From NCBI GenBank assembly GCA_019694805.1, contig JAIBBG010000005.1, positions 62,001 through 126,000 on the forward strand: 64,000 nt of DNA, given 5' to 3'. A program made the translations under genes and the position numbers. Shown piece by piece: positions 1 through 64,000 of this stretch. A model generated the notes under the pieces. The model saw nothing but the letters and a program-made list of their open reading frames with translations, did not search any database and was not told the origin of the DNA. The stretch is from Flavobacteriales bacterium (GTDB taxonomy: Bacteria; Bacteroidota; Bacteroidia; Flavobacteriales_D; Sanyastnellaceae). The first letter of the stretch is position 1. Every line of letters starts with the position of its first letter.

Positions 1-1598
1 ATAATTTATTTAAGCACACATCATTACAAACCTCATTTTCAATAAATAACGTCGCTTTAGTTGGTGGTCGTCCTGAGATTCTGAATCTCAAGGATATGAT
101 TGTTCACTATGTGAACCACCGTCATGAAGTGGTGACCCGCAGAACGCAATTTGAATTGCGTAAGGCTGCAGAAAGAGCTCACATCCTCGAAGGACTTTTG
201 ATCGCTCTGGATCATTTGGACGAGGTTATTGCATTGATTCGTGGCAGTCAAACGCCAGATGTGGCAAGAGAAGGATTGATTTCTCAGTTCAGTCTCAGCG
301 AGATACAAGCAAGAGCTATTCTGGATATGCGTCTGCAAAGACTTACCGGTCTTGAGCGCGATAAGATCCGCGATGAGTACAACGAACTCATGGCCTTGAT
401 CGCCAGATTGAATGAAATCCTTGGTAGTGAAGCACTTCGCATGCAGATTATCAAAGATGAACTCACTCACCTGATCGAAAAATTCGGTGATGAAAGAAGA
501 TCAACCATTGAATACAGCAGTGCTGAACTGAATATAGAAGATATGATTCCGGATGATCATGTGGTCATCACAATTACCCATGCCGGCTATATCAAACGCA
601 CGAATATTACGGAGTACCGCGCTCAATCGCGCGGAGGCGTGGGAGCGAAGGGAACGGTTGCGAGACAAGAAGACTTCGTAGAACACATTTTCACAGCCAC
701 CAATCACGAATGGCTGTTGATTTTCACCAAAAAAGGACGCTGCTTCTGGATGCGTGTGTTCGAGATTCCAGAAGGTGCAAAAGCATCTAAGGGCAGGGCA
801 ATTCAAAACCTGATTCAAATCGAACAGGATGATAAGTTATTGGCTTACATACCTGTTAAAGATTTGATGAACGAAGATTACGTCAACAATAACTTCGTTA
901 TTCTCTGCACCAAACAAGGACTTATTAAAAAGACTTCACTCGAAGCCTATTCACGACCAAGATCATCTGGTATCAATGCCATTACCATTGTTGATGGTGA
1001 TGAGCTCCTGGAGGCCAAACTGACCAATGGTAAATGTGAGATCATCATGGGAACGCGCGAAGGAAAGGCTATCCGCTTCAATGAGAGCACAGTAAGGGCA
1101 GTAGGTCGTACTGCTCAGGGTGTGAAAGCGGTGACATTAGAAGGAGACCACAATGAAGTGATCGGCATGGTTTGCGTTGATTCTCCGGAACGCGATATTC
1201 TGGTAGTCAGCGAAAAAGGATTTGGTAAAAGGTCAGCTCTCGAGGATTACCGCATTACCAACCGAGGTGGTAAAGGGGTAAAAACCATCAATATCACCGA
1301 AAAAACAGGTGCACTCATTTCCATTTTGGCTGTTGACAATGACCATGATTTCATGATCATCAACAGAAGCGGAATCACCATCAGACTTCGCGTGGATGAA
1401 TTGAGGGTTGTTGGACGTGCGACACAAGGTGTTAAGCTCATCAATTTGAGAAATAACGATGAGATTGCGGCCGTTTGTACGGTGTTGAAAGACGAAGAGG
1501 AAGAACAGGATTTGAATGCGGCCGATCTCGAAAACCTGCCAGGTGATTTGAATCAGGATGATTCAAATAACATGGAATCTTCGGATGAAAGCAATTGA
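1..1598 (+). CDS. gyrA: DNA gyrase subunit A, C-terminal part (5' end outside window)
   Basis: The reading frame is open from base 3, so this is the 3' part of a gene that begins before the window. Visible are the end of the breakage-reunion domain (VGGRPEILNLKDMIVHYV), the coiled-coil tower and the C-terminal DNA-wrapping beta-pinwheel. The blade motifs include RITNRGGKGVKT and the GyrA-box position at bases 624-644, read as QSRGGVG rather than the textbook QRRGGKG. The protein ends in an acidic, Asn-rich tail, common in Bacteroidota GyrA. GyrA with GyrB introduces negative supercoils using ATP. Paralogous ParC is less likely because the pinwheel motifs follow Bacteroidota GyrA closely. A terminator lies 14 bases after the stop, so this is probably the end of its transcript. 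Confidence 0.96.
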   Translation, partial: NLFKHTSLQTSFSINNVALVGGRPEILNLKDMIVHYVNHRHEVVTRRTQFELRKAAERAHILEGLLIALDHLDEVIALIRGSQTPDVAREGLISQFSLSEIQARAILDMRLQRLTGLERDKIRDEYNELMALIARLNEILGSEALRMQIIKDELTHLIEKFGDERRSTIEYSSAELNIEDMIPDDHVVITITHAGYIKRTNITEYRAQSRGGVGAKGTVARQEDFVEHIFTATNHEWLLIFTKKGRCFWMRVFEIPEGAKASKGRAIQNLIQIEQDDKLLAYIPVKDLMNEDYVNNNFVILCTKQGLIKKTSLEAYSRPRSSGINAITIVDGDELLEAKLTNGKCEIIMGTREGKAIRFNESTVRAVGRTAQGVKAVTLEGDHNEVIGMVCVDSPERDILVVSEKGFGKRSALEDYRITNRGGKGVKTINITEKTGALISILAVDNDHDFMIINRSGITIRLRVDELRVVGRATQGVKLINLRNNDEIAAVCTVLKDEEEEQDLNAADLENLPGDLNQDDSNNMESSDESN

Positions 1599-1611
1599 AA
1601 ATGAATAATTC

Positions 1612-1646
1612 AAAAGCCGCAATGCCTCTGCATTGCGGCTTTTTTA
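1612..1646 (+). terminator. Rho-independent terminator of gyrA
   Basis: A perfect stem AAGCCGCAATG / CATTGCGGCTT with a six-base loop is followed by a T run on the plus strand, directly after gyrA. Confidence 0.93.
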
Positions 1647-1690
1647 TGCCGGATACACTAAGAATAATTGCAGATGAATTGGCAAGGAAC

Positions 1691-1723
1691 TTGGTATGGC
1701 GGCCATACGAAACAATACATTTG
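1691..1723 (+). promoter_or_regulatory. Bacteroidota-type promoter of the TPR gene, with internal palindrome
   Basis: The -33 box TTGG (1691-1694) and -7 box TACATTTG (1716-1723) are separated by 21 bases, matching the Bacteroidota sigma-factor consensus TTG-N19-21-TAnnTTTG. The spacer contains the inverted repeat GTATGG-CGG-CCATAC (1694-1708), a possible operator. The start codon is 29 bases downstream of the -7 box. Confidence 0.8.
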
Positions 1724-1752
1724 TACAGATTAAAAATCCCCAATAACACGCA

Positions 1753-2883
1753 ATGAAAAAAAACGGTTTGCTCTTCGCAATGCTTATCGCAGGTACGATC
1801 GCATTCGCGCAACCAGATGTTACATCAGCCTACAATGCCAACAAAAGTGGTGAATATGATGTGGCAGTAAATTATATCGAGAAAGCCATCACTGATCCTA
1901 AAGCTTCTGCCAAAGAGAAGGTTTGGAGATATAGAGGTGCTATTTACCTGAACGTTGCTTCAAGTCCGAAGTATGCTGCTATGTTCCCCAATGCGATTCA
2001 GCTTAGCAAAGAGTCATTCTTCAAGGCGATTGAATTGGATAAAGCAGGTGATTACAAAAATGAGAACATGATGTCTCTGAATTCACTTCAGGGATTAATT
2101 CTAGAAAACGCGAGTAACTCCTATAAAAGCAACGATTTTTGTGCTGCTGCTCAGCACTTTATCGGCGCCAACGAAATCAGCATCAAGTTTGGAATTGTGG
2201 ATTCTGCAGCGATTTTCAATGCCGCATTCTGCAATGACAAATGCGGTAAATTGGATGAGGCCATCGAAGGTTATAAGCAAAGCGCGGCTATCAATTACAA
2301 TGTGCCGGATGTATACATGTACATCGCAGAACTTTATACCAAACAAGGCAAAACGGAAGAAGCAAAAAAAGTGATTTCCGAAGCCAGGGCCAAATACCCA
2401 AAAGACGTGGAATTGCTTCGCAGTGAAGTGAATGTGTTGTTGGGCGAACAGAAATACGATCAGGCTTTGGCGCAACTTGAGGCACTCACAGCGGCAGATC
2501 CTAAGAACGAAACCATTTGGTTCGTTTTAGGTGCAACTTATGAAAAGCTGGGTAAAGTCGCGGATCAAGAACGTGCTTATAACAAAGCACTTGAGATCAA
2601 TCCGAATTATTACGACGCATTGTTCAATCTGGCAGCGACACATTACAACAAAGGGGTTGAACAAATGAAGGAGTGTGATAAAATTCCTATGAGAGAAACT
2701 GCCAAATTCGATCAGTGTAAAGCTGATGCTGGAAAACATTTCCAGACATCCATAGGATTTTTCGAAAGAGCATATGAGCAAAAACCCGAAGAGCAGGAAA
2801 TCATTTCGGCTTTAGCTGAAGCATATCTCAGGGTAGAAAATCAGGCTGGATACGACAAGATGAAAGCCAAAATGAAGAAATAA
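1753..2883 (+). CDS. secreted/periplasmic tetratricopeptide repeat protein
   Basis: This 376-residue protein starts with a signal peptide (MKKNGLLFAMLIAGTIAFAQ, cleavage likely just before or after the Gln). The rest is helical repeat: an N-terminal repeat-like region, then clear TPR units at about residues 170-290 (for example KYDQALAQLEALTAADPKN and RAYNKALEINPNYYDALFNLA). TPRs mediate protein-protein contacts, so a scaffold role in the periplasm is inferred and the partner is unknown. A TPR gene directly after gyrA is, to my knowledge, a recurrent arrangement in Bacteroidota. It has its own strong promoter and terminator, so it is a single-gene transcript. Confidence 0.85.
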   Translation: MKKNGLLFAMLIAGTIAFAQPDVTSAYNANKSGEYDVAVNYIEKAITDPKASAKEKVWRYRGAIYLNVASSPKYAAMFPNAIQLSKESFFKAIELDKAGDYKNENMMSLNSLQGLILENASNSYKSNDFCAAAQHFIGANEISIKFGIVDSAAIFNAAFCNDKCGKLDEAIEGYKQSAAINYNVPDVYMYIAELYTKQGKTEEAKKVISEARAKYPKDVELLRSEVNVLLGEQKYDQALAQLEALTAADPKNETIWFVLGATYEKLGKVADQERAYNKALEINPNYYDALFNLAATHYNKGVEQMKECDKIPMRETAKFDQCKADAGKHFQTSIGFFERAYEQKPEEQEIISALAEAYLRVENQAGYDKMKAKMKK

Positions 2884-2890
2884 GGAATGA

Positions 2891-2922
2891 ATGAGACCGG
2901 TAGAAGTACCGGTTTCATTTTA
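2891..2922 (+). terminator. terminator of the TPR gene
   Basis: Twelve-base arms ATGAGACCGGTA / TACCGGTTTCAT with one G-T pair and a GAAG loop, followed by TTTTAT. Confidence 0.85.
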
Positions 2923-3201
2923 TCCGATTTACTTTACATAATGTAAATTATGGATATTGATTATAGCTTAAATAGCTGAAAATAAGGTGATTTGTTCACG
3001 ACTTGGCTTGTCCACGACGAGTTCCCGTGTCATTCTGGAGTTATCGTAAGGAATCATCCAATTACCAAATTTCCTGAAATCACTTCGACATAAATGAGAT
3101 CGATCCTGTGTTGAGATCCGTCGGCACATCATAAAAAAACGGAACAAAAGAATTGTTCCGTTTACTGTTATCAGCTCCTCACCTTTCGGTGAATCGTATT
3201 T
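2923..3201. other. convergent intergenic stretch, no gene seen
   Basis: Between the terminator of the TPR gene and the end of the SirB1-like gene. Apart from the minus-strand terminator at 3132-3163 I see no open frame, RNA gene or clear repeat here. Confidence 0.6.
3132..3163 (-). terminator. terminator of the minus-strand SirB1-like gene
   Basis: Stem AAACGGAACAA / TTGTTCCGTTT with a five-base loop. On the minus strand it is followed by a run of T (seven A on the plus strand). It lies about 40 bases past the stop of the gene ending at 3202. Confidence 0.88.
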
Positions 3202-4104
3202 TTAGGATTCGAGCAAAAGAGATTGCATGGTTCTCAGTTCGCGAACCTTATCATCATTGCCGGCAGCTATGTATGCGTGAATCAAATTGTTGAGCATACG
3301 ACTGATCATTTCCATGTTAGCACAAGGCCTGTAAAAACGTTCATCTCTTGGAAGATTCTGTTTTTCAAGGAATTCGTCGATTTCTTCACGATGAAGAATT
3401 GCTCCAGAATTGAATGGATTGATGTAAAACATCACATCGGCATCATCTGAAGTGAGCCCAAGTTCAGCGTCTTCCGGCTGAAAATCAAGATAACACAGAA
3501 TGAAATGGCTGGGAAGATTCACGCCATGTATCGGAAGGTCCAAGCTTTTGGCGAGGTAACAATAAAGCAGACCCAATGAAAGTGGATTTCCGGATTTGGT
3601 GGCCAGGATATCGGTGAGAAAACTATTCTGTGGTTGATGGTAATTTTCACGATTACCCTTAAATCCATGGTGACTGAACAAGATATGATTCAAAACCCTG
3701 ACTTGTTCAAAGGCTGTGAGATTGTCGTTGAGTTCCAGCCAAATGTCCTGACGAATTCTTGAAACGATGCGTTTCAATTCATCTTCGTCATAAGATGGAT
3801 ACTGGTATTTATTGATGATGAGGGCGCCTTCAAGCAGATCTTTGTCTTCAGAGTTCTTCCAGTTTTTCAATCTATTGTAGACGCCATCATACTGGATACT
3901 GGAAATGAGCTCTTCGAGTCTGGTTTGAAAAAGCGGACCAAAATCCTGTAATTCCCAGTAGTGTTCGAGTTGAGGGATGATCGACTCACCGTAATTTTTC
4001 AGCTCATTCCTCACCTGATTATAGATTTCCTCATCGGGATCTTCAATCAGGGTAATCAATGCATTCACTTCGTTGCTGTACATGTAGGGTATTTGAGTAT
4101 CCAT
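3202..4104 (-). CDS. SirB1-family transglutaminase-like protein
   Basis: The 300-residue product matches the SirB1/Transglut_core2 family: a helical N-terminal half, then the core with GNPLSLGLLYCYLA, LPIHGVNLPSHFIL and a final TPR-like helical segment. In this family the catalytic Cys of true transglutaminases is usually absent, and here too Pro occupies that place, so catalysis is doubtful and the function is unknown. I chose ATG at 4104 over the upstream candidate at 4155 because a perfect TAnnTTTG box at 4116-4123 lies just before it. It follows the phosphorylase gene by about 75 bases but probably has its own promoter, and it is closed by the terminator at 3132-3163. Confidence 0.82.
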   Translation of the reverse strand: MDTQIPYMYSNEVNALITLIEDPDEEIYNQVRNELKNYGESIIPQLEHYWELQDFGPLFQTRLEELISSIQYDGVYNRLKNWKNSEDKDLLEGALIINKYQYPSYDEDELKRIVSRIRQDIWLELNDNLTAFEQVRVLNHILFSHHGFKGNRENYHQPQNSFLTDILATKSGNPLSLGLLYCYLAKSLDLPIHGVNLPSHFILCYLDFQPEDAELGLTSDDADVMFYINPFNSGAILHREEIDEFLEKQNLPRDERFYRPCANMEMISRMLNNLIHAYIAAGNDDKVRELRTMQSLLLES

Positions 4105-4115
4105 AACTTGATACC

Positions 4116-4123
4116 CAAAACTA
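4116..4123 (-). promoter_or_regulatory. -7 promoter element of the SirB1-like gene
   Basis: The minus strand reads TAGTTTTG, a perfect TAnnTTTG, 11 bases before the ATG at 4104. No convincing -33 TTG is seen at the usual distance. Confidence 0.5.
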
Positions 4124-4179
4124 CCCTTAACAGTTACGCTCAGGCGGTCTAACATTCCGGCTTTTTCACACCGGCTGTT

Positions 4180-5070
4180 TTAAAATCGCTCCAGCACAAG
4201 CCTGATAAGGCTTTCAATACTTGCTGACGGGTTCTTGTGAAATTCTTTTGTAGCTCTATTGGCCAGAATGGCACAGATCGTAAGTGCCTGATGCCCCAGC
4301 ATGGAAGAAAGTGCATAAATGCCTGCACATTCCATTTCGAAATTGGTGATTTTCAAGCCTTCATGATTGAATTGGGCATATTCATCGATACGTTTTTCCA
4401 TGACAGATTGAAGTCTCACTGACCTTCCTTGTGGGCCATAGAATCCATTCGCAGTAGCTGTAATTCCTTGCACTGTATCAAATGCAACACGATCCATCAA
4501 TGATTTTGAGCCTTGAACGGTATAAAATCCGGAGGATTCTCGCAGCCAAGGATATCGACCGGCGAGTATGTTGTGTAACTCTATTTCTTTGTTATTCTGT
4601 GAACTTTCATAGGAATAAGGAACACCATCCAATCCGAAAGCGAATACCGAGGAAACAAAACTACCTGGAGGAATATCGGCATGCATGGAACCACTTGTTC
4701 CGATTCGAATGATTTCCAGAGATCTCCATTGTGATTTGGGTTTACGCGTTTTGAGGTCAACATTCACAGCGGCATCCAATTCGTTGATGACAATATCGAT
4801 ATTGTCAACACCAATACCCGAAGAAACTACGGTTATTCTTTTACCCTGATATGAGCCGGTATGTATTACAAATTCCCTTCCCGATATCCTGGTATCTATT
4901 TCATCAAAAAAAGCTGAGATCAATGGAACACGATCCGGATCACCAACGATGATGACTTTATCGGCTACATGTTCTTCTTTGATCCCAAGATGGTATACAC
5001 TTCCATCATTTCTCAGGATGAGTTCAGTTTCCGGAATTGGAAGGTTACTTTGTCTTACAACAGCGTGCAT
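4180..5070 (-). CDS. nucleoside phosphorylase (uridine phosphorylase type)
   Basis: The 296-residue protein belongs to the PNP/UDP phosphorylase superfamily: VIIVGDPDRV (phosphate loop), VSSGIGVDNIDIVINEL, IIRIGTSGSMHADI, and the ribose/base site NFEMECAGIYALSSMLGH. It would cleave a nucleoside with phosphate to a free base and ribose-1-phosphate in nucleoside salvage. Substrate preference (uridine or another) cannot be set from sequence. Start: ATG at 5070 shares bases with the stop of the upstream DUF1569 gene (TGATG), which indicates translational coupling. A longer frame reading back to 5127 would overlap that gene and lacks homology-like sequence. Confidence 0.9.
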   Translation of the reverse strand: MHAVVRQSNLPIPETELILRNDGSVYHLGIKEEHVADKVIIVGDPDRVPLISAFFDEIDTRISGREFVIHTGSYQGKRITVVSSGIGVDNIDIVINELDAAVNVDLKTRKPKSQWRSLEIIRIGTSGSMHADIPPGSFVSSVFAFGLDGVPYSYESSQNNKEIELHNILAGRYPWLRESSGFYTVQGSKSLMDRVAFDTVQGITATANGFYGPQGRSVRLQSVMEKRIDEYAQFNHEGLKITNFEMECAGIYALSSMLGHQALTICAILANRATKEFHKNPSASIESLIRLVLERF

Positions 5071-5519
5071 CAGGCTCCGAATTGGTTCAAGTGGTGATTC
5101 AAATGATTGTAGGATAATTGCGCCCATTCTTTGGCTGTCATTTGACCAAAAAACGAATGCATGCGTGATCCGATTCCGGCTTCACCAGCTTGATGAAACC
5201 GATGAATATGCTGAAGAAGTCTGTTCTTTTCTGATTCAAAAACCCGATCGTCTGTTATTTTGAAAGTTGGATCAGTCGGATCATTTTTACGGTATTCGGT
5301 ACCATACACATATTTTTTTTTCATCATTCCACCGAAAAGATATCCCATCAAGCCGCGGCGTAGTTCACGATCGCCATTGGCAACTTCCAGAGCGTTAGCG
5401 CAATGAGCCAACATTTGGGCGACATCCATCTTTCCCCATTGACGTTGAGATTGAGGATGAAGAGATTCAATTCTGGAAATAACTTCTTGGTAAGCTTCCT
5501 GCTCAAATAAGTTTTTCAT
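5070..5519 (-). CDS. DUF1569 protein, DinB-like four-helix fold
   Basis: This 149-residue protein has the DUF1569 pattern: N-terminal MKNLFEQEAYQEVISRI, WGKMDVAQMLAHCANALEVA with His39, and C-terminal YNHLNHHLNQFG with His139, 142 and 143. The spaced histidines resemble the metal triad of the DinB/YfiT superfamily. No reaction is established for the family. It lies 3 bases after the DinB gene and overlaps the phosphorylase start, so the three genes are one translation-coupled unit. Two DinB-like proteins in tandem suggest a thiol- or metal-dependent housekeeping or detoxification role, but that is inference. Confidence 0.85.
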   Translation of the reverse strand: MKNLFEQEAYQEVISRIESLHPQSQRQWGKMDVAQMLAHCANALEVANGDRELRRGLMGYLFGGMMKKKYVYGTEYRKNDPTDPTFKITDDRVFESEKNRLLQHIHRFHQAGEAGIGSRMHSFFGQMTAKEWAQLSYNHLNHHLNQFGA

Positions 5520-5522
5520 AGA

Positions 5523-6056
5523 TCAATTCGCGGTGTGGTGAACAAAGGCTGAAAGGTATTTCGATTTGATCACTTCTATATGGTGCATTTCGTGACCAAG
5601 CGTAGCGTAACACAAAGCTGCCACTGACATTTCCATGTTGTTGGCGATTCCTTTGTTCTCTAATACTTCTTCAGCAAAACTGGCAAAGGTGGCCACCGTT
5701 GCAGTTCTCACCACAATGTATTCTTCGATAAGGCTTCGCCAATCGCGATCGTTTACGAAACTATTTTTGACGTATATGTTTTCATCATAACCCGGCAAAG
5801 CTTGTTTTTCACCACGTGCAAAAGCCAATGCCCGAAATCCAAACAATCTTTCAGTATCTATAATATGTATCATGATTTCTTTGAGGTTCCATTTACCCTC
5901 TGCATATCTGAATTGAATTACATCATCGCTCAGACCAGAAAGTAAAGACAGGGTTTGTTGGGTTTGTCGTTTGAAACCATCTAACAATACTTCGTCCGGC
6001 ACGAGGCCGATATATTTATCCAACCAGGTGCCGGTTGGTGCGGGTCTTTTGATCAT
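5523..6056 (-). CDS. DinB family protein
   Basis: The 177-residue protein is a DinB/YfiT-like four-helix bundle. Candidate metal ligands are His64 in IHIIDTERLFG, and His155 and His159 in LGHEMHHIEVI, the usual positions of the family triad. YAEGKWNLKEI is the conserved segment before the first His. In Firmicutes some members are bacillithiol transferases; the substrate here is unknown. It is the first gene of a coupled three-gene unit (DinB, DUF1569, nucleoside phosphorylase). The ATG is only four bases after a perfect TAnnTTTG box, so the mRNA may be leaderless or nearly so. Confidence 0.88.
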   Translation of the reverse strand: MIKRPAPTGTWLDKYIGLVPDEVLLDGFKRQTQQTLSLLSGLSDDVIQFRYAEGKWNLKEIMIHIIDTERLFGFRALAFARGEKQALPGYDENIYVKNSFVNDRDWRSLIEEYIVVRTATVATFASFAEEVLENKGIANNMEMSVAALCYATLGHEMHHIEVIKSKYLSAFVHHTAN

Positions 6057-6060
6057 ACAG

Positions 6061-6068
6061 CAAAACTA
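6061..6068 (-). promoter_or_regulatory. -7 promoter element of the DinB operon
   Basis: The minus strand reads TAGTTTTG four bases before the ATG at 6056. No TTG lies at the standard -33 spacing. It implies a leader of zero to a few bases. Confidence 0.45.
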
Positions 6069-6381
6069 AGGGTGACTTTCCTCAGAAAAGCGCATGATGA
6101 CAATCAAAAAATTTATTTCGTTAACGGAGGACAATTCCCAAGAAGTCGAAATAACTTTCGCTCACGTTAAGCCCCCAACGAAACCAGAGTTCTTCAGTTT
6201 AAGAAGTTAAGTATGGCGAATGATGAGTTTCCGTTGATCGAAAGGATATAGTGGTGTAGGTCTAAACCAGACTTGACATCTATGAACGTCCAACCGTGGC
6301 CTCGTTGTCGACACTGACGCCCAAATAAATCTATCATTAACCGCGCAATCCTTATCAGGAAGGCGCATAAAACTTAACGTC
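6069..6381. other. divergent intergenic stretch
   Basis: Between the DinB operon (minus) and the EF-G2 gene (plus). I find no coding frame, RNA gene or clear hairpin, and no clean TAnnTTTG for the plus-strand gene. Confidence 0.5.
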
Positions 6382-8517
6382 ATGCAAGTTTTTGATGAAA
6401 AACACATCCGCAACATTGTGCTTGTGGGCGGGGCGAAAAGCGGTAAGACGACCCTTGCCGAAACCATGCTATTTGAGGCGAAAGTCATCAACCGAAGAGG
6501 TTCGGTCGAACAGAAGAACACGGTGAGTGATTTTCATGAATTGGAACACGAACGCGGTATTTCTGTGTATGCAACACCATTGCACACAGAATGGCGCGAT
6601 TACAAAATCAACATCATTGACACACCAGGTCTTGACGATTTTATTGGTGAAATCATAGCGCCATTGCGGGTTGCCGATACAGCAGTGATGCTAATCAACG
6701 CGCAACACGGCGTGGAAGTTGGATCTGAGTTGGTATGGCAGCATGTGGATCGATACCGCAAGCCTGTGATTTTCGCCATCAATCAACTTGATCATCCAAA
6801 AGCGGATTTTGAAATGACCTATAACAGTATCCGCGAGCATTTTGGTACCAATGCGGTATTGATGCAATATCCATTGAATGCAGGCGAAGGATTTAATGCC
6901 ATCATTGATTTATTGAAAATGGTGATGTATAAATATCCTGCTGATGGAGGTAAACCAGAAAAACTACCTATACCGGAACATGAACTACAAACAGCAAATG
7001 AGCTGCACAATATATTGGTTGAAAAAGCTGCAGAAAACGATGAAAGTTTGATGGAGCTGTATTTTGAAAAGGGCAATCTCGATGAAGATGAATTGAAAAA
7101 GGGTCTTCATATTGGTATGTTGCATCATGAGTTATTCCCAGTCATGTGTATTTCTGCACTGAAAAACATGGGAAGTGGCCGTTTGATGGGATTCATTGAT
7201 AATGTAGCACCTAGTGCCAATGAACTCAAGCCAGAGATTACCGAAGACGGAACAGAAATTCAATACTCCCCAACAGGTCCGGCTGTTTTGTTTGTTTATC
7301 GAACAGAACATGAAGCCAATCTGGGCAAGCTCACCTACTTCAAAGTATTAAGTGGTGAACTCCGCAAAGGAGCTCAACTCAAGAATAGCCATACCCATGC
7401 GATGGAAACCATCAATCAACTGTATGTGATGGATGGACATAACCGCAATCCAGTGGATGTGTTGAAAGCTGGAGATATTGGGGCAACACTCAAACTTAAA
7501 AACACTGATACCAACGATACACTGCATGCGTTAACAGGTGAACTGAAGATAACGCCAATCGATTTCCCGCAGCCACGCATGACGGTGGTGATCAGGGCTA
7601 ACAATAAAAAAGACGACGAAAGACTTGGAGAAGTTCTGAAGAAGATTCACGAACAAGATCCAACAGTTGAATACGAACAAAGTCGTGAATTGAAACAGCT
7701 TTTGTTGCATTGTCAGGGTGAATTGCACCTGGCGACTACCAAGTGGACACTTGAAAAAGTGTACGGCATGGATGTAGGTTTTGACAAACCCAAAATTCCA
7801 TATCGCGAAACCATTACCAAAGCTGCCAATGCTACTTACCGACATAAAAAACAAAGTGGTGGTGCCGGTCAGTTTGGCGAAGTTCATATGCGCATAGAGC
7901 CGTGGTATGAAGGAATGCCTGAACCAACTGGCTTCAACATCAGACACAAAGATGTGATTGAACTTGATTGGGGTGGAAATCTCGTCTTCTATAATTGCAT
8001 TGTTGGTGGTGTGATTGACGCGCGATTCATACCTTCTGTGCTCAAGGGAATTATGCATAAAATGGAACATGGGCCGCTAACGGGAAGTTATGTTCGTGAC
8101 ATCCGGGTGATGTTGTATGATGGAAAGATGCATGATGTAGATAGCAATGACATTTCATTTCAGATTGCAGCACAAATGGCATTTAAAGAAGCCTTTCACA
8201 ATGCACAACCTAAGTTGCTCGAGCCAATACATGAGTTGATTGTGATGGCACCAACAGAAGTAACCGGCGAAGTGATCAAGGATTTGCAACAGCGAAGAGC
8301 GATCATCATGGGTATGGATAGCATTGGTCATAACAGCAGAATCACTGCCAGGGTACCATTGGCCAATTTGCACAAATACACCACTACGCTTAGGTCTGTT
8401 TCCCAGGGTAAAGCATCATTCACATCCACATTTGTGGAATACGCTCCAGTGCCTCAGAACATTCAGGATGAAGTCATCGCTGAACACAAGCATTTGGAAG
8501 AAGTTGAATTGGCCTAA
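6382..8517 (+). CDS. EF-G paralogue (EF-G2 type) with non-canonical G domain
   Basis: The 711-residue protein has the full EF-G domain order (G domain, II, III, IV, V), for example domain IV HKKQSGGAGQFGEVHMRIEP. G motifs: P-loop GGAKSGKTT (16-24), switch I ERGIS (canonical ERGIT), switch II DTPGLDDF (80-87) and NQLD (134-137, canonical NKxD). Canonical EF-G has DTPGHVDF, whose His is needed for GTP hydrolysis; here residue 84 (bases 6631-6633, ctt) is Leu. Bacteroides thetaiotaomicron EF-G2 has been reported to support translocation without GTPase activity; this protein looks like that class. It could have a role in slow-growth translation. A tetracycline-protection protein is unlikely given the altered G domain. 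It is monocistronic, with a terminator 24 bases after the stop. Confidence 0.9.
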   Translation: MQVFDEKHIRNIVLVGGAKSGKTTLAETMLFEAKVINRRGSVEQKNTVSDFHELEHERGISVYATPLHTEWRDYKINIIDTPGLDDFIGEIIAPLRVADTAVMLINAQHGVEVGSELVWQHVDRYRKPVIFAINQLDHPKADFEMTYNSIREHFGTNAVLMQYPLNAGEGFNAIIDLLKMVMYKYPADGGKPEKLPIPEHELQTANELHNILVEKAAENDESLMELYFEKGNLDEDELKKGLHIGMLHHELFPVMCISALKNMGSGRLMGFIDNVAPSANELKPEITEDGTEIQYSPTGPAVLFVYRTEHEANLGKLTYFKVLSGELRKGAQLKNSHTHAMETINQLYVMDGHNRNPVDVLKAGDIGATLKLKNTDTNDTLHALTGELKITPIDFPQPRMTVVIRANNKKDDERLGEVLKKIHEQDPTVEYEQSRELKQLLLHCQGELHLATTKWTLEKVYGMDVGFDKPKIPYRETITKAANATYRHKKQSGGAGQFGEVHMRIEPWYEGMPEPTGFNIRHKDVIELDWGGNLVFYNCIVGGVIDARFIPSVLKGIMHKMEHGPLTGSYVRDIRVMLYDGKMHDVDSNDISFQIAAQMAFKEAFHNAQPKLLEPIHELIVMAPTEVTGEVIKDLQQRRAIIMGMDSIGHNSRITARVPLANLHKYTTTLRSVSQGKASFTSTFVEYAPVPQNIQDEVIAEHKHLEEVELA

Positions 8518-8540
8518 CTTCAAAACTAAGACCAAACGAC

Positions 8541-8573
8541 AGGGGCTGCTGGAAACGGTGGCCTTTGTTTTTA
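8541..8573 (+). terminator. terminator of the EF-G2 gene
   Basis: An 11-pair stem AGGGGCTGCTG / CGGTGGCCTTT with several G-T pairs and a GAAA tetraloop, followed by GTTTTTAT. Confidence 0.7.
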
Positions 8574-8635
8574 TAGTTGAAATCTATGCCAGTAGGAACA
8601 AACATCAATGACGATTACAATTCCATGATTCTTAT

Positions 8636-8726
8636 TAACTTGTTTCATTGCATTCATTTTCGACAAGACAGAATTATCATCATAGGCCTATCCTATCAAC
8701 TTGCAATTCATGGAATCTGGGTTAAA
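8636..8726 (+). repeat. dispersed intergenic repeat, copy 1
   Basis: The left part TAACTTGTTTCATTGCATTC (8636-8655) matches 50344-50363 except at two bases. The right end CAATTCATGGAATCTGGGTT (8704-8723), extended to 8725, matches 50921-50942 at 21 of 22 bases. The final TTAA supplies the complement of the stop codon (8722-8724) of the minus-strand ABC gene. See the other copies at 26981, 44860, 50344, 50921, 57898 and 58045. Confidence 0.6.
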
Positions 8727-9420
8727 CCACTTGATTTTCGCTGATGATTTTCCCATCCTGCATCTCAATGATGCGATCAGTTCTTCTTGCAAAGTCATTG
8801 TCGTGTGTGACGATCAACATGGTTTGACCAAATTCGTGAGTCAGTTTACTGAGTAGGTCAAACACCAAATCACTATTGTATTTGTCCAGATTACCAGTAG
8901 GTTCATCACCCATGATGATGGCCGGATCATTGATCAATGCCCTGGCAATGGCAATGCGTTGTTTTTGACCGCCACTTAATTGTCCGGGCATTTTCAATGC
9001 CTGATCTTCCACTCCAAGTTGACGGAGTCTTTCCATAGCTCTGTGCTCAATTTCTTGTCTGCTGAATTTATTTAGTTTGAGAGCCGGCAGCATGATGTTG
9101 TGAAGCACATTGAACTCAGCAAGCAGGTAATGAAATTGAAATACGAATCCAATGCTTTCATTCCTCACTTTAGCGAGATCAGCATTACTGCGGTTCTTGA
9201 GTGAATTTCCATTCAATAAAATATCACCATCGTAGACAGTATCCATGGTACTGAGGATATACAATAGCGTGCTTTTTCCGCATCCAGACTTCCCAATGAT
9301 GGAAATGAATTCCCCTTTAAGAATATTGAAACTCACATGATTCAATACACGGATTTTCACCGGATCGTAAAAGTCCTTGCAAATATCTATAGCCTGGAGT
9401 ACGGTGTTTTTATTCGTCAT
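8722..9420 (-). CDS. ABC transporter ATP-binding protein (LolD/MacB-type)
   Basis: The 232-residue ATPase has Walker A GKSGCGKST (43-51), Q loop near FVFQFHYLL, signature LSGGQ (148-152), Walker B IIMGDEPT (168-175) and switch His in VTHD. The LLAEFNVLHNIMLPAL stretch and overall length are typical of the LolD/MacB/FtsE class. It powers the FtsX-type permease encoded just upstream (four-base ATGA overlap), with the MacA-like adaptor before that. Together they form a tripartite inner-membrane exporter. The stop codon falls inside the end of a dispersed repeat, so the last one or two residues (QVV) may have been set by that element. Confidence 0.93.
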   Translation of the reverse strand: MTNKNTVLQAIDICKDFYDPVKIRVLNHVSFNILKGEFISIIGKSGCGKSTLLYILSTMDTVYDGDILLNGNSLKNRSNADLAKVRNESIGFVFQFHYLLAEFNVLHNIMLPALKLNKFSRQEIEHRAMERLRQLGVEDQALKMPGQLSGGQKQRIAIARALINDPAIIMGDEPTGNLDKYNSDLVFDLLSKLTHEFGQTMLIVTHDNDFARRTDRIIEMQDGKIISENQVV

Positions 9421-10676
9421 TTTCCACGGATAATGATGACAGGATCAATATGAGAAGCCTTCCTTGCAGGAAACAAACCAGCGATATAAGTCGTGACCAA
9501 TGCGAAGACAATACCGATTCCATAATAAACAGGATTGAAGTTTACAGGAAATGTATTGATTTTAGGAAGTGCAGCGGTGACAAAAGGAATATTGTCAACG
9601 ATACTGGAAAGGGTGAAACCGAGTAACAATCCCGCAATACCTCCGGAAACACCAATGATCATGGAAAGAAAAAGGAATACCTGTTTGACATCACTTCCAG
9701 AAAAACCAGTTGCTTTCATGATAGCAATGGAATCCATTTTTTCATAGATCATCATGTTCAGAATATTATATATACCAAAACCTGCGACTATGAGGAGTAC
9801 AATGCTCACCGCAAAAGAAATGATGTTTCTGACATCAGTGCCTGTTTCAAATTGTGCGTTGGCTGTTTGAATATCCACGGCATCAGTATGATAGATATTG
9901 GCAAATTCTTTAGCCATGTCAGGAGCATCCTCTATGTTATTCAGCTTGACTTGAATGTCGGTGATATAGCTGGCAGGTTTACCCAATAATTTCTGGATTG
10001 TCTCCATAGAAGTATAGCTCTGTGTGTTGTCGAAATCCGCCAAACCGACTTGAAATAGCCCAACAATTTTCAGCAAAACAAAATCACCTCTTGGTGTTGA
10101 AACCTGTATCACATCACCCTTTTTGACCAACATTTTGTCGGCCAGACCTTTCCCTAAAAAGATACTATTGCTCACATGATCCAAATCGATGGCCTGGCCT
10201 TCCAGAACATTGTCACTGAATGCGAATAATCTATCTTCTTCCAATACATCAATGCCATTGACAACCCCTGCAATTTCAATTTCACCGGCATTGAAAAATA
10301 CCTGTGTCACTACTTTGGGCGCAACACCAGAAACCCTTGGATCTTTGGATATCGATTCCATGATTCTCGGAGCATCATAAATCTCTTTGCCGTGTTCTTT
10401 CGGTTTGATGGAACTGATGAAATGCTTGGGGTGATCGTATTTCTGGACGTATTCTATGGGTTGTTTGATCGCAGGTTTCACTTCATTGTATAGTCGAACA
10501 TGTGCAGTGCGGTTGATGATTAAGCCGTCCAGAAGATCATTCAACCCCGTCATAAAACCTGTGAGTGTGATGAACATCGCAATACCAAATGTTACACCGA
10601 CACCAGCAACGACTGATTGTTTTACCCTGGCTCTGAGCAGGCCCCATGCGATGATCAGATTCAATCCCGGCTTCAT
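9417..10676 (-). CDS. ABC transporter permease, MacB/LolCE (FtsX-like) type
   Basis: The 419-residue protein has the MacB/LolE layout: one N-terminal transmembrane helix (about 20-42), a large periplasmic MacB-PCD domain (about 45-280), then three FtsX-domain helices (about 285-310, 335-365, 385-405). The short motif AIMKATGFSGSDV is the FtsX coupling segment. Stop and start overlap by four bases with both neighbours, so the three proteins are made together. Bacteroidota versions can serve in lipoprotein release or in efflux; the HlyD-like adaptor favours MacAB-style mechanotransmission export. No outer-membrane TolC-like gene is next to it. Confidence 0.9.
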   Translation of the reverse strand: MKPGLNLIIAWGLLRARVKQSVVAGVGVTFGIAMFITLTGFMTGLNDLLDGLIINRTAHVRLYNEVKPAIKQPIEYVQKYDHPKHFISSIKPKEHGKEIYDAPRIMESISKDPRVSGVAPKVVTQVFFNAGEIEIAGVVNGIDVLEEDRLFAFSDNVLEGQAIDLDHVSNSIFLGKGLADKMLVKKGDVIQVSTPRGDFVLLKIVGLFQVGLADFDNTQSYTSMETIQKLLGKPASYITDIQVKLNNIEDAPDMAKEFANIYHTDAVDIQTANAQFETGTDVRNIISFAVSIVLLIVAGFGIYNILNMMIYEKMDSIAIMKATGFSGSDVKQVFLFLSMIIGVSGGIAGLLLGFTLSSIVDNIPFVTAALPKINTFPVNFNPVYYGIGIVFALVTTYIAGLFPARKASHIDPVIIIRGK

Positions 10677-11770
10677 GGTTTAGGCTCAAGATAGAGTTCA
10701 GTAGATTGATCAATTCCAGAAGTGATTTCCACTTTTTCATAATCCATCAGCCCTACCCCTACTTCAATTTTTTCTCCGGCTTCGTTGTAGACAAACTTGT
10801 CTTCAAAAAGGTATTTTCTTGGGATGGTGAGTGATTGTTTTTTTTCTGTAATAACCACATTGCATTCAGCAGTGAGGTTGGGAAAGATCAACTCAGGTTG
10901 TTTTGAAAATACGGCTTCAACGAGAAAAGTCCTTGTTCTTTCGTTCATGATGGGATCGATTGCGCTCACTTGAGCTTCGAAAACTTTACCGGGATGACTA
11001 TCCATACTCACGTAAACAAGCTGCCCGATTTTCACTTTTGAAATATCATATTCGTCAACTTGCATCTCAAGTACAAATACATCCGCAGCGCCAATTACAG
11101 CAAGGGGATTTTGAGGCGTAATCAATTCATTTTCTTTGCTGATCATATCATAAACAACACCATCCAACCTCGACTTCACGATAAAGTCCTCCTTGTTCAC
11201 CTTAGAAATTTCGTAGCCGATTTCTGCACGTCTTGTTTCATTTTCCAATTGGCTTTTTGCCTGATTGAAACGATTACGTGCAGCCAGATAGTTCTTCTTT
11301 GAAAGTTGAAATGCCAGTTCTCTTTGTTCCAATTCAACCTTAGATCCAATTTGCTGGTTCCATAAGTTCTTTTGTCGGTAATAGAGTGCTGAATCCAGAT
11401 CATACTTTTCCCTGGCTTGTTCAGTTTGCAATCTCAATTCAGTAAGCTTGTCAGACTCCTTTTTGCTGTTTTCACGGGATAATTGGAGAAGTTCTAGTGC
11501 ATTTTCACTGCTCAGTACAGCCTGATCACCGCGAATGATAAAAAGTGTATCACCCTGGTGAACAATTTGGCCGGTCTTTTTGGTAGCCTTGAGAATGACA
11601 CCGCTTACTACAGATTGAACGGTATATTGCCCGTCAGCTTTGACTCTCGCTGACGCGTAAACTGATTCCGTGATATCTCCAATTTCTGGACGGATATGTT
11701 CTCTTTTTTTGCTACAAGCAGAGAGAATAACAACGGATAATGCGATGAATAAAAGGTTTCTGTATTTCAC
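10673..11770 (-). CDS. HlyD/MacA-like periplasmic adaptor lipoprotein
   Basis: The 365-residue protein begins with a lipoprotein signal (lipobox LSAC at about residues 17-20), then a barrel-sandwich half (VVSGVILKATKKTGQIVHQGD), a long alpha hairpin (about 85-185), the second half of the lipoyl-like domain (VKSRLDGVVYDMISKENELI) and a beta-barrel domain. This is the adaptor of a tripartite MacAB-like pump, bridging the permease to an outer-membrane channel that must be encoded elsewhere. The start codon is GTG at 11770. TACTTTG lies five bases upstream, one base shorter than the usual -7 box, so the leader may be very short. It is first in a three-gene operon with four-base overlaps. Confidence 0.88.
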   Translation of the reverse strand: MKYRNLLFIALSVVILSACSKKREHIRPEIGDITESVYASARVKADGQYTVQSVVSGVILKATKKTGQIVHQGDTLFIIRGDQAVLSSENALELLQLSRENSKKESDKLTELRLQTEQAREKYDLDSALYYRQKNLWNQQIGSKVELEQRELAFQLSKKNYLAARNRFNQAKSQLENETRRAEIGYEISKVNKEDFIVKSRLDGVVYDMISKENELITPQNPLAVIGAADVFVLEMQVDEYDISKVKIGQLVYVSMDSHPGKVFEAQVSAIDPIMNERTRTFLVEAVFSKQPELIFPNLTAECNVVITEKKQSLTIPRKYLFEDKFVYNEAGEKIEVGVGLMDYEKVEITSGIDQSTELYLEPKP

Positions 11771-11785
11771 GAAACCAAAGTAGAA

Positions 11786-11827
11786 ACAAAAACCTTCACC
11801 CGACCATGCTGGAAGTCAGGTGAAGGT
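11786..11827 (-). terminator. terminator of the minus-strand gene at 11914-12354
   Basis: Nine-base arms ACCTTCACC / GGTGAAGGT with extra inner pairs. On the minus strand the stem is followed by TTTTTG. It separates the small upstream gene from the exporter operon. Confidence 0.8.
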
Positions 11828-11913
11828 CTGTCATCGGTCAACGACGTATTTGATCGGTAAAAGGCATAATCCCATCATCTGAACCCAATCCCGATTGCCA
11901 TACGGGTGGAAAA

Positions 11914-12354
11914 TCAGAAACTGACAGATGCAAATGCCTTGAGATAGGCTTCTTTCCAATCCACCTCGAATGAAGGAATATTGCGCATGACGTCGGTGAA
12001 TTTTGTACAACGCGAGCCCATGTAATTGCGCATCAATTCCTGGTGTTCGCTGCTGAGTTTTGAAAATGCCAACAGAACAGTAAGTTCATCGGAAGTGAGG
12101 AAGTCGTGCAGGTTCCACAGAGCAATTGGACCGTGCAAAACATGGACCCTGCCGTCTTTCAGGAAGTTTACGGTACACTGACCATTGTTGCGGAAGAAGT
12201 AGTTTTTACCTTGAATGAAATGAAATACACGAGAATTCGAGTTGATCTCCACAAAACGGTGTTTGAAGAGAATTTCAGCAAGTTCAGCGGAAGACTGAAA
12301 AATGACGGGAGAAATGAACTCCGGTTGGGTGGAATAAAATTGTATGGCTGTCAT
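11914..12354 (-). CDS. hypothetical protein, 146 residues
   Basis: I do not recognise this soluble protein. It starts at ATG 12354 (MTAIQFYSTQPEF); a longer frame upstream reads through basic, Cys-rich, low-quality sequence and is not credible. There is no signal peptide or transmembrane segment. Visible features are a mixed alpha/beta composition with FHFIQGKNYFFRNNGQ and VHVLHGPIALWNLHDFL, and a Trp/Lys-rich C terminus (VDWKEAYLKAF). The clean terminator after it and normal codon use support a real gene. It is divergent from the T9SS cargo gene at 12586, with about 230 bases between. Confidence 0.65.
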   Translation of the reverse strand: MTAIQFYSTQPEFISPVIFQSSAELAEILFKHRFVEINSNSRVFHFIQGKNYFFRNNGQCTVNFLKDGRVHVLHGPIALWNLHDFLTSDELTVLLAFSKLSSEHQELMRNYMGSRCTKFTDVMRNIPSFEVDWKEAYLKAFASVSF

Positions 12355-12519
12355 GGCATGTAATTTTTTGACAAAGCAGCATCTGGTGATTGTAACGTAT
12401 TTACGACCTCCCTTTTTTTTGCAACTTTTTCCTCCGGAAAGCAGACTATGGAAGAACAAGGCTCAAATCCCGCATTCCGGATGCGCGGGAAGGGTGGTGA
12501 ATAAAAAAATGGGTTGCAA

Positions 12520-12552
12520 TTGCGGAATGAAAGGAAAAGTAGCCTAACATTG
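12520..12552 (+). promoter_or_regulatory. promoter of the T9SS cargo gene
   Basis: TTG (12520-12522), 22 bases, TAACATTG (12545-12552, one mismatch to TAnnTTTG), 33 bases before the ATG. A GC-rich hairpin CCCGCAT / ATGCG-c-GGG (12469-12489) lies upstream. Confidence 0.5.
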
Positions 12553-12585
12553 TGTATTGAATCAACCAAAAACAGTTCAACTATC

Positions 12586-13554
12586 ATGAAAAAACTTACA
12601 CTTTTTGCCTGTGCATTGATGTTGAGTCAGGTAATACTGGCCAATGATGTCCGCCTGATTGTTCAGCGCGTGGATAATCACGGAGCAGTGAATGGCAGCA
12701 CATACAGACTCTATGCACAACTGGCTACTCCAGAACAAAGTCTGCACATTGTGTATGGTGACCAAACCAATCCCTTGAAAATTGAATCAACAGCTCCCCT
12801 GTTTCAGAATCAATATTGCGGTCATAGCGCAGCCTATGTGAATCCTGCGACAGTTGCAGTAGATGCAACAGCAGCGTATGACTCGTGGATTACACTGGGT
12901 TATGACAACAGTCAAAACAACGATATGTGGGATATCGGAGTAGATTTTTCAACATTTGATGCCAATGGATCTATCTATAGCAACAATGGAGGCTGGTTCC
13001 TGATTCCAACTGACGAAAAATGCAATCAGAACGCCAGTGGACTTGTTTTGCTCGCGCAGTTTACCACTACAGGAATCGTGAGTGGACAATTGAATTTGCA
13101 AGGTTGGAATGCTCCACAAGATGCCTGGAGAGCAAATGCCCTCACCTTCTCTACAGCACAAGCGATGATTTTTGGTTGTACAGACTCGAAAGCCAGCAAT
13201 TACAGTCCGCAAGCAGAATTCAATGACGGCAGCTGTGCATACAATCAAGGTTCTACACAGCCTTCGAACGCTGGTCCACAGGTAACTGAAAGCAACTGGG
13301 AAGTATTTCCAAATCCGTTGCGCGACAATATGCTGAACATCCAGTTCAATGGCATTGATATCAAACAAACGCAAACCAGAATCGATATCATCGATATGAA
13401 CGGAAAATTGGTTGGTTCACATAGCATTTCTGCTGGATCACTCATTGGAGGTAATCGCGTTGTGATCGAACAATCATTGGCAGCTGGTACATATCAGGCT
13501 GTTCTTGTTCAGAACGGTAAACAGGAAGCCAAGACCATTATCGTACAGAAATAA
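12586..13554 (+). CDS. secreted protein with T9SS type A sorting domain
   Basis: The 322-residue protein starts with a signal peptide (MKKLTLFACALMLSQVILAN). A beta-rich domain of unknown type follows (about 20-195), then a Cys motif GCTDSKASNYSPQAEFNDGS (about 205-226) of the kind that recurs in Bacteroidota cell-surface proteins, then the C-terminal T9SS type A domain (VFPNPLRDNMLNIQF to KTIIVQK, about 245-322). It is predicted to be exported by Sec, carried across the outer membrane by T9SS, and anchored or released. Substrate or role is unknown. The start was chosen at the signal peptide; in-frame upstream sequence is basic and not homolog-like. It has its own promoter and terminator. Confidence 0.88.
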   Translation: MKKLTLFACALMLSQVILANDVRLIVQRVDNHGAVNGSTYRLYAQLATPEQSLHIVYGDQTNPLKIESTAPLFQNQYCGHSAAYVNPATVAVDATAAYDSWITLGYDNSQNNDMWDIGVDFSTFDANGSIYSNNGGWFLIPTDEKCNQNASGLVLLAQFTTTGIVSGQLNLQGWNAPQDAWRANALTFSTAQAMIFGCTDSKASNYSPQAEFNDGSCAYNQGSTQPSNAGPQVTESNWEVFPNPLRDNMLNIQFNGIDIKQTQTRIDIIDMNGKLVGSHSISAGSLIGGNRVVIEQSLAAGTYQAVLVQNGKQEAKTIIVQK

Positions 13555-13571
13555 ACATAGACTTACATAAG

Positions 13572-13599
13572 GAAAGGGCCGCCATGTGCGGCCTTTTTT
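13572..13599 (+). terminator. terminator of the T9SS cargo gene
   Basis: Stem GGCCGC / GCGGCC flanked by AAAG and CTTTTTT. Confidence 0.85.
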
Positions 13600-13681
13600 C
13601 ATGCGACAAAGTTTTACGCACCAACAAGCAGAGTTGGCAGATCACAGGGTTTCAGAAACACAAGCGAAAACAAGAATGATG

Positions 13682-14200
13682 TTAGTTCTTTTCTATGATA
13701 CAACCCACCGCGGGAACGAAAGGAACAGTAACTGGCATTCCTGCATTGATCTCTGTGAGTGCATTATCCAAATTATGTTCCTTGATGATGGTCCTTTTTT
13801 TACCAATGCGTAAGTAGGAATCATCAATTCGGCCATGGTAAAGAACTTCGCCCCTTTCATTGATTACAAACACTTCAGGAGTAATCGTTGCATTCAATGA
13901 AAGATGACGTTTCGTCAAGTCCTTTTCTACCTCGAAGGGAAGTTTGTATTTCTTTTTAAAATCATCAATTTCTTCCTGATCGAATTCACCACCAGGGATC
14001 AATGCCTTACAATTGAATTTGTGGGGATCCAGTTGTTCTGGGAGCTCCCGCATGTATTTGCAGTAGTATTTACAAATAGGGCAAGTCGGTGACAAAAAGA
14101 AGATGATCTCGTATTGTTCAGAGGAAGTCTGAGCTCTTGTCTCAAATGATCCAACAAACAAAGCGCAAACCATTGCGACAATGATGGTAATAAAACGCAT
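13682..14200 (-). CDS. secreted thioredoxin-fold redoxin
   Basis: The 172-residue protein has a signal peptide (residues 1-23, ending TRAQ) and a thioredoxin-like fold with the active-site motif SPTCPICKYYC (CPIC pair), the cis-Pro region TITPEVFVINERGEVLYHGRIDD, and the C-terminal AVGCII Cys motif seen in a redoxin/AhpC-TSA subgroup. It probably reduces or oxidises thiols in the periplasm. It is the last gene of the operon TPR protein, ECF sigma, membrane anti-sigma candidate, redoxin (17 bases after the previous stop), which suggests control by envelope redox stress; that link is inference. Confidence 0.82.
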   Translation of the reverse strand: MRFITIIVAMVCALFVGSFETRAQTSSEQYEIIFFLSPTCPICKYYCKYMRELPEQLDPHKFNCKALIPGGEFDQEEIDDFKKKYKLPFEVEKDLTKRHLSLNATITPEVFVINERGEVLYHGRIDDSYLRIGKKRTIIKEHNLDNALTEINAGMPVTVPFVPAVGCIIEKN

Positions 14201-14217
14201 ATCACGAAGATAGCGCT

Positions 14218-15234
14218 TTATGGTGCAGTATAAAGTACGGCCAATAGATCTTTCATTCCATGACCACTGATTGAATTGGTGTTGATGGTAAGTGAGGTAA
14301 CAAATCCTTCAGTAGAATCAAAATTGTAATTGGTTGAAGTTAGGGTAATGTTGCTCAAAGTTGTTGGAGCACAACACGCATCTGCAGCGACAATAACCTC
14401 TGAATTGTTGGTTTGTGGAATAGCCTCATCTGCCAGGGAGAATTGATTGACCTCATTTTTTTCTTCTTCACTCTCCTTTTTCACGTCATCAACTTTCATT
14501 TTCGTTGTATTGTTTACCACATCTTTTTTCGTTGGCTTCGCGCTGGTTACAGCTTTTGTTGCAACATCGGTAGAAACGACGTTTTCCGTAGCCGGTGCAG
14601 CCATGGCATTATTGTCGTCAAATGCCACCGCACCTTCAGCAACGACATGGTCTATGTGTACATCCTCTGCCCTACTTTCCTGAACCGCAGGTAAATCCTC
14701 AATAGCCACTTCAGGAACAGCAAGTGTTTTAGGAGCCGGTGGAATTCGTTCATTGGAAAGATTTTCAGCGAAAAGGTTACCATTTTGTATCAGGTTTGAT
14801 GAGTCTTTCTGACCGATAGAAACATCTTTGGAAGCTATTTGATCAATGCTTTTTTCATTTCGAACAGCAAAGAACCAAATACCGCCAATCAAAACAACTG
14901 CGGTAGCAAAAGCCATTTGATAAGCAGGTCTTCGATACCATTTTATTTCTGGTAAAATGAAAATACTATTCAACCAAACCATGAAACCGCCTTTTTTCTC
15001 TGCCGCGAATTCCTTCAGTAATTCCTTTTTGATGGAAGGATCCGGTTCCAGCCATTCCTCCTGATACGGCTGATCATGTAAGGTAAATAGCATCGAACGA
15101 AGACTATTATATTCTTCTTCATTCTTCACATGCTGAAGAACGAATTCCCTTTCATCATCAAAGAGTTCGTTGTACTGTTTGTGCATCAGTAACGACTCAA
15201 TATCCTCCGGGTCATATTTGTGATTCGTGTTCAT
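14218..15234 (-). CDS. probable anti-sigma factor, single-pass membrane protein
   Basis: The 338-residue protein has a helical N-terminal cytoplasmic part (about 1-100: YDPEDIESLLMHKQYNELFDDERE), one transmembrane helix (about 105-125, MAFATAVVLIGGIWFF) and a long low-complexity periplasmic part rich in Ala, Val and Lys, ending in a beta-like segment. The position five bases after an ECF sigma gene, together with this topology, makes an anti-sigma role likely, although there is no classical zinc HxxxCxxC motif. The ATG at 15234 was chosen; a TTG at 15243 overlapping the sigma stop is an alternative. Confidence 0.72.
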   Translation of the reverse strand: MNTNHKYDPEDIESLLMHKQYNELFDDEREFVLQHVKNEEEYNSLRSMLFTLHDQPYQEEWLEPDPSIKKELLKEFAAEKKGGFMVWLNSIFILPEIKWYRRPAYQMAFATAVVLIGGIWFFAVRNEKSIDQIASKDVSIGQKDSSNLIQNGNLFAENLSNERIPPAPKTLAVPEVAIEDLPAVQESRAEDVHIDHVVAEGAVAFDDNNAMAAPATENVVSTDVATKAVTSAKPTKKDVVNNTTKMKVDDVKKESEEEKNEVNQFSLADEAIPQTNNSEVIVAADACCAPTTLSNITLTSTNYNFDSTEGFVTSLTINTNSISGHGMKDLLAVLYTAP

Positions 15235-15239
15235 TTCTT

Positions 15240-15857
15240 TCAATTAAAAATGGTGATGCCTAATGCGATCAGCCAAGTTGTAATGCCTTCAAATACCTTT
15301 AATTTCTGATTCAATTCTTTCAGAATATAGAACAACCTCGATTTGACGGTACCTTCACTTACCTGCATGATTTCGCTGATTTCGATTATGCTCAATTCCT
15401 GTGTAAACCTGAGTTCAAACGTTTGTTGTTTTACTTCATCAAGTTCAGATAAAGCCTCTTTCAATTTTTGCATGAAAGAACTTCGGTCCATTTTTCTCTG
15501 AGATTCATTGAGCGCAGTAAACGAATCTTCCCTTTTGAGTTCCGCGTGAGCCACTTTGCGAACTTCCTGTTTGGCGTATTCATTCTTACACATATTGTGT
15601 GCAATGCTGTACAACCATGTCTTGAAAGGTCTAGAAATGTCGTAGAGATGTGGCTTCTGAACCAATTTGGCGAATAGTTCCTGTGTAAAATCTCGTGCTT
15701 TTTCACGATCCTTCCACAACATACGGTGGAAGTAGTTGTACATGAGTTTAGCATAACGATCATACAACACTTCAAAAGCTTTCTGATCGCGCTGGCCGAT
15801 GAGCAACATCAATTGCTCATCATGTTCCTTTTCGTATGGATGTTTCGATGCAGCCAT
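15240..15857 (-). CDS. ECF-type RNA polymerase sigma factor
   Basis: The 205-residue protein has sigma region 2 (AFEVLYDRYAKLMYNYFHRML, then DFTQELFAKL and FKTWLYSIAHNMCKNEY) and region 4 (LDEVKQQTFELRFTQELSIIEISEIM, VSEGTVKSRLFYILKEL). There is a hydrophobic C-terminal tail (ITTWLIALGITIF), which is unusual and could touch the membrane. It would direct RNA polymerase to a small regulon when released by its anti-sigma, probably the next gene. It lies three bases downstream of the TPR gene and five bases upstream of the membrane protein. Confidence 0.93.
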   Translation of the reverse strand: MAASKHPYEKEHDEQLMLLIGQRDQKAFEVLYDRYAKLMYNYFHRMLWKDREKARDFTQELFAKLVQKPHLYDISRPFKTWLYSIAHNMCKNEYAKQEVRKVAHAELKREDSFTALNESQRKMDRSSFMQKLKEALSELDEVKQQTFELRFTQELSIIEISEIMQVSEGTVKSRLFYILKELNQKLKVFEGITTWLIALGITIFN

Positions 15858-15860
15858 ACG

Positions 15861-16964
15861 TTAGTCAATATGTTTTTTGGTAGCCTCTGTCAGAGCAAAT
15901 CTGTTTGAGATCTGAATGATTTGTTGTTTCAGATCTTCTGCTTTCTGCGTCTGCCCGGTAAGTTTGTATTGATCCATCAACAGAATCATTGGCATCAGGT
16001 AGTTTCTGTTGATGGATTCAGCTTGATGAATATTGTTTTTAGCAAACAAAGATTCCCAGTTGTATACCAGTGATGGAATGTTTTCAATGGCAACAGCACT
16101 ATGCTTCATAGCCAGTCCAGTGCAGAACAATTCCCCACTTTTCGCTTTGAGAATTTCAGGAGAAACGGTGAGTGAGAAATACACAGGTCTTGAAGTTTGA
16201 TGGTTGAATAGCTTGTCTTCGGTAACGGATTTTCCGCTGGTTATTCCAAGCCAGCTTCTTACTTTTTCCTGATATTTTTCATTTCCAAGCCACTCGATAC
16301 AAATCACCGTGACGTCATTTCTGAAGTTTTGAAGCTGCTGCATCATCAGCAATGGATAGGTATCCACATTCCCATTGGTAATCAGAATACCATTTGCTTC
16401 AATGCTGTTGAATACATTCCGGTTGTATTCGACTTCAGCAGCGTTATAGACATCTGCACTCGACAACAACTGACAGTATTGTTTCATCTCGCCGGTGTTG
16501 TTTTCAATAGCAGTCAAAGCGATCATATCATCAATCAGTTCACGATCGCCAGGACGCATACTCCATGCCTTTTTCAAGTGCTCGAATGCGACGTCGGATT
16601 TATTCCCATTCAGGTAATTGACGTATTCAAATTCAAAACTTCCTGAGACATTCGCGCTCATGGAGGCGATCACCTGATCAAGTTTTTGTTGCTTCTCTTT
16701 GGAAATTTTACGAGAGTGTTCGGTATAACTTTCAAAACGCAGGGCTTTGTAATAATTCAGCCATGCATTGGCGTTTGACATGTCAGCATCAACAAGCGTT
16801 TTCCACTGTACAGCGGAAGCCTTGTAATCTGTTTTCGAACGTTGTGTAATATCGATAGACTCGACACTTCGCACCGATTGTTCCATACTTGCAGGCGCTG
16901 CCTGTCCGTGCATGGCCATCTGAACGCATGTGATGAGACCTATGAATATGGTGAGTGCTTTCAT
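15861..16964 (-). CDS. secreted TPR-like protein with a DUF2723-like soluble segment
   Basis: The 367-residue protein starts with a signal peptide (MKALTIFIGLITCVQMAMHGQA). The N-terminal half is helical repeat (AWLNYYKALRFESY, VAFEHLKKAWSMRPGDRE). The middle contains ILITNGNVDTYPLLMMQQL and FRNDVTVICIEWL, which closely resemble the NGDNDTYPLWYLQ and DV-V segment found in the soluble domain of Bacteroidota DUF2723 membrane proteins. The C-terminal part is again helical. The function is unknown; the same operon encodes an ECF sigma factor, so it may sense or report an envelope condition. Start ATG at 16964; a longer frame to 17021 lacks signal-peptide character. A TTACTTTG box lies six bases before the ATG. 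Confidence 0.75.
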   Translation of the reverse strand: MKALTIFIGLITCVQMAMHGQAAPASMEQSVRSVESIDITQRSKTDYKASAVQWKTLVDADMSNANAWLNYYKALRFESYTEHSRKISKEKQQKLDQVIASMSANVSGSFEFEYVNYLNGNKSDVAFEHLKKAWSMRPGDRELIDDMIALTAIENNTGEMKQYCQLLSSADVYNAAEVEYNRNVFNSIEANGILITNGNVDTYPLLMMQQLQNFRNDVTVICIEWLGNEKYQEKVRSWLGITSGKSVTEDKLFNHQTSRPVYFSLTVSPEILKAKSGELFCTGLAMKHSAVAIENIPSLVYNWESLFAKNNIHQAESINRNYLMPMILLMDQYKLTGQTQKAEDLKQQIIQISNRFALTEATKKHID

Positions 16965-17107
16965 CGGGATCAAAGTAAGTAAATCCTGAGCGCTGTACAC
17001 ACAAATTGGAAACAGGTTCAATCTGACCTCATTTTTTTGACACTTCTGCTTCCATCCTCTTCCGATTTTTGACGAAGAACATTTGGTTTGTACAAATCAA
17101 CAATCAC

Positions 17108-17704
17108 ATGAATTTCAAAATCAATCATATCAAGCAGGTATACCGGGGATTTCTGAATATTATTCAAGCAGAGGTAACTTATGATTCCTTCACAGATGGC
17201 GTTCAGATTTCGACCCAACGGGAAATGATGGAACGTGGCGATAGTGTGGCAATATTGCTCTATGAGCAGGATACAGAATGCCTGATCCTAACCAGTCAAT
17301 TTCGGTTTCCCACTGCACTAAAAGACCAAGGCGAAGGTCATCCAGATGCGGGATGGATATTGGAATTACCTGCAGGCGGACTTCATCCAGGAGAAGATCC
17401 GAAAAAAGCAGCGATTAGAGAAGTCGAAGAAGAATTGGGATATCATTTAGGTGATGTCACATGGATTTCATCCTTTTATGTTTCCCCCGGCGGCACCAGT
17501 GAACGAATTCATCTTTACTATGCTGAAGTCATTACCTCCGACAGAAAGAGCGCCGGCGGTGGACTCGATACAGAAGATGAAGACATCAGATTGGTAAAGC
17601 TTCCGGTGGTTCAGGCTTTGCAATTCATTCGAGATGGTCAACTGCGCGATGCCAAGACTATCATAGCCATACAATGGTTTAAAATGAGGAAATTTAACTC
17701 GTGA
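17108..17704 (+). CDS. Nudix hydrolase (ADP-ribose or nucleoside-diphosphate-sugar pyrophosphatase type)
   Basis: The 198-residue protein has a complete Nudix box: GGLHPGEDPKKAA followed by REVEEELGY, with the G-x5-E-x7-REVxEExG spacing. N-terminal features (YEQDTECLILTSQFRFPT) and the Pro-Gly-rich FYVSPGGTSERIHLYYAEV fit the ADP-ribose/GDP-mannose pyrophosphatase (NudF/NudK) group, which hydrolyses NDP-sugars with Mg2+. Start ATG 17108 was chosen; a longer frame to 17069 adds a non-conserved stretch. Divergent from the TPR/ECF operon and convergent with the second Nudix gene, so it is probably a single-gene transcript. Confidence 0.87.
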   Translation: MNFKINHIKQVYRGFLNIIQAEVTYDSFTDGVQISTQREMMERGDSVAILLYEQDTECLILTSQFRFPTALKDQGEGHPDAGWILELPAGGLHPGEDPKKAAIREVEEELGYHLGDVTWISSFYVSPGGTSERIHLYYAEVITSDRKSAGGGLDTEDEDIRLVKLPVVQALQFIRDGQLRDAKTIIAIQWFKMRKFNS

Positions 17705-17884
17705 AATCATCTGTTGAGGTGAATAAAAGTAAATAAGCACCGATCCTTCAATCAGATATTTTCACGGTTATTCTTTAACCCAAAGTATGCGGTTGCAATC
17801 AATGATTACACTTCAAGTCAGAAATGAAGATGCAGACAATTTGAACTGGAAATATGCATCTCATGATGAAAACAAAGTGAGGCT

Positions 17885-18511
17885 TTATTCAAAACCGAAA
17901 ACTTCCCGGAACTCCTGAACCATCATGGCAGTTGCGCCCCAGAGGGTATGTCCATTGACGTCGAAATATCGCGCCTGAATGTGTCGGTTCATGGTTGGAA
18001 TAAAAATCTCCTTTTCCCGGATGATATCGTGTTGCAGAAAATTGTTCACAGGAAACTCAATGAGCTCGACCACTTCCTGTGGATTTGGGGTAAAATCTGG
18101 TATGCGTTCAAGGCAAGCCACGAAGGGGGCCACGACAAAATGACTCGGTGGTATGTAGATTTCGTTCAACGTACCGACCACGTTTTGTGATTCCGCTTTG
18201 AAACCGGTTTCTTCCAAAGTCTCGCGCAATGCAGCCTCGAGATGTGATTCGTTGTTTTCAAGTTTTCCGCCAGGAAAACTGAGTTGACCACTATGCACTC
18301 CCCCACCCTCCGGTCGCTTCATGAAGACAGTCATCCACTCTTGATTTACGGGATAAAGCAACATCATGACGGCGCTTTCACGTGGTGGCGGTTGCATTGC
18401 TCGTGCCTGTTCTACTGATGAACGAGGATAACCCATCAAGGCCTTACCCCTGTTCAAACTTTCCGACTTCAGGCCGGTCATTAATTTGGATATGAAAACA
18501 TCATCAGTCAC
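17885..18511 (-). CDS. Nudix hydrolase, CoA pyrophosphatase type
   Basis: The 208-residue protein carries the NudL/CoAse signature upstream of the Nudix box (MKRPEGGGVHSGQLSFPGG) and the box itself (GGKLENNESHLEAALRETLEETGF). Proteins of this group cleave coenzyme A to phosphopantetheine and 3',5'-ADP with Mn2+ or Mg2+. The start codon is GTG at 18511, overlapping the end of the upstream lipoprotein gene by eight bases, so translation is coupled. The 180 bases between this gene and the facing Nudix gene hold no recognised gene. Confidence 0.88.
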   Translation of the reverse strand: MTDDVFISKLMTGLKSESLNRGKALMGYPRSSVEQARAMQPPPRESAVMMLLYPVNQEWMTVFMKRPEGGGVHSGQLSFPGGKLENNESHLEAALRETLEETGFKAESQNVVGTLNEIYIPPSHFVVAPFVACLERIPDFTPNPQEVVELIEFPVNNFLQHDIIREKEIFIPTMNRHIQARYFDVNGHTLWGATAMMVQEFREVFGFE

Positions 18512-20057
18512 AATGATCGATATCTAACGGATCATAAGCATAACAGCCCTTCATCCAGGTACCACCATTTGATGTCCAGGTGACACCGGCGAGGTCATCA
18601 TTGAAAGGACTTGCGCCAGCCACGTTACCTGTCATCGCAGCCGAAATGCCGCTAACTTTGAAATTGAAATTCGCGGGATCGCACAACAAAGGACCAATGC
18701 CATTCACCATGGTCACAAAATTGGCGCCTTCCTCCACACTTTGGTCCGTATCAACCAAACAGTATCGAAAGACAAAATCAGCCGGAGAAGAAGCGTCTGT
18801 ATCAATCAAAAACTCGTTGAAATCCTCCAACAGCGCATTGTTGCCATACATGATACAATTGTTCAACTGGCAATTGACCAATGGCCTTGAGTAGATGTTC
18901 TCTTCCTGATCTTTGTAGTAATTGTTCAGCACAAAAGCAGGAAAAGTGCGACTGTTGTCGCTCCAATAGTTCGCGAAAGTGCAGTTGTCCATGTGGTATT
19001 TTCCACCAAAACCAAGATATGCACATGATTGCCCACAATTGCCCACCAGCAGGTTAGTTCCTTTTATGGAACCATTTTGTCCCCAGAGACCAAAACCCGC
19101 CATATTGAGGATTTTGGTGTTCTCAATTTTCACCGAAAAATTGTTGGAGTTGTAATCTACACCTGTGGTATCCACTTGAATACCCATATTTCCATTTTTC
19201 AGAATGGCATATTGGATAATAGAACCAGGACTTTCATAGATCCAGATACCCCCTCTGACGATGCTGGCAATGTTTTGCCCTACTCCATTATCGATCGGAC
19301 AATCCAATTGAATTCCCCATTGACCGGGTATGTCGGCATAGGCAGGTTCGAGTCTGTCACCCTGAAAAACAACTTCATTGCCCTGTTGCCCGAGGATATT
19401 GATGGAACCTTTGTACACATAAATTCCAGATTTTCCGTGACAATAAACCTGCGATCCCGCTTCAATGGTGAGTGTTTCAGCAGAATCGACCGCTACAATT
19501 CCGTAGACCACGTGAGGTTTATCTGAAGCCCAGAAATTATTTCCATTTTCATTGCTGATGACTTCCGAGATCGGATTTCCGCAAGAATTTAAACCACCAT
19601 GAAAATAGGCATCCTGACCCCAGGCTTGCAGAGAAACAAGCTGTTCATTGCCGTTGGTGAGGAATCGCAAATCATCTTCCACGATGAAGGGAGTATTCTG
19701 ATTCCCAGGATCGACGGTCACTTCAACAAAAATGAAGATACTGTCATTAGGAAGAATTTCGATATCTGTCTGCACTGGACCATCGGCACCATCCACATTG
19801 ATTCGATACTGTGACCCCGTTCCGTTGACCAACGCGACTTCCGAAATTCTGATGCTTTCATTGTGACGGTTATAGACTTTGAGGTATTGTGTGGTACTGC
19901 CAATGGTACTAAACACCGTATCGAAAAAAATGGTATCTCTCGAAAACTCCAGCTTAGCGCTGCTATCCGTGGTGAATTTTTCTTTTCTGCAACAAATCAG
20001 CAAAAGAGAAAAACACAGGAGAAAAAGCGCATAAATGATTTTGTTGTTGTTCATCAT
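18504..20057 (-). CDS. lipoprotein with predicted parallel beta-helix
   Basis: The 517-residue protein begins with a lipoprotein signal (hydrophobic IIYALFLLCFSLLLICC). The N-terminal part (about 30-150) is an Ig/choice-of-anchor-like beta domain (KLEFSRDTIFFDTVFSTIGSTTQYLKVYN). From about 180 there are repeated short strands typical of right-handed beta-helix proteins (GSQVYCHGKSGIYVYKGSINILG, IQYAILKNGNMGIQV). A surface-exposed, cell-envelope role is likely and a catalytic function cannot be assigned. It has a good promoter 13 bases upstream of the ATG at 20057 and is followed, with overlap, by the CoA pyrophosphatase gene. Confidence 0.83.
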   Translation of the reverse strand: MMNNNKIIYALFLLCFSLLLICCRKEKFTTDSSAKLEFSRDTIFFDTVFSTIGSTTQYLKVYNRHNESIRISEVALVNGTGSQYRINVDGADGPVQTDIEILPNDSIFIFVEVTVDPGNQNTPFIVEDDLRFLTNGNEQLVSLQAWGQDAYFHGGLNSCGNPISEVISNENGNNFWASDKPHVVYGIVAVDSAETLTIEAGSQVYCHGKSGIYVYKGSINILGQQGNEVVFQGDRLEPAYADIPGQWGIQLDCPIDNGVGQNIASIVRGGIWIYESPGSIIQYAILKNGNMGIQVDTTGVDYNSNNFSVKIENTKILNMAGFGLWGQNGSIKGTNLLVGNCGQSCAYLGFGGKYHMDNCTFANYWSDNSRTFPAFVLNNYYKDQEENIYSRPLVNCQLNNCIMYGNNALLEDFNEFLIDTDASSPADFVFRYCLVDTDQSVEEGANFVTMVNGIGPLLCDPANFNFKVSGISAAMTGNVAGASPFNDDLAGVTWTSNGGTWMKGCYAYDPLDIDHCD

Positions 20058-20069
20058 AATTCTACCCTG

Positions 20070-20101
20070 CAAAGTTGGGTGAACATCGGCTACACATCAA
20101 A
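20070..20101 (-). promoter_or_regulatory. promoter of the beta-helix lipoprotein operon
   Basis: On the minus strand TTTG (20098-20101), 20 bases, CAACTTTG (20070-20077, one mismatch to TAnnTTTG), 12 bases before the ATG. Confidence 0.65.
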
Positions 20102-20392
20102 GTTTCCCGCTAAAAAGTAAGATAGCTTCGATCAAAACAATGCGATGATGGTGAGCCCCATGTCGGTTAAGTATGTTTTTTCAGGGTTTTGACCCGGCAT
20201 AAACAGGTGAATTGACTGAATATTGCCATGATTCGATTGAATTTCGAACAACTTCCCAAGTATCAGCATGAATTCCGTCCAAATTGATTTTCTTTGTCCC
20301 GATGTTTTGTTTTTTTTTACTGAAAAACGCAGAAGAAACGGAACATTCTGAGCCTTCTTTACGATATAAAGGTTTGATAATTGATCCACCCG
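20102..20392. other. divergent intergenic stretch
   Basis: No gene seen between the lipoprotein promoter (minus) and the lipoprotein gene at 20393 (plus). AAAGGTTTG at 20368-20376 could be a poor -7 box for the plus-strand gene. Confidence 0.4.
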
Positions 20393-21283
20393 ATGAAAAT
20401 CAATCTGATAGTTGTTTCTGCGCTGGCCGGCGCACTGTGCGCTGTAACCCTGTTGCAGTCGTGTGCAGACAATACTCCTCCCCCAGTCCAAAATTCTGTT
20501 GCTGATTCAATTGGTGTATCCACTTCAGGAACGATGAATTACGATGGAGAGATTATTTCTGTGCCTTCGCCTATTCAGATTGCGATGATGATTCAGAAGA
20601 GCAATCTTCCTTTCAAGCAGAACCTCATCAATGGACTTCAGAACAAAGACAAATACCTGAACGAGACTTCGAAAGCCTTGAACCTGGGCATTTATGGCGC
20701 CGATTTGGCTTATGTTGCCAATTACAATCTTGGACAGATCAACAATGATTATTTTGATGCCATTGCTTCCATTTCTTCTGAATTGGGCATATTGGAGAAT
20801 CTTGATAAAAAACTCGTAGCCAAACTCAACACCAATCTCAGTAACCGTGACTCCATTTTGAAACTCAACGCAGAGTTTTTTCGAATGGCAGATCGTTATT
20901 TGAAATCCAACCAGCGCACACAATTGAGCAGCTATATCCTGATCGGAGGATGGATTGAATCCTTGCACCTCGCAGCAGATGCCTCCATTGAAAATGCGGA
21001 ATTCAGATCCAGATTGGGAGAACAGAAATACACTGCACCGAGCATCATGCGTCTTTCAGAAAAACTCTCTGATCCGGCATTTGATAAAGTAAAAGGCGAA
21101 GTGACCAAATTGTGTGAATTACTGGCAGCTTTGCCAAGCACCTATTCATACAAACAACCCATCAATGATCAAAGAGAGAAAAAGACTTACTTGAGAAGTC
21201 AGAGTGTCGTGGAAATTGATGATGAAAAAGCCAACAGCATTAGAGAACAGATAAGAGTTGTCCGTAACCTGATCATTGAGTGA
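20393..21283 (+). CDS. hypothetical lipoprotein, Bacteroidota type
   Basis: The 296-residue protein has a lipoprotein signal ending in the lipobox LLQSC (about residues 20-24), followed by a flexible Pro/Ser linker and an all-helical domain (about 50-296; IYGADLAYVANYNLGQIN, YILIGGWIESLHLAAD). I recognise it only as a conserved Flavobacteriales lipoprotein of unknown function. Start ATG 20393 was chosen over the in-frame TTG at 20381 because it begins the signal peptide. It is followed with 2 bases between by a small secreted protein gene, so the two are probably co-transcribed. Confidence 0.78.
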   Translation: MKINLIVVSALAGALCAVTLLQSCADNTPPPVQNSVADSIGVSTSGTMNYDGEIISVPSPIQIAMMIQKSNLPFKQNLINGLQNKDKYLNETSKALNLGIYGADLAYVANYNLGQINNDYFDAIASISSELGILENLDKKLVAKLNTNLSNRDSILKLNAEFFRMADRYLKSNQRTQLSSYILIGGWIESLHLAADASIENAEFRSRLGEQKYTAPSIMRLSEKLSDPAFDKVKGEVTKLCELLAALPSTYSYKQPINDQREKKTYLRSQSVVEIDDEKANSIREQIRVVRNLIIE

Positions 21284-21285
21284 GT

Positions 21286-21702
21286 ATGAAATATCCAGTC
21301 ATTATTCTATTCGGTTTGTTGATGTCTATGACACAACAATCCCAGGCGCAATGCGATAGTTTAACCGATTATTGCCTGCGTTACCTTACTTCAGACTTTA
21401 TCAGTGACGGGCAGACGTACAAAGCACTTCTTTCCGGCGATGAAGTTGCCGAGTTTAGTACCACCTTATTCAAAGGAACAACATACCGAATAGCTGCATG
21501 CAGCGGCGCTTCGGACAATAGTTTGATATTTAAGATCGTTGATCAGGATAAGAACATCCTATTCAGTAATGTGGATTTTTCAACTGCTCCATATTGGGAG
21601 TTTATGGTTGAGAATACGATGCCAGTAACGATAGAAACCATGCTCGACAACAACAAAAGTGATTCGGGCTGTGCGGCAATCGTTATCGGTTTTCAGAAAT
21701 AA
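21286..21702 (+). CDS. small secreted protein of unknown function
   Basis: The 138-residue protein has a signal peptide (MKYPVIILFGLLMSMTQQSQAQ) and a beta-rich body (KALLSGDEVAEFSTTLFKGTTYRIAACSGAS, LIFKIVDQDKNILFSN) resembling small beta-sandwich domains of secreted Bacteroidota proteins. Cys pairs (CDSLTDYC; AACSG; GCAA) may form disulfides. No function is assigned. The ATG at 21286 is preferred to the GTG at 21280, which overlaps the upstream stop. It directly follows the lipoprotein gene and precedes the ABCG-type transporter by 72 bases. Confidence 0.7.
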   Translation: MKYPVIILFGLLMSMTQQSQAQCDSLTDYCLRYLTSDFISDGQTYKALLSGDEVAEFSTTLFKGTTYRIAACSGASDNSLIFKIVDQDKNILFSNVDFSTAPYWEFMVENTMPVTIETMLDNNKSDSGCAAIVIGFQK

Positions 21703-21774
21703 TACGGAGAGCTGCTTCAGGCAGTGGTTTTGCTTTTACGACCTCAATAGAAATATTCTGCACAATGAACAACC

Positions 21775-24700
21775 ATGAGTGCAGGAATATTAAGAGCTTT
21801 AATGCAATTGTTTGCGATCATTTCGGGATCCGGAAAAAACTCCGGACGCGAAATCGTTGCGGTGTTTTTGCGCCAACAACTCAACAAAGAGATGGTGAGC
21901 AAGTATCTTCAGGTGTATGAAGATTTTGCTGAAAAATTCCACAAAGGCAACAAGTCCGAAAAGCGCACCTCCATGACCTCTGTGAAGGTGTTGCGTATTT
22001 GCGATCAGATCAATGAAGAACTTCAACAAAAAGAAAAATTCTTCGTGGTGGTTCGTTTGCTGGAATTCCTCCGTGAATACAGTGAACGCGGAGAGCAAGA
22101 GCTCGAATTGATTCAGACAGTTTCAGATGCCTTCAATATTGATCAGGAAACTTTTCGCCAAGTAAGAACACTGGTCGAAACACAAGACAATGAAGTGATC
22201 AATGATCACGGTTTCCTTATTGTTTCCTCTGATAAAAGCTATAATCTAAGTTGGCTGAGATCGATTCATATCGACAGCTTGAAAGGTCATCTTGTATTCC
22301 TTCGAATTGAACAGGAAAACCTATTTTTCATCAGATATTTCGGACCGGATGAATTGTACCTGAATAGTCAGAACATCATACCCGGCAGAACATATGTGTT
22401 TGGTCAAGGTGCCAATATCCGTGGCAGCAAAATCAGTCCGATTTTCTACAGCGATATCGTGCACAATTACCTTGAAGCAGACAATAGACAAACCATTGTC
22501 TACCGAGCTGAAAACGTTTCCTACTATTTCCCGGGTTCAGGTAAACAAGCTCTTCACCAGTTTAATCTGGTTGAAGAAAGTGGAAACCTGGTTGGCATCA
22601 TGGGAGGAAGTGGCGCGGGAAAAAGCACATGTCTCAACATCCTGAATGGTAACTATTCACCCACTTATGGGAAAATCAATATCAACGGTATTGATATTCA
22701 CCATGAGAAAGACAAAATCGAAGGAGTACTTGGATATGTTGCGCAGGATGATTTGCTCATCGAAGAATTGAGCGTTTATCAAAACCTCTACTACAATGCT
22801 AAACTAAGTTTTGCAGATAAAAGTGAAGAGGAAATCAATCAAACCGTCACAAAAACACTTCAATCTATCGGTCTTTATGAATGCAAAGACCTTCGTGTTG
22901 GAAGCGTTTTGGATAAAACCATCAGTGGTGGTCAGCGCAAAAGATTGAACATTGCTCTGGAGCTCATCCGCGAGCCTTCGGTGTTGTTTGTGGATGAGCC
23001 GACATCAGGATTGTCCAGTCGGGATTCTGAGAACATCATGGATCTCCTCAAAGAACTTACCCTGCGTGGTAAACTCATCTTTGTGGTCATTCACCAGCCC
23101 AGCAGCGATATTTTCAAAATGCTGGACAAGTTGTTTATCCTCGACAATGGCGGGTTCCCCATCTATTATGGTAACCCTGTTGAAAGTATCATTTACTTCA
23201 AGCGATTGGCCAATCAGGTCAATCTGACAGAGAGTGAATGTCCTCATTGCGGTAATGTAAATCCAGAGCAAATCTTCAACATCATTGAAGCCAAGGTTGT
23301 GGATGAATATGGCAATGAAACGGAACACCGAAAAGTTGCGCCGAAGGAATGGAACAATTTCTTCAATGTCATCATCGGTAACCACTTGCAGGGCAAAGAG
23401 AAGAAACTCGACAGACCACAGAGTTCTTTCAGCTTACCAGGTTCACTTAGACAGTTCAAAGTATTTGTCGTACGTGATGTACTGAGCAAATTGGCGAATA
23501 CACAATATATGTTGATCAATTTCCTCGAGGCACCCGTATTGGCCTTCGTGCTGTCATTGTTCATCAAGTATTATCCGACGGCGAGAGGAGGAGAACAAGT
23601 CTACACCTTCAGAGAAAATCTCAATTTTCCTCAGTATTTGTTCATTTCTGTGGTTGTAGCTATTTTCCTTGGGCTTACCGTAAGTGCCGAAGAAATCATC
23701 AAGGATCAGAAAATCCTTAAGCGCGAGAAATACCTCAATCTCAATAGATACAGCTATCTCACCGCGAAGATCGGAATCATGTTTGCGATCAGTTTGGTAC
23801 AGACTTTCTGTTTCACGCTCATTGGAAATTACATTTTGGAAATTGAAGGTATGTTCTTCCCATTCTGGTTGGCATTGTTTAGCACAAGCTGTTTTGCCAA
23901 TGTCCTTGGCCTGAACATTTCCGCAAGTTTCAACAGTGCCAAGGTCATTTACATCATCATACCTATTTTGATTATTCCACAGCTTCTTTTCAGTGGAGTC
24001 ATTGTAAGATTCGACAGGCTTTATCCAGGAATCGCCAGTCAGAGCCGCGTTCCATGGGTAGGAAATGTCATGATATCCAGATGGGCATACGAAGCCATGG
24101 CCGTGTATCAATTCAGAAACAATGATTTTGAAAAACACTTCTTTGAATTTGATCGCGACAGGAAATATTATAGTTGGAAAAAAGACTATTGGATCAAAGA
24201 ATTGAAAACCAAAAGTGCGGATTGCCGAAAAATGATGCATGAGCACAATCCCGGTCAGCAATTTGGTTACAACCTCAATGTTCTACGCAATGAACTTACC
24301 AAAGAGATGGCAAGGATTCCAGATCTGTCCATTCCAAAAGTTGAAATGCTTCAACCAGGACAGGTTACAGATGATGTGCTGAACAATGTAGATGTTACAT
24401 TGGCCGAACTTGACCAATATTACATCAACAACTACAATGCAGTCAATCAGAAAAAAGAAGCAAGAATTGCTGAACTGACAGCCACTCCGGAACTCCGAGA
24501 TAAGTACCTGAAGTTACAGGATGCATGTTACAATGAGAGTTTGGAAGACTTTGCTACCAACAAAAACGACTTGAAGAAAATAGTTGAATATGATGAGCAG
24601 TTGGTGCAGAAGCACAATCCGATTTTCTTGACACCAACCGGAGGATTTTTCGATGCTCATTTTTATGCGCCATCTAAAAATCTCTTCGGCAAACAGATCA

Positions 24701-24852
24701 CCACACTATCGGCAAACATGCTTGTAGTCTGGTTCATGACACTCCTACTGTCTGTCATTCTTTTCTTTGATGGTATGAAAAAAGCGCTCGACGGGATCAG
24801 TCGATTCGCAGAAATTATCGCTGGAATTTTTAAGAAAAACTCGTCTAAGTAA
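21775..24852 (+). CDS. large ABCG-type ABC transporter with N-terminal TerB-like region
   Basis: The 1025-residue protein is a one-chain half transporter. Residues 1-130 are helical and resemble a TerB/DjlA-like domain; about 135-235 is a beta-rich segment. The ATPase follows: Walker A GGSGAGKST (about 276-284), signature SGGQRKR (about 382-388), Walker B VLFVDEPTSG (about 402). A CPHC pair follows at about 490. Six ABC2-type transmembrane helices lie at about 590-790 in the order ATPase-then-membrane, typical of the ABCG/White class. A roughly 180-residue soluble insertion with coiled coil precedes a last helix (about 985-1003). The substrate is unknown. It ends five bases before the convergent DUF1987 gene. 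Confidence 0.86.
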   Translation: MSAGILRALMQLFAIISGSGKNSGREIVAVFLRQQLNKEMVSKYLQVYEDFAEKFHKGNKSEKRTSMTSVKVLRICDQINEELQQKEKFFVVVRLLEFLREYSERGEQELELIQTVSDAFNIDQETFRQVRTLVETQDNEVINDHGFLIVSSDKSYNLSWLRSIHIDSLKGHLVFLRIEQENLFFIRYFGPDELYLNSQNIIPGRTYVFGQGANIRGSKISPIFYSDIVHNYLEADNRQTIVYRAENVSYYFPGSGKQALHQFNLVEESGNLVGIMGGSGAGKSTCLNILNGNYSPTYGKININGIDIHHEKDKIEGVLGYVAQDDLLIEELSVYQNLYYNAKLSFADKSEEEINQTVTKTLQSIGLYECKDLRVGSVLDKTISGGQRKRLNIALELIREPSVLFVDEPTSGLSSRDSENIMDLLKELTLRGKLIFVVIHQPSSDIFKMLDKLFILDNGGFPIYYGNPVESIIYFKRLANQVNLTESECPHCGNVNPEQIFNIIEAKVVDEYGNETEHRKVAPKEWNNFFNVIIGNHLQGKEKKLDRPQSSFSLPGSLRQFKVFVVRDVLSKLANTQYMLINFLEAPVLAFVLSLFIKYYPTARGGEQVYTFRENLNFPQYLFISVVVAIFLGLTVSAEEIIKDQKILKREKYLNLNRYSYLTAKIGIMFAISLVQTFCFTLIGNYILEIEGMFFPFWLALFSTSCFANVLGLNISASFNSAKVIYIIIPILIIPQLLFSGVIVRFDRLYPGIASQSRVPWVGNVMISRWAYEAMAVYQFRNNDFEKHFFEFDRDRKYYSWKKDYWIKELKTKSADCRKMMHEHNPGQQFGYNLNVLRNELTKEMARIPDLSIPKVEMLQPGQVTDDVLNNVDVTLAELDQYYINNYNAVNQKKEARIAELTATPELRDKYLKLQDACYNESLEDFATNKNDLKKIVEYDEQLVQKHNPIFLTPTGGFFDAHFYAPSKNLFGKQITTLSANMLVVWFMTLLLSVILFFDGMKKALDGISRFAEIIAGIFKKNSSK

Positions 24853-24857
24853 GAAGA

Positions 24858-25232
24858 TTACTTCAATTCTTCCACTTCGATCATCTTGAAAGGCACATTG
24901 ATGATGGCTTCATAATCTTCACCTGCTTCGAGCATGTCTTCGTCATCTTGTTCGTAGTACCAGTGAATGGTGACACGGTTACCTAAACCTTCCAGACGTT
25001 TAAAGAAGTCAAGCAAACACTTACTGCTGCTCGTATTGAAGTACTCCAACTGAACATGGACGTTTGTTTCGCCTGATGCTGACTTAGCATATTCATCCAG
25101 CCAATCGATGAGAGGCTTGTAAAACTCAATTGAGTTTTCAGGAATTGAACGACCCTTCAATTCAAGATGTCCATTGCTATTGAAGCTGACTAAAGGAGTC
25201 TTTGGTGTTGGGGTAAGCTTAATGTCTTCCAT
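24858..25232 (-). CDS. DUF1987 / SiaC-family regulatory phosphoprotein
   Basis: The 124-residue protein matches the SiaC (DUF1987) family, with LTPTPKTPLVSF at the N terminus, GRSIPENSIEFYKPLIDWL in the middle and the conserved YFNTSSSKCLLDF around Thr67. In Pseudomonas aeruginosa SiaC the equivalent Thr68 is phosphorylated by SiaB and dephosphorylated by SiaA, and the unphosphorylated form activates the diguanylate cyclase SiaD. No kinase, phosphatase or GGDEF gene is adjacent here, so the partners must be elsewhere. It has its own promoter and faces the ABCG transporter. Confidence 0.88.
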   Translation of the reverse strand: MEDIKLTPTPKTPLVSFNSNGHLELKGRSIPENSIEFYKPLIDWLDEYAKSASGETNVHVQLEYFNTSSSKCLLDFFKRLEGLGNRVTIHWYYEQDDEDMLEAGEDYEAIINVPFKMIEVEELK

Positions 25233-25249
25233 GTTTAAGTTGATGAAGC

Positions 25250-25281
25250 CGAAGCTAAAATCTTTTGCAAGATTCAGACAA
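25250..25281 (-). promoter_or_regulatory. promoter of the SiaC-like gene
   Basis: The minus strand has TTG (25279-25281), 21 bases, TAGCTTCG (25250-25257, TTCG variant of the -7 box), 17 bases before the ATG at 25232. Confidence 0.6.
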
Positions 25282-25336
25282 TCTGCGGTTTGTTTTCTAT
25301 TGATCTGTGTTCAAGTTTTAACAAGACATGCGTTTA

Positions 25337-25344
25337 TATCTTCG
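25337..25344 (+). promoter_or_regulatory. possible -7 element for the methyltransferase/ZIP operon
   Basis: TATCTTCG, one mismatch to TAnnTTTG, 17 bases before the ATG at 25362; the -33 region has only TTTT. Confidence 0.4.
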
Positions 25345-25361
25345 CCAACTCAATTCAGATC

Positions 25362-26102
25362 ATGTGCAAAGAAAGTGAAAATGAATGGTTCAGAGGTTGG
25401 TTCAATTCACCTTATTACCATATTCTTTATAAGCACAGGGATGACGCGGAAGCTGCGAATTTTCTAGACGCCCTTATTGGTGAACTCGCATTGCCCAGAG
25501 GTGCCGCAATTCTTGATTTGGCATGTGGTAAGGGACGGCATGCGATTTATCTCCATCATAAAGGATTTAACGTAACAGGTTTGGATCTTTCCGAAGAAAG
25601 CATCAAACAGGCTATGGAGAGTGCCAATGAAGGTCTCATATTCCACACTGCAGATATGCGCACATTTTCACTGAACGAGAAGTTTGACGCTGTCTTTAAT
25701 CTGTTCACCAGTTTTGGATACTTCGATCAAAAATCGGAGAATGTTCAAGTGATACAGCGAATTCACGCGCACCTGAATGATTATGGGATTTTTGTGATGG
25801 ATTATTTTAATCCGGCAACCGTTTGTTGTTTCAAGCATAGCGGCGATCTCCATATTGATGGAATTCAATTTCACATCACCAAAAAAATTGAAAATGATCA
25901 CATCATCAAAACGATTGAGATCAGTGATCAGGGACAACAAAAGCAGTTCATCGAAAGGGTTCAACTCTTTTCGTTGGATGAAATGATAAACATGCTTGAA
26001 TCCAATGGTTTCAAGGTTCTACACACAAAAGGGAACTATTTCATGGATGACTTCATGGAGAAAACCTCAGATCGCATGATTATTATTGCACAGAAATCAT
26101 GA
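25362..26102 (+). CDS. class I SAM-dependent methyltransferase
   Basis: The 246-residue protein has the Rossmann-fold methyltransferase motifs: motif I ILDLACGKGRHAIYL, the acidic strand end VTGLDLS, motif II FDAVFNLFTSFGYF, and post-motif LNDYGIFVMDYFNP. The N-terminal WFNSPYYHILYKHRD is typical of a Bacteroidota subgroup of unknown substrate. Start ATG 25362 (MCKESENEWF) is preferred over an earlier frame start at 25290, which lies upstream of the likely promoter. The stop overlaps the ATG of the ZIP transporter gene (ATGA), so the two are coupled. Confidence 0.85.
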   Translation: MCKESENEWFRGWFNSPYYHILYKHRDDAEAANFLDALIGELALPRGAAILDLACGKGRHAIYLHHKGFNVTGLDLSEESIKQAMESANEGLIFHTADMRTFSLNEKFDAVFNLFTSFGYFDQKSENVQVIQRIHAHLNDYGIFVMDYFNPATVCCFKHSGDLHIDGIQFHITKKIENDHIIKTIEISDQGQQKQFIERVQLFSLDEMINMLESNGFKVLHTKGNYFMDDFMEKTSDRMIIIAQKS

Positions 26103-26881
26103 ATCACCCGCCGATCTTCTATGCCGCTATTCTCTTCGTATCCGCATTAGCCGGAGGCGGTATTTTTCTTCTGACGCACAAACAAAGCAGTAAAGGACTC
26201 AAGTTGCTTCTGGCATTCAGTGCGGCATATTTGCTTGGGCTTACCCTACTCCATCTTTTTCCGGAGCTTTTTGCATCGGAAATTGAACATGCCGGATGGT
26301 ATGTACTTGCAGGATTCATGTTGCAGGTCATTTTGGATTTCTTTTCTCATGGCGTAGAACATGGCCATGCACATACACACGACCACCATCATCACGGAAC
26401 AAGGTTTCTTTTCATGGTCATGATTTCACTTTGGATTCACGCATTTATTGAAGGAATGCCATTTGGAGGCGTGATGGGTGCGCATGATCACGGACATCTT
26501 CACGAACATGCGGGGCATTCACATTCGCATGATCACCGCGATTCACTTTTGATCGGTATATCGTTGCATAAAGTCACCGAAACGTTGGTGTTTACCGCTT
26601 TACTTTTCAGTGCTGGAATATCCAGGATGAAGATACTTTTTTGGGTGGTCCTTTTTGCCCTCATCGCTCCTGCCGGAGCATTTGTGCATTATTTTATAGG
26701 AGAAAATGGAATAGCCAACATTGCTACCCTTACGCCAAAAGTTACTGGTGTGTTGATTGGTATCATACTTCACGTTTCCACCATTATATTATTCGAAAGT
26801 GAAGAAGGGCATAAATTCAATTGGATCAAGTTTGTGGCAATTCTTCTCGGAATTGCGGGAGCAGCGCTGGTTTCGCTGTAG
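26099..26881 (+). CDS. ZIP family divalent metal transporter
   Basis: The 260-residue membrane protein has about eight helices and the ZIP metal-path motifs: HAFIEGMP (114-121) in helix 4 and SLHKVTE in helix 5. Two His-rich cytoplasmic loops (about 84-99 and 127-148, alternating His with Gly, Asp and Ser) suit Zn2+ binding. It probably imports zinc or a related divalent ion across the inner membrane. The start overlaps the methyltransferase stop by four bases. No metalloregulator gene is adjacent. Confidence 0.92.
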   Translation: MNHPPIFYAAILFVSALAGGGIFLLTHKQSSKGLKLLLAFSAAYLLGLTLLHLFPELFASEIEHAGWYVLAGFMLQVILDFFSHGVEHGHAHTHDHHHHGTRFLFMVMISLWIHAFIEGMPFGGVMGAHDHGHLHEHAGHSHSHDHRDSLLIGISLHKVTETLVFTALLFSAGISRMKILFWVVLFALIAPAGAFVHYFIGENGIANIATLTPKVTGVLIGIILHVSTIILFESEEGHKFNWIKFVAILLGIAGAALVSL

Positions 26882-27104
26882 CATGCCATGGAAGAGTATC
26901 ATGCCATCATCAGCATCCATAGACTGATGGTAATCAATAGTCCTCATCTATGATTCAGCACGATCACTCAAAGATCGGCATTAACCCGAATCATGCCATC
27001 GAAATCTAATTCAGCGATTCATCACGAAACCGACAATTAGATCTGGGTTTAACAAGAAGTTAGATCGAAGAAGACAACAGAAAATTCTGTATTGAATTAA
27101 GAGC
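26882..27104. other. intergenic stretch with repeat-family copy
   Basis: No gene is seen. The interval contains a copy of the dispersed repeat (26981-27007) and AT-rich sequence with TTAGATC repeated at 27037-27043 and 27060-27066. Confidence 0.5.
26981..27007 (-). repeat. dispersed intergenic repeat, copy 2 (inverted)
   Basis: TTAACCCGAATCATGCCATC (then GAAATC) matches the copy at 57898-57924 at most positions; its reverse complement carries the GGGTTAA end shared with copies at 8704 and 50921. Confidence 0.5.
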
Positions 27105-27138
27105 AACAAGGAATCAGAAACAACCTTGTTTATTTTTG
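27105..27138 (+). promoter_or_regulatory. promoter of the FKBP gene with flanking inverted repeat
   Basis: A perfect -7 box TATTTTTG lies at 27131-27138. Immediately before it is the inverted repeat AACAAGG (27105-27111) / CCTTGTT (27124-27130), which occupies the -33 to -7 spacer and could be an operator. No TTG box is found at the usual place. The leader is about 100 bases. Confidence 0.5.
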
Positions 27139-27243
27139 CCCGCAAATTTCCGCAGTTCCGGTTTTCCGGTTTTGTTATCTCTGGCCGGACCTTGCAGTTC
27201 ACTGGAATGGCATGCTGCAAGAATCAAACAATCCAAAATTATC

Positions 27244-27723
27244 ATGAAAATTACCCGCGAGAAAGTAGTAGCTATTCATTACACGCTGCGCAATCCGGAA
27301 GGTCAAGTGCTCGACTCGAGCGATGGCAGAGAGCCACTCTATTACCTCCATGGTTACGGCAACCTGATTCCAGGTATGGAAGAGGGTTTGGAAGGCAAAA
27401 CAAAAGGAGAAAAACTTCAGATCAAAGTAAGTCCTGACAAGGGCTATGGTGAACTGGATGAATCCTTGATCCAGGAAGTTCCTTTGGAAGCTTTCGGTGG
27501 ACATAAGCCGCAAGTTGGTCAGCAGTTTCAAGCTGGCAATGATCAACAACGCTACATAGTAACTGTGAAAGCAGTAAGCGATACAGCAGTAACAGTAGAT
27601 GCCAACCATGCGCTGGCAGGCGTAGAATTGCATTTTGATGTAGAGGTCATGGATGTTCGCGACGCTTCACAAGAAGAGATTGCCCATGGCCACGTGCATG
27701 GTCCAGGCGGACATCACCATTGA
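27244..27723 (+). CDS. FKBP/SlyD-type peptidyl-prolyl isomerase
   Basis: The 159-residue protein has the SlyD fold: VVAIHYTLRNPEGQVLDSSD, the PPIase core PLYYLHGYGNLIPGMEEGLEG, the inserted IF chaperone domain (about 70-125; LESLI-like DESLIQEVPLEAF), and NHALAGVELHFDVEVMDV. The tail is His-rich (HGHVHGPGGHHH), like the metal-binding tail of SlyD. It would assist folding by prolyl isomerisation and bind Ni2+ or Zn2+. Start ATG 27244 fits homologues; the longer frame from 27136 begins at the promoter itself and is rejected. It precedes the tRNA/tuf cluster. Confidence 0.92.
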   Translation: MKITREKVVAIHYTLRNPEGQVLDSSDGREPLYYLHGYGNLIPGMEEGLEGKTKGEKLQIKVSPDKGYGELDESLIQEVPLEAFGGHKPQVGQQFQAGNDQQRYIVTVKAVSDTAVTVDANHALAGVELHFDVEVMDVRDASQEEIAHGHVHGPGGHHH

Positions 27724-27822
27724 TAGCAATTCTTTTTCCCTAAGTCTCAGACGGTTGCAAAAACGCGCCAAGAGATTAACAGGTGCAGTGTTGAAATATC
27801 CTGTTTTTTTTTTCAATGACGC

Positions 27823-27852
27823 TTGTTGCGAAGGAAAAAACGACTACATTTG
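27823..27852 (+). promoter_or_regulatory. promoter of the tRNA-tuf transcript
   Basis: TTG (27823-27825), 19 bases, TACATTTG (27845-27852): a perfect Bacteroidota promoter about 70 bases before the first tRNA. Confidence 0.85.
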
Positions 27853-27892
27853 CGCCCCTGTTTGAAAAAACTGGAAGCGCGGAAGCCGCTTA

Positions 27893-27905
27893 AAGTTCTT
27901 TGAAA
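27893..27905 (+). promoter_or_regulatory. boxA-like antitermination site
   Basis: AAGTTCTTTGAAA lies between the promoter and the first tRNA. The same string type (GTTCTTTGA) is found in Bacteroidota rRNA leaders and resembles the NusB/NusE boxA. Its presence here suggests antitermination of the stable-RNA transcript. Confidence 0.45.
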
Positions 27906-27919
27906 TACCTGATTTTACT

Positions 27920-27993
27920 GCCGGTGTAGCTCAGCTGGCCAGAGCAGCTGATTTGTAATCAGCTGGTCGGGGGTTCGAATCCCTCCACCGGCT
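27920..27993 (+). tRNA. tRNA-Thr (anticodon TGT)
   Basis: Acceptor GCCGGTG pairs with CACCGGC; D arm GCTC/GAGC; anticodon arm GCTGA / TCAGC with loop TTTGTAA; T arm GGGGG-TTCGAAT-CCCTC. First of four tRNAs before tuf. Confidence 0.97.
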
Positions 27994-28033
27994 CTTTTTT
28001 TTTATGTTTTTCAGCCTTACAGAAAAACAATCA

Positions 28034-28116
28034 GGGGAGTTACCAGAGTGGCCAAATGGGACAGACTGTAAATCTGTTGTCTTACGACTTCGGTGGTTCG
28101 AATCCACCACTCCCCA
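28034..28116 (+). tRNA. tRNA-Tyr (anticodon GTA)
   Basis: Acceptor GGGGAGT / ACTCCCC; anticodon stem ACAGA / TCTGT with loop CTGTAAA; a long variable arm (class II) as expected for Tyr; T arm TGG-TTCGAAT-CCA. The discriminator A is followed directly by CCA in the DNA (28117-28119), unlike the other tRNAs of this cluster. Confidence 0.97.
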
Positions 28117-28173
28117 CCACAATTGACTCTTCGGGATCAGTTGTAGATCACCAGAACCAAGAATCTGGGAATT

Positions 28174-28246
28174 GCGGGAGTAGCTCAGTTGGTAGAGCAT
28201 TAGCCTTCCAAGCTAAATGTCGCGAGTTCGAGCCTCGTCTCCCGCT
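28174..28246 (+). tRNA. tRNA-Gly (anticodon TCC)
   Basis: Acceptor GCGGGAG / CTCCCGC; anticodon stem TTAGC / GCTAA with loop CTTCCAA; T arm GCGAG-TTCGAGC-CTCGT. Confidence 0.97.
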
Positions 28247-28313
28247 CAACTACAGTGCGAGTGTGGGCATGAGTGTGGTCACTCCGCACGAACACTCACT
28301 ATCTCACTGAACT

Positions 28314-28385
<72 letters not shown>

Positions 28386-28505
28386 CTGAGTTAATTTTAA
28401 GAACAAGGTCTTATAAACAGAGATCTTTACCATGTAAAATCAGTATTTCAAACAAGAAGTGCACTTTTTTAATTATCTAGATAACAAAAACAAAAACAAA
28501 CGCCA

Positions 28506-29693
28506 ATGGCTAAAGAGAATTTTGATCGTTCCAAACCCCACGTGAACATTGGAACTATTGGTCACGTTGACCACGGAAAGACCACTCTGACTGCTGCCAT
28601 CACAACTGTATTGGCTGCGGCTGGTCTTTCTGAAAAAAGAGACTTCGCGTCTATCGACAACGCTCCTGAAGAAAAAGAGCGTGGTATCACCATTAACACT
28701 GCGCACGTAGAGTACCAGACAAAAAATCGTCACTATGCTCACGTTGACTGTCCAGGTCACGCCGACTATGTAAAGAACATGGTAACAGGTGCTGCACAGA
28801 TGGACGGTGCAATCCTTGTGGTTGCAGCTACAGATGGTCCGATGCCACAAACTCGTGAGCACATCCTTCTTGGTCGTCAGGTAGGTGTTCCACGTATCGT
28901 TGTGTTCATGAACAAAGTGGACATGGTAGACGATGCTGAGCTCCTCGACCTCGTTGAAATGGAAATCCGTGAGCTTCTGAGCTTTTACGAATACGATGGT
29001 GATAACACACCAATCATCCGCGGTTCAGCCCTCGGTGGTTTGAATGGCGACCCAAAATGGGTAGAAAAAATCATGGAATTGATGGAAGCAGTTGATACTT
29101 GGATTCCAATTCCTCCACGTGAAGTTGAAAAGCCTTTCTTGATGTCAGTTGAAGACGTGTTCACGATCACTGGTCGTGGTACTGTAGCAACTGGTCGTAT
29201 CGAGCGTGGTGTGATCAACTCTGGTGATGAAGTTGATATCATCGGTTTCAACGAAGCGAAACTGAAGTCAACTGTAACAGGTGTTGAAATGTTCCGCAAA
29301 ATTCTTGACCGTGGAGAAGCTGGTGACAACGTTGGTCTCCTCCTCCGTGGTATTGAGAAGAGCGATATCCGTCGTGGTATGGTAATCGCGAAACCAGGTT
29401 CAATCACTCCTCACACCAAATTCAAAGCTGAGATCTACGTGTTGAAGAAAGAAGAAGGTGGTCGTCACACTCCTTTCCACAACAAATACCGTCCACAGTT
29501 CTACTTCCGTACAACTGACGTGACTGGAGAGATCAACCTTGAAGCTGGCCGTGAAATGGTTCTTCCAGGTGATAACGTATCGATCGAAGTGAACCTCATT
29601 GCACCAATCGCAATGGACAAAGGTCTTCGTTTCGCGATCCGTGAAGGTGGCCGTACCGTAGGTGCTGGTCAGGTGACTGAAATCATCGCGTAA
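28506..29693 (+). CDS. tuf: elongation factor Tu
   Basis: The 395-residue EF-Tu has all GTPase motifs: GHVDHGKT (19-26), switch [23 protein letters not shown], and NKVDMVDD, followed by domains II ([11 protein letters not shown]) and III ([24 protein letters not shown]). It delivers aminoacyl-tRNA to the ribosome. It lies in the conserved order tRNAs, tuf, tRNA-Trp, secE, nusG, ribosomal genes. Codon choice is strongly biased (GGT, CGT), as expected for a highly expressed gene. Two hairpins after the stop end or process its message. Confidence 0.99.
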
Positions 29694-29716
29694 TAACACG
29701 CGTGACTGATACTGGT

Positions 29717-29778
29717 GAAGGTGAAATCTTGAACAGATTTCACCTTCACTTTCACGTTTAAAGAGTAAACGTGTTTTT
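29717..29778 (+). terminator. tandem hairpins after tuf, the second with a T run
   Basis: A 13-pair perfect stem GAAGGTGAAATCT / AGATTTCACCTTC (29717-29747, five-base loop) has no T run. Six bases later CACGTTTA / TAAACGTG (29753-29773, AAGAG loop) is followed by TTTTTG, a typical terminator. Together they may end most tuf transcripts before tRNA-Trp and secE. Confidence 0.75.
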
Positions 29779-29831
29779 GAGATGAATCTTGGAAGTTGAA
29801 CAACAAGATTCTGTAAAGAAAAAATTGATAC

Positions 29832-29902
29832 ACGGGCATAGTTCAACGGCAGAATAGCGGTCTCCAAAACCGTTGATCTAGGTTCGAATCCTGGTGCCCG
29901 TG
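29832..29902 (+). tRNA. tRNA-Trp (anticodon CCA)
   Basis: Acceptor ACGGGCA / TGCCCGT; anticodon stem GCGGT / ACCGT with loop CTCCAAA; T loop TTCGAAT; discriminator G. It sits between tuf and secE, the common bacterial position. Confidence 0.97.
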
Positions 29903-29949
29903 CAAAGTTTAAACTTCACCACTTCCCACGGGAAGTTAAAAGAAAAGAT

Positions 29950-30174
29950 ATGGCTGGAATTAAAACCTATTTGGAGGAATCATACCAGGAGCTGGTTCAG
30001 AAAGTGACCTGGCCTACATGGTCAGAGCTACAGGAAAGCACTGTTCTGGTATTCGTAACAACTTTTATCCTGACTATTTTGATTTTCCTGATGGACTTCA
30101 TCTTCGGCGTTAGCGGAGGTGCAGATTCTATGTGGAAAGGCGTAGTCGGAATGTTGTACGCATTCCTCACCTGA
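29950..30174 (+). CDS. secE: preprotein translocase subunit SecE
   Basis: The 74-residue protein has the SecE core: an amphipathic helix with YQELVQKVTWPTWSELQEST, then one transmembrane helix (about 33-55, VLVFVTTFILTILIFLMDFIFG). The motif VTWPT is the family hallmark. It clamps SecY in the inner membrane for protein export. The short single-helix form is usual outside the Gammaproteobacteria. It is followed by nusG after 25 bases and belongs to the tuf-rpoC super-cluster. Confidence 0.97.
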   Translation: MAGIKTYLEESYQELVQKVTWPTWSELQESTVLVFVTTFILTILIFLMDFIFGVSGGADSMWKGVVGMLYAFLT

Positions 30175-30199
30175 TTAATCATCCAGATCCAGGAAAAAC

Positions 30200-30748
30200 A
30201 TGAGCGACTTCGAAAAAAAATGGTACGTTGTACGGGCCATCAGCGGTAAAGAAAAAAAGGTGAAGGAGTACATCGAAAGCGAAATCAAAGCCCGCGGAAT
30301 GCAGGACTTTGTAGCGCAAGTACTCATCCCAACTGAGAAGGTATTTCAGGTAAGAAATGGCAAAAAAGTAAGCAAGGAGCGCAGCTACCTACCGGGATAT
30401 GTGCTCATTGAAGCTGCCCTGATTGGTGAAGTACCACACATTATCCGAAACATCACCAATGTGATCGGGTTTCTTGGTGCTGAAAAGAAGGGAGATCCTA
30501 TTCCACTAAGACTTTCGGAAGTGAACCGCATTCTTGGTAAAGTGGATGAGCTCGCTGAAAGCGGTGAAGAATTGAGCATTCCTTATGTAGTTGGTCAGAA
30601 TGTGAAAGTCATCGACGGTCCATTCAACAACTTCGAAGGGGTGATCGAAGAGATCAATGAAGAGAAGAAGAAACTCAAAGTGATGGTGAAGATTTTCGGC
30701 CGTAAAACTCCAGTTGAATTGGGGTATATGCAGGTTGAGAAAGAGTGA
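30200..30748 (+). CDS. nusG: transcription termination/antitermination factor NusG
   Basis: The 182-residue protein has the NGN domain (KWYVVRAISGKEKKVKEYIE, YLPGYVLIEAAL, HIIRNITNVIGFLG) and the C-terminal KOW domain (VGQNVKVIDGPFNNFEGVIEEIN). It binds RNA polymerase, aids elongation and couples transcription with Rho or ribosomes. It lies between secE and the L11-L1-L10-L7/12-rpoBC genes; the 215-base gap after it contains a tandem repeat. Confidence 0.98.
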   Translation: MSDFEKKWYVVRAISGKEKKVKEYIESEIKARGMQDFVAQVLIPTEKVFQVRNGKKVSKERSYLPGYVLIEAALIGEVPHIIRNITNVIGFLGAEKKGDPIPLRLSEVNRILGKVDELAESGEELSIPYVVGQNVKVIDGPFNNFEGVIEEINEEKKKLKVMVKIFGRKTPVELGYMQVEKE

Positions 30749-30752
30749 TGTA

Positions 30753-30826
30753 GAGTTATGAATTATGAGTTATGAATTATGAGTTATGAATTATGAGTTA
30801 TGAATTATGAATTATGAGTTGTGAAT
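30753..30826 (+). repeat. tandem repeat, 14-base unit, between nusG and rplK
   Basis: Four perfect head-to-tail copies of GAGTTATGAATTAT (30753-30808) start four bases after the nusG stop, then a degenerate copy (to about 30826). It has no spacers and is not CRISPR. Such short AT-rich repeats can vary in copy number by slippage. Confidence 0.9.
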
Positions 30827-30963
30827 GATCAATGAGATTCATGGTTCATGGTGGTGAAATAAAATAGATTAAACGAGCGTGTGGTGCGCAATGAATAAAA
30901 CAGTTTGTTACGATTCGCTTCCCCTTGCAATCCACGCACACACAAATAAATAAATAAAGTAAA

Positions 30964-31401
30964 ATGGCGAAAGAAGTTTCTGGATTCGTCAAACTGCAAA
31001 TCAAAGGTGGTGCAGCAAATCCAGCTCCTCCTATCGGTCCTGCACTGGGTTCCAAGGGTGTAAACATCATGGAATTCTGCAAGCAATTCAATGCAAGGAC
31101 ACAGGATAAAGCTGGTAAAGTTTGCCCGGTATTGATCACCGTTTACAGTGATAAGTCTTTTGACTTTATCATCAAAACGGCACCGGCTGCTGTTCAGCTC
31201 CTCGACGCTTCAAAAGCGAAGAAGGGCGCGGCAGAATCAAACCGCCAAAAGGTTGGCTCAGTAACCTGGGATCAGGTACGAGCTATTGCAGAAGACAAAA
31301 TGCCTGACCTCAATTGCTTCACCGTAGAGTCTGCTATGAAAATGGTAGCAGGAACTGCGAGAAGCCTCGGAATTCAGGTAACCGGTAACCGTCCTTTCTA
31401 A
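30964..31401 (+). CDS. rplK: 50S ribosomal protein L11
   Basis: The 145-residue protein matches L11: [36 protein letters not shown] at the N terminus (with the Pro-rich segment that moves during factor binding) and the rRNA-binding C-terminal domain ([13 protein letters not shown]). It binds 23S rRNA in the GTPase centre with L10-L7/12. First of the rplKAJL group; rplA follows after 22 bases. Confidence 0.99.
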
Positions 31402-31423
31402 TTTTTTCGGAGGAAAAACAGCA

Positions 31424-32116
31424 ATGGGAAGTCTAACTAAAAATCGGAAAGCTGCAGTGAGTAAATACGACGGTGAAAAGTCGTACAATCTCTCTGAAGC
31501 TGCGTCAATCGTGAAAAAAATCACGACTACAAAATTTGACGCCTCTGTGGACATCGCTGTTCGCCTCGGCGTAGATCCGAAGAAGTCCAACCAAATGGTT
31601 CGTGGCACTGTGTCACTTCCTCATGGTACGGGTAAAACCGTTCGCGTACTTGTGCTCTGCACACCTGACAAGGAAGCAGAAGCAAAAGCAGCCGGAGCGG
31701 ATCACGTAGGACTGAACGAATACATCGAAAAAATCAAAGGCGGATGGACCGATGTGGATGTCATCATCACCACACCCAACGTTATGGGGCAAGTAGGTGC
31801 ACTGGGCCGAATTCTCGGACCACGTGGACTGATGCCAAACCCGAAAACGGGTACTGTGACTATGGATGTTGGAAAAGCTGTAACAGAAAAGAAGGCTGGT
31901 AACATTGATTTCAAAGTGGACAAAACCGGTATTATTCATGCAAGCGTTGGTCGTGTATCATTCGATGCCACCAAACTCGCTGAAAATGCGCAGGAGTTGA
32001 TTCACACAATCGTGAAACTGAAGCCCTCTTCGGCTAAAGGTACTTATATCAAGAGCATCTCAATGAGCTCTACAATGAGTCCTGGTGTTAATGTTGAACC
32101 AAGAACAGTGAGCTGA
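31424..32116 (+). CDS. rplA: 50S ribosomal protein L1
   Basis: The 230-residue protein matches L1: [33 protein letters not shown]-type hinge segment ([26 protein letters not shown]) and the [11 protein letters not shown] strand. It builds the mobile L1 stalk and in many bacteria represses its own operon by binding an mRNA mimic of its 23S site. It is preceded by GGAGG (31411-31415), one of the few good Shine-Dalgarno sequences here. Confidence 0.99.
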
Positions 32117-32148
32117 TCGCTGGTATAATCTAATCGGAGGAATTCTTT

Positions 32149-32676
32149 ATGACTAAAGAACAAAAGAACCAGGAGATCGCTGATTTGGTTGAAGCGCTGA
32201 AAAGCAATGAAATCTTCTACCTAAGCGATACTACCACTCTGAACGCTGAGGCTACCAGCCAACTTCGTCGCGAATGTTTCAAAGCAGGAATCAAAATGCG
32301 TGTTGTTAAAAACACCCTTTTGAGAAAAGCGATGGAGCGCGTTGAAGGCAAGGACTACAGCCCATTATTTGAATCATTGCATGGCAATACTGCCGTGATG
32401 TTTGCTTCAGTGGGTAATGTTCCTGCAAGGCTCATCAAAGAGTTCAGAAAAAAACACGAAAAGCCTGCTTTTAAAGCAGCATTTATTCAGGATGATTGTT
32501 ATGTCGGAGCTGATCAACTCGAAGCGCTCGTTGCTCTCAAGAGCAAGGAAGAATTGCTTGGAGATATCCTCGGACTTCTTCAATCTCCAGCCAAAAACGT
32601 TATTTCTGCACTTCAAGGAAGCGCTGGAAACAAAGTTGCTGGCCTCGTGAAAGCGCTCGAGGAAAGAAACGCTTAA
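32149..32676 (+). CDS. rplJ: 50S ribosomal protein L10
   Basis: The 175-residue protein matches L10: N-terminal rRNA-binding part (FYLSDTTTLNAEATSQLRRECFKAGIKMRVVKNTLLRKAME) and C-terminal helix that carries L7/12 dimers (NVISALQGSAGNKVAGLVKALEER). A GGAGG sequence lies 10 bases before the ATG. L10 with L7/12 usually regulates this operon post-transcriptionally; no leader structure was verified here. Confidence 0.98.
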   Translation: MTKEQKNQEIADLVEALKSNEIFYLSDTTTLNAEATSQLRRECFKAGIKMRVVKNTLLRKAMERVEGKDYSPLFESLHGNTAVMFASVGNVPARLIKEFRKKHEKPAFKAAFIQDDCYVGADQLEALVALKSKEELLGDILGLLQSPAKNVISALQGSAGNKVAGLVKALEERNA

Positions 32677-32724
32677 AACAACATCAATTTATCAATTAAA
32701 ACAACCTTTTAAAAATCCAATAAA

Positions 32725-33102
32725 ATGGCTGATTTGAAAGCAATGGCAGAAAGCCTCGTAAACCTTACAGTAAAAGAAGTAAACGAGCTGGCCAAAATTC
32801 TGAAAGATGATTACGGTATCGAGCCAGCAGCTGCTGCTCCTGTAATGGTTGCTGGTGCCGCTGGTGGCGGTGCTGCTGCAGCTGAAGAAAAAACTGCATT
32901 CGACGTTATCCTCACCGAAGGTGGTGCTAACAAACTCGCAGTAGTGAAACTGGTGAAAGATCTCACTGGTCTCGGACTGAAAGAAGCGAAAGATGCAGTT
33001 GATAAAGCTCCATCACCTCTCAAGACCGGTGTTACTAAAGACGAAGCAAACGCTCTTAAAACACAACTTGAAGAAGCAGGAGCTAAAGTTGAGATCAAGT
33101 AA
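32725..33102 (+). CDS. rplL: 50S ribosomal protein L7/L12
   Basis: The 125-residue acidic protein has the dimerising N-terminal helices ([20 protein letters not shown]), an Ala/Gly hinge (about 38-55) and the factor-binding C-terminal domain ([32 protein letters not shown]). It recruits translational GTPases. It is followed by a 171-base gap with strong hairpins before rpoB. Confidence 0.99.
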
Positions 33103-33126
33103 TATCACAACTCATTAAAATAGTTG

Positions 33127-33195
33127 AGGCCCCCTTCCATACGCAGTGTGGAAGGGCGGCCTAAACTCATTTGTGAACGATACCTCATCGTTCAC
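33127..33195 (+). promoter_or_regulatory. two hairpins in the rplL-rpoB intergenic region
   Basis: Hairpin 1: AGGCCCCCTTCCA (33127-33139) pairs with TGGAAGGGcGGCCT (33149-33162) in 13 pairs with one bulged C. Hairpin 2: GTGAACGAT (33173-33181) pairs perfectly with ATCGTTCAC (33187-33195), loop ACCTC. Neither has a T run, so attenuation or RNA processing between ribosomal protein and polymerase genes is more likely than full termination. The same gap in Escherichia coli holds an attenuator and an RNase III site. Confidence 0.7.
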
Positions 33196-33273
33196 ACAAC
33201 ATACACCGGATCCGCCGACAGGAGTTCCGGATTTGTTGTCTGAATACTCAGGCTACAAGAGAAGCAAAGTCGC

Positions 33274-36200
33274 GTGGTTAGCGAACAAGAACAATTAAAA
33301 CACCTAAAAGACTTGGCAACACTTAAGAAATCAGATGAAAGGCACAACTTTTCATCAACCAAAAGTTTCTATGAATATCCAGATTTTCTGGAAATTCAGT
33401 TGGCTTCCTTCCGTGAGTTCTTCCAATTGGAAACGAACCCGGAAAACAGAAGCAATGAAGGTCTCTACAAAGTTTTCTCAGAGAACTTCCCCATCACTGA
33501 TACCCGAAATCAGTTCGTACTCGAGTTCCTCGATTACTTCATTGACCCACCACGTTACACCATTGAAGAGTGTATCGAACGAGGTCTCACTTACAGCGTT
33601 CCGCTGAAAGCTAAACTCAAGCTTTATTGTACCGACCCTGAACACGAAGATTTCGAAACCATCGTGCAGGACGTGTATCTCGGAACCATCCCATACATGA
33701 CTCCACAGGGATCATTTGTGATCAATGGTGCAGAGCGTGTGATTGTATCACAGCTCCACCGTTCACCAGGTGTGTTCTTCGGACAGAGCCGCCACGCAAA
33801 TGGTACCAAATTATACAGTGCCCGTATCATTCCTTTCCGTGGTTCATGGATTGAATTTGCTACGGACATCAACAACGTGATGTACGCGTACATCGACCGT
33901 AAGAAAAAGCTTCCGGTAACTACCCTGCTCCGTGCAATCGGTTATGAAAGTGACCGTCAGATCCTTGAGATCTTCAACCTCGCTGAAGAGGTGAAAGTTT
34001 CGAAAGCAGGTATCCAGCGTGTACTCGGCCGCAGACTTGCAGCACGTGTACTCAAAACCTGGATCGAAGACTTCGTAGATGAAGATACCGGTGAAGTGGT
34101 TTCCATCGAACGTAACGAGGTTGTTCTTGATCGTGAAACAGTTCTGGAAAATCAGCACATTGATATCATTGTAGATAGCGGCACAAAGTCGATTATTCTT
34201 CACAAGGAAGAATCGAATTCTGCTGACTTCACATTGATCCACAATACACTTCAGAAAGATACATCGAACTCAGAAAAAGAAGCGGTAGAATACATCTATC
34301 GCCAGTTGCGTAATGCTGAACCACCAGATTTGGAAACAGCACGTAGCGTTATCGATAAATTGTTCTTCTCTGAGCAGCGTTATGATCTTGGTGAAGTAGG
34401 CCGTTTCCGTATCAACAGAAAACTCGGAAATACCAATTCACAAAGCAGAACGCTCACCAAAGACGACATCATCCAAATCATCAAGTACCTCATCGAATTG
34501 GTGAATTCTAAAGCCGATGTGGATGATATCGATCACTTGTCGAACCGTCGTGTTCGTACTGTTGGTGAACAGCTTTACAACCAGTTCGCAGTAGGTCTTG
34601 CTCGTATGGCACGTACCATTCGCGAGCGTATGAATGTTCGTGATAACGAGGTCTTCACTCCTATCGACTTGATCAATGCGAAGACCTTGTCTTCAGTGAT
34701 CAATTCATTCTTCGGAACGAACCAGTTGTCACAATTCATGGACCAGACCAACCCGCTTGCAGAGGTCACTCACAAGCGTCGTATGTCTGCACTCGGTCCC
34801 GGCGGTCTCTCCAGAGAGCGTGCAGGTTTCGAGGTCCGCGACGTTCACTATACTCACTATGGTCGTCTTTGCACCATTGAAACACCAGAAGGACCAAACA
34901 TCGGTTTGATTTCTTCTTTGTGTGTATATGCGAAAATCAACAGACTCGGCTTTATCGAAACTCCATACCGTAAGGTTGAACACGGTAAAGCTGTGATGAA
35001 TAATTCAGGTGTAACCTACCTCACTGCAGAGGACGAGGATACCAAAGTCATCGCACAGGCCAATGCCGAAATCGATGAAAAGGGTAACTTCCTTACACCA
35101 AACGTAAAAGCTCGTCTTGAAGGTGATTTCCCGGTAACCAATCCAGATCAACTCAGCCTGATGGACGTTGCGCCTAACCAGATTGCTTCCATTGCTGCGT
35201 CGCTCATTCCGTTCCTTGAACACGATGACGCGAACCGTGCGTTGATGGGATCGAACATGATGCGTCAGGCTGTGCCTTTGATGCGTCCTGAAGCACCAAT
35301 CGTTGGTACTGGTTTGGAAGGTCGTGTTGCAGCAGACTCACGTGTACTCCTCGCTGCAGAAGGTGATGGAGTGGTTGAGTATGTTGACGCAACCGAAATC
35401 CGTGTGAGATACAAGCGCAGTGAAGAAGATGAATTGGTGAGCTTCAATTCACCAGTGAAATCTTACGGTATCCGCAAATTCATGAAGACCAACCAAAGCA
35501 CTACAGTTAACCTTCGTCCATTGGTGACCAAGGGCGAGCGTGTGGTAAAAGGTCAAATCATGGTAGAAGGATATTCTACGAAAGGCGGAGAACTCGCTAT
35601 CGGACGTAACCTGAAAGTGGCATTCATGCCTTGGAAAGGTTACAACTTCGAGGATGCGATTGTAATTTCTGAACGCGTAGTTCGTGATGATATCTTCACT
35701 TCTATTCACGTAGATGAGTACACCACAGAAGTGCGTGATACCAAGCGTGGTGTGGAAGAATTAACGGCTGATATTCCAAACGTGAGCGAAGAGGCTACAA
35801 AAGACCTCGACGAGAACGGAATCATTCGCGTTGGAGCTGAAGTGAAAGAAGGAGACATTCTTATCGGTAAGATCACTCCAAAAGGAGAAACAGATCCTAC
35901 TCCGGAAGAAAAACTTCTCCGTGCCATCTTCGGTGATAAAGCGGGTGATGTGAAAGATGCTTCGTTGAAAGTTCCACCAAGTGCAACTGGTGTTGTGATC
36001 GACAAGAAACTTTTCTCACGTACCATTAAAGATAAGAAGCCTGTTAAGACCAACGAAAAAGCAATCGTTGAAGCCCTCGACAAGGAACATGAAAAAGAAG
36101 TGATGGATCTCAAAAAGGTCCTCGTGGATAAACTGATCGCAATTCTGAAAGATCAGACATGTCAGGGTGTATACAACTACTTCAAAGAAGAGCAAATCAA

Positions 36201-37137
36201 GAAGGGAACGAAATTCACGGCCAAATCACTCTCAACGATTGATTACAGTGTGGTGAATGCAGAAGGCTGGACCAAAGATGAGCCAACCAATACCCTGGTG
36301 AAGCGTTGTGTGCACAATTTCAACATGCGTTACAATGAAGTACTTGGATCTTACAAGCGTAAGAAATTCCAACTGACTGTCGGTGATGAACTGCCAGCAG
36401 GTATTGTGAAACTTGCAAAAGTTTATATCGCACAGAAGCGTAAGCTTCGTGTGGGTGATAAGATGGCTGGTCGTCACGGTAACAAGGGTATCGTTGCCCG
36501 TATCGTTCGTGATGAAGACATGCCATTCCTTGAAGACGGAACACCGGTTGATATTGTACTCAATCCACTTGGGGTACCATCCCGTATGAACCTCGGACAG
36601 ATTTACGAAACTGTACTTGGTTGGGCTGGACAGAAGACCGGAAAACGTTTTGCAACGCCAATTTTCGATGGAGCATCGCTCAACGAAATCAAGCAGGAAA
36701 TGACTGAAGCCGGTGTACCAGAATGGGGTGTAACCTACCTCTATGATGGTGGTACTGGTGAAAGATTCGAGCAGCAGGCGACTGTGGGTGTGATCTATAT
36801 GATCAAACTGAGCCACATGGTTGACGATAAGATGCACGCTCGTTCTATCGGTCCATACTCACTCATTACTCAGCAGCCACTTGGTGGTAAAGCTCAGTTC
36901 GGTGGTCAGCGTTTTGGTGAAATGGAGGTTTGGGCACTTGAAGCATTCGGTGCGGCAAACATTCTCCAGGAAATCCTCACTGTGAAGTCTGACGACGTTC
37001 TGGGAAGAGCAAAAGCTTATGAGTGCATCGTGAAGGGAGAAAATATGCCAGTACCTGGTATTCCAGAATCCTTCAACGTACTCCTGCATGAATTGCGTGG
37101 TTTGGGATTGAACATCACCTTAAACCAAAACTCCTAA
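33274..37137 (+). CDS. rpoB: DNA-directed RNA polymerase subunit beta
   Basis: The 1287-residue protein is a full-length Bacteroidota beta subunit. Landmarks: the rifampicin-pocket region [20 protein letters not shown] then [20 protein letters not shown], active-site segment GYNFEDAI, and the C-terminal clamp region [21 protein letters not shown]. The Ala in NPLAEV (Ser in E. coli) is normal for the phylum, and the other contact residues are wild type. The start is GTG at 33274: an in-frame stop lies at 33241 and no ATG occurs between it and the conserved sequence. It is followed by rpoC after 93 bases. Confidence 0.98.
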
Positions 37138-37230
37138 GGAGATTGAGTATCACCTGATCACACCACAGTAAAAGCTGCGGTTGTGAAAAGGAACAACGAA
37201 AAATAGAAACACCAGAAAAAGGATAACATA

Positions 37231-40200
37231 ATGCTTCAAGCAAAAAAAGTAGCACGTCCGAACAGCGATTTCAAATCGATCACCATCAGTCTGGCGTCAC
37301 CGGAAGAAATTCTGGAGCGTTCACATGGTGAAGTTCTGAAGCCGGAAACCATCAACTACCGTACATACAAGCCGGAACGCGATGGACTTTTCTGTGAAAA
37401 AATCTTCGGTCCTGTAAAGGATTACGAATGTCACTGTGGTAAATACAAGCGTATTCGTTACAAAGGAATCGTTTGTGACCGCTGCGGTGTAGAAGTTACG
37501 GAGAAAAAAGTACGTCGTGAACGTACAGGTCACATCACATTGAGTGTTCCTGTTGCTCACATTTGGTACTTCCGCTCACTTCCCAACAAAATTGGTTACC
37601 TCCTCGGTCTTCCAACGAAGAAGCTCGATCAAATCATTTACTACGAACGTTATGTGGTGGTAAATGCTGGTCCGGCAACCAATGCAGAAGGTGTTCCACT
37701 TCAGGATTACGACTTCCTTACAGAAGAAGAATACCTGGACATCGTGGAGAAACTTCCGAAAGAAAATCAGTATCTCGATGACAAGGATCCAAACAAATTC
37801 GTAGCGAAAATGGGTGCTGATGCACTTTACGATTTGCTCGCGAAAGTGAAATTGGATGAATTGTCATATGAACTGCGCCACAAGGCAAACGTTGAAACAT
37901 CACAACAGCGTAAAAACGAAGCGTTGAAGCGTCTGCAGGTTGTAGAAGCATTCCGTGATGCGAATACGCGTGTGGTGAATCGTCCAGAATGGATGATCAC
38001 CAAAGTGGTACCGGTTATTCCACCGGAACTTCGTCCACTCGTTCCACTGGATGGTGGCCGTTTCGCAACATCGGATTTGAATGACCTTTACCGTCGTGTG
38101 ATTATCCGTAACAACCGTCTGAAAAGATTGGTTGAAATCAAAGCACCAGAAGTGATCCTCCGCAACGAGAAGCGTATGCTTCAGGAAGCGGTTGACTCGC
38201 TTTTCGATAACAGCCGTAAATCTTCTGCTGTAAAAACAGAAAGCAATCGTCCACTGAAATCTCTTTCAGATTCATTGAAAGGAAAGCAAGGACGTTTCCG
38301 TCAGAACCTTCTCGGTAAACGTGTTGACTATTCTGCACGTTCTGTAATTGTTGTAGGTCCTGAATTGAAACTTCACGAATGCGGTCTGCCGAAAGACATG
38401 GCAGCTGAGCTTTTCAAGCCATTCATCATCCGCAAGATGATTGAAAGAGGAATTGTGAAGACGGTAAAATCTGCGAAGAAGATTGTAGATAAAAAAGAAG
38501 CCGTTGTTTGGGACATTTTGGAAAACGTATTGAAAGGACACCCCGTTCTTCTCAACCGTGCTCCTACCCTTCACCGTTTGGGTATTCAGGCCTTCCAGCC
38601 TAAGCTGATTGAAGGAAAAGCGATTCAGTTGCACCCACTCGTTTGTACGGCATTCAACGCCGACTTTGACGGTGACCAGATGGCGGTACACGTACCACTG
38701 GGTAGTGCTGCAATTCTGGAAGCTCAACTGTTGATGCTCGCATCACACAACATCCTGAACCCTGCGAATGGCGCGCCTATCACGGTACCTTCACAGGACA
38801 TGGTACTTGGTCTTTATTATATTACCAAGGAACGTAAAGGAACACCTGAGCATCCTGCATTAGGCGAAAACAAAACATATTATTCTGAAGAAGAAGTAAC
38901 CATTGCTTTCAACGAAGGCAAACTTGACCTTCACGCGAAGATCAAAGTAAGATGGACTGATTTTGCGGGCAACACCACCATCATCGACACCACTTGTGGT
39001 CGAGTGATCTTCAACCGTGTTGTTCCAAAAGAAGTTGGTTTCATCAATACACTTCTTACCAAGAAAGCACTCCGTGATATCATTGGCGACATTCTGAAGC
39101 ACGTGGGTATTGCCCGCACCTCTAAGTTCCTCGACGATATCAAGGATCTCGGATACTATTGGGCATTCAAAGGTGGATTGTCATTCAAACTGACTGACGT
39201 AATCATTCCTGCAGAAAAAGACAAACTCGTGAACGATGCTACCAGCAAAGTTCAGGAAGTATTCGATAGCTATAACATGGGTCTGATCACCAATAACGAA
39301 CGTTATAATCAGGTGATCGATATCTGGACCAATACCAACTCGAAACTCACGAATATCCTCATGGATCGTATTAAAAACGACCAGGAAGGATTCAACAGCA
39401 TCTTCATGATGTTTGACTCTGGAGCTCGTGGTTCGAAAGAGCAGATTCGTCAGCTCGCCGGTATGAGGGGTCTGATGGCTAAGCCGCAGAAAAACGCTGC
39501 AATGGGTGGTCAGGATATCATCGAGAACCCGATCCTTGCGAACTTTAAAGAAGGTCTTTCGATCCTTGAGTACTTCATCTCTACACACGGTGCTCGTAAA
39601 GGTCTTGCGGATACGGCGTTGAAAACAGCGGATGCTGGTTACCTCACCCGTCGTCTTGTAGACGTTGCACAAGATGTGATCATCAATGAGGTTGACTGCG
39701 GAACACTTCGTGGTATCGTAGCATCAGCATTGAAGAAAGCAGATGAAGTGGTTGAAACCCTTGAAGATCGTATCCTCGGTCGTACAAGTGTTCACGATGT
39801 ATTGAATCCTGAAACAGGTGAACTCATCGTGGAAGCCGGACAACAAATCAACGAAAACGAAGCGGAAGCTATTCAGGCTGCGGGTATCGAAGAAGTTGAG
39901 ATCCGTTCGGTACTCACTTGCGAAAGCAAGCGTGGTGTTTGTGCGAAATGTTATGGTCGTGACCTCGCAACAGCGAAACTCGTTCAGGATGGTCTTGCTG
40001 CCGGCGTTATTGCTGCGCAGTCCATCGGTGAACCTGGTACACAGCTTACACTCCGTACGTTCCACACGGGTGGTGCTGCCGGCGGTGGTTCTATTGAACA
40101 AGAAATCAGAGCGAAGTACTCAGGTAATATCGAAATTGAAGAATTGCGAACTGTTGACTTCATGTCAGATACTGGCGAATTGAAAACCATCGTGGTTTCT

Positions 40201-41544
40201 CGTTCATCTGAATTGAAGATCATGGATGAAAAATCAGGTTCAGTGCTCACCAATGCGAACATTCCATACGGTGCAACACTCTACAGCAAAGTTGGTCAGT
40301 CTGTGAAGAAAGGAGATCTCATCTGTGATTGGGACCCATACAACAGTGTGATCATTACTGAAGAAGATGGTACCATTCGTTTCGATGCTGTTGAAGAAGG
40401 AATTACTTTCAAAACAGAACTCGACGAACAAACCGGTTTCTCTGAAAAAGTAATCATTGAAACCAAAGACAAAAAGAAAAACCCAGCGATTGAGATCGTT
40501 CGAAACAAAGAAGTGGTCAAAGTTTACTCACTCCCGGTGGGTGCTCACTTGAACGTTGAGAACGGCGCGAAAGTCGGAAAAGGAGTTGTACTCGTGAAGA
40601 TTCCACGTATGTCTGGTAAGACAAGCGACATCACCGGTGGTCTTCCACGTGTGACGGAATTGTTCGAAGCACGTAATCCATCTAACCCGGCAGTAGTAAC
40701 TGAAATCGACGGAATTGTAGAATACGGTAAAATCAAACGTGGTAACCGAGAGATTGCAGTGAAGGCACGTACAGGTGAAGAGAAGAAATATCTCATTCCA
40801 CTCTCCAAGCACATTCTTGTGCAGGATGGTGACTTCGTACGCGCAGGTATGCAGCTTTCTGATGGTGCCATTTCTCCGGGCGACATTCTCGATATCCAGG
40901 GACCAACAGCGGTTCAGGAGTATCTGGTGAATGAAATCCAGGAAGTATACCGTCTGCAGGGTGTGAAAATCAACGACAAACACTTCGAAGTGATTGTTCG
41001 TCAGATGATGCGTAAAGTAGAAATCACGGATGCTGGAGATACCCGCTTCCTCGAAGGAACAAGCGTAGATAAAGCTGAATTCCTCGAAGAAAACGAGTTG
41101 CTCTTCGACAAGATGGTAGTGGTAGATGCTGGTGACAGCGATCGCTATCAGGTTGGTCAGATCATCAGTGTACGCAGTCTTCGTGATGAAAATTCACAAT
41201 TGAAGCGTAAGGACAAGAATGAGATAGTTGCCCGTGAAGCGGTAACAGCTACAGCACGTCCGATGCTTCAAGGTATTACTCGTGCGTCGCTTCAGACAGA
41301 TTCATGGATCTCTGCTGCATCGTTCCAGGAAACGACTAAGGTTCTTAACGAAGCTGCGGTTCAAGGTAAAACTGACTACCTCATTGGATTGAAAGAAAAC
41401 GTAATAGTTGGTCACCCAATCCCAGCCGGTTCAGGTGTTCGCAAATTCCAGAAAATGATCGTTGGCAACAGCGAAGATTATGTGAATTTGGTTGCGAAAC
41501 GCGGTTCTGGCGGTAATGTGGTAAGTGAAGAGCGCGTTGGATAA
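37231..41544 (+). CDS. rpoC: DNA-directed RNA polymerase subunit beta'
   Basis: The 1437-residue protein has the N-terminal zinc site ([20 protein letters not shown]), the catalytic Mg2+ loop NADFDGDQM, the bridge-helix region and trigger loop ([19 protein letters not shown]), and the second Zn cluster ([17 protein letters not shown]). Length and the sequence insertions after about residue 1000 fit Bacteroidota. It forms the catalytic core with RpoB. A strong terminator follows 30 bases after the stop and closes the transcript. Confidence 0.99.
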
Positions 41545-41572
41545 TTCGATTAGAATCATTTCCATATAACAT

Positions 41573-41606
41573 GAAAAAGCCCGGTTGATGCCGGGCTTTT
41601 TTTTTC
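41573..41606 (+). terminator. terminator of the rpoBC operon
   Basis: Stem AAAGCCCGG / CCGGGCTTT with a six-base loop, followed by a run of T. Confidence 0.95.
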
Positions 41607-41810
41607 ATTCCGTTTTTCTTCGACTCATCATATCTGAATCATTTGCATTCTAAAACATGCAAATTAGTCCGACCATTCTATTGGGTAGCTATTCGTGGAA
41701 TTTGCGTTGAAGCGTTGTGTATTTTGAGATCAATAGAAAAGGGATCAAACCTTGCGACCCTCTTCTAAAAGGATAATTCTTGGAACAATAGGTCCAATAA
41801 TATTCACATA

Positions 41811-43646
41811 TTATTGCTTAATAAATGACATACGTTTCACCTTGTGATCATCAGAAATTTCAATAAAATAAATACCAGATTTTAAAGATGACAAAACAAT
41901 TCTATGTTGATCATTCAATATTTTGTCCACAACAACTTCCTTCCCAATGCTATCATAAATCTTATAGATACTTTGTGATGACTTAAAGGCTCCGGTGATG
42001 TATAGGAAATCGCATGCTGGATTCGGATATACAGACCATCCACTTCCATCCGTTACAGTCATTCCAATGACAATCACATTTTGTACAATCGAACTCGCAG
42101 TATCAATGCATCCCGTGATGCTTTCATAACTTACACTATAGTCACCATTGACAGTAGCCACAAGGGTTTGCCCATTTTCACCTTCAATAACTTCACCATT
42201 TAAATACCATTGAATGAAGCCATCAAACATTGGAGTTGCAGTAAGCAATGCGCCAGATATTGTGATTACTGGAGTTGGAACCGAATCAGTATTTTCGGTA
42301 AAACATCCCAAATAGAATCCCTTATTCGGATCAATAGGCGTACAACTGAAAACAGGCACAGTGGCATTCGCCAACTTTCCACCTACATAAAAGTGCCCTG
42401 TACCGTCTGCTTCAATGCATTGAACATCTGTTTGTGAAAGAGATTCTGTAACGCGGAATGCTTGCAAATAATTCCCTTCATAATCAGCTTTAGCAACAAA
42501 AGACATGGAAGATGCTGTTGTTGGCAATTCAATTGAACCAAATGACGCAAGTCCTGTGTAACCACCAGCAATCCAAATTCCAGTCTGATCAGGAGAATTC
42601 ATCAAACACCATGCATAACAAGTAAGATTGGATTCGAGCTCATGAATCCAAAGTCCGTCGCCATTTTCATCCAATTTTAAAATGGCACCTACTCCAGTAA
42701 AAATAGAACTCGGGTTTGAAATTGTCTCAGCTCCAACAGTCATTTGAGAAAACACTTGTACGCCAGCATAAATTTGATTGTTGTGGTCAATTGTTAACGG
42801 GATGAAATTATCATCCGGTGTTCGGGCATTCCCATATTGCTTAACCCAAACATATTCCATGTTATCATTACATCTTAAAAACATGATCGGTGAACCTGCC
42901 GCAGGCGCAACATCATAAACCAAAGTATCTTCCTCGATAACTACCTCTCCATAGGTCATTGCTGCAAACAATAAATCACCATTGTCAAATACAGCAGCAT
43001 TCTTAAAAATGGGACCTGAAATTGCTGTCCCCGGCGTGTAATCATCAATGAAAAATGTACCCTGCAATTGCCCATTACCGTCCATCTTAGCAATACTCAA
43101 TGCACCGGATTGAAAATAGATATGTTCATTGGCATACTGAAGCATACAACCTTGTCCATTACTTGCAAAATTCGTATTGTGATGCCATAAAAAATTGCCT
43201 TCACTGTCCAATTTCACAATGTTATTTCTATTAGATCCCGCATCCACAGTATCTTCATTGATGATGATTTGACTGGTCCCGTTAGTATAGCCCATCACAT
43301 AAAGATTACCACTTTCATCTGTCTCAAGATTATACACGTTAAAAGCCCCACCATTAGGCGATCCAATTCGACTAACATGCAATAAACTTCCATTCGGATT
43401 AAATTTGTAAATAAAAGTTGTTGTAGAAGAAAAAGATTCGAAAATTTGGTCTTGACATTGCTGCGCTCCGTTCGCATCATCGGTTGTATAAATGTTTCCA
43501 TCCGGATCAACCGCAATGTCCTCAGCTCCACCAAAGCTATTGTTTATACCCGCGTAACCTCCACTGGTTGCCCAATCAAAACGTTGGGCTATGAGCATCG
43601 GATGAATAATTAATACTAAGACTGAGAATGTAAAGATTTTTTTCAT
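41811..43646 (-). CDS. secreted protein with SBBP/propeller-like repeats and T9SS type A sorting domain
   Basis: The 611-residue protein starts with a signal peptide (MKKIFTFSVLVLIIHPMLIAQ). The body (about 25-450) shows repeated short strands such as DIAVDPDGNIYTT, NLETDESGNLYVMGYT and LTIDHNNQIYAGVQ, typical of beta-propeller or SBBP-like repeats. An Ig-like segment follows (about 455-525, VITISGALLTATPMFDGFIQWYLNG), then the T9SS type A domain (WSVYPNPACDFLYITG to RMSFIKQ). It is predicted to be exported to the cell surface; ligand or role is unknown. Start ATG 43646 at the signal peptide. A perfect -7 box lies 30 bases upstream. Confidence 0.87.
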   Translation of the reverse strand: MKKIFTFSVLVLIIHPMLIAQRFDWATSGGYAGINNSFGGAEDIAVDPDGNIYTTDDANGAQQCQDQIFESFSSTTTFIYKFNPNGSLLHVSRIGSPNGGAFNVYNLETDESGNLYVMGYTNGTSQIIINEDTVDAGSNRNNIVKLDSEGNFLWHHNTNFASNGQGCMLQYANEHIYFQSGALSIAKMDGNGQLQGTFFIDDYTPGTAISGPIFKNAAVFDNGDLLFAAMTYGEVVIEEDTLVYDVAPAAGSPIMFLRCNDNMEYVWVKQYGNARTPDDNFIPLTIDHNNQIYAGVQVFSQMTVGAETISNPSSIFTGVGAILKLDENGDGLWIHELESNLTCYAWCLMNSPDQTGIWIAGGYTGLASFGSIELPTTASSMSFVAKADYEGNYLQAFRVTESLSQTDVQCIEADGTGHFYVGGKLANATVPVFSCTPIDPNKGFYLGCFTENTDSVPTPVITISGALLTATPMFDGFIQWYLNGEVIEGENGQTLVATVNGDYSVSYESITGCIDTASSIVQNVIVIGMTVTDGSGWSVYPNPACDFLYITGAFKSSQSIYKIYDSIGKEVVVDKILNDQHRIVLSSLKSGIYFIEISDDHKVKRMSFIKQ

Positions 43647-43676
43647 ATGAATCCAAATGTTTTGTTTAAGAGTGGT

Positions 43677-43684
43677 CAAAGCTA
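43677..43684 (-). promoter_or_regulatory. -7 element of the T9SS type A gene
   Basis: The minus strand reads TAGCTTTG, a perfect TAnnTTTG; a clear -33 TTG is not seen. Confidence 0.5.
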
Positions 43685-43907
43685 TCCTGCATTGTCATTT
43701 AAATCCATCACTAGATTTTGCTATACTTTTATTCAACGGTGATATGATGGAATGCCGCCTGTTTATCGCTTCAGTCAATTTTCTTATTTGAAAACGAATT
43801 CATTATTAACCTTCATTACAGTGATTGCTGAATAAAAGCTTAGTTAAGCTAACTTCCGCGATATTGGAGTGATAAAAATGCAAGAAGTCAGAAATATGTG
43901 TTTGAAC

Positions 43908-44699
43908 ATGAAGATGAGATTCTTCACGATATTATCGTTCGTGTTTATTGCTACTGTCGCATTTGGAAAAACAAAATCCTTTCGCATATACTCAACCATG
44001 GGAGCATTGCATGTGAAAATCAATGGAATTCAACAAACAGTAGAAAATGAAGAAGTGAAGTTTCACACCCATTTTCCCCAATTAGATACCATTTACTGGA
44101 TGGGTGTTGAAGGGACAAAAGACCAAGGCTATGTATTGTGTAATTTTAAACCGGACAGCATCTATGTTTTCTTTCAAAACTGTTGCGGTTCAGTCGATAT
44201 CACCAAATTAAGTCTTTACGAACAGCTCTCCAAAATTCCATCTCCAGACGAATCCCAGGAAGCATATGATCAGTATTTAGCTGCACAACAATTGATATTG
44301 CAGGACAGTCCTGAGATCACCTTACGTATTAGAAATTCCAGTGACCAAGACACCATTTATGGTATGTACATCGATGAAGCTTGTTTTCCAACGTTCAGTA
44401 GAATGACGAAAAAAGGCTGGAATATGGGAAGTCCGCAGAAATGCTTTTACTGGAACAACATCAGTAGTTTTATTTTCTTCACTTCAACATCCAATTATGG
44501 GTTATCGGCCAATAAAGTGGGAGAAATCCAAGACATTTATCCCTCTGAAAAAGATACCATCCTTCAGCAAGTGGATCTTCGCATTTTCGATGATGAAAAA
44601 GTAACGATCACGTACGACGCAAGAAGAGATACCATCCAGGTGCAACGGTTTGCTAAAAAGCAACCTGCTGCCATCCATCACAATAAATGTGGTTGTTGA
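43908..44699 (+). CDS. secreted protein of unknown function
   Basis: The 263-residue protein has a signal peptide (MKMRFFTILSFVFIATVAFG) and a beta-rich N-terminal domain (SFRIYSTMGALHVKINGI), a helical middle (SLYEQLSKIPSPDESQEAYDQYLAA) and a second beta-rich domain. The tail ends KCGC. I do not recognise a family. In-frame ATGs at 43878 and 43896 give slightly longer N termini and cannot be excluded. It is flanked by repeat-containing intergenic DNA on its 3' side. No operon partner is evident. Confidence 0.7.
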   Translation: MKMRFFTILSFVFIATVAFGKTKSFRIYSTMGALHVKINGIQQTVENEEVKFHTHFPQLDTIYWMGVEGTKDQGYVLCNFKPDSIYVFFQNCCGSVDITKLSLYEQLSKIPSPDESQEAYDQYLAAQQLILQDSPEITLRIRNSSDQDTIYGMYIDEACFPTFSRMTKKGWNMGSPQKCFYWNNISSFIFFTSTSNYGLSANKVGEIQDIYPSEKDTILQQVDLRIFDDEKVTITYDARRDTIQVQRFAKKQPAAIHHNKCGC

Positions 44700-45053
44700 A
44701 GCCCAAAAATGGAACCGCTGATTTTTAAGCAGTTCGTGATAACGAAATCCATTGCAACACTAAATCTCGCCATGACACACGCTACCTCGATTTTATTTTA
44801 CACGATTTGAATACAAGCCTTCCAATTAAAAACTTGTCGTGTTTCATCTGATACCAACAGAAGCGCGTCTGTTTGGGCTTTCAAATCTTCAGGACGATTC
44901 CGACTGTATGACCAGTGTTTAACATTCTCAGAACGACTCATCAATCTTCGTCTCAGGCACTCGCATCTTCCGTTTCCTTTTGTTACACAGAAGTTATGAG
45001 AATTCTTATTGTGAAATTCACCCATGAAGCATGTCTAACGCCATGTTCAGGGC
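44700..45053. other. intergenic stretch with repeat-family copy
   Basis: No gene is credible here; the short minus-strand frame at 44798-45025 lies over the repeat and has no coding character. It contains the dispersed repeat at 44860-44922. Confidence 0.55.
44860..44922 (+). repeat. dispersed intergenic repeat, copy 3
   Basis: The segment from 44871 (GTTTGGGCTTTCAAATCTTC) to 44922 aligns with 58056-58107 at about three quarters of positions by eye, including GACGATTCCGACTGTATGAC against CACGATCCCGACTGCATGAT. Confidence 0.55.
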
Positions 45054-45061
45054 TACTTTTG
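45054..45061 (+). promoter_or_regulatory. -7 element of the T9SS type B gene
   Basis: TACTTTTG is a perfect TAnnTTTG, 20 bases before the ATG at 45082. It places the start downstream of another in-frame ATG at 45031. Confidence 0.5.
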
Positions 45062-45081
45062 CCCTTCTTATCAGAATTGTA

Positions 45082-48075
45082 ATGCCGTTGAAGATTCTAT
45101 TTTTTTTCGCCACGCTCCTATCCCTTTCACTTGACAGTATTTCCCAATGCATTGTGATCAATGAAATCATGATCAATGGACCCGGGCCCAATGATGGCTC
45201 CAATGCGCCATATACTGAAGAATGGATTGAACTCTATAACACTTGTGATACACCCGTTGATATCGGTTGCTATGTGATCGCAGATGGTGATTTCACAGTA
45301 ACCATTCCGGCGTCGACGATCATGGCTCCGAACTCCTATTTCCTTTTGGGAAGTCCATCATCAGGGCTCACACTCGACCTCAACTGGGCCGAATGTGGTT
45401 GTGCCAACGGAACAGGTATCGGCATTTTTACCAACGGCAATGAGCAAGTATTGCTGTCCGATGCGGGTGGAAATATTTCCGATGCGCTTCAATGGGGAAA
45501 TGGTCAGTTTCCGCTGAATGCGACAAGCACTGCTCTTGGCGCTTGTTCATCGCTCAGTTTCAGTTTTGCATCCAATACAGGTGAATTTGAAATATTGCCA
45601 GATGGCGGAAGTAATGGATGTTCCATGGCCAGGGCTTGTGATGGATCTATGGATTGGGCGGAATTTTGTGACACCACTCCTACTCCAGGTGCATCCAATG
45701 GCGCAGTGAATCCTGAAGTCATGTTTGAAAGCAGTGAAACAACGATTTGTGCGGGTCAGTGCATCAGCTTTCAGGATATCACGGGTATCACCGCTGACAA
45801 TTGGGAATGGACATTTGAAGGTGCGGATATCACTTCTTCTTCATCACAAAATCCAACAGCGATCTGTTATTCGACTACCGGCGTGTATAATGTTTCGCTC
45901 ACCATCACCGGCGCTTGTGGTTCATATACGCATACCGAGGTTGATATGATCGAAGTGTCAAACGGCGAATCACCAACCATTATTTATTCCAGCCCAATAC
46001 CTTTCTGTGAAGGTGGTGGTGTCTTCTTAGAATCATTCGCAGCATCTGCGCAGTGGTACCTAAATGGAGCCCCTATCTCGGGAGCAACTTCTGGTAATTA
46101 TTACGCCACTGAAGAAGGAACTTATACGGTGGTGGTCACCATTGGAAGTTGTGAGTTAGAATCAGAAGGACTTGAAGTGATCGTAGATCAAATCGTTCCT
46201 GTAGAAATCACTCCATCAGGCGTAGTAACCATTTGTGAAGGATCATCGATTGAATTGACTACCAATGGCAATTATGATTCTTATATATGGTTTTTGAATG
46301 ATGTTGTGATGGACGGTGTAACAAGTCCAAGTATTACGGCAACAGAACCCGGCCACTACACCGTCACTGTTTTGGATGGCACGTGTTCCTCCGAATCATC
46401 CATCACAGAAGTCATCACAGAAACCAGTTTGAGCATTGATGTGACACCAACGGGCAATGTGCATGTATGTCCAGGTGAAAGCCTTTTGCTCACCGCCACG
46501 TCGGGATTTTCGAATTATGAATGGTACCTCGATGGCACGTTACTTATTACAACAACTACTCCCATATTGTCGATTACTGAAACAGGTGAATATGTTGTAA
46601 TGGTTGGCGAAGGCGATTGCTCTGCTACGTCTCAAATAACGAATGTGTCTGCCGGAGTGGTTCCTAATGTGAGTGTTCAACAAGGAACTCAGTTCACCAC
46701 TTGCGAAAATTCATCTGAACAACTCAACGCGACTACAGGCTTTACCAATTACACCTGGGACATCAATGGTAATGTCGTTAATGGCAACAACACGGCAAAC
46801 ATCACGATCACAGATGAAGGTATATATACCGTTACTGTTTTCAGTGCGGATGGTTGCGAAGATTCTTTCTCCACGAATGTGAATGTTACCACGTTAGAAA
46901 TTCCGGAAATCACTTCTTCTACAGGCTTCTTCAGTTTTTGTGAAGGTTCTTCCATTATCCTAAGTATTCCAGATAACTACGAAGGATATCAGTGGTTCTT
47001 TAACAATGCACCTGCAGGAAATAATCCGCAAATCACTGCGCAAACTGAAGGAGATTATTATGTCCTGGTAACGGCAGACGATTGTTCTGTTACTTCAGCC
47101 ATCATGTTGGTGGAAGAACAAGCTCTTCCAACTGCACTGGTGAATCCCACTGGACCGCTTGCCATATGTGATGATCAAACCATATTGACTGTAAACACCG
47201 ATGCATCAACCATACAATGGAATTGGAATGGCAATCCATTGATCGGAAGCAATACTGCCAATCTAACGATTACAGAATCCGGCACCTATCAGGCGATAGT
47301 ATCAAACGGTTTATCCTGCACAGCACTGTCAAATGAAGTTGTTGTGGAATTTTTGAATGACCTGAATGTGATGATCATGGCGAATCCTGCAACTGCATGT
47401 GAAGGTGAAGAGGTGACATTGAGCATAAACGGGGAATTTGATGACTATGATTGGAGCAATGGTTCTAATTCTTCCACTGCAGTTGTGGATGCAAGCGGTC
47501 TTTATTCTGTGATCGTTACCGATGGCGAATGCACAGCAACTGCGAGCTATCAACTTCAAATGATCCCATTACCTGATGTAGATGCAGGCGCGGATACCAT
47601 CGCAGATTGCGATCTCGGTGTTATACTCTATGGATCTGGTGATGGACAACTTACCTGGACACAAGATGGAACGGTTGAACTTCCACAATCGGCCACTACG
47701 CCGGTTTTACCAGAGCACAATACCATTTACGTTTTAACTGCGAGCTTAAATGGCTGTGAAGCTTCTGATGAAGTGCTTGTCATTTCGACTTGTGAAGGCA
47801 TGCAGATTCCGAATCTATTCACGCCCAATGGTGATGGCAAAAATGACACATTCGAAATAGTCGCTAAAGGCTTGTCGCAATACTCCATTAAAATCTACAA
47901 TCGATGGGGAAATCTGGTGTTTGAATCCACACAGCTCAATGACCAGTGGAATGGCGACATCAATGGCAGCGCAGCATCTGAAGGCACCTATTACTACGTG
48001 ATTGAAGCAACGAAGTACAATGGTGAACCTTATGATGTCAAAGGACTCAAAGGCACCTTGACTTTGATGAGATAA
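45082..48075 (+). CDS. large secreted protein: lamin-tail, PKD, Ig-like repeats, T9SS type B sorting domain
   Basis: The 997-residue protein has a signal peptide (MPLKILFFFATLLSLSLDSISQ) and then a lamin-tail-like domain (IVINEIMINGPGPNDGSN and EEWIELYNTCDTPVDIG, about 23-160). A PKD domain (about 215-290) follows, then about seven tandem Ig-like repeats of 80-90 residues (about 300-880), each beginning with a CEGSS/CPGES-like Cys and ending in a second Cys. The C terminus is the gliding-motility-associated, T9SS type B domain (IPNLFTPNGDGKNDTFEI, YNRWGNLVFES, GTYYYVIEATKYNG). It is likely a surface adhesin or matrix protein. Start chosen from signal peptide and promoter position. Confidence 0.9.
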   Translation: MPLKILFFFATLLSLSLDSISQCIVINEIMINGPGPNDGSNAPYTEEWIELYNTCDTPVDIGCYVIADGDFTVTIPASTIMAPNSYFLLGSPSSGLTLDLNWAECGCANGTGIGIFTNGNEQVLLSDAGGNISDALQWGNGQFPLNATSTALGACSSLSFSFASNTGEFEILPDGGSNGCSMARACDGSMDWAEFCDTTPTPGASNGAVNPEVMFESSETTICAGQCISFQDITGITADNWEWTFEGADITSSSSQNPTAICYSTTGVYNVSLTITGACGSYTHTEVDMIEVSNGESPTIIYSSPIPFCEGGGVFLESFAASAQWYLNGAPISGATSGNYYATEEGTYTVVVTIGSCELESEGLEVIVDQIVPVEITPSGVVTICEGSSIELTTNGNYDSYIWFLNDVVMDGVTSPSITATEPGHYTVTVLDGTCSSESSITEVITETSLSIDVTPTGNVHVCPGESLLLTATSGFSNYEWYLDGTLLITTTTPILSITETGEYVVMVGEGDCSATSQITNVSAGVVPNVSVQQGTQFTTCENSSEQLNATTGFTNYTWDINGNVVNGNNTANITITDEGIYTVTVFSADGCEDSFSTNVNVTTLEIPEITSSTGFFSFCEGSSIILSIPDNYEGYQWFFNNAPAGNNPQITAQTEGDYYVLVTADDCSVTSAIMLVEEQALPTALVNPTGPLAICDDQTILTVNTDASTIQWNWNGNPLIGSNTANLTITESGTYQAIVSNGLSCTALSNEVVVEFLNDLNVMIMANPATACEGEEVTLSINGEFDDYDWSNGSNSSTAVVDASGLYSVIVTDGECTATASYQLQMIPLPDVDAGADTIADCDLGVILYGSGDGQLTWTQDGTVELPQSATTPVLPEHNTIYVLTASLNGCEASDEVLVISTCEGMQIPNLFTPNGDGKNDTFEIVAKGLSQYSIKIYNRWGNLVFESTQLNDQWNGDINGSAASEGTYYYVIEATKYNGEPYDVKGLKGTLTLMR

Positions 48076-48188
48076 TCCTGTTGCACGATGGGCCGTTCTT
48101 CTTCATGCGACATGAAGTTTGCTGATTATTCCTGAAGCGAAATGCACGCTCAATAAGTTTTTGGAAAAAAAATTCGCGAAACCAAAAT

Positions 48189-48206
48189 GTTGCATATATT
48201 TGCAAC
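48189..48206 (+). promoter_or_regulatory. promoter -7 box inside a palindrome (ArsR operator candidate)
   Basis: GTTGCA-TATATT-TGCAAC is a perfect 6-base inverted repeat, and the -7 box TATATTTG (48195-48202) lies inside it. A repressor bound here would block RNA polymerase. The start codon of the ArsR-family gene is 26 bases downstream, so autoregulation is likely. No clear -33 TTG is present. Confidence 0.65.
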
Positions 48207-48231
48207 CGAATAGTTTCAAAATGAAAAAATC

Positions 48232-48555
48232 ATGAGACGAGACGTATTTCAGGCCATTGCTGATCCGACAAGAAGAGCCATTCTTTTATTGGTCGCATCA
48301 CAAGCCATGACACCTAATGCACTTGCTGAGCATTTCGATTCGACGAGACAAGCTGTTTCGAAACATTTGAAAATTCTCACCGAGTGCGAATTGTTGAGAG
48401 CGACGCAACAAGGCCGTGAAATTTATTATGAAATCGAAGCGAAAAAATTGAAAGAGATTGATCAATATCTGGAGAAAGTGAAATCGATTTGGGAGAGTCG
48501 ATTCAACCAATTAGACGATGTATTAAAAACCCTTAAAACCACGAACAAAAAATGA
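48232..48555 (+). CDS. ArsR-family winged-helix repressor
   Basis: The 107-residue protein has the ArsR fold: [27 protein letters not shown] and the recognition helix [19 protein letters not shown], then the wing GREIYYEI. The Cys motifs of metal-sensing ArsR proteins (CxC in the recognition helix) are absent, and it resembles the SdpR/AHSA1-linked subgroup. It overlaps the AHSA1-domain gene by four bases. It probably represses this two-gene operon through the palindrome at 48189-48206. Confidence 0.93.
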
Positions 48556-49055
48556 GTCAGCATGTCATTTTCGAATTTGTTGTAGACAAAGACAACAAAA
48601 CAATCACCGTTAAAAGATCATTTGCCGCAGAGCGGTCATTGATTTGGGATGCCTATACCAAACCAGAAATCATGGACCAATGGTGGGCACCCAAACCATG
48701 GAAAGCACGCACCAAAACCATGGATTTCCGTGAGGGTGGCTATTGGCATTACGCCATGTTAGGTCCGGAAGGAGAAGAACATTGGGCATTGGCGAAATAT
48801 ATCAAGATTCAGCCCATAGAATCCTTTACTGCCTTTGATGCATTTGCTGATGCCGATGCGAACATCAATGAAAGTATGCCACAATCAGAATGGGAAGCGA
48901 GTTTCACTGATATGGGCGAACAGACACTTGTATCTTTTGTGATTCGCTACAACGACCTTGCACAACTTGAAGCCACCATAGCGATGGGCTTCAAAGAAGG
49001 ATTGAGTATGGCGATGGAAGGACTGGATGAGCTATTGCCAACACTTGTATCGTGA
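48552..49055 (+). CDS. SRPBCC/AHSA1-domain protein
   Basis: The 167-residue protein has the Bet v1-like AHSA1 pattern: [51 protein letters not shown] and the long C-terminal helix [18 protein letters not shown]. Such proteins bind hydrophobic ligands in a deep cavity; the ligand is unknown. ArsR plus AHSA1 is a widespread pair in which the regulator may respond to the same ligand. The start overlaps the ArsR stop (ATGA). A long hairpin terminator follows. Confidence 0.93.
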
Positions 49056-49126
49056 GAGAACATGATGTAGCCACAGATTTTCGCCTATTGAGCGAGTTAC
49101 TTGTGGGATGAAAAGTCAGTATCAAT

Positions 49127-49195
49127 AAACCGAAGCAACGAACATGTTTAATTTTCATAGAGAAGATTAACATGATCAGTGCTTCGGTTTTTTTT
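49127..49195 (+). terminator. terminator of the ArsR-AHSA1 operon
   Basis: Outer stem AAACCGAAGCA (49127-49137) / TGCTTCGGTTT (49180-49190), inner stem CATGTTTAAT / ATTAACATG with one bulge, then a T run. The length (about 64 bases of stem-loop) is unusual for a simple terminator. Confidence 0.85.
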
Positions 49196-49244
49196 GTTAG
49201 CACTCATCGGCTTCGAGAACCAACCAACTTTTGAGATATTGGAA

Positions 49245-50048
49245 TCAATAGAGAACTTGTCCATCCGCCGTTGACACAGCATTTAAGGTGTATCCAATAT
49301 ATGCTTTCAATCCATAACCATAAAGCCTTTCAGTAATATCGAAGGATGAAGTCTTTAAATGGCCGAAGGAAAATTCAGTTTGTAGACCGAAAGCCAGGTC
49401 GCTCAAAAACTGATATTGAATTCCCGCAGACAAAGAAGTAAATAAATTGAATCGGTGCAATTGGTTGGATATTTCATGATTGTATTCAGAAGAAACTACA
49501 TGTGAAGAATCGACAAAAGTTTTAGAAGAATATGCCGTTAAAAAAGCCGGTGAAACGTGGGCTGCGCAGGAAAATGTCAATGCACCCAGTCCCAATTGAC
49601 AAGACATACCTAGAGGTATTTTCGAATACAAATAATTTACCATATATTCTTGTGTACCCGTTTTTTCAGGCATATAAATAAATCCAATTCGCGGATCAAT
49701 GGGGTCGCCAAAACTCAAAGGAATTTTACCGGATTTATATTGATACCTTTCAAAACACAAGCCCACGTCAAAGTATATCTTTTTTGTGATGGATCTGCTC
49801 AACATTAAATCCACCGAGAAACCTTTACCGGGAACTTCAAATAGATTCCGTTTATCATATTCAGCTTTCGATGCAGCATTTTCATTCGTCAATAATGACT
49901 TGCGGAAACTCGAATTTAGTCCGGCACCGGCTTTCAATATCCAATTTACTTCTGATTTCGTTTCATCTATAGCTGTTTGTGCTTGAGTATGGCATACAGA
50001 GAATACGATGCTGCAAAGCAGCAACAAGTGCAATCTATCAATTCGCAT
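49245..50048 (-). CDS. outer-membrane beta-barrel protein (PorT/OmpW-like)
   Basis: The 267-residue protein has a signal peptide (MRIDRLHLLLLCSIVFSVCHTQAQ) and alternating amphipathic strands typical of eight- to ten-strand barrels (GKGFSVDLMLSRSITKKIYFDVGLCFERYQY, YSKIPLGMSCQLGLGALTFSCAAHVSPAFLTAY, FNLFTSLSAGIQYQFLSDLAFGLQTEFSFGH, YGLKAYIGYTL). It is predicted to sit in the outer membrane; whether it is a porin or an assembly factor is unknown. Start ATG 50048; an earlier in-frame start at 50117 would place a non-hydrophobic tail before the signal peptide. Confidence 0.8.
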   Translation of the reverse strand: MRIDRLHLLLLCSIVFSVCHTQAQTAIDETKSEVNWILKAGAGLNSSFRKSLLTNENAASKAEYDKRNLFEVPGKGFSVDLMLSRSITKKIYFDVGLCFERYQYKSGKIPLSFGDPIDPRIGFIYMPEKTGTQEYMVNYLYSKIPLGMSCQLGLGALTFSCAAHVSPAFLTAYSSKTFVDSSHVVSSEYNHEISNQLHRFNLFTSLSAGIQYQFLSDLAFGLQTEFSFGHLKTSSFDITERLYGYGLKAYIGYTLNAVSTADGQVLY

Positions 50049-50343
50049 AGGATTTGAGTTTGAGGAATTACAGTTCAGGCCTAAGGTGCAATTCGTGTTC
50101 ATGATAAAGACCAACAATTGATAATCGGAGTTGCATGAGATTATTTATATGAGAGTCATGCTCAAACCCGGAATATGCAGTACCTTTCTATTCTGATTCA
50201 AAATCCCTTTGAATTCACATATCCCGATTTATCTAGACAAGTTCAATCGTTTCGAGTGCTCACCGAAATCAAAGCTATGCCAGTGCGTGAGAAATCTTTG
50301 GTCTTTTAAATCTCAATATCGAAACACAATATATCATTCTATC

Positions 50344-50436
50344 TAACTTATTTTATTGCATTCATTACCCACGCGTCAGTCATATCTTCATTGGACTACC
50401 CTTTGACGTCGCAGTCCACGGATTTCAGGTTTAGAG
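50344..50436 (+). repeat. dispersed intergenic repeat, copy 4 (degenerate)
   Basis: TAACTTATTTTATTGCATTC (50344-50363) matches 8636-8655 except at two bases, and the stretch to CGGATTTCAGGTTTA aligns with 8656-8726 at roughly two thirds of positions by eye. Confidence 0.5.
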
Positions 50437-50547
50437 CAGATTGTTTTCGATGGTGATGGTTGAATTTCCAAGAATTAGCTCTGCGGTCGACAGCATTGAC
50501 ATGAGGTGTTTCGCCAGGAGATCACATGTGTTCTGATTTTTCTCTGA

Positions 50548-50790
50548 CTTTCTTTTTGCCTTGATGCAAAAAGAAAGAGAAGCGAAGCTTCGAAGAAATC
50601 AAGGCTGTTGAGAAAATCCTTGAAATCCACAGCATCTCCGGGCGACCGACCCAAACTCCTCACAGTTTTAAAAATGACAAGCAAAATCCTGATGCTTCGA
50701 ATCATGGCTGGACATTTTTAAAACTGCTCGTCTAGATGGGTCGCTCTATGCCCTACGATGCTGGGATTTCTACGGATTTTCTCAAAGGCC
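50548..50790 (+). repeat. hairpin plus nested inverted-repeat element (MITE-like or structured RNA)
   Basis: Hairpin CTTTCTTTTTGC (50548-50559) / GCAAAAAGAAAG (50566-50577) is perfect. Then the arm 50603-50636 (with GAGAAAATCC) is the imperfect reverse complement of 50758-50790 (with GGATTTTCTC). Inside it, CAGTTTTAAAAATG (50663-50676) pairs perfectly with CATTTTTAAAACTG (50713-50726), and GGGCGACC (50640-50647) with GGGTCGCTC (50738-50746). The whole can fold into one long rod with a 36-base loop. Confidence 0.7.
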
Positions 50791-50920
50791 ATCAGCACCA
50801 ACGTGAGGATTGTCGTCAAGAGATTACTGGTGTTCTCATTTTTCTCTTATCCGTTTTTTCCTTGTTTTTATGAAGTGCCGGTATAAGAAAACAAATTAGC
50901 TTGGCAATTCAATCTGGTCT

Positions 50921-50942
50921 CAATTCTTGGAATCTGGGTTAA
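50921..50942 (+). repeat. dispersed intergenic repeat end, copy 5
   Basis: CAATTCTTGGAATCTGGGTT then AA, identical to 8704-8725 except one base. Confidence 0.6.
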
Positions 50943-51013
50943 GTGGATTGTAGTTTCAAGGTATGCCACTTGGAACTTTTAAGAAAAATGGTAAAGCCAA
51001 TTTCAATACAATT

Positions 51014-51021
51014 TAGATTTG
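51014..51021 (+). promoter_or_regulatory. -7 element of the DUF4197 gene
   Basis: TAGATTTG, a perfect TAnnTTTG, ends four bases before the ATG at 51026, so the mRNA may be leaderless. Confidence 0.45.
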
Positions 51022-51025
51022 GCAC

Positions 51026-51781
51026 ATGCTGAACAACCACATTCGCTGCTACAAGTCAATAGTGATTCTGTTGACTATGGCAACATCAATAGTATCCTGT
51101 GACCCCGCTATGGTTCGCGCTGTCATGGATGGAGAAGTATACAGCAAAGCTCCATTAAGCAATGAAGAGATGATTTCAGGTTTAAAAGAAGCTTTGAAAC
51201 AAGGAACAACAAAAGCAGTGCAAACCACATCGGCCGTTGATGGCTTTTGGAAAAATCCGAAAATCAGAATACCCTTTCCAGAAAGTGCCATGAATGTGAG
51301 GAACAAAGCCATCAGTCTCGGTTTTGCGAATCAGGTGGAAACTTTTGAAGCCACCATGAACCATGCAGCAGAAAAGGCAGCAGAAAAAGCCATTCCGATT
51401 TTTGTTGATGCCATCACCAAAATGACCATCGAAGATGCATTCAACATCCTGCATGGTGACAGCATTGCGGCCACCACTTACCTAAAAAAGAATACGACGG
51501 CTGCTTTGACGTCCCAGTTTCGACCGGTTGTTCAACAAGCTATTGATCAGGTGAAGCTTACAAGCTATTGGGAACCACTTGTGACTGCATACAATTCGGC
51601 CAATATTCTCACGGGACAAAAAGCCATTGAACCAGACCTAACCGCTTATGTCACCGAGAAGGCGCTTGCTGGTCTTTTCCATTATGTCTCTGAAGAAGAA
51701 ACGCTCATTCGCAAGGATCCTAAAGCGCGTGCTACAGATATTTTGAAGAAGGTATTTGGTCAATTAGACGGTAAATCCTGA
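51026..51781 (+). CDS. DUF4197 lipoprotein
   Basis: The 251-residue protein has a lipoprotein signal with lipobox SIVSC (about residues 21-25) and the DUF4197 domain: MISGLKEALKQGTTKAV, KNPKIRIPFPESAMNV, ATMNHAAEKAAEKAIPIFVDAITKMTIEDAFNILHG, and YVTEKALAGLFHYVSEEETLIRKDP. The family is common in Bacteroidota and Proteobacteria and its function is not known. It lies after the repeat-rich gap with a promoter element just upstream of the ATG. It is followed by 97 bases and the carboxylase gene, which has its own promoter element. Confidence 0.9.
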   Translation: MLNNHIRCYKSIVILLTMATSIVSCDPAMVRAVMDGEVYSKAPLSNEEMISGLKEALKQGTTKAVQTTSAVDGFWKNPKIRIPFPESAMNVRNKAISLGFANQVETFEATMNHAAEKAAEKAIPIFVDAITKMTIEDAFNILHGDSIAATTYLKKNTTAALTSQFRPVVQQAIDQVKLTSYWEPLVTAYNSANILTGQKAIEPDLTAYVTEKALAGLFHYVSEEETLIRKDPKARATDILKKVFGQLDGKS

Positions 51782-51850
51782 CAGTCATTCCGGGAAAACT
51801 CAAGCTTTAGATTAGCCTCCACGATGTTTTTTTGGTCAGTTACTCCTGAC

Positions 51851-51858
51851 TACCTTCG
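51851..51858 (+). promoter_or_regulatory. -7 element of the acyl-CoA carboxylase gene
   Basis: TACCTTCG (one mismatch to TAnnTTTG), with TTTG at 51831-51834 sixteen bases upstream; 20 bases before the ATG. Confidence 0.45.
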
Positions 51859-51878
51859 CGCGCATTCCAAACCATTCA

Positions 51879-53522
51879 ATGAAAATGGCTGAAAACCTCG
51901 ATTTCAACAAGAACGAAGATAAGATGATGCAGTTGGTAAGCGGGCTGCAGCGTAAACTTGAAAAAGTATACGAAGGCGGCGGCAAAGGCCGTATCGCCAA
52001 AGAACATGAGAAGGGAAAGATGACCGCTCGCGAGCGAATCGATTACCTTTTGGATAAAGACTCACCTCGCGTTGAAATTGGAGCACTTGCAGCCGACGAC
52101 ATGTACAAGGAACACGGTGGGTGTCCTTCCGCCGGTGTTGTTGTGGTGATCGGATATATCCGAAAAAAACAATGTATGGTGGTGGCGAATGATGCCACAG
52201 TGAAGGCCGGAGCCTGGTTCCCCATGACAGGCAAAAAAAATCTTCGCGCTCAAGAGATCGCCATGGAAAACCATTTGCCTATCATTTATCTTGTTGATAG
52301 CGCAGGTGTTTACTTGCCGATGCAGGATGAAATTTTTCCCGATAAAGAACACTTCGGACGCATCTTCCGCAACAATGCCATCATGAGTTCGCTAGGCATT
52401 CCACAAATTGCTGCGATTATGGGTTCTTGTGTTGCCGGTGGTGCATACTTGCCCATCATGAGCGATGAAGCCATGATCGTCGATAAAACAGGCACCATTT
52501 TCCTTGCAGGTTCATACTTGGTAAAGGCTGCGATCGGAGAAGACATCGACAATGAAACCCTTGGAGGTGCCACCACCCATTGCGAAATTTCCGGTGTTAC
52601 CGATTACAAAGCGAAAGACGATAAAGATGCGTTGGACCGCATTAAAAATCTGATGGATAAAATGGGCAAGGTTGGTCATGATGCTGGTTTCGATCGCATC
52701 AAACCCGAACCACCCAAATTCAGTGCGAAAGAGTTGTACGGCATTCTGCCGGATGACCGTGTGAAGCCATACAATGTTTTGGATATCATCGCACGACTTG
52801 TCGACAACAGTGAATTCGAAGAATACAAACCTGATTACGGAAAAACCATCATTTGTTGTAATGCCCGCATCGATGGTTGGAGCGTCGGTATTGTCGCCAA
52901 TCAACGATTGATGGTGAAGAGTAAAAAAGACGGCATGCAGATAGGCGGAGTGATCTATAACGATAGTGCCGATAAAGCTGCGCGTTTCATCATGAATTGC
53001 AACCAGAAAAATATTCCTTTGGTTTTCCTCCAAGATGTAACCGGATTTATGGTTGGATCTCGAAGTGAACACGCAGGGATCATCAAGGACGGAGCTAAAC
53101 TCGTGAATGCACAGAGCAACAGTGTTGTTCCCAAATTCACCGTGATCATGGGTAACAGCTATGGCGCAGGTAATTACGCCATGTGCGGAAAAGCCTATGA
53201 CCCACGCCTCATCATCGGATGGCCAACAGCGCAAGTGGCAGTGATGGGCGGCGCACAAGCAGCGAAAGTATTGCTGCAAATCGAAGTATCATCTCTCAAA
53301 GCGAAAGGCGAAGAAATCACCAAAGAGCGTGAAGAAGAATTGTACAATAAGATCAAAGACAGGTATGACATGCAGACATCGCCATATTACGCGGCATCGC
53401 GTTTGTGGCTTGATGCGGTGATTGATCCGGTTGATACCAGAAAATGGCTCAGCCTGGGAATTGAAGCGGCGTCGAGGGCAAAAGCTGAACGCGTCTACAA
53501 TGTCGGAGTGATTCAAACCTGA
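51879..53522 (+). CDS. acyl-CoA carboxylase, carboxyltransferase (beta) subunit
   Basis: The 547-residue protein is a biotin-dependent carboxyltransferase. N-terminal crotonase lobe: GGCPSAGVVVVIGYI, VDSAGVYLPMQDEIFPDKEHFGRIFRN and SCVAGGAYLPIMSDEA; C-terminal lobe: LQDVTGFMVG, GNSYGAGNYAMCGKAYDPRLIIGWPTAQVAVMGG. The VDSAGVYLP and PDKEHFGRIF segments are closer to methylcrotonyl-CoA carboxylase beta than to propionyl-CoA carboxylase beta, but Bacteroidota homologues are broad. It moves a carboxyl group from carboxybiotin to an acyl-CoA. No alpha (biotin) subunit gene is next to it. It stops one base before the convergent glycine-rich gene. Confidence 0.93.
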   Translation: MKMAENLDFNKNEDKMMQLVSGLQRKLEKVYEGGGKGRIAKEHEKGKMTARERIDYLLDKDSPRVEIGALAADDMYKEHGGCPSAGVVVVIGYIRKKQCMVVANDATVKAGAWFPMTGKKNLRAQEIAMENHLPIIYLVDSAGVYLPMQDEIFPDKEHFGRIFRNNAIMSSLGIPQIAAIMGSCVAGGAYLPIMSDEAMIVDKTGTIFLAGSYLVKAAIGEDIDNETLGGATTHCEISGVTDYKAKDDKDALDRIKNLMDKMGKVGHDAGFDRIKPEPPKFSAKELYGILPDDRVKPYNVLDIIARLVDNSEFEEYKPDYGKTIICCNARIDGWSVGIVANQRLMVKSKKDGMQIGGVIYNDSADKAARFIMNCNQKNIPLVFLQDVTGFMVGSRSEHAGIIKDGAKLVNAQSNSVVPKFTVIMGNSYGAGNYAMCGKAYDPRLIIGWPTAQVAVMGGAQAAKVLLQIEVSSLKAKGEEITKEREEELYNKIKDRYDMQTSPYYAASRLWLDAVIDPVDTRKWLSLGIEAASRAKAERVYNVGVIQT

Positions 53523-54857
53523 TTATTTCGCCATCAGATAAGTCCATGTGGATTTCAACATTGAAGTCGGTCTGACTTCTATGATAGCCTCAGGACCGTT
53601 GAGTCCAAAGTCACCGTAATAACCTTCTGCACCTCGCGTATTTCGCGTTGGAAAGATGATATCAAAGAGCGATTGAGATTCACCCGATGAATCGATCACA
53701 CCACCTTTTCCGCCTTTGCCCGGTTCACCACCTATCCCACCACTATTGTCGATGACAATCATGGGCAAGTATTTTTCCGAAATGGAATCACAATAGATGA
53801 CAACTACAGCTCCCCTTCCACCTCTACCGCCATCGCCACCATTGCCACCAAGTCCGCCATAACCGCCCGTTCCAGAAGTTGCATCACCACCTTTGCCACC
53901 ATTACCACCCTTTCCACCACTACCACCTCTGGCGGTAATGCGCACACTACCTTCACCAGCTTTGATCTGCAAACTATGCCTTTGGTTCTTTGAATAACAA
54001 TGCACTTGTATGATGGAATCCTCACTTTCTGAAACCTGATACATCCATAAAAAAACAGTGTCGGCATCAGCGCCATAACCACCAGTTTCACCATTGAATC
54101 CATTGCGGTCCATACTCGCATTTGATCCATCCGTGCCATCTGAACCTTCCGCTGCCGTGAATAGTATGTTATGTGTGATCCGGAAGTCGATGGCAAACAC
54201 AGATACATCGTTGATTCTTGGATTGTTTTTCCATATCACAGAAACGACACAACGATTGCCGGAAAGAATGAGATTCTGCGGAATGCGAATGGTACCATCT
54301 TGTATCAGCTTGTCATTCTGATAAAGTTCAATGCTATCAGGACTGAGTATATCAGGATATCTCCAAGGATTTACCGTGAAATGTTTCCCATTGGAATAAG
54401 TACAAGAAATATCCGGTTGAAATTCATCACCCGGATGAGGAATAAAACCTTCCGGCAGCAGCACATCCATTCTTTTGATGTCAGGTAGAAGAATCACGAT
54501 TTTATCCTGGATATTATGATTCCAATCCACCTTCATGGTGATGGTGATTTTATTCCCAAGCTCGCGCACTCTATTCAAATCCAATTGCAGAATTCCACTG
54601 TTAAACTCTCCGGCATCGCAGGATACCAACAAATTATACCACCTGAAATTCCCATTGAGAAAACCAGTGGTGCGGCGCACTTTGCCATTTTCATATTGAA
54701 CACGACAACCCAGAGGTAATTTGCCGGAGATGAACCAGATGTCGCTGGTATCGGGAATCATTTTGATGGTTTTGATATCCCGACCAAATCCTGCGAATGC
54801 AGCGAGGAAGATGAGCACTATGGTCAGTCGGATATTTCGTTTGTGAAGAAATGTCAT
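53523..54857 (-). CDS. secreted glycine-rich protein with collagen-like tract
   Basis: The 444-residue protein has an N-terminal hydrophobic segment (LTIVLIFLAAFAGFG) and a beta-rich body (about 30-230). A first Gly/Asn/Asp-rich stretch lies at about 235-260. From about 300 there is a dense tract of GG-x and G-x-G units (GGSGGKGGNGGKGGD, GGLGGNGGDGGRGGRG), a beta segment (AVVVIYCDSISEKYLPMIVIDNSGG) and a second tract, and the protein ends in IIEVRPTSMLKSTWTYLMAK. Such tracts form loose turn-rich or polyglycine-II-like structures in surface proteins. The function is unknown. A TTCG-type promoter element precedes the ATG. Confidence 0.8.
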   Translation of the reverse strand: MTFLHKRNIRLTIVLIFLAAFAGFGRDIKTIKMIPDTSDIWFISGKLPLGCRVQYENGKVRRTTGFLNGNFRWYNLLVSCDAGEFNSGILQLDLNRVRELGNKITITMKVDWNHNIQDKIVILLPDIKRMDVLLPEGFIPHPGDEFQPDISCTYSNGKHFTVNPWRYPDILSPDSIELYQNDKLIQDGTIRIPQNLILSGNRCVVSVIWKNNPRINDVSVFAIDFRITHNILFTAAEGSDGTDGSNASMDRNGFNGETGGYGADADTVFLWMYQVSESEDSIIQVHCYSKNQRHSLQIKAGEGSVRITARGGSGGKGGNGGKGGDATSGTGGYGGLGGNGGDGGRGGRGAVVVIYCDSISEKYLPMIVIDNSGGIGGEPGKGGKGGVIDSSGESQSLFDIIFPTRNTRGAEGYYGDFGLNGPEAIIEVRPTSMLKSTWTYLMAK

Positions 54858-54871
54858 AGAGAGAACGTTAA

Positions 54872-54879
54872 CGAAAGTA
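54872..54879 (-). promoter_or_regulatory. -7 element of the glycine-rich protein gene
   Basis: The minus strand reads TACTTTCG, one mismatch to TAnnTTTG, 14 bases before the ATG at 54857. Confidence 0.4.
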
Positions 54880-54929
54880 AATCCTATCCTATTTCATTCA
54901 TTTATTTGAAGGCATAAAATTACCAACGG

Positions 54930-55694
54930 ATGAAACTGATATCTTTTAATGTAAATGGAGTTAGGGCTACTGTGAAGAAAGGGCTCCTCGACTCGATTCA
55001 AAAAATGAATCCCGATGTTCTTTGTCTTCAGGAAACCAAAGCCAATGATGAACAAGTAAGCGAAGCATTGAAAGACCTTCGCGGTTATGAAGTCTATTCA
55101 TTCAGCGCCGTCAAGCCCGGATATAGTGGAACAGCCATCATCACCAAAACCAAACCCATCAGTGTGACCAACGGAATTGGCACAGCAGAACACGACGATC
55201 AGGGAAGAACCATCACTGCAGAGTTTCCGAATTTTTATTTGGTGAATACTTATGTACCCAATTCTGGTCAAGAACTCGTAAAACTGGATTACCGAGAACA
55301 ATGGGACAAAGCATTGCTCGACTACTTGAAAAAACTCGAAAAGAAAAAACCGGTGATTTGGTGTGGTGATATGAATGTAGCACATCAGCCCATTGATTTG
55401 GCCAATCCAAAAACCAATTACAATAAAACTGCTGGTTATACCCAACGCGAAATTGATGGTTTGGAAAACTACTTCAAATCCGGATTCATCGACACCTTCC
55501 GACATTTCTATCCCGAAGTAGTCAAGTACAGTTGGTGGAGTGCGCGCTTCAATTCCAGGGCGAAAAACGTGGGTTGGAGAATTGATTATTTCATCGTTTC
55601 AAAATCACTCATTTCATCCGTGAAAGACGCATTCATCCTGAATGAGATTGAAGGCAGTGACCATTGTCCGGTAGGCATTGATATCAACGTATAA
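54930..55694 (+). CDS. xth: exodeoxyribonuclease III (AP endonuclease)
   Basis: The 254-residue protein has the exonuclease III / APE1 active site: Asn7 in SFNVNG, Glu35 in LCLQETK, Tyr108 region in VNTYVPN, Asp147 and Asn149 in WCGDMNVAH, and Asp244-His245 in EGSDHCPVGI. It cuts DNA at abasic sites and removes 3' blocking groups in base-excision repair. The WWSARFNSRAKNVGWRIDYF segment is typical of the family. The downstream membrane protein gene begins 11 bases after its stop and is probably co-transcribed. Confidence 0.96.
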   Translation: MKLISFNVNGVRATVKKGLLDSIQKMNPDVLCLQETKANDEQVSEALKDLRGYEVYSFSAVKPGYSGTAIITKTKPISVTNGIGTAEHDDQGRTITAEFPNFYLVNTYVPNSGQELVKLDYREQWDKALLDYLKKLEKKKPVIWCGDMNVAHQPIDLANPKTNYNKTAGYTQREIDGLENYFKSGFIDTFRHFYPEVVKYSWWSARFNSRAKNVGWRIDYFIVSKSLISSVKDAFILNEIEGSDHCPVGIDINV

Positions 55695-55705
55695 TTCCAA
55701 CTACC

Positions 55706-56305
55706 TTGAGAGGACTCGAATTTCTCATCGCTTTTTTTGTCTTGCTCGGTATCATGATGGGATATACCGCACAGATACCTGGAGGACATTTTGTGCTCAT
55801 GATTGGATGTGGCACACTCGCCATTTTTTACATCATTCTCGCTTTTGGATTGGGAGGCAATTTTTTCATAGCCAGATTGCGCAACGCGGAACCCGATGAA
55901 AAACCATATATCTGGATGCGGTTATTGTATGGACTCACCTTCACGCTGGCTACCGTTTCTATTTATTGGCATGAGCGCTTTTTGCCTATGGCCACGACAT
56001 TGGTTTACCTCAGTACCTTCTTGCTCACGGTAACCATGTTTTTAGCCATTTATTTATTTGAAAAAAATGATCCAGCCATGTATAGGTTCATCATGTTCAG
56101 ATCTATTGTATTCAGTGCTATGGTGATTTTCTATGTGTTAACTCCCCTACCCACACGGCTTGCATGGCGATTTGAAGACCAATATTATAGAGAATTACTT
56201 CAGTATTCTATTGAAAATCCCGACGATCCGCAGGCGAAAAAAAATGTACGTGATTATGAAAGAAAGTCACGCGGAGAAATTTTTATCGAAGAAGAAGTAG
56301 AATAA
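55706..56305 (+). CDS. four-helix membrane protein of unknown function
   Basis: The 199-residue protein has four hydrophobic helices (about 5-22, 28-50, 73-92 and 98-115), a fifth weaker one (about 130-150) and an acidic C-terminal tail (EIFIEEEVE). I do not recognise a family. The start is TTG at 55706: an upstream in-frame stop lies at 55679-55681 and no ATG occurs before the first helix; the first in-frame ATG would cut the helix. It lies 11 bases downstream of the exonuclease III gene and faces moaE. Confidence 0.75.
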   Translation: MRGLEFLIAFFVLLGIMMGYTAQIPGGHFVLMIGCGTLAIFYIILAFGLGGNFFIARLRNAEPDEKPYIWMRLLYGLTFTLATVSIYWHERFLPMATTLVYLSTFLLTVTMFLAIYLFEKNDPAMYRFIMFRSIVFSAMVIFYVLTPLPTRLAWRFEDQYYRELLQYSIENPDDPQAKKNVRDYERKSRGEIFIEEEVE

Positions 56306-56315
56306 TGACATGGGT

Positions 56316-56732
56316 TTATGCGTGCGGTGTTACCCACACTTCACCATGATCGAAGATTTCTTTTTTCCAGATGGGAACCACTTCTTTCAATCTGTTCATC
56401 AGATAGGCACATGCTTCAAATGCTTCGGCACGATGAGGGGCAGAAATCCCGGCGATCACCGCAGATTGACCCACATCTACTCTACCCTTTCGATGATGCA
56501 GCGCAACATGCTTCACATTCCATCGGGAAAAAATTTCATCTCGGATTTTTTCCAATTCGAGAATCGCCATGGGCTCGTAGACTTCGAACTCCAATGCGAC
56601 CACATTTTTGTTCGCCGTGCTATTGCGCACATTGCCGATGAACAAGACAATACCACCGCATTCTGGATCAGACAATACCGATTCCACTGCCTTAACATCG
56701 AGAGATTGATCAGAAATGAGAAATGACATCAT
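56316..56732 (-). CDS. moaE: molybdopterin synthase catalytic subunit MoaE
   Basis: The 138-residue protein matches MoaE: GGIVLFIGNVRNSTANKNVVALEFEVYEPMA, HHRKGRVDVGQSAVIAGISAPHRAEAFEAC and the Lys-rich KEVVPIWKKEIF. With MoaD it adds two sulfurs to precursor Z to make molybdopterin. The ATG at 56732 shares bases with the stop of moaD (TGATG), so the two are coupled; a TTG at 56735 is an alternative. It converges with the membrane protein gene ending at 56305. Confidence 0.95.
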   Translation of the reverse strand: MMSFLISDQSLDVKAVESVLSDPECGGIVLFIGNVRNSTANKNVVALEFEVYEPMAILELEKIRDEIFSRWNVKHVALHHRKGRVDVGQSAVIAGISAPHRAEAFEACAYLMNRLKEVVPIWKKEIFDHGEVWVTPHA

Positions 56733-56974
56733 CAACCTCCGCTTACAGGTGGAATGATAGCTACTTCGTCGCCGTCACGAAGTTGAACAGCCGAGGTGAT
56801 ATACGACTGATTGACGGCCAGGGTGAAATTCAGCAACCCTCTCAAATCAGGATAAGACAACATCAAATGCTCTTTCAATAGATCCGTATCTGTGTTATCC
56901 CGCAATTCAACTTCGAGTGATCTCTTTCCGATCACTTCGCCAGCCAGGCCGAATGCAAGAATTTTCACTTTCAT
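56732..56974 (-). CDS. moaD: molybdopterin synthase small subunit MoaD
   Basis: The 80-residue ubiquitin-like protein ends in the required Gly-Gly (IIPPVSGG), which is thiocarboxylated by MoeB. The fold signature includes VKILAFGLAGEVIGK and AVNQSYITSAVQLRDGDEVAI. It donates sulfur to precursor Z on MoaE, encoded next. Its ATG overlaps the stop of the TauE/SafE-family gene by four bases. The molybdenum-enzyme gene that uses the cofactor is not in this window. Confidence 0.94.
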   Translation of the reverse strand: MKVKILAFGLAGEVIGKRSLEVELRDNTDTDLLKEHLMLSYPDLRGLLNFTLAVNQSYITSAVQLRDGDEVAIIPPVSGG

Positions 56975-57711
56975 AGGTAGCGGGTGAGAATTTTAGCCGA
57001 AGCAAATATGATGATGACTCCTGTTAAAATACGCACTGTACGTTGAGAAAACAATCCGCTGCTCATCCTCGATCCCAAAAAACCACCGGCAAATACAGCC
57101 AATATCAGCCAGAATATGCCAGAAAATTCTGGCCAGCCGCCTTTCCAAATGTGGATGGTCAGACCAGCCAAAGAATTCACCAGAATATATACCGATGATG
57201 CTGCAGCAATGTGTTTAGCGCTTCCCCAGCGGGAAAGATGAAGAAGCGGCGACAAATAAACACCACCTCCGATACCAGTTATTCCCGAGATAAATCCGAT
57301 CAACATCGAAGCCGGGTAGATCCACCAGCGTATGTTATTCTCGATAGGACCCTGATGGTCGATACTATTTTTACCCAATAAGATCAGCAATCCAGCGATG
57401 AAGAGGCAACATCCCAAAATGAAGAAATATGTGGTTGCATGGATGTTGATCAGTGATGCCGCGATACAAGCAGGAGTGCTGAAGGCGAGTAACATTAAAA
57501 CAGGTTTCCATACCATCCAATTCTTGTTTTGAAAACTGATGGTACCAGTGGCTGTGACAACCGTATTGCAAGTGAGACCATGGATGCGAACCGCAGTATC
57601 CGACATTCCTGTTTGTGCAAGCATAGCGAGGTACATACTTCCTCCGCCAAAGCCGGCAGAGCTGTACACCAGCGCAATCAGGAAGAACAAAAAAGCATTG
57701 ATAAGCGTCAA
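56971..57711 (-). CDS. TauE/SafE-family membrane exporter
   Basis: The 246-residue membrane protein has the TauE/SafE (DUF81) pattern: two repeats of ALVYSSAGFGGGSMYLAML and LIGFISGITGIGGGVYLSPLL, each with GGG, and about eight helices. The family exports sulfur-containing anions such as sulfite or sulfoacetate in some members. Coupling with moaD and moaE (four-base overlap) suggests a link to molybdenum cofactor or a sulfite-oxidising enzyme. The start is TTG at 57711; no in-frame ATG precedes the first helix. Confidence 0.88.
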   Translation of the reverse strand: MTLINAFLFFLIALVYSSAGFGGGSMYLAMLAQTGMSDTAVRIHGLTCNTVVTATGTISFQNKNWMVWKPVLMLLAFSTPACIAASLINIHATTYFFILGCCLFIAGLLILLGKNSIDHQGPIENNIRWWIYPASMLIGFISGITGIGGGVYLSPLLHLSRWGSAKHIAAASSVYILVNSLAGLTIHIWKGGWPEFSGIFWLILAVFAGGFLGSRMSSGLFSQRTVRILTGVIIIFASAKILTRYL

Positions 57712-57897
57712 GGCAATCGGTATTGAATGAATCGCAAATTTGCATGCAAATCAAGGGCAATTCCCCAATAAAATGAAGGGAATCATGTAGAACAAGAAGA
57801 ACGCTTCGGACCCATTGAGGAATGTTGGTGAAATAGGATGAAGTCTTCATGTCAAGCCGTGACTTTTCTGTGAGAAGATCAGACAACGATTCAACGA

Positions 57898-57924
57898 TTA
57901 AACCCAGATTATGCCATCGAAATT
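57898..57924 (-). repeat. dispersed intergenic repeat, copy 6 (inverted)
   Basis: TTAAACCCAGATTATGCCATC then GAAATT, closely matching 26981-27007. Confidence 0.55.
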
Positions 57925-57935
57925 GAAGATAACCC

Positions 57936-57990
57936 TGAAAGCCTTCAACGACCCGCACCCCATGTCGTAACTACATGGGAAAGGCTTTCA
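57936..57990 (+). promoter_or_regulatory. two-stem hairpin upstream of the pirin gene
   Basis: TGAAAGCCTT (57936-57945) pairs perfectly with AAGGCTTTCA (57981-57990), and inside it CCCATGT (57959-57965) pairs with ACATGGG (57973-57979). A TCGATTTTTATTTT run follows. It could be a terminator of an unannotated short RNA or a regulatory structure. Confidence 0.6.
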
Positions 57991-58044
57991 TCGATTTTTA
58001 TTTTCGCCGTACGAGTGATACGCTGTTGAATAAAAACCCTTTTG

Positions 58045-58107
58045 GAATGCACGTCCTTTTTGGCTTTCAGAATCTCATCACGATCCCGACTGCATGATCT
58101 GGTTTAA
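58045..58107 (+). repeat. dispersed intergenic repeat, copy 7
   Basis: The segment through GGCTTTCAGAATCTCATCAC and CCCGACTGCATGATCTGGTT aligns with 44860-44922; it ends in GGTTTAA, 20 bases before the pirin ATG. Confidence 0.55.
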
Positions 58108-58127
58108 AAGAACATAGAACGAAAAAA

Positions 58128-58847
58128 ATGACAACAAATAACATACTCCACAAAGCAGACACCCGCGGCAAAGCCGATTTCGGATGGCTCAAAGCAAATT
58201 ATTCCTTCTCATTTGCCAACTACTACAACCCTGACAGGATTCACTTTGGCGTATTGCGTGTATTGAATGATGACCATGTGGCGGCAGGTATGGGATTTAG
58301 CACCCATCCCCATGACAACATGGAGATCATCACCATACCATTGGAAGGCACCATTGCTCACAAAGACAGCATGGGAAATTCAGGAACCATCACTGCCGGC
58401 GAGATACAAGTGATGAGCGCCGGCACGGGCATCTACCACAGCGAGTTCAATCACTCGGCAGACCAAGATTTGAAGCTCTTTCAGATTTGGATATTTCCCA
58501 ACAAAGAGAATGTCACACCGAGATATGATCAAATGCGTTTGCCAGAAGAAAAACGCAACCATTGGAATCAGATCCTCTCTCCAAATCCCGATGACGCGGG
58601 AGTATGGATTCATCAAGATGCATGGTTTCATATGGGTTCGTTCGATGCCGGTGTCAACACGACATACACCCTGAAGAAACCGGCAACCCATGGTGTTTAT
58701 GCCATGATCGTGGAGGGCAATGCCACCATCAATGGTCAGGCATTGAATCGCCGTGATGGATTTGGCATCTGGAATGTTACAGAACTCAATATCCAGGCGG
58801 ATAGTGATGCCAGGATATTGTTGATGGAAGTGCCGATGGAGATATGA
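58128..58847 (+). CDS. pirin family protein (YhhW/quercetinase-like)
   Basis: The 239-residue bicupin has the four metal ligands of pirins: His60 and His62 in STHPHDNMEII, His104 and Glu106 in GIYHSEFNHS. The second cupin half (about 130-239) is degenerate. Bacterial members such as YhhW act as quercetin 2,3-dioxygenases in vitro, and the physiological substrate is unknown. It lies after a repeat-bearing leader and is followed by a perfect 11-base inverted repeat. Confidence 0.93.
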   Translation: MTTNNILHKADTRGKADFGWLKANYSFSFANYYNPDRIHFGVLRVLNDDHVAAGMGFSTHPHDNMEIITIPLEGTIAHKDSMGNSGTITAGEIQVMSAGTGIYHSEFNHSADQDLKLFQIWIFPNKENVTPRYDQMRLPEEKRNHWNQILSPNPDDAGVWIHQDAWFHMGSFDAGVNTTYTLKKPATHGVYAMIVEGNATINGQALNRRDGFGIWNVTELNIQADSDARILLMEVPMEI

Positions 58848-58855
58848 AAATAAAT

Positions 58856-58899
58856 AGCGGCACTGCTTGTAACGATAGAATCGGACATGCAGTGCCGCT
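58856..58899 (+). other. perfect inverted repeat after the pirin gene
   Basis: AGCGGCACTGC / GCAGTGCCGCT with a 22-base loop and no T run. It may be a bidirectional terminator between convergent genes or a binding site. Confidence 0.6.
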
Positions 58900-58956
58900 G
58901 TTCAATGGGCTTTATGTATCAAGAATCCTTACAGGAATTCTAATACAGCCTAAATC

Positions 58957-61900
58957 TTAAAGCTGATCATCCTTCAAAAAGTCTTCAAAAGATTTTACTT
59001 CAGGTGACTTCAACCCCAGTTTGGTAAGTTCTGCTTGGAACTTCTTGAGTTCGGTTGAGTTCAATTTCTCGAAAGCTGTCTTTTGCAAGTTGAACAAGTC
59101 GCGCAGTGATTGCACATTCTCCAATTGTGAAGTAGATGGAGCACCATAGTAAGAACCGATGTTGCTGTAAATGTCTCCCAATTTTTCGCGCAACTGATCT
59201 TCACCTTGACCCACATAATTATCGCCTTTGGTGACTACACATTTGTCTTTGATACCTTGAAGACCTGTCAGCATTTTTTCAGCGCTCGTTCCTTTTTTAG
59301 GATCTTTCTTCTTCGCTTCTTCTGCTGACGCTATCCATGTATCGAGCTGATAAACGAAATAAGCCAGCTCTTGCACGAAGTCAAAATTCTCCTTGGTTAC
59401 CTTTTGTTGTATTGCACGCTCTTCTAACGTGAAAGGAGATTTCGGATCATACACTGTTTCAATTTCCTGTTCAAAGACATCACTGCCTTTTGTCACCCTT
59501 ACTTTGTATTTACCTGCTTTCACACGCGGTGTGAAAAGTGAAGCGCCATCTAATGTTTTGCCTTTGGCAGATTTCGGAGCTTTCGAATTGAAATACCAAT
59601 CCACCGTATTGATGCCTTTTTGTTTACCTGGATCAAGCTTGGCCACAACATTGCCGGACATATCCAATACTTCCATGGTCATTTTACCAAACGTGTGTCG
59701 TTTCGGCAGGAAGTAGCGGATCTGTGCGTAATCTGGAGGATTGCTACCCACAAACTGGTGCTCAGTGCTGGTTCCACCAAATGAACTCTTTTCACTCATC
59801 ACAAACGGTTTGGTCTCGAAGAAATGCAAGGTCTTCGAAGTGATTTCCGGTTTCAATTCACGCAGAATAGATGCATTATCCAATATAATAATACCACGAC
59901 CATGTGTGGCCATCACAAGATCACTGGTGCGAGGATGCATTTCCATATAGTGCACAGCAACTGATGGCATATTGCTCGTGAACTTGGACCATGTTGTTCC
60001 GCCATTCAACGTTACATACAATCCCATTTCACTTCCTGCAAACAGGAGATCCTGATTTTTGTAATCTTCCTGAAGGCTGCGCACAAACACAGGAATATCA
60101 TTGGTCACAATAGACTTCCAGGTTTTACCAAAGTCAGTGGTTTTATAGATATAAGGTTTGAAATCGCCGGTCGTGTGACCTTCAAAAACAGCATACGCAA
60201 TCGATTCTCCGAATACGCTGGCTTCGATATGGTAGCACCAAGTATTCAGGGGTAAGCCGGGGATATTTTTCGTGAGATTCGTCCATGTCTTACCGGCATC
60301 GGTCGTGAGTTGTACTTGACCATCGTCCGTTCCTACCCAAATCACTTTATCAGATATAGGAGATTCAGCGATGGTGAAGATGGTGCAGTGATTTTCTGCT
60401 CCAGAGTTATCGGCAGAAAGTCCACCCGATGCTTCCTGATTTTGTTTTGTCTTGTCGTTTGTAGTTAGGTCAGGAGAAATTTTCGTCCATGTATTTCCCA
60501 TATCATCCGAAAGATGTAAGAATTGACTTCCTGCATACAATCTGTCGGGATGATGTTTACTTGTGGTGAAAGCGGCATTCCAGTTGAAACGCAATTTCGG
60601 ATCACCTTTACCCGGATAAGGTTTGATGGTTTTGAGCTGTTGTTCTTTGGTATCAAAACGCCAGATGGCATCAGCACCTTGCATTTCGGAATACACTATT
60701 TGTGGTTTCGTCGGATGCGGATATACGCGAAACCCATCGCCTTGTCCTACCAGATTCCAATCGCGAGCTTCCACTCCACCAGGACTTTGCGATGGTCCAA
60801 ACCATGAGTTATTATCTTGCAATCCACCATATACATTGTACGGTTCCTGATTGTCGACACTCACATGATAGAATTGACTGATGGGTAGATTTTCCACATG
60901 CACCATCGTATTGCCACCATTCATGCTGCGATAAAGTCCACCATCGTTACAAACAAACATTCTCTGTGAATCGTTGGGATCAAACCAGATATCATGAATA
61001 TCGGCGTGCATAGAGCCAAGCCCTTTGAATGTCTTACCGCCATCACGACTGATTGAACCAAACAAACCCGCTTTGACTACCACATCCGGATTTTTGGGAT
61101 CGATGGTTATGCGCGAGAAATAAAACGGACGCACAACCAAACCGAAATCTCCATTCAAGAATTTCCAATTGGCACCACCATCATCTGATCGGTATAAACC
61201 TTTTGCCTCATCCTTTTCCGCCTCAATCACTGCATATAGAATTTTGCTATCGGATGGCGCTACAGCCACGGCGATACGTCCCATTTTCCCTGCAGGCAAA
61301 CCGTTGTGGATTTTATTCCAAGTCTTTCCACCATCCGTTGTTTTGTACAACGCGCTATTCACTCCACCGGAGTTGAAGGAATATGCAGTGCGTCGAAACT
61401 CCCAAAATGCCGCGTATAAAACGTTGGGATCATTTGGATCCATGACCAGTTCAGAACAACCGGTAGTTTCATTGACATAAAGAATTTTTTCCCAGGTTTT
61501 ACCACCATCAGATGTTTTGTACACGCCTCTATCAGCGCTGTTGCTCCACAATCCACCGAGAACACCCGCATAGACCACATTCGGATTTTTAGGATCAATG
61601 CGAATTGCACTGATGCGTTCCGATTTTTCAAGACCAAGTTTGGTCCAGCTTTTACCACCGTCTTTCGAGCGATAAATACCATCGCCTATCGATACGCTGT
61701 TGCGTGTCCAAACCTCACCAGTACCCACCCACACTGTATTATCCGGATCAGAAGGATCAAGCGCTACTGCGCCAATCGATTGGCAATAGTCGTCAAAGAC
61801 AGGCATAAAGCTCACACCAGCATCATTCGACTTCCACACGCCACCGCCGGCAGTGCCCAGATAAATCACTTGCGAATTTTTCGGATGACCTTCAATATCC

Positions 61901-62046
61901 GTTGCACGACCCGACATCAATGCCGGACCGATGTGTCGTACTTTGAGATCACCGAGGTAGTCCGCCACATTCATAGGTGCGTTTTCCTGAGCTATGGAGA
62001 ATATAGAACATGCGAATGCAGACCACGTGATGAGTATTTTTTTCAT
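58957..62046 (-). CDS. secreted Asp-box (BNR/sortilin-type) beta-propeller protein
   Basis: The 1029-residue protein has a signal peptide (MKKILITWSAFACSIFSIAQ) and about ten Asp-box motifs of the form S/T-x-D-G-G-x-x-W/F (for example SKDGGKSW, TSDGGKTW, TTDGGKTW, SDDGGANW, TTDAGKTW) over about residues 60-700, which form one or two beta propellers. The C-terminal 300 residues contain a beta domain (VKAGKYKVRVTKG) and a helical end (SLRDLFNLQKTAFEKLNSTELKKF). Similar Bacteroidota proteins are called glycosyl hydrolase or sortilin-like, but no sialidase active-site arginines are evident, so enzymatic activity is uncertain. It is 53 bases downstream of the LolA-like gene. Confidence 0.88.
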   Translation of the reverse strand: MKKILITWSAFACSIFSIAQENAPMNVADYLGDLKVRHIGPALMSGRATDIEGHPKNSQVIYLGTAGGGVWKSNDAGVSFMPVFDDYCQSIGAVALDPSDPDNTVWVGTGEVWTRNSVSIGDGIYRSKDGGKSWTKLGLEKSERISAIRIDPKNPNVVYAGVLGGLWSNSADRGVYKTSDGGKTWEKILYVNETTGCSELVMDPNDPNVLYAAFWEFRRTAYSFNSGGVNSALYKTTDGGKTWNKIHNGLPAGKMGRIAVAVAPSDSKILYAVIEAEKDEAKGLYRSDDGGANWKFLNGDFGLVVRPFYFSRITIDPKNPDVVVKAGLFGSISRDGGKTFKGLGSMHADIHDIWFDPNDSQRMFVCNDGGLYRSMNGGNTMVHVENLPISQFYHVSVDNQEPYNVYGGLQDNNSWFGPSQSPGGVEARDWNLVGQGDGFRVYPHPTKPQIVYSEMQGADAIWRFDTKEQQLKTIKPYPGKGDPKLRFNWNAAFTTSKHHPDRLYAGSQFLHLSDDMGNTWTKISPDLTTNDKTKQNQEASGGLSADNSGAENHCTIFTIAESPISDKVIWVGTDDGQVQLTTDAGKTWTNLTKNIPGLPLNTWCYHIEASVFGESIAYAVFEGHTTGDFKPYIYKTTDFGKTWKSIVTNDIPVFVRSLQEDYKNQDLLFAGSEMGLYVTLNGGTTWSKFTSNMPSVAVHYMEMHPRTSDLVMATHGRGIIILDNASILRELKPEITSKTLHFFETKPFVMSEKSSFGGTSTEHQFVGSNPPDYAQIRYFLPKRHTFGKMTMEVLDMSGNVVAKLDPGKQKGINTVDWYFNSKAPKSAKGKTLDGASLFTPRVKAGKYKVRVTKGSDVFEQEIETVYDPKSPFTLEERAIQQKVTKENFDFVQELAYFVYQLDTWIASAEEAKKKDPKKGTSAEKMLTGLQGIKDKCVVTKGDNYVGQGEDQLREKLGDIYSNIGSYYGAPSTSQLENVQSLRDLFNLQKTAFEKLNSTELKKFQAELTKLGLKSPEVKSFEDFLKDDQL

Positions 62047-62099
62047 GGTAAAAAATGGATTTGTAAGAACTAAAATCGCTGTATGCTTAAGGCTAAAAA

Positions 62100-62840
62100 T
62101 TATTCGCCTTTGTAAGTGAAAGTGTTTTCATCGATTTGCGGATTGACTTCCACCTTATCGAAAGTGATGTTTTGTGAATCGCCGTCTTTTACACCCATAG
62201 ATTGCGAGAATGCGATGTACACACCATTCACTTCCTGGTAGTCGCTGAATTTCGACTGTGCAATCACACCTTTCATTTCACCGCTGGTGATTTCCGATTC
62301 CATCATGATCAAAGCTTTGGTATCCTTATCGATAAAATAATATTCGATGTTAGGTACTTCAACACCATCGACCAAAACAGGTTTCTTTTCCATTTTGATT
62401 TTATAACATACGACACCATCTACGGTTTCTTCACCTTCTGAAGAAACCTTGTAGCCCGCCTTTTTGTAGTTGTGCAAAGCACTTGGAAAATCACCGAGCG
62501 AACGTTTTGTATTTTCCATGTCTTCTGCCGTTGCTTTCTCAGGTTTTTGAGTCATGAAGTTTGTGCTCCACAACACCTCACCATCGAATGCTCCCTGAAT
62601 GATCTCCATGCCCTGGATATTGATTTTAGTATAAGTGCGACCATCGCGCATGGCGACAACTTCCAAAGGAATTTTCATACCACCTTGTTCCAGGTTGGCA
62701 GAGTACTTCAGTGAATTCACTTTATCCCAGTTGGCACCTCCCGTGGCTTCAATGCTTTGATGGATAATTTCATCGGCAGATTGACCAAAGATTCCAAAAG
62801 AAGTGACCATCATGGCCAGTGTAATGATGAGTTTGTTCAT
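62100..62840 (-). CDS. secreted LolA-like (outer-membrane lipoprotein carrier fold) protein
   Basis: The 246-residue protein has a signal peptide (MNKLIITLAMMVTSFGIFGQ) and a LolA/LolB-like half-barrel pattern: SADEIIHQSIEATGGANWDKVNSLKYSANLEQGGMKIPLEVVAMRDGRTYTKI, YYFIDKDTKALIMMES and FSDYQEVNGVYIAF. It may bind a lipid or hydrophobic ligand in the periplasm. It is the first gene of a likely two-gene unit with the Asp-box propeller protein. The minus strand has TTG, 18 bases and a poor CATATTCG box upstream. Confidence 0.85.
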   Translation of the reverse strand: MNKLIITLAMMVTSFGIFGQSADEIIHQSIEATGGANWDKVNSLKYSANLEQGGMKIPLEVVAMRDGRTYTKINIQGMEIIQGAFDGEVLWSTNFMTQKPEKATAEDMENTKRSLGDFPSALHNYKKAGYKVSSEGEETVDGVVCYKIKMEKKPVLVDGVEVPNIEYYFIDKDTKALIMMESEITSGEMKGVIAQSKFSDYQEVNGVYIAFSQSMGVKDGDSQNITFDKVEVNPQIDENTFTYKGE

Positions 62841-63424
62841 GGTATACGGAATTAATTTTTGCGAATATGCTGGTTTTATCTCATAAACAACCTATGAATT
62901 TCCATCAGGTGCTTTAGGTAAGGATGAACGGTCATGGCGAAGCTATGGGGTGAATAGCTCTTGTAAAATGCTCATTTATTGAAACCACAGAGGAGTTCAA
63001 AGAAAAACCACGCAATGAGCACGAAGATCTTATGTGAATAAGGTTGTTCTTTGGCATTCATTGCCTCACCCCTAACCCCTCTCCAGAGGAGAGGGGGATG
63101 CCCTTCGTGATAGATTTTCTTTGCGCTTTCGTTGCTTATTTTTTGTGATTCATTTGTGGAGTGATGCGATCATTGATGAAACCACAAAAGACACGAAGAA
63201 AAGTGCACACCAAGGACACAAGGGATGGATTATATGGCACGTGGTGTGGGTTTAGCGCATCTTATCCCCATTAATTCATCGATTGAGGCTGTGCAGGGAC
63301 TGAAAATGGCTCATAACCTCAAATAAAAACTGAGTCTATTTGCAACTTAAACATCCAAAAAGAACAAACTTTATACATAAAATCCACCTACCCTGCCTTT
63401 GCTATTCATTAACTTCCGACTATC
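62841..63424. other. intergenic stretch with a REP-like hairpin and short repeats
   Basis: No gene is credible. CCCCTCTCC-AGA-GGAGAGGGG (63076-63096), preceded by TCACCCCTAA, is a perfect hairpin of a kind scattered in many bacterial genomes. The related strings GAAACCACAGAGGAG (62982-62996) and GAAACCACAAAAGACACGAAG (63178-63198) flank it on either side. Confidence 0.7.
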
Positions 63425-64000
63425 CTATGTCGTGTATCCAACGTCTTTGAACAGCTTATTTAGATCTTCGAATATTGACAAAGGGAAATCATCAAATAAC
63501 AGCGAGTTTTCGGACAATACCAATTCATACTCCGAAATACGCTCCATCAATACAGTTTTGAGCGCTTCGTAATCATATATGTTCTCATCAAGTATATGCC
63601 GTGCAATCTTTTTCATGGTGAAAAAAATTAAGGCGTTCAAATTACCCGCGTAGCTGGAGGGCACATCGTGAAATATGAGATCGACTGTTTTATCCGTGAT
63701 AGGACGAGCAGCGCCTTCCATGGTACCAATCACACTTTCAACAGGAATGTGATACATCAATGCCGCGTAAACGCTTAAGAGTACAAAATCTTCAGCAGAT
63801 ATCCTTTCATTCAGATATAAATATTCAATAACCCTGAAACAAGTCTTGTAATCAAAACCGGATCTGCCTTTCTTGATGAATCCATACATATCATTTAATA
63901 TGTCAGCATTGGTCGTATGTCTCATCATACCGTCAACCCATTGTCGATGAATGGGGTCTTTTGAGATGAATTTGAAGCCTTCCCTAAAAGAAGCTACGTT
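63425..64000 (-). CDS. hypothetical protein, 3' part only (gene runs off the right edge)
   Basis: The frame is open without a stop from the window edge (64000) to the stop at 63425, and the residues before the first ATG at 63928 (FREGFKFISKDPIHRQWVDG) look coding, so the gene starts outside the window. The visible 191 residues are largely helical (ILNDMYGFIKKGRSGFDYKTCFRVIEYLYLNERI; LNALIFFTMKKIARHILDENIYDYEALKTVLMERISEYEL) without membrane segments in this part. I do not recognise the family. The repeat-containing gap at 62841-63424 follows it. Confidence 0.65.
   Translation of the reverse strand, partial: NVASFREGFKFISKDPIHRQWVDGMMRHTTNADILNDMYGFIKKGRSGFDYKTCFRVIEYLYLNERISAEDFVLLSVYAALMYHIPVESVIGTMEGAARPITDKTVDLIFHDVPSSYAGNLNALIFFTMKKIARHILDENIYDYEALKTVLMERISEYELVLSENSLLFDDFPLSIFEDLNKLFKDVGYTT

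Follow-up and report, generated by a model that had tools for sequence, protein, structure and literature searches.

A gene-free kilobase in the genome of a Flavobacteriales bacterium holds a set of nested inverted repeats, raising the question of whether they are mobile DNA, a structured RNA or a decayed sequence that belongs to no family. The sequence-only reading had left the choice between a non-autonomous mobile element and a structured non-coding RNA. We followed it up in the whole 64,000-nucleotide stretch of DNA analysed, hereafter the window, to whose forward strand all positions given without a contig or locus name refer, and in copies and relatives of the repeats elsewhere.

The fold is part of a composite repeat

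Self-comparison of the stretch recovered the perfect 12-base hairpin that had been reported, with arms at 50548-50559 and 50566-50577. The outer arms, which the sequence-only reading placed at 50603-50636 and 50758-50790 with a length of about 33 bases, extend over 41 nt (50603-50643 and 50750-50790, 73% complementary), and the inner arms over 20 nt (50663-50682 and 50707-50726, 90% complementary); within the latter, the 14 bases claimed to match perfectly (50663-50676 and 50713-50726) do so, around a 36-nt loop at 50677-50712. The region 50540-50810 has a folding energy of -106.6 kcal/mol; 200 dinucleotide shuffles of the same region averaged -63.6 (SD 4.55), and none of them folded as well (z -9.4). 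The claim that no protein is encoded here stands as well, as no open reading frame of 80 or more amino acids lies between 50118 and 51025. At its own thresholds Rfam 15 finds only tRNAs in the window, a loose threshold over 50100-51030 returned four weak matches, all to microRNA families of eukaryotes and well short of their cut-offs, and eight loci of other copies gave one tRNA and nothing else. A cluster of five tRNA genes occupies 27920-29902 of the window.

The fold divides into two modules on the forward strand. Module H (50548-50577) has a perfect 12-bp stem and the loop CTTGAT at 50560-50565; it is predicted to be a hairpin whose loop, generally CTTGAY, pairs with a downstream RTCAAG in a pseudoknot-type structure. 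In the window this tail is ATCAAG (50598-50603), complementary to the H loop, and its last G is also the first base of module IR, a 188-bp imperfect inverted repeat GGCTGTTGAGAAAATCC...GGATTTTCTCAAAGGCC at 50603-50790 that is delimited by the fold, its arms and the lengths of its copies. The gap between H and its tail holds a 14-nt insertion with a small palindrome (approximately 50578-50592), which is private to the window copy in an alignment with six other copies.

The DNA around the fold is also repetitive, a feature that did not appear in the sequence-only reading. Positions 50455-50545 and 50757-50847 are direct repeats, 70% alike, the former being a degenerate copy of the right end of the IR and of the spacer that follows it; this spacer (50791-50847), also seen in the aligned copies, is therefore present before H as well. 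Stem and tail remnants recognised by eye after the spacer make 50846-50905 a possible degenerate second H. The composite repeat as a whole runs from 50165, with the left end AACCCGGAATATGCAG, to 50940, with the right end ...GGAATCTGGGTT. Its left limit takes the end motif at 50165, most matches to 50140-50530 starting at query positions 22-36 (about 50161-50175), and its right limit was set by eye from similarity to two other loci (L010 and L017). The segment 50140-50530 has 24 matches in its own genome counting itself (23 further).

The element is repeated in its own genome

The sequence-only reading had asked for a search of the genome for copies, and the element is not unique: a 281-bp query gave 24 matches, four of which lie on the opposite strand, are the palindrome matching itself or its copies and were not counted, leaving 20 places with the window included. 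At eight of these 20 places the copy is near-complete, matching across 198 bp or more. Three copies stand in tandem on contig C40 with a period of 464 bp, and since copies touch contig ends on C40, C94 and C85, their number in the assembly is probably too low. The IR is exactly 188 bp long in seven of the eight near-complete copies, the eighth (on contig C50) being one that our script did not delimit. In an alignment of seven copies, the two IR arms each average 92% identity and the 36-nt loop 56%. Another repeat of the same genome, at about 8180-8400 of locus L012, has the ends AACCCAAATCATGCAGTCG and CGACTGATGATTTGGGTT.

That the window sequence is a product of chance or decay, with no family behind it, could draw on its decayed state and its private insertion; we give this reading practically no credence, as it is refuted by the folding z of -9.4 and by the 20 genomic places.

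Covariation within the genome says less. Of the 57 pairs in the IR consensus fold, only three have a change in both partners, and one copy or another, mostly that on C50, breaks several of them. Because the copies are too alike, this is weak evidence for the IR arms, and the covariation proposed as a check has come out strongly for H, where it could be followed across genomes.

Hairpin H is conserved as a structure across Bacteroidota

Scanning the GTDB genome collection for the hairpin pattern matched at least 116 stretches. The organism names among the 80 matches listed are ones that we take to be Bacteroidota, except for one 'uncultured bacterium' bin and a metagenome-assembled genome labelled Williamsia (E01), a label that looks wrong. 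The scan pattern fixes the inner arm of H but not its outer arm, nor one base each of the loop and the tail. At the 122 sites listed, many of which come from few genomes, all three outer-arm positions are paired in 111 versus 22.3 expected if they were independent, and the free loop and tail bases are paired in 120 (T/A 82, C/G 38, T/G 1, C/A 1). Counted as distinct signatures, the outer arm is fully paired in 15 of 22.

A 22-mer of the hairpin occurs with at most two mismatches in 23 of the 295 genomes of the class (own included), its reversed control giving one match. Among 30 loci read, all eight inner pairs are kept in 22 and seven of eight in the other 8; an exact loop complement follows downstream in 21 and is absent in 9. 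An apical motif, CTCRCTNCGYTCA, has G/C in 19, A/T in 7 and A/C in 2 of 28 contexts and is absent from the window copy.

We compared 50 distinct H sequences with shuffles. Paired cells make up 97.2% versus 87.8% in shuffles, and double-change cells number 73 versus 20.7, neither value being reached in any of 500 shuffles; sliding the pseudoknot-type structure lowers pairing to 42-52%. Forty-eight of the 50 were collected by requiring CTTGA in the loop, TCAAG in the tail and at most three mismatches in the 22-mer (two were added by hand), so five of the six loop-tail pairs are constant by construction. With those five fixed by the way of collecting, the loop-tail helix rests on the sixth pair, which has 13 double changes and 2 unpaired cases among the 50, together with the 122-site test.

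An inverted repeat abuts the tail

We examined 94 non-redundant H sites for an inverted repeat beginning at the tail. At 39 of the 94 sites (41%), a 9-nt arm taken from within the first 16 nt has an inverted copy downstream, versus 26 of 1880 controls (1.4%); for a 7-nt arm in the same design the counts are 63 of 94 versus 308 of 1880 control windows. This exact-arm test was made after a minimum-energy test of IR closure, which gave no contrast (48/94 sites, 49/94 controls). The end sequences vary (GAATTCC, GACGGAG, GGCCCAAA, GGCTG and others) while remaining complementary, and the last G of the tail is part of the pairing in many of the 58 sites listed. In other Bacteroidota genomes, then, the pairing of H and of the IR ends is kept while the sequence changes.

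IR lengths fall into a short group of about 29-75 nt and a long group of about 110-236 nt. The window IR is of a long type, GRCT...AGGYC, shared by 15 of the 40 sites that start with GRCT, two of the 15 being own-genome copies and two others (L092 and L157) having arms of only 4 nt. At four loci in two genomes (L339, L341, L343 and L344; G271 and G242), H–IR pairs face each other convergently in a REPIN-like layout.

Elements with the same core carry inverted ends and 8-bp duplications

With the best 150 candidates per genome scored, a model of H matched at least 10 times in the window's own genome, at least 61 times in genome G173, at least 84 times in E01 (G386) and at least 45 times in Arcicella rosea (G387). 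In G173 the H–IR core (40 scored of 89 candidates) is 93-100% identical at scattered places, and aligning its flanks reveals a larger unit with the ends AACTGAGTATCCGC and GCGGATAGTCAGTT. These elements, whose ends read ACTGASTATCCGC, are about 480 bp long with terminal inverted repeats of about 13 bp and the H–IR core inside. From 45 H-bearing loci read, some of them fetched twice, we obtained 18 distinct elements with both ends (at most four mismatches); 16 loci lack one or both ends. Exact 8-bp duplications flank 9 of the 18 distinct elements, compared with a mean of 0.5 (maximum 4) for shuffled partners, and flanks identical at seven or more of eight positions occur at 11, compared with a mean of 0.9 (maximum 6). 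No duplication length other than 8 bp stands out.

The window's own genome provides a second case. A 478-bp composite at C3:6654-7132, with ends that we call type A (AATGATTGTCCGGAAT), contains the H–IR core and is flanked on both sides by ATTTTTTA, an 8-bp duplication; two other candidate pairs in this genome have no exact 8-bp duplication. In Arcicella, ten distinct elements are all 240 bp long with inverted ends of about 22 bp, and their flanks show neither duplications nor longer palindromes. At L321-L328 of Arcicella rosea (for example L321:1340-1580) the 240-bp elements have perfect inverted ends, and by eye a putative bidirectional terminator, AAAAAAGCGGTC...GACCGCTTTTTT, lies beside H. 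Element ends differ between lineages, although those of the three appear loosely alike by eye.

Several attributes of a miniature inverted-repeat transposable element (MITE) are present, some in the window and some in its class. The window element is short, non-coding (no 80-aa open reading frame) and multicopy (20 places); terminal inverted repeats are found at class level in G173, at C3:6654-7132 and in Arcicella, and target-site duplications, likewise at class level, at 9 of the 18 G173 elements and at one own-genome element. The search for target-site duplications that the sequence-only reading had suggested thus succeeded for elements with the same core and failed for the window copy: by eye, the ends of the composite 50165-50940 are only loosely alike and its flanks differ, without a target duplication. 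Target duplications are said, in the part of a source available to us, to wane with age (PMC10969869). We accordingly call the window copy a decayed MITE-like relic rather than an intact MITE.

Distribution and position relative to genes

By DNA similarity, three of 99 other genomes match the window element, over 25-30 bases, and beyond the hairpin it has no DNA-level relative among those 99. The H model at an E-value of 1e-5 matched 30 of 120 relatives, own included, with seven others of the family and none of seven of the genus, under strict filters that lose weak matches. This patchy distribution fits a mobile element with turnover. Plasmid and phage records gave no match to the window element, one G173 element matches one plasmid over 12%, and viral contigs gave no exact match to the H pattern. 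The neighbouring gene (51026-51781) matches in 12 other genomes at up to 56% protein identity and in none of seven same-genus genomes, so that no clean empty site could be shown.

Gene positions, taken from simple open-reading-frame calls, place many H near gene ends. In 14 of 20 cases in G173, H is preceded by a gene on its own strand, and in 15 of 20 the next gene lies on the opposite strand, a position between gene 3' ends; in E01, H follows a same-strand gene in 13 of 14 cases, nine of them at 6-14 nt. Across the 90 loci listed from the GTDB scan there is a slight bias (46 same-strand, 37 opposite, 7 none). The window copy is exceptional in lying between divergent genes. At L083, L089, L097, L107, L169 and other loci of E01, many H begin 6-14 nt past a stop codon. 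Reading the window copy as a terminator was not convincing, given one short minus-strand site where 0.4 would be expected.

These positions, with the strong fold and the covarying H, are what a structured RNA selected by the host would also produce, whether a 3' element or a small RNA, multicopy with mobility incidental. We consider this unlikely, although it is the foremost rival: it sits poorly with the 8-bp duplications in G173, the patchy distribution, the composite nesting and tandem copies, the private insertion in the window copy and the lack of an Rfam match. An integron attC-like recombination site would share an imperfect hairpin with conserved arms and a variable loop, and in E01 a place after stop codons; by eye, the attC core sites do not show the pairing typical of attC, and with target duplications in G173 we hold such a site to be very improbable.

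No transposase was found for the element

We found no transposase for the element. Type A ends have seven matches in the window's own genome, with no pair seen around a gene. An 8-bp target duplication points to a DDE-type transposase and is not expected of single-strand transposition; IS200/IS605-type insertion leaves no target duplication, so the 8-bp duplications in G173 do not agree with an IS200/IS605-derived element.

A REP/BIME-type repeat spread by a RAYT (an HUH, single-strand transposase) would explain multicopy hairpins, and RAYT is the obvious candidate because a Bacteroidetes subclass (2.6) has been reported, in the part of that study at hand, to have atypical flanking structures with copies elsewhere in the genome (PMC6006769). 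Y1_Tnp genes are common, occurring in 203 of 295 genomes. H was found at none of 30 Y1_Tnp loci examined and at none of six in H-bearing genomes, the latter searched with elements from G234, G271, G242 and G103 as queries, and neither result supports mobilisation by RAYT. The sole Y1_Tnp of the window's own genome (L032, G000:C11:8625-8966), a 172-aa open frame with the motif YFRKQKDYH and by eye no H nearby, resembles by this motif the non-REP subclass 1.2. With the 8-bp duplications added, the REP/RAYT explanation appears improbable.

A decayed copy of a MITE-like repeat

Taken together, we put at roughly 70% the probability that this part of the window is a composite copy, now decayed, of a MITE-like mobile repeat that is non-autonomous and has H–IR as its structural core. 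For the class of elements, the 8-bp duplications in G173 and at one own-genome element favour, as the most likely assignment, a non-autonomous transposable element (MITE) whose core is conserved in structure, so that, between the two answers of the sequence-only reading, the mobile one is well supported for the class by copies and duplications.

From their 8-bp target duplications, the G173 elements were inserted by a transposase making 8-bp staggered cuts and, as they carry none, one acting in trans. The window copy would descend from such an element, the nearest intact example of the ancestral type being perhaps the 478-bp composite at C3:6654-7132, and would later have decayed and recombined into a mosaic. 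The fold may act on one strand, as a transcript or as single-stranded DNA; most likely it would form in transcripts near the 3' ends of genes, a structure with which an insertion at such places could be tolerated.

Several observations pull against the MITE-like reading. The window composite, between divergent genes, has no visible target duplication; no transposase was found, and the seven matches to type A ends in the own genome were never seen around a gene; the Arcicella elements have inverted ends without duplications; 16 G173 loci lack one or both ends, and ends differ between lineages; own-genome IR pairs changed doubly in 3 of 57 cases, and 9 of 30 loci have no exact loop complement; and the 90 listed loci are only slightly biased in orientation.

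More tentatively, with our doubts slightly outweighing our confidence, we propose that H–IR is an undescribed, phylum-wide structural module of Bacteroidota, a pseudoknot-type hairpin abutted by an inverted repeat whose sequence is free, that MITEs with different ends carry, that is recognised by its fold rather than its sequence, either by one common factor acting in trans or as a structure in transcripts, and that has been shuffled among transposons. A short repeat is usually regarded as a sequence; here the arms, the loop-tail pairing and the inverted repeat are kept through changes of the letters, suggesting that selection acts on a fold within mobile DNA. H–IR could serve as a marker by which to search for a class of intergenic Bacteroidota DNA that is so far unannotated. 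Named hosts rich in copies, among them Arcicella rosea with its at least 45 model matches, would allow a test of what reads the fold, be it a protein or an RNA process.

Comparison with known systems

MITEs are a known kind of element. In the literature searched, covered in part and mostly at listing level, we recognised no description of this one, and a structural core common to MITEs with different ends appeared neither there nor in Rfam. The BOX and RUP repeats of Streptococcus pneumoniae are modular non-coding repeats, and by description the present element is like them in build and unlike them in phylum.

A MITE has been reported from the genome of a Cardinium endosymbiont (PMC9769881), also a member of the Bacteroidota; it differs in that its parent insertion sequence is known (ISCca4), and the parts of that report at hand mention neither a hairpin nor a duplication. 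BrickBuilt and other MITEs of Porphyromonas gingivalis (PMC4596501) come closer, being, in the portion of their description available, non-coding intergenic Bacteroidota repeats with inverted ends, predicted long stem-loops, no Rfam match and many incomplete copies (both ends in 4 of 19). BrickBuilt is set apart, by description, in being built on 23-nt tandem repeats with duplications of variable length, and that same portion includes no H-type hairpin or abutting inverted repeat. REP and BIME sequences with their RAYTs, as far as the available parts of two accounts go (PMC6006769, PMC3733652), are likewise palindromic, intergenic, multicopy repeats that sometimes form mosaics, whereas the H element stands apart from RAYTs, is a larger unit and has 8-bp duplications in G173.
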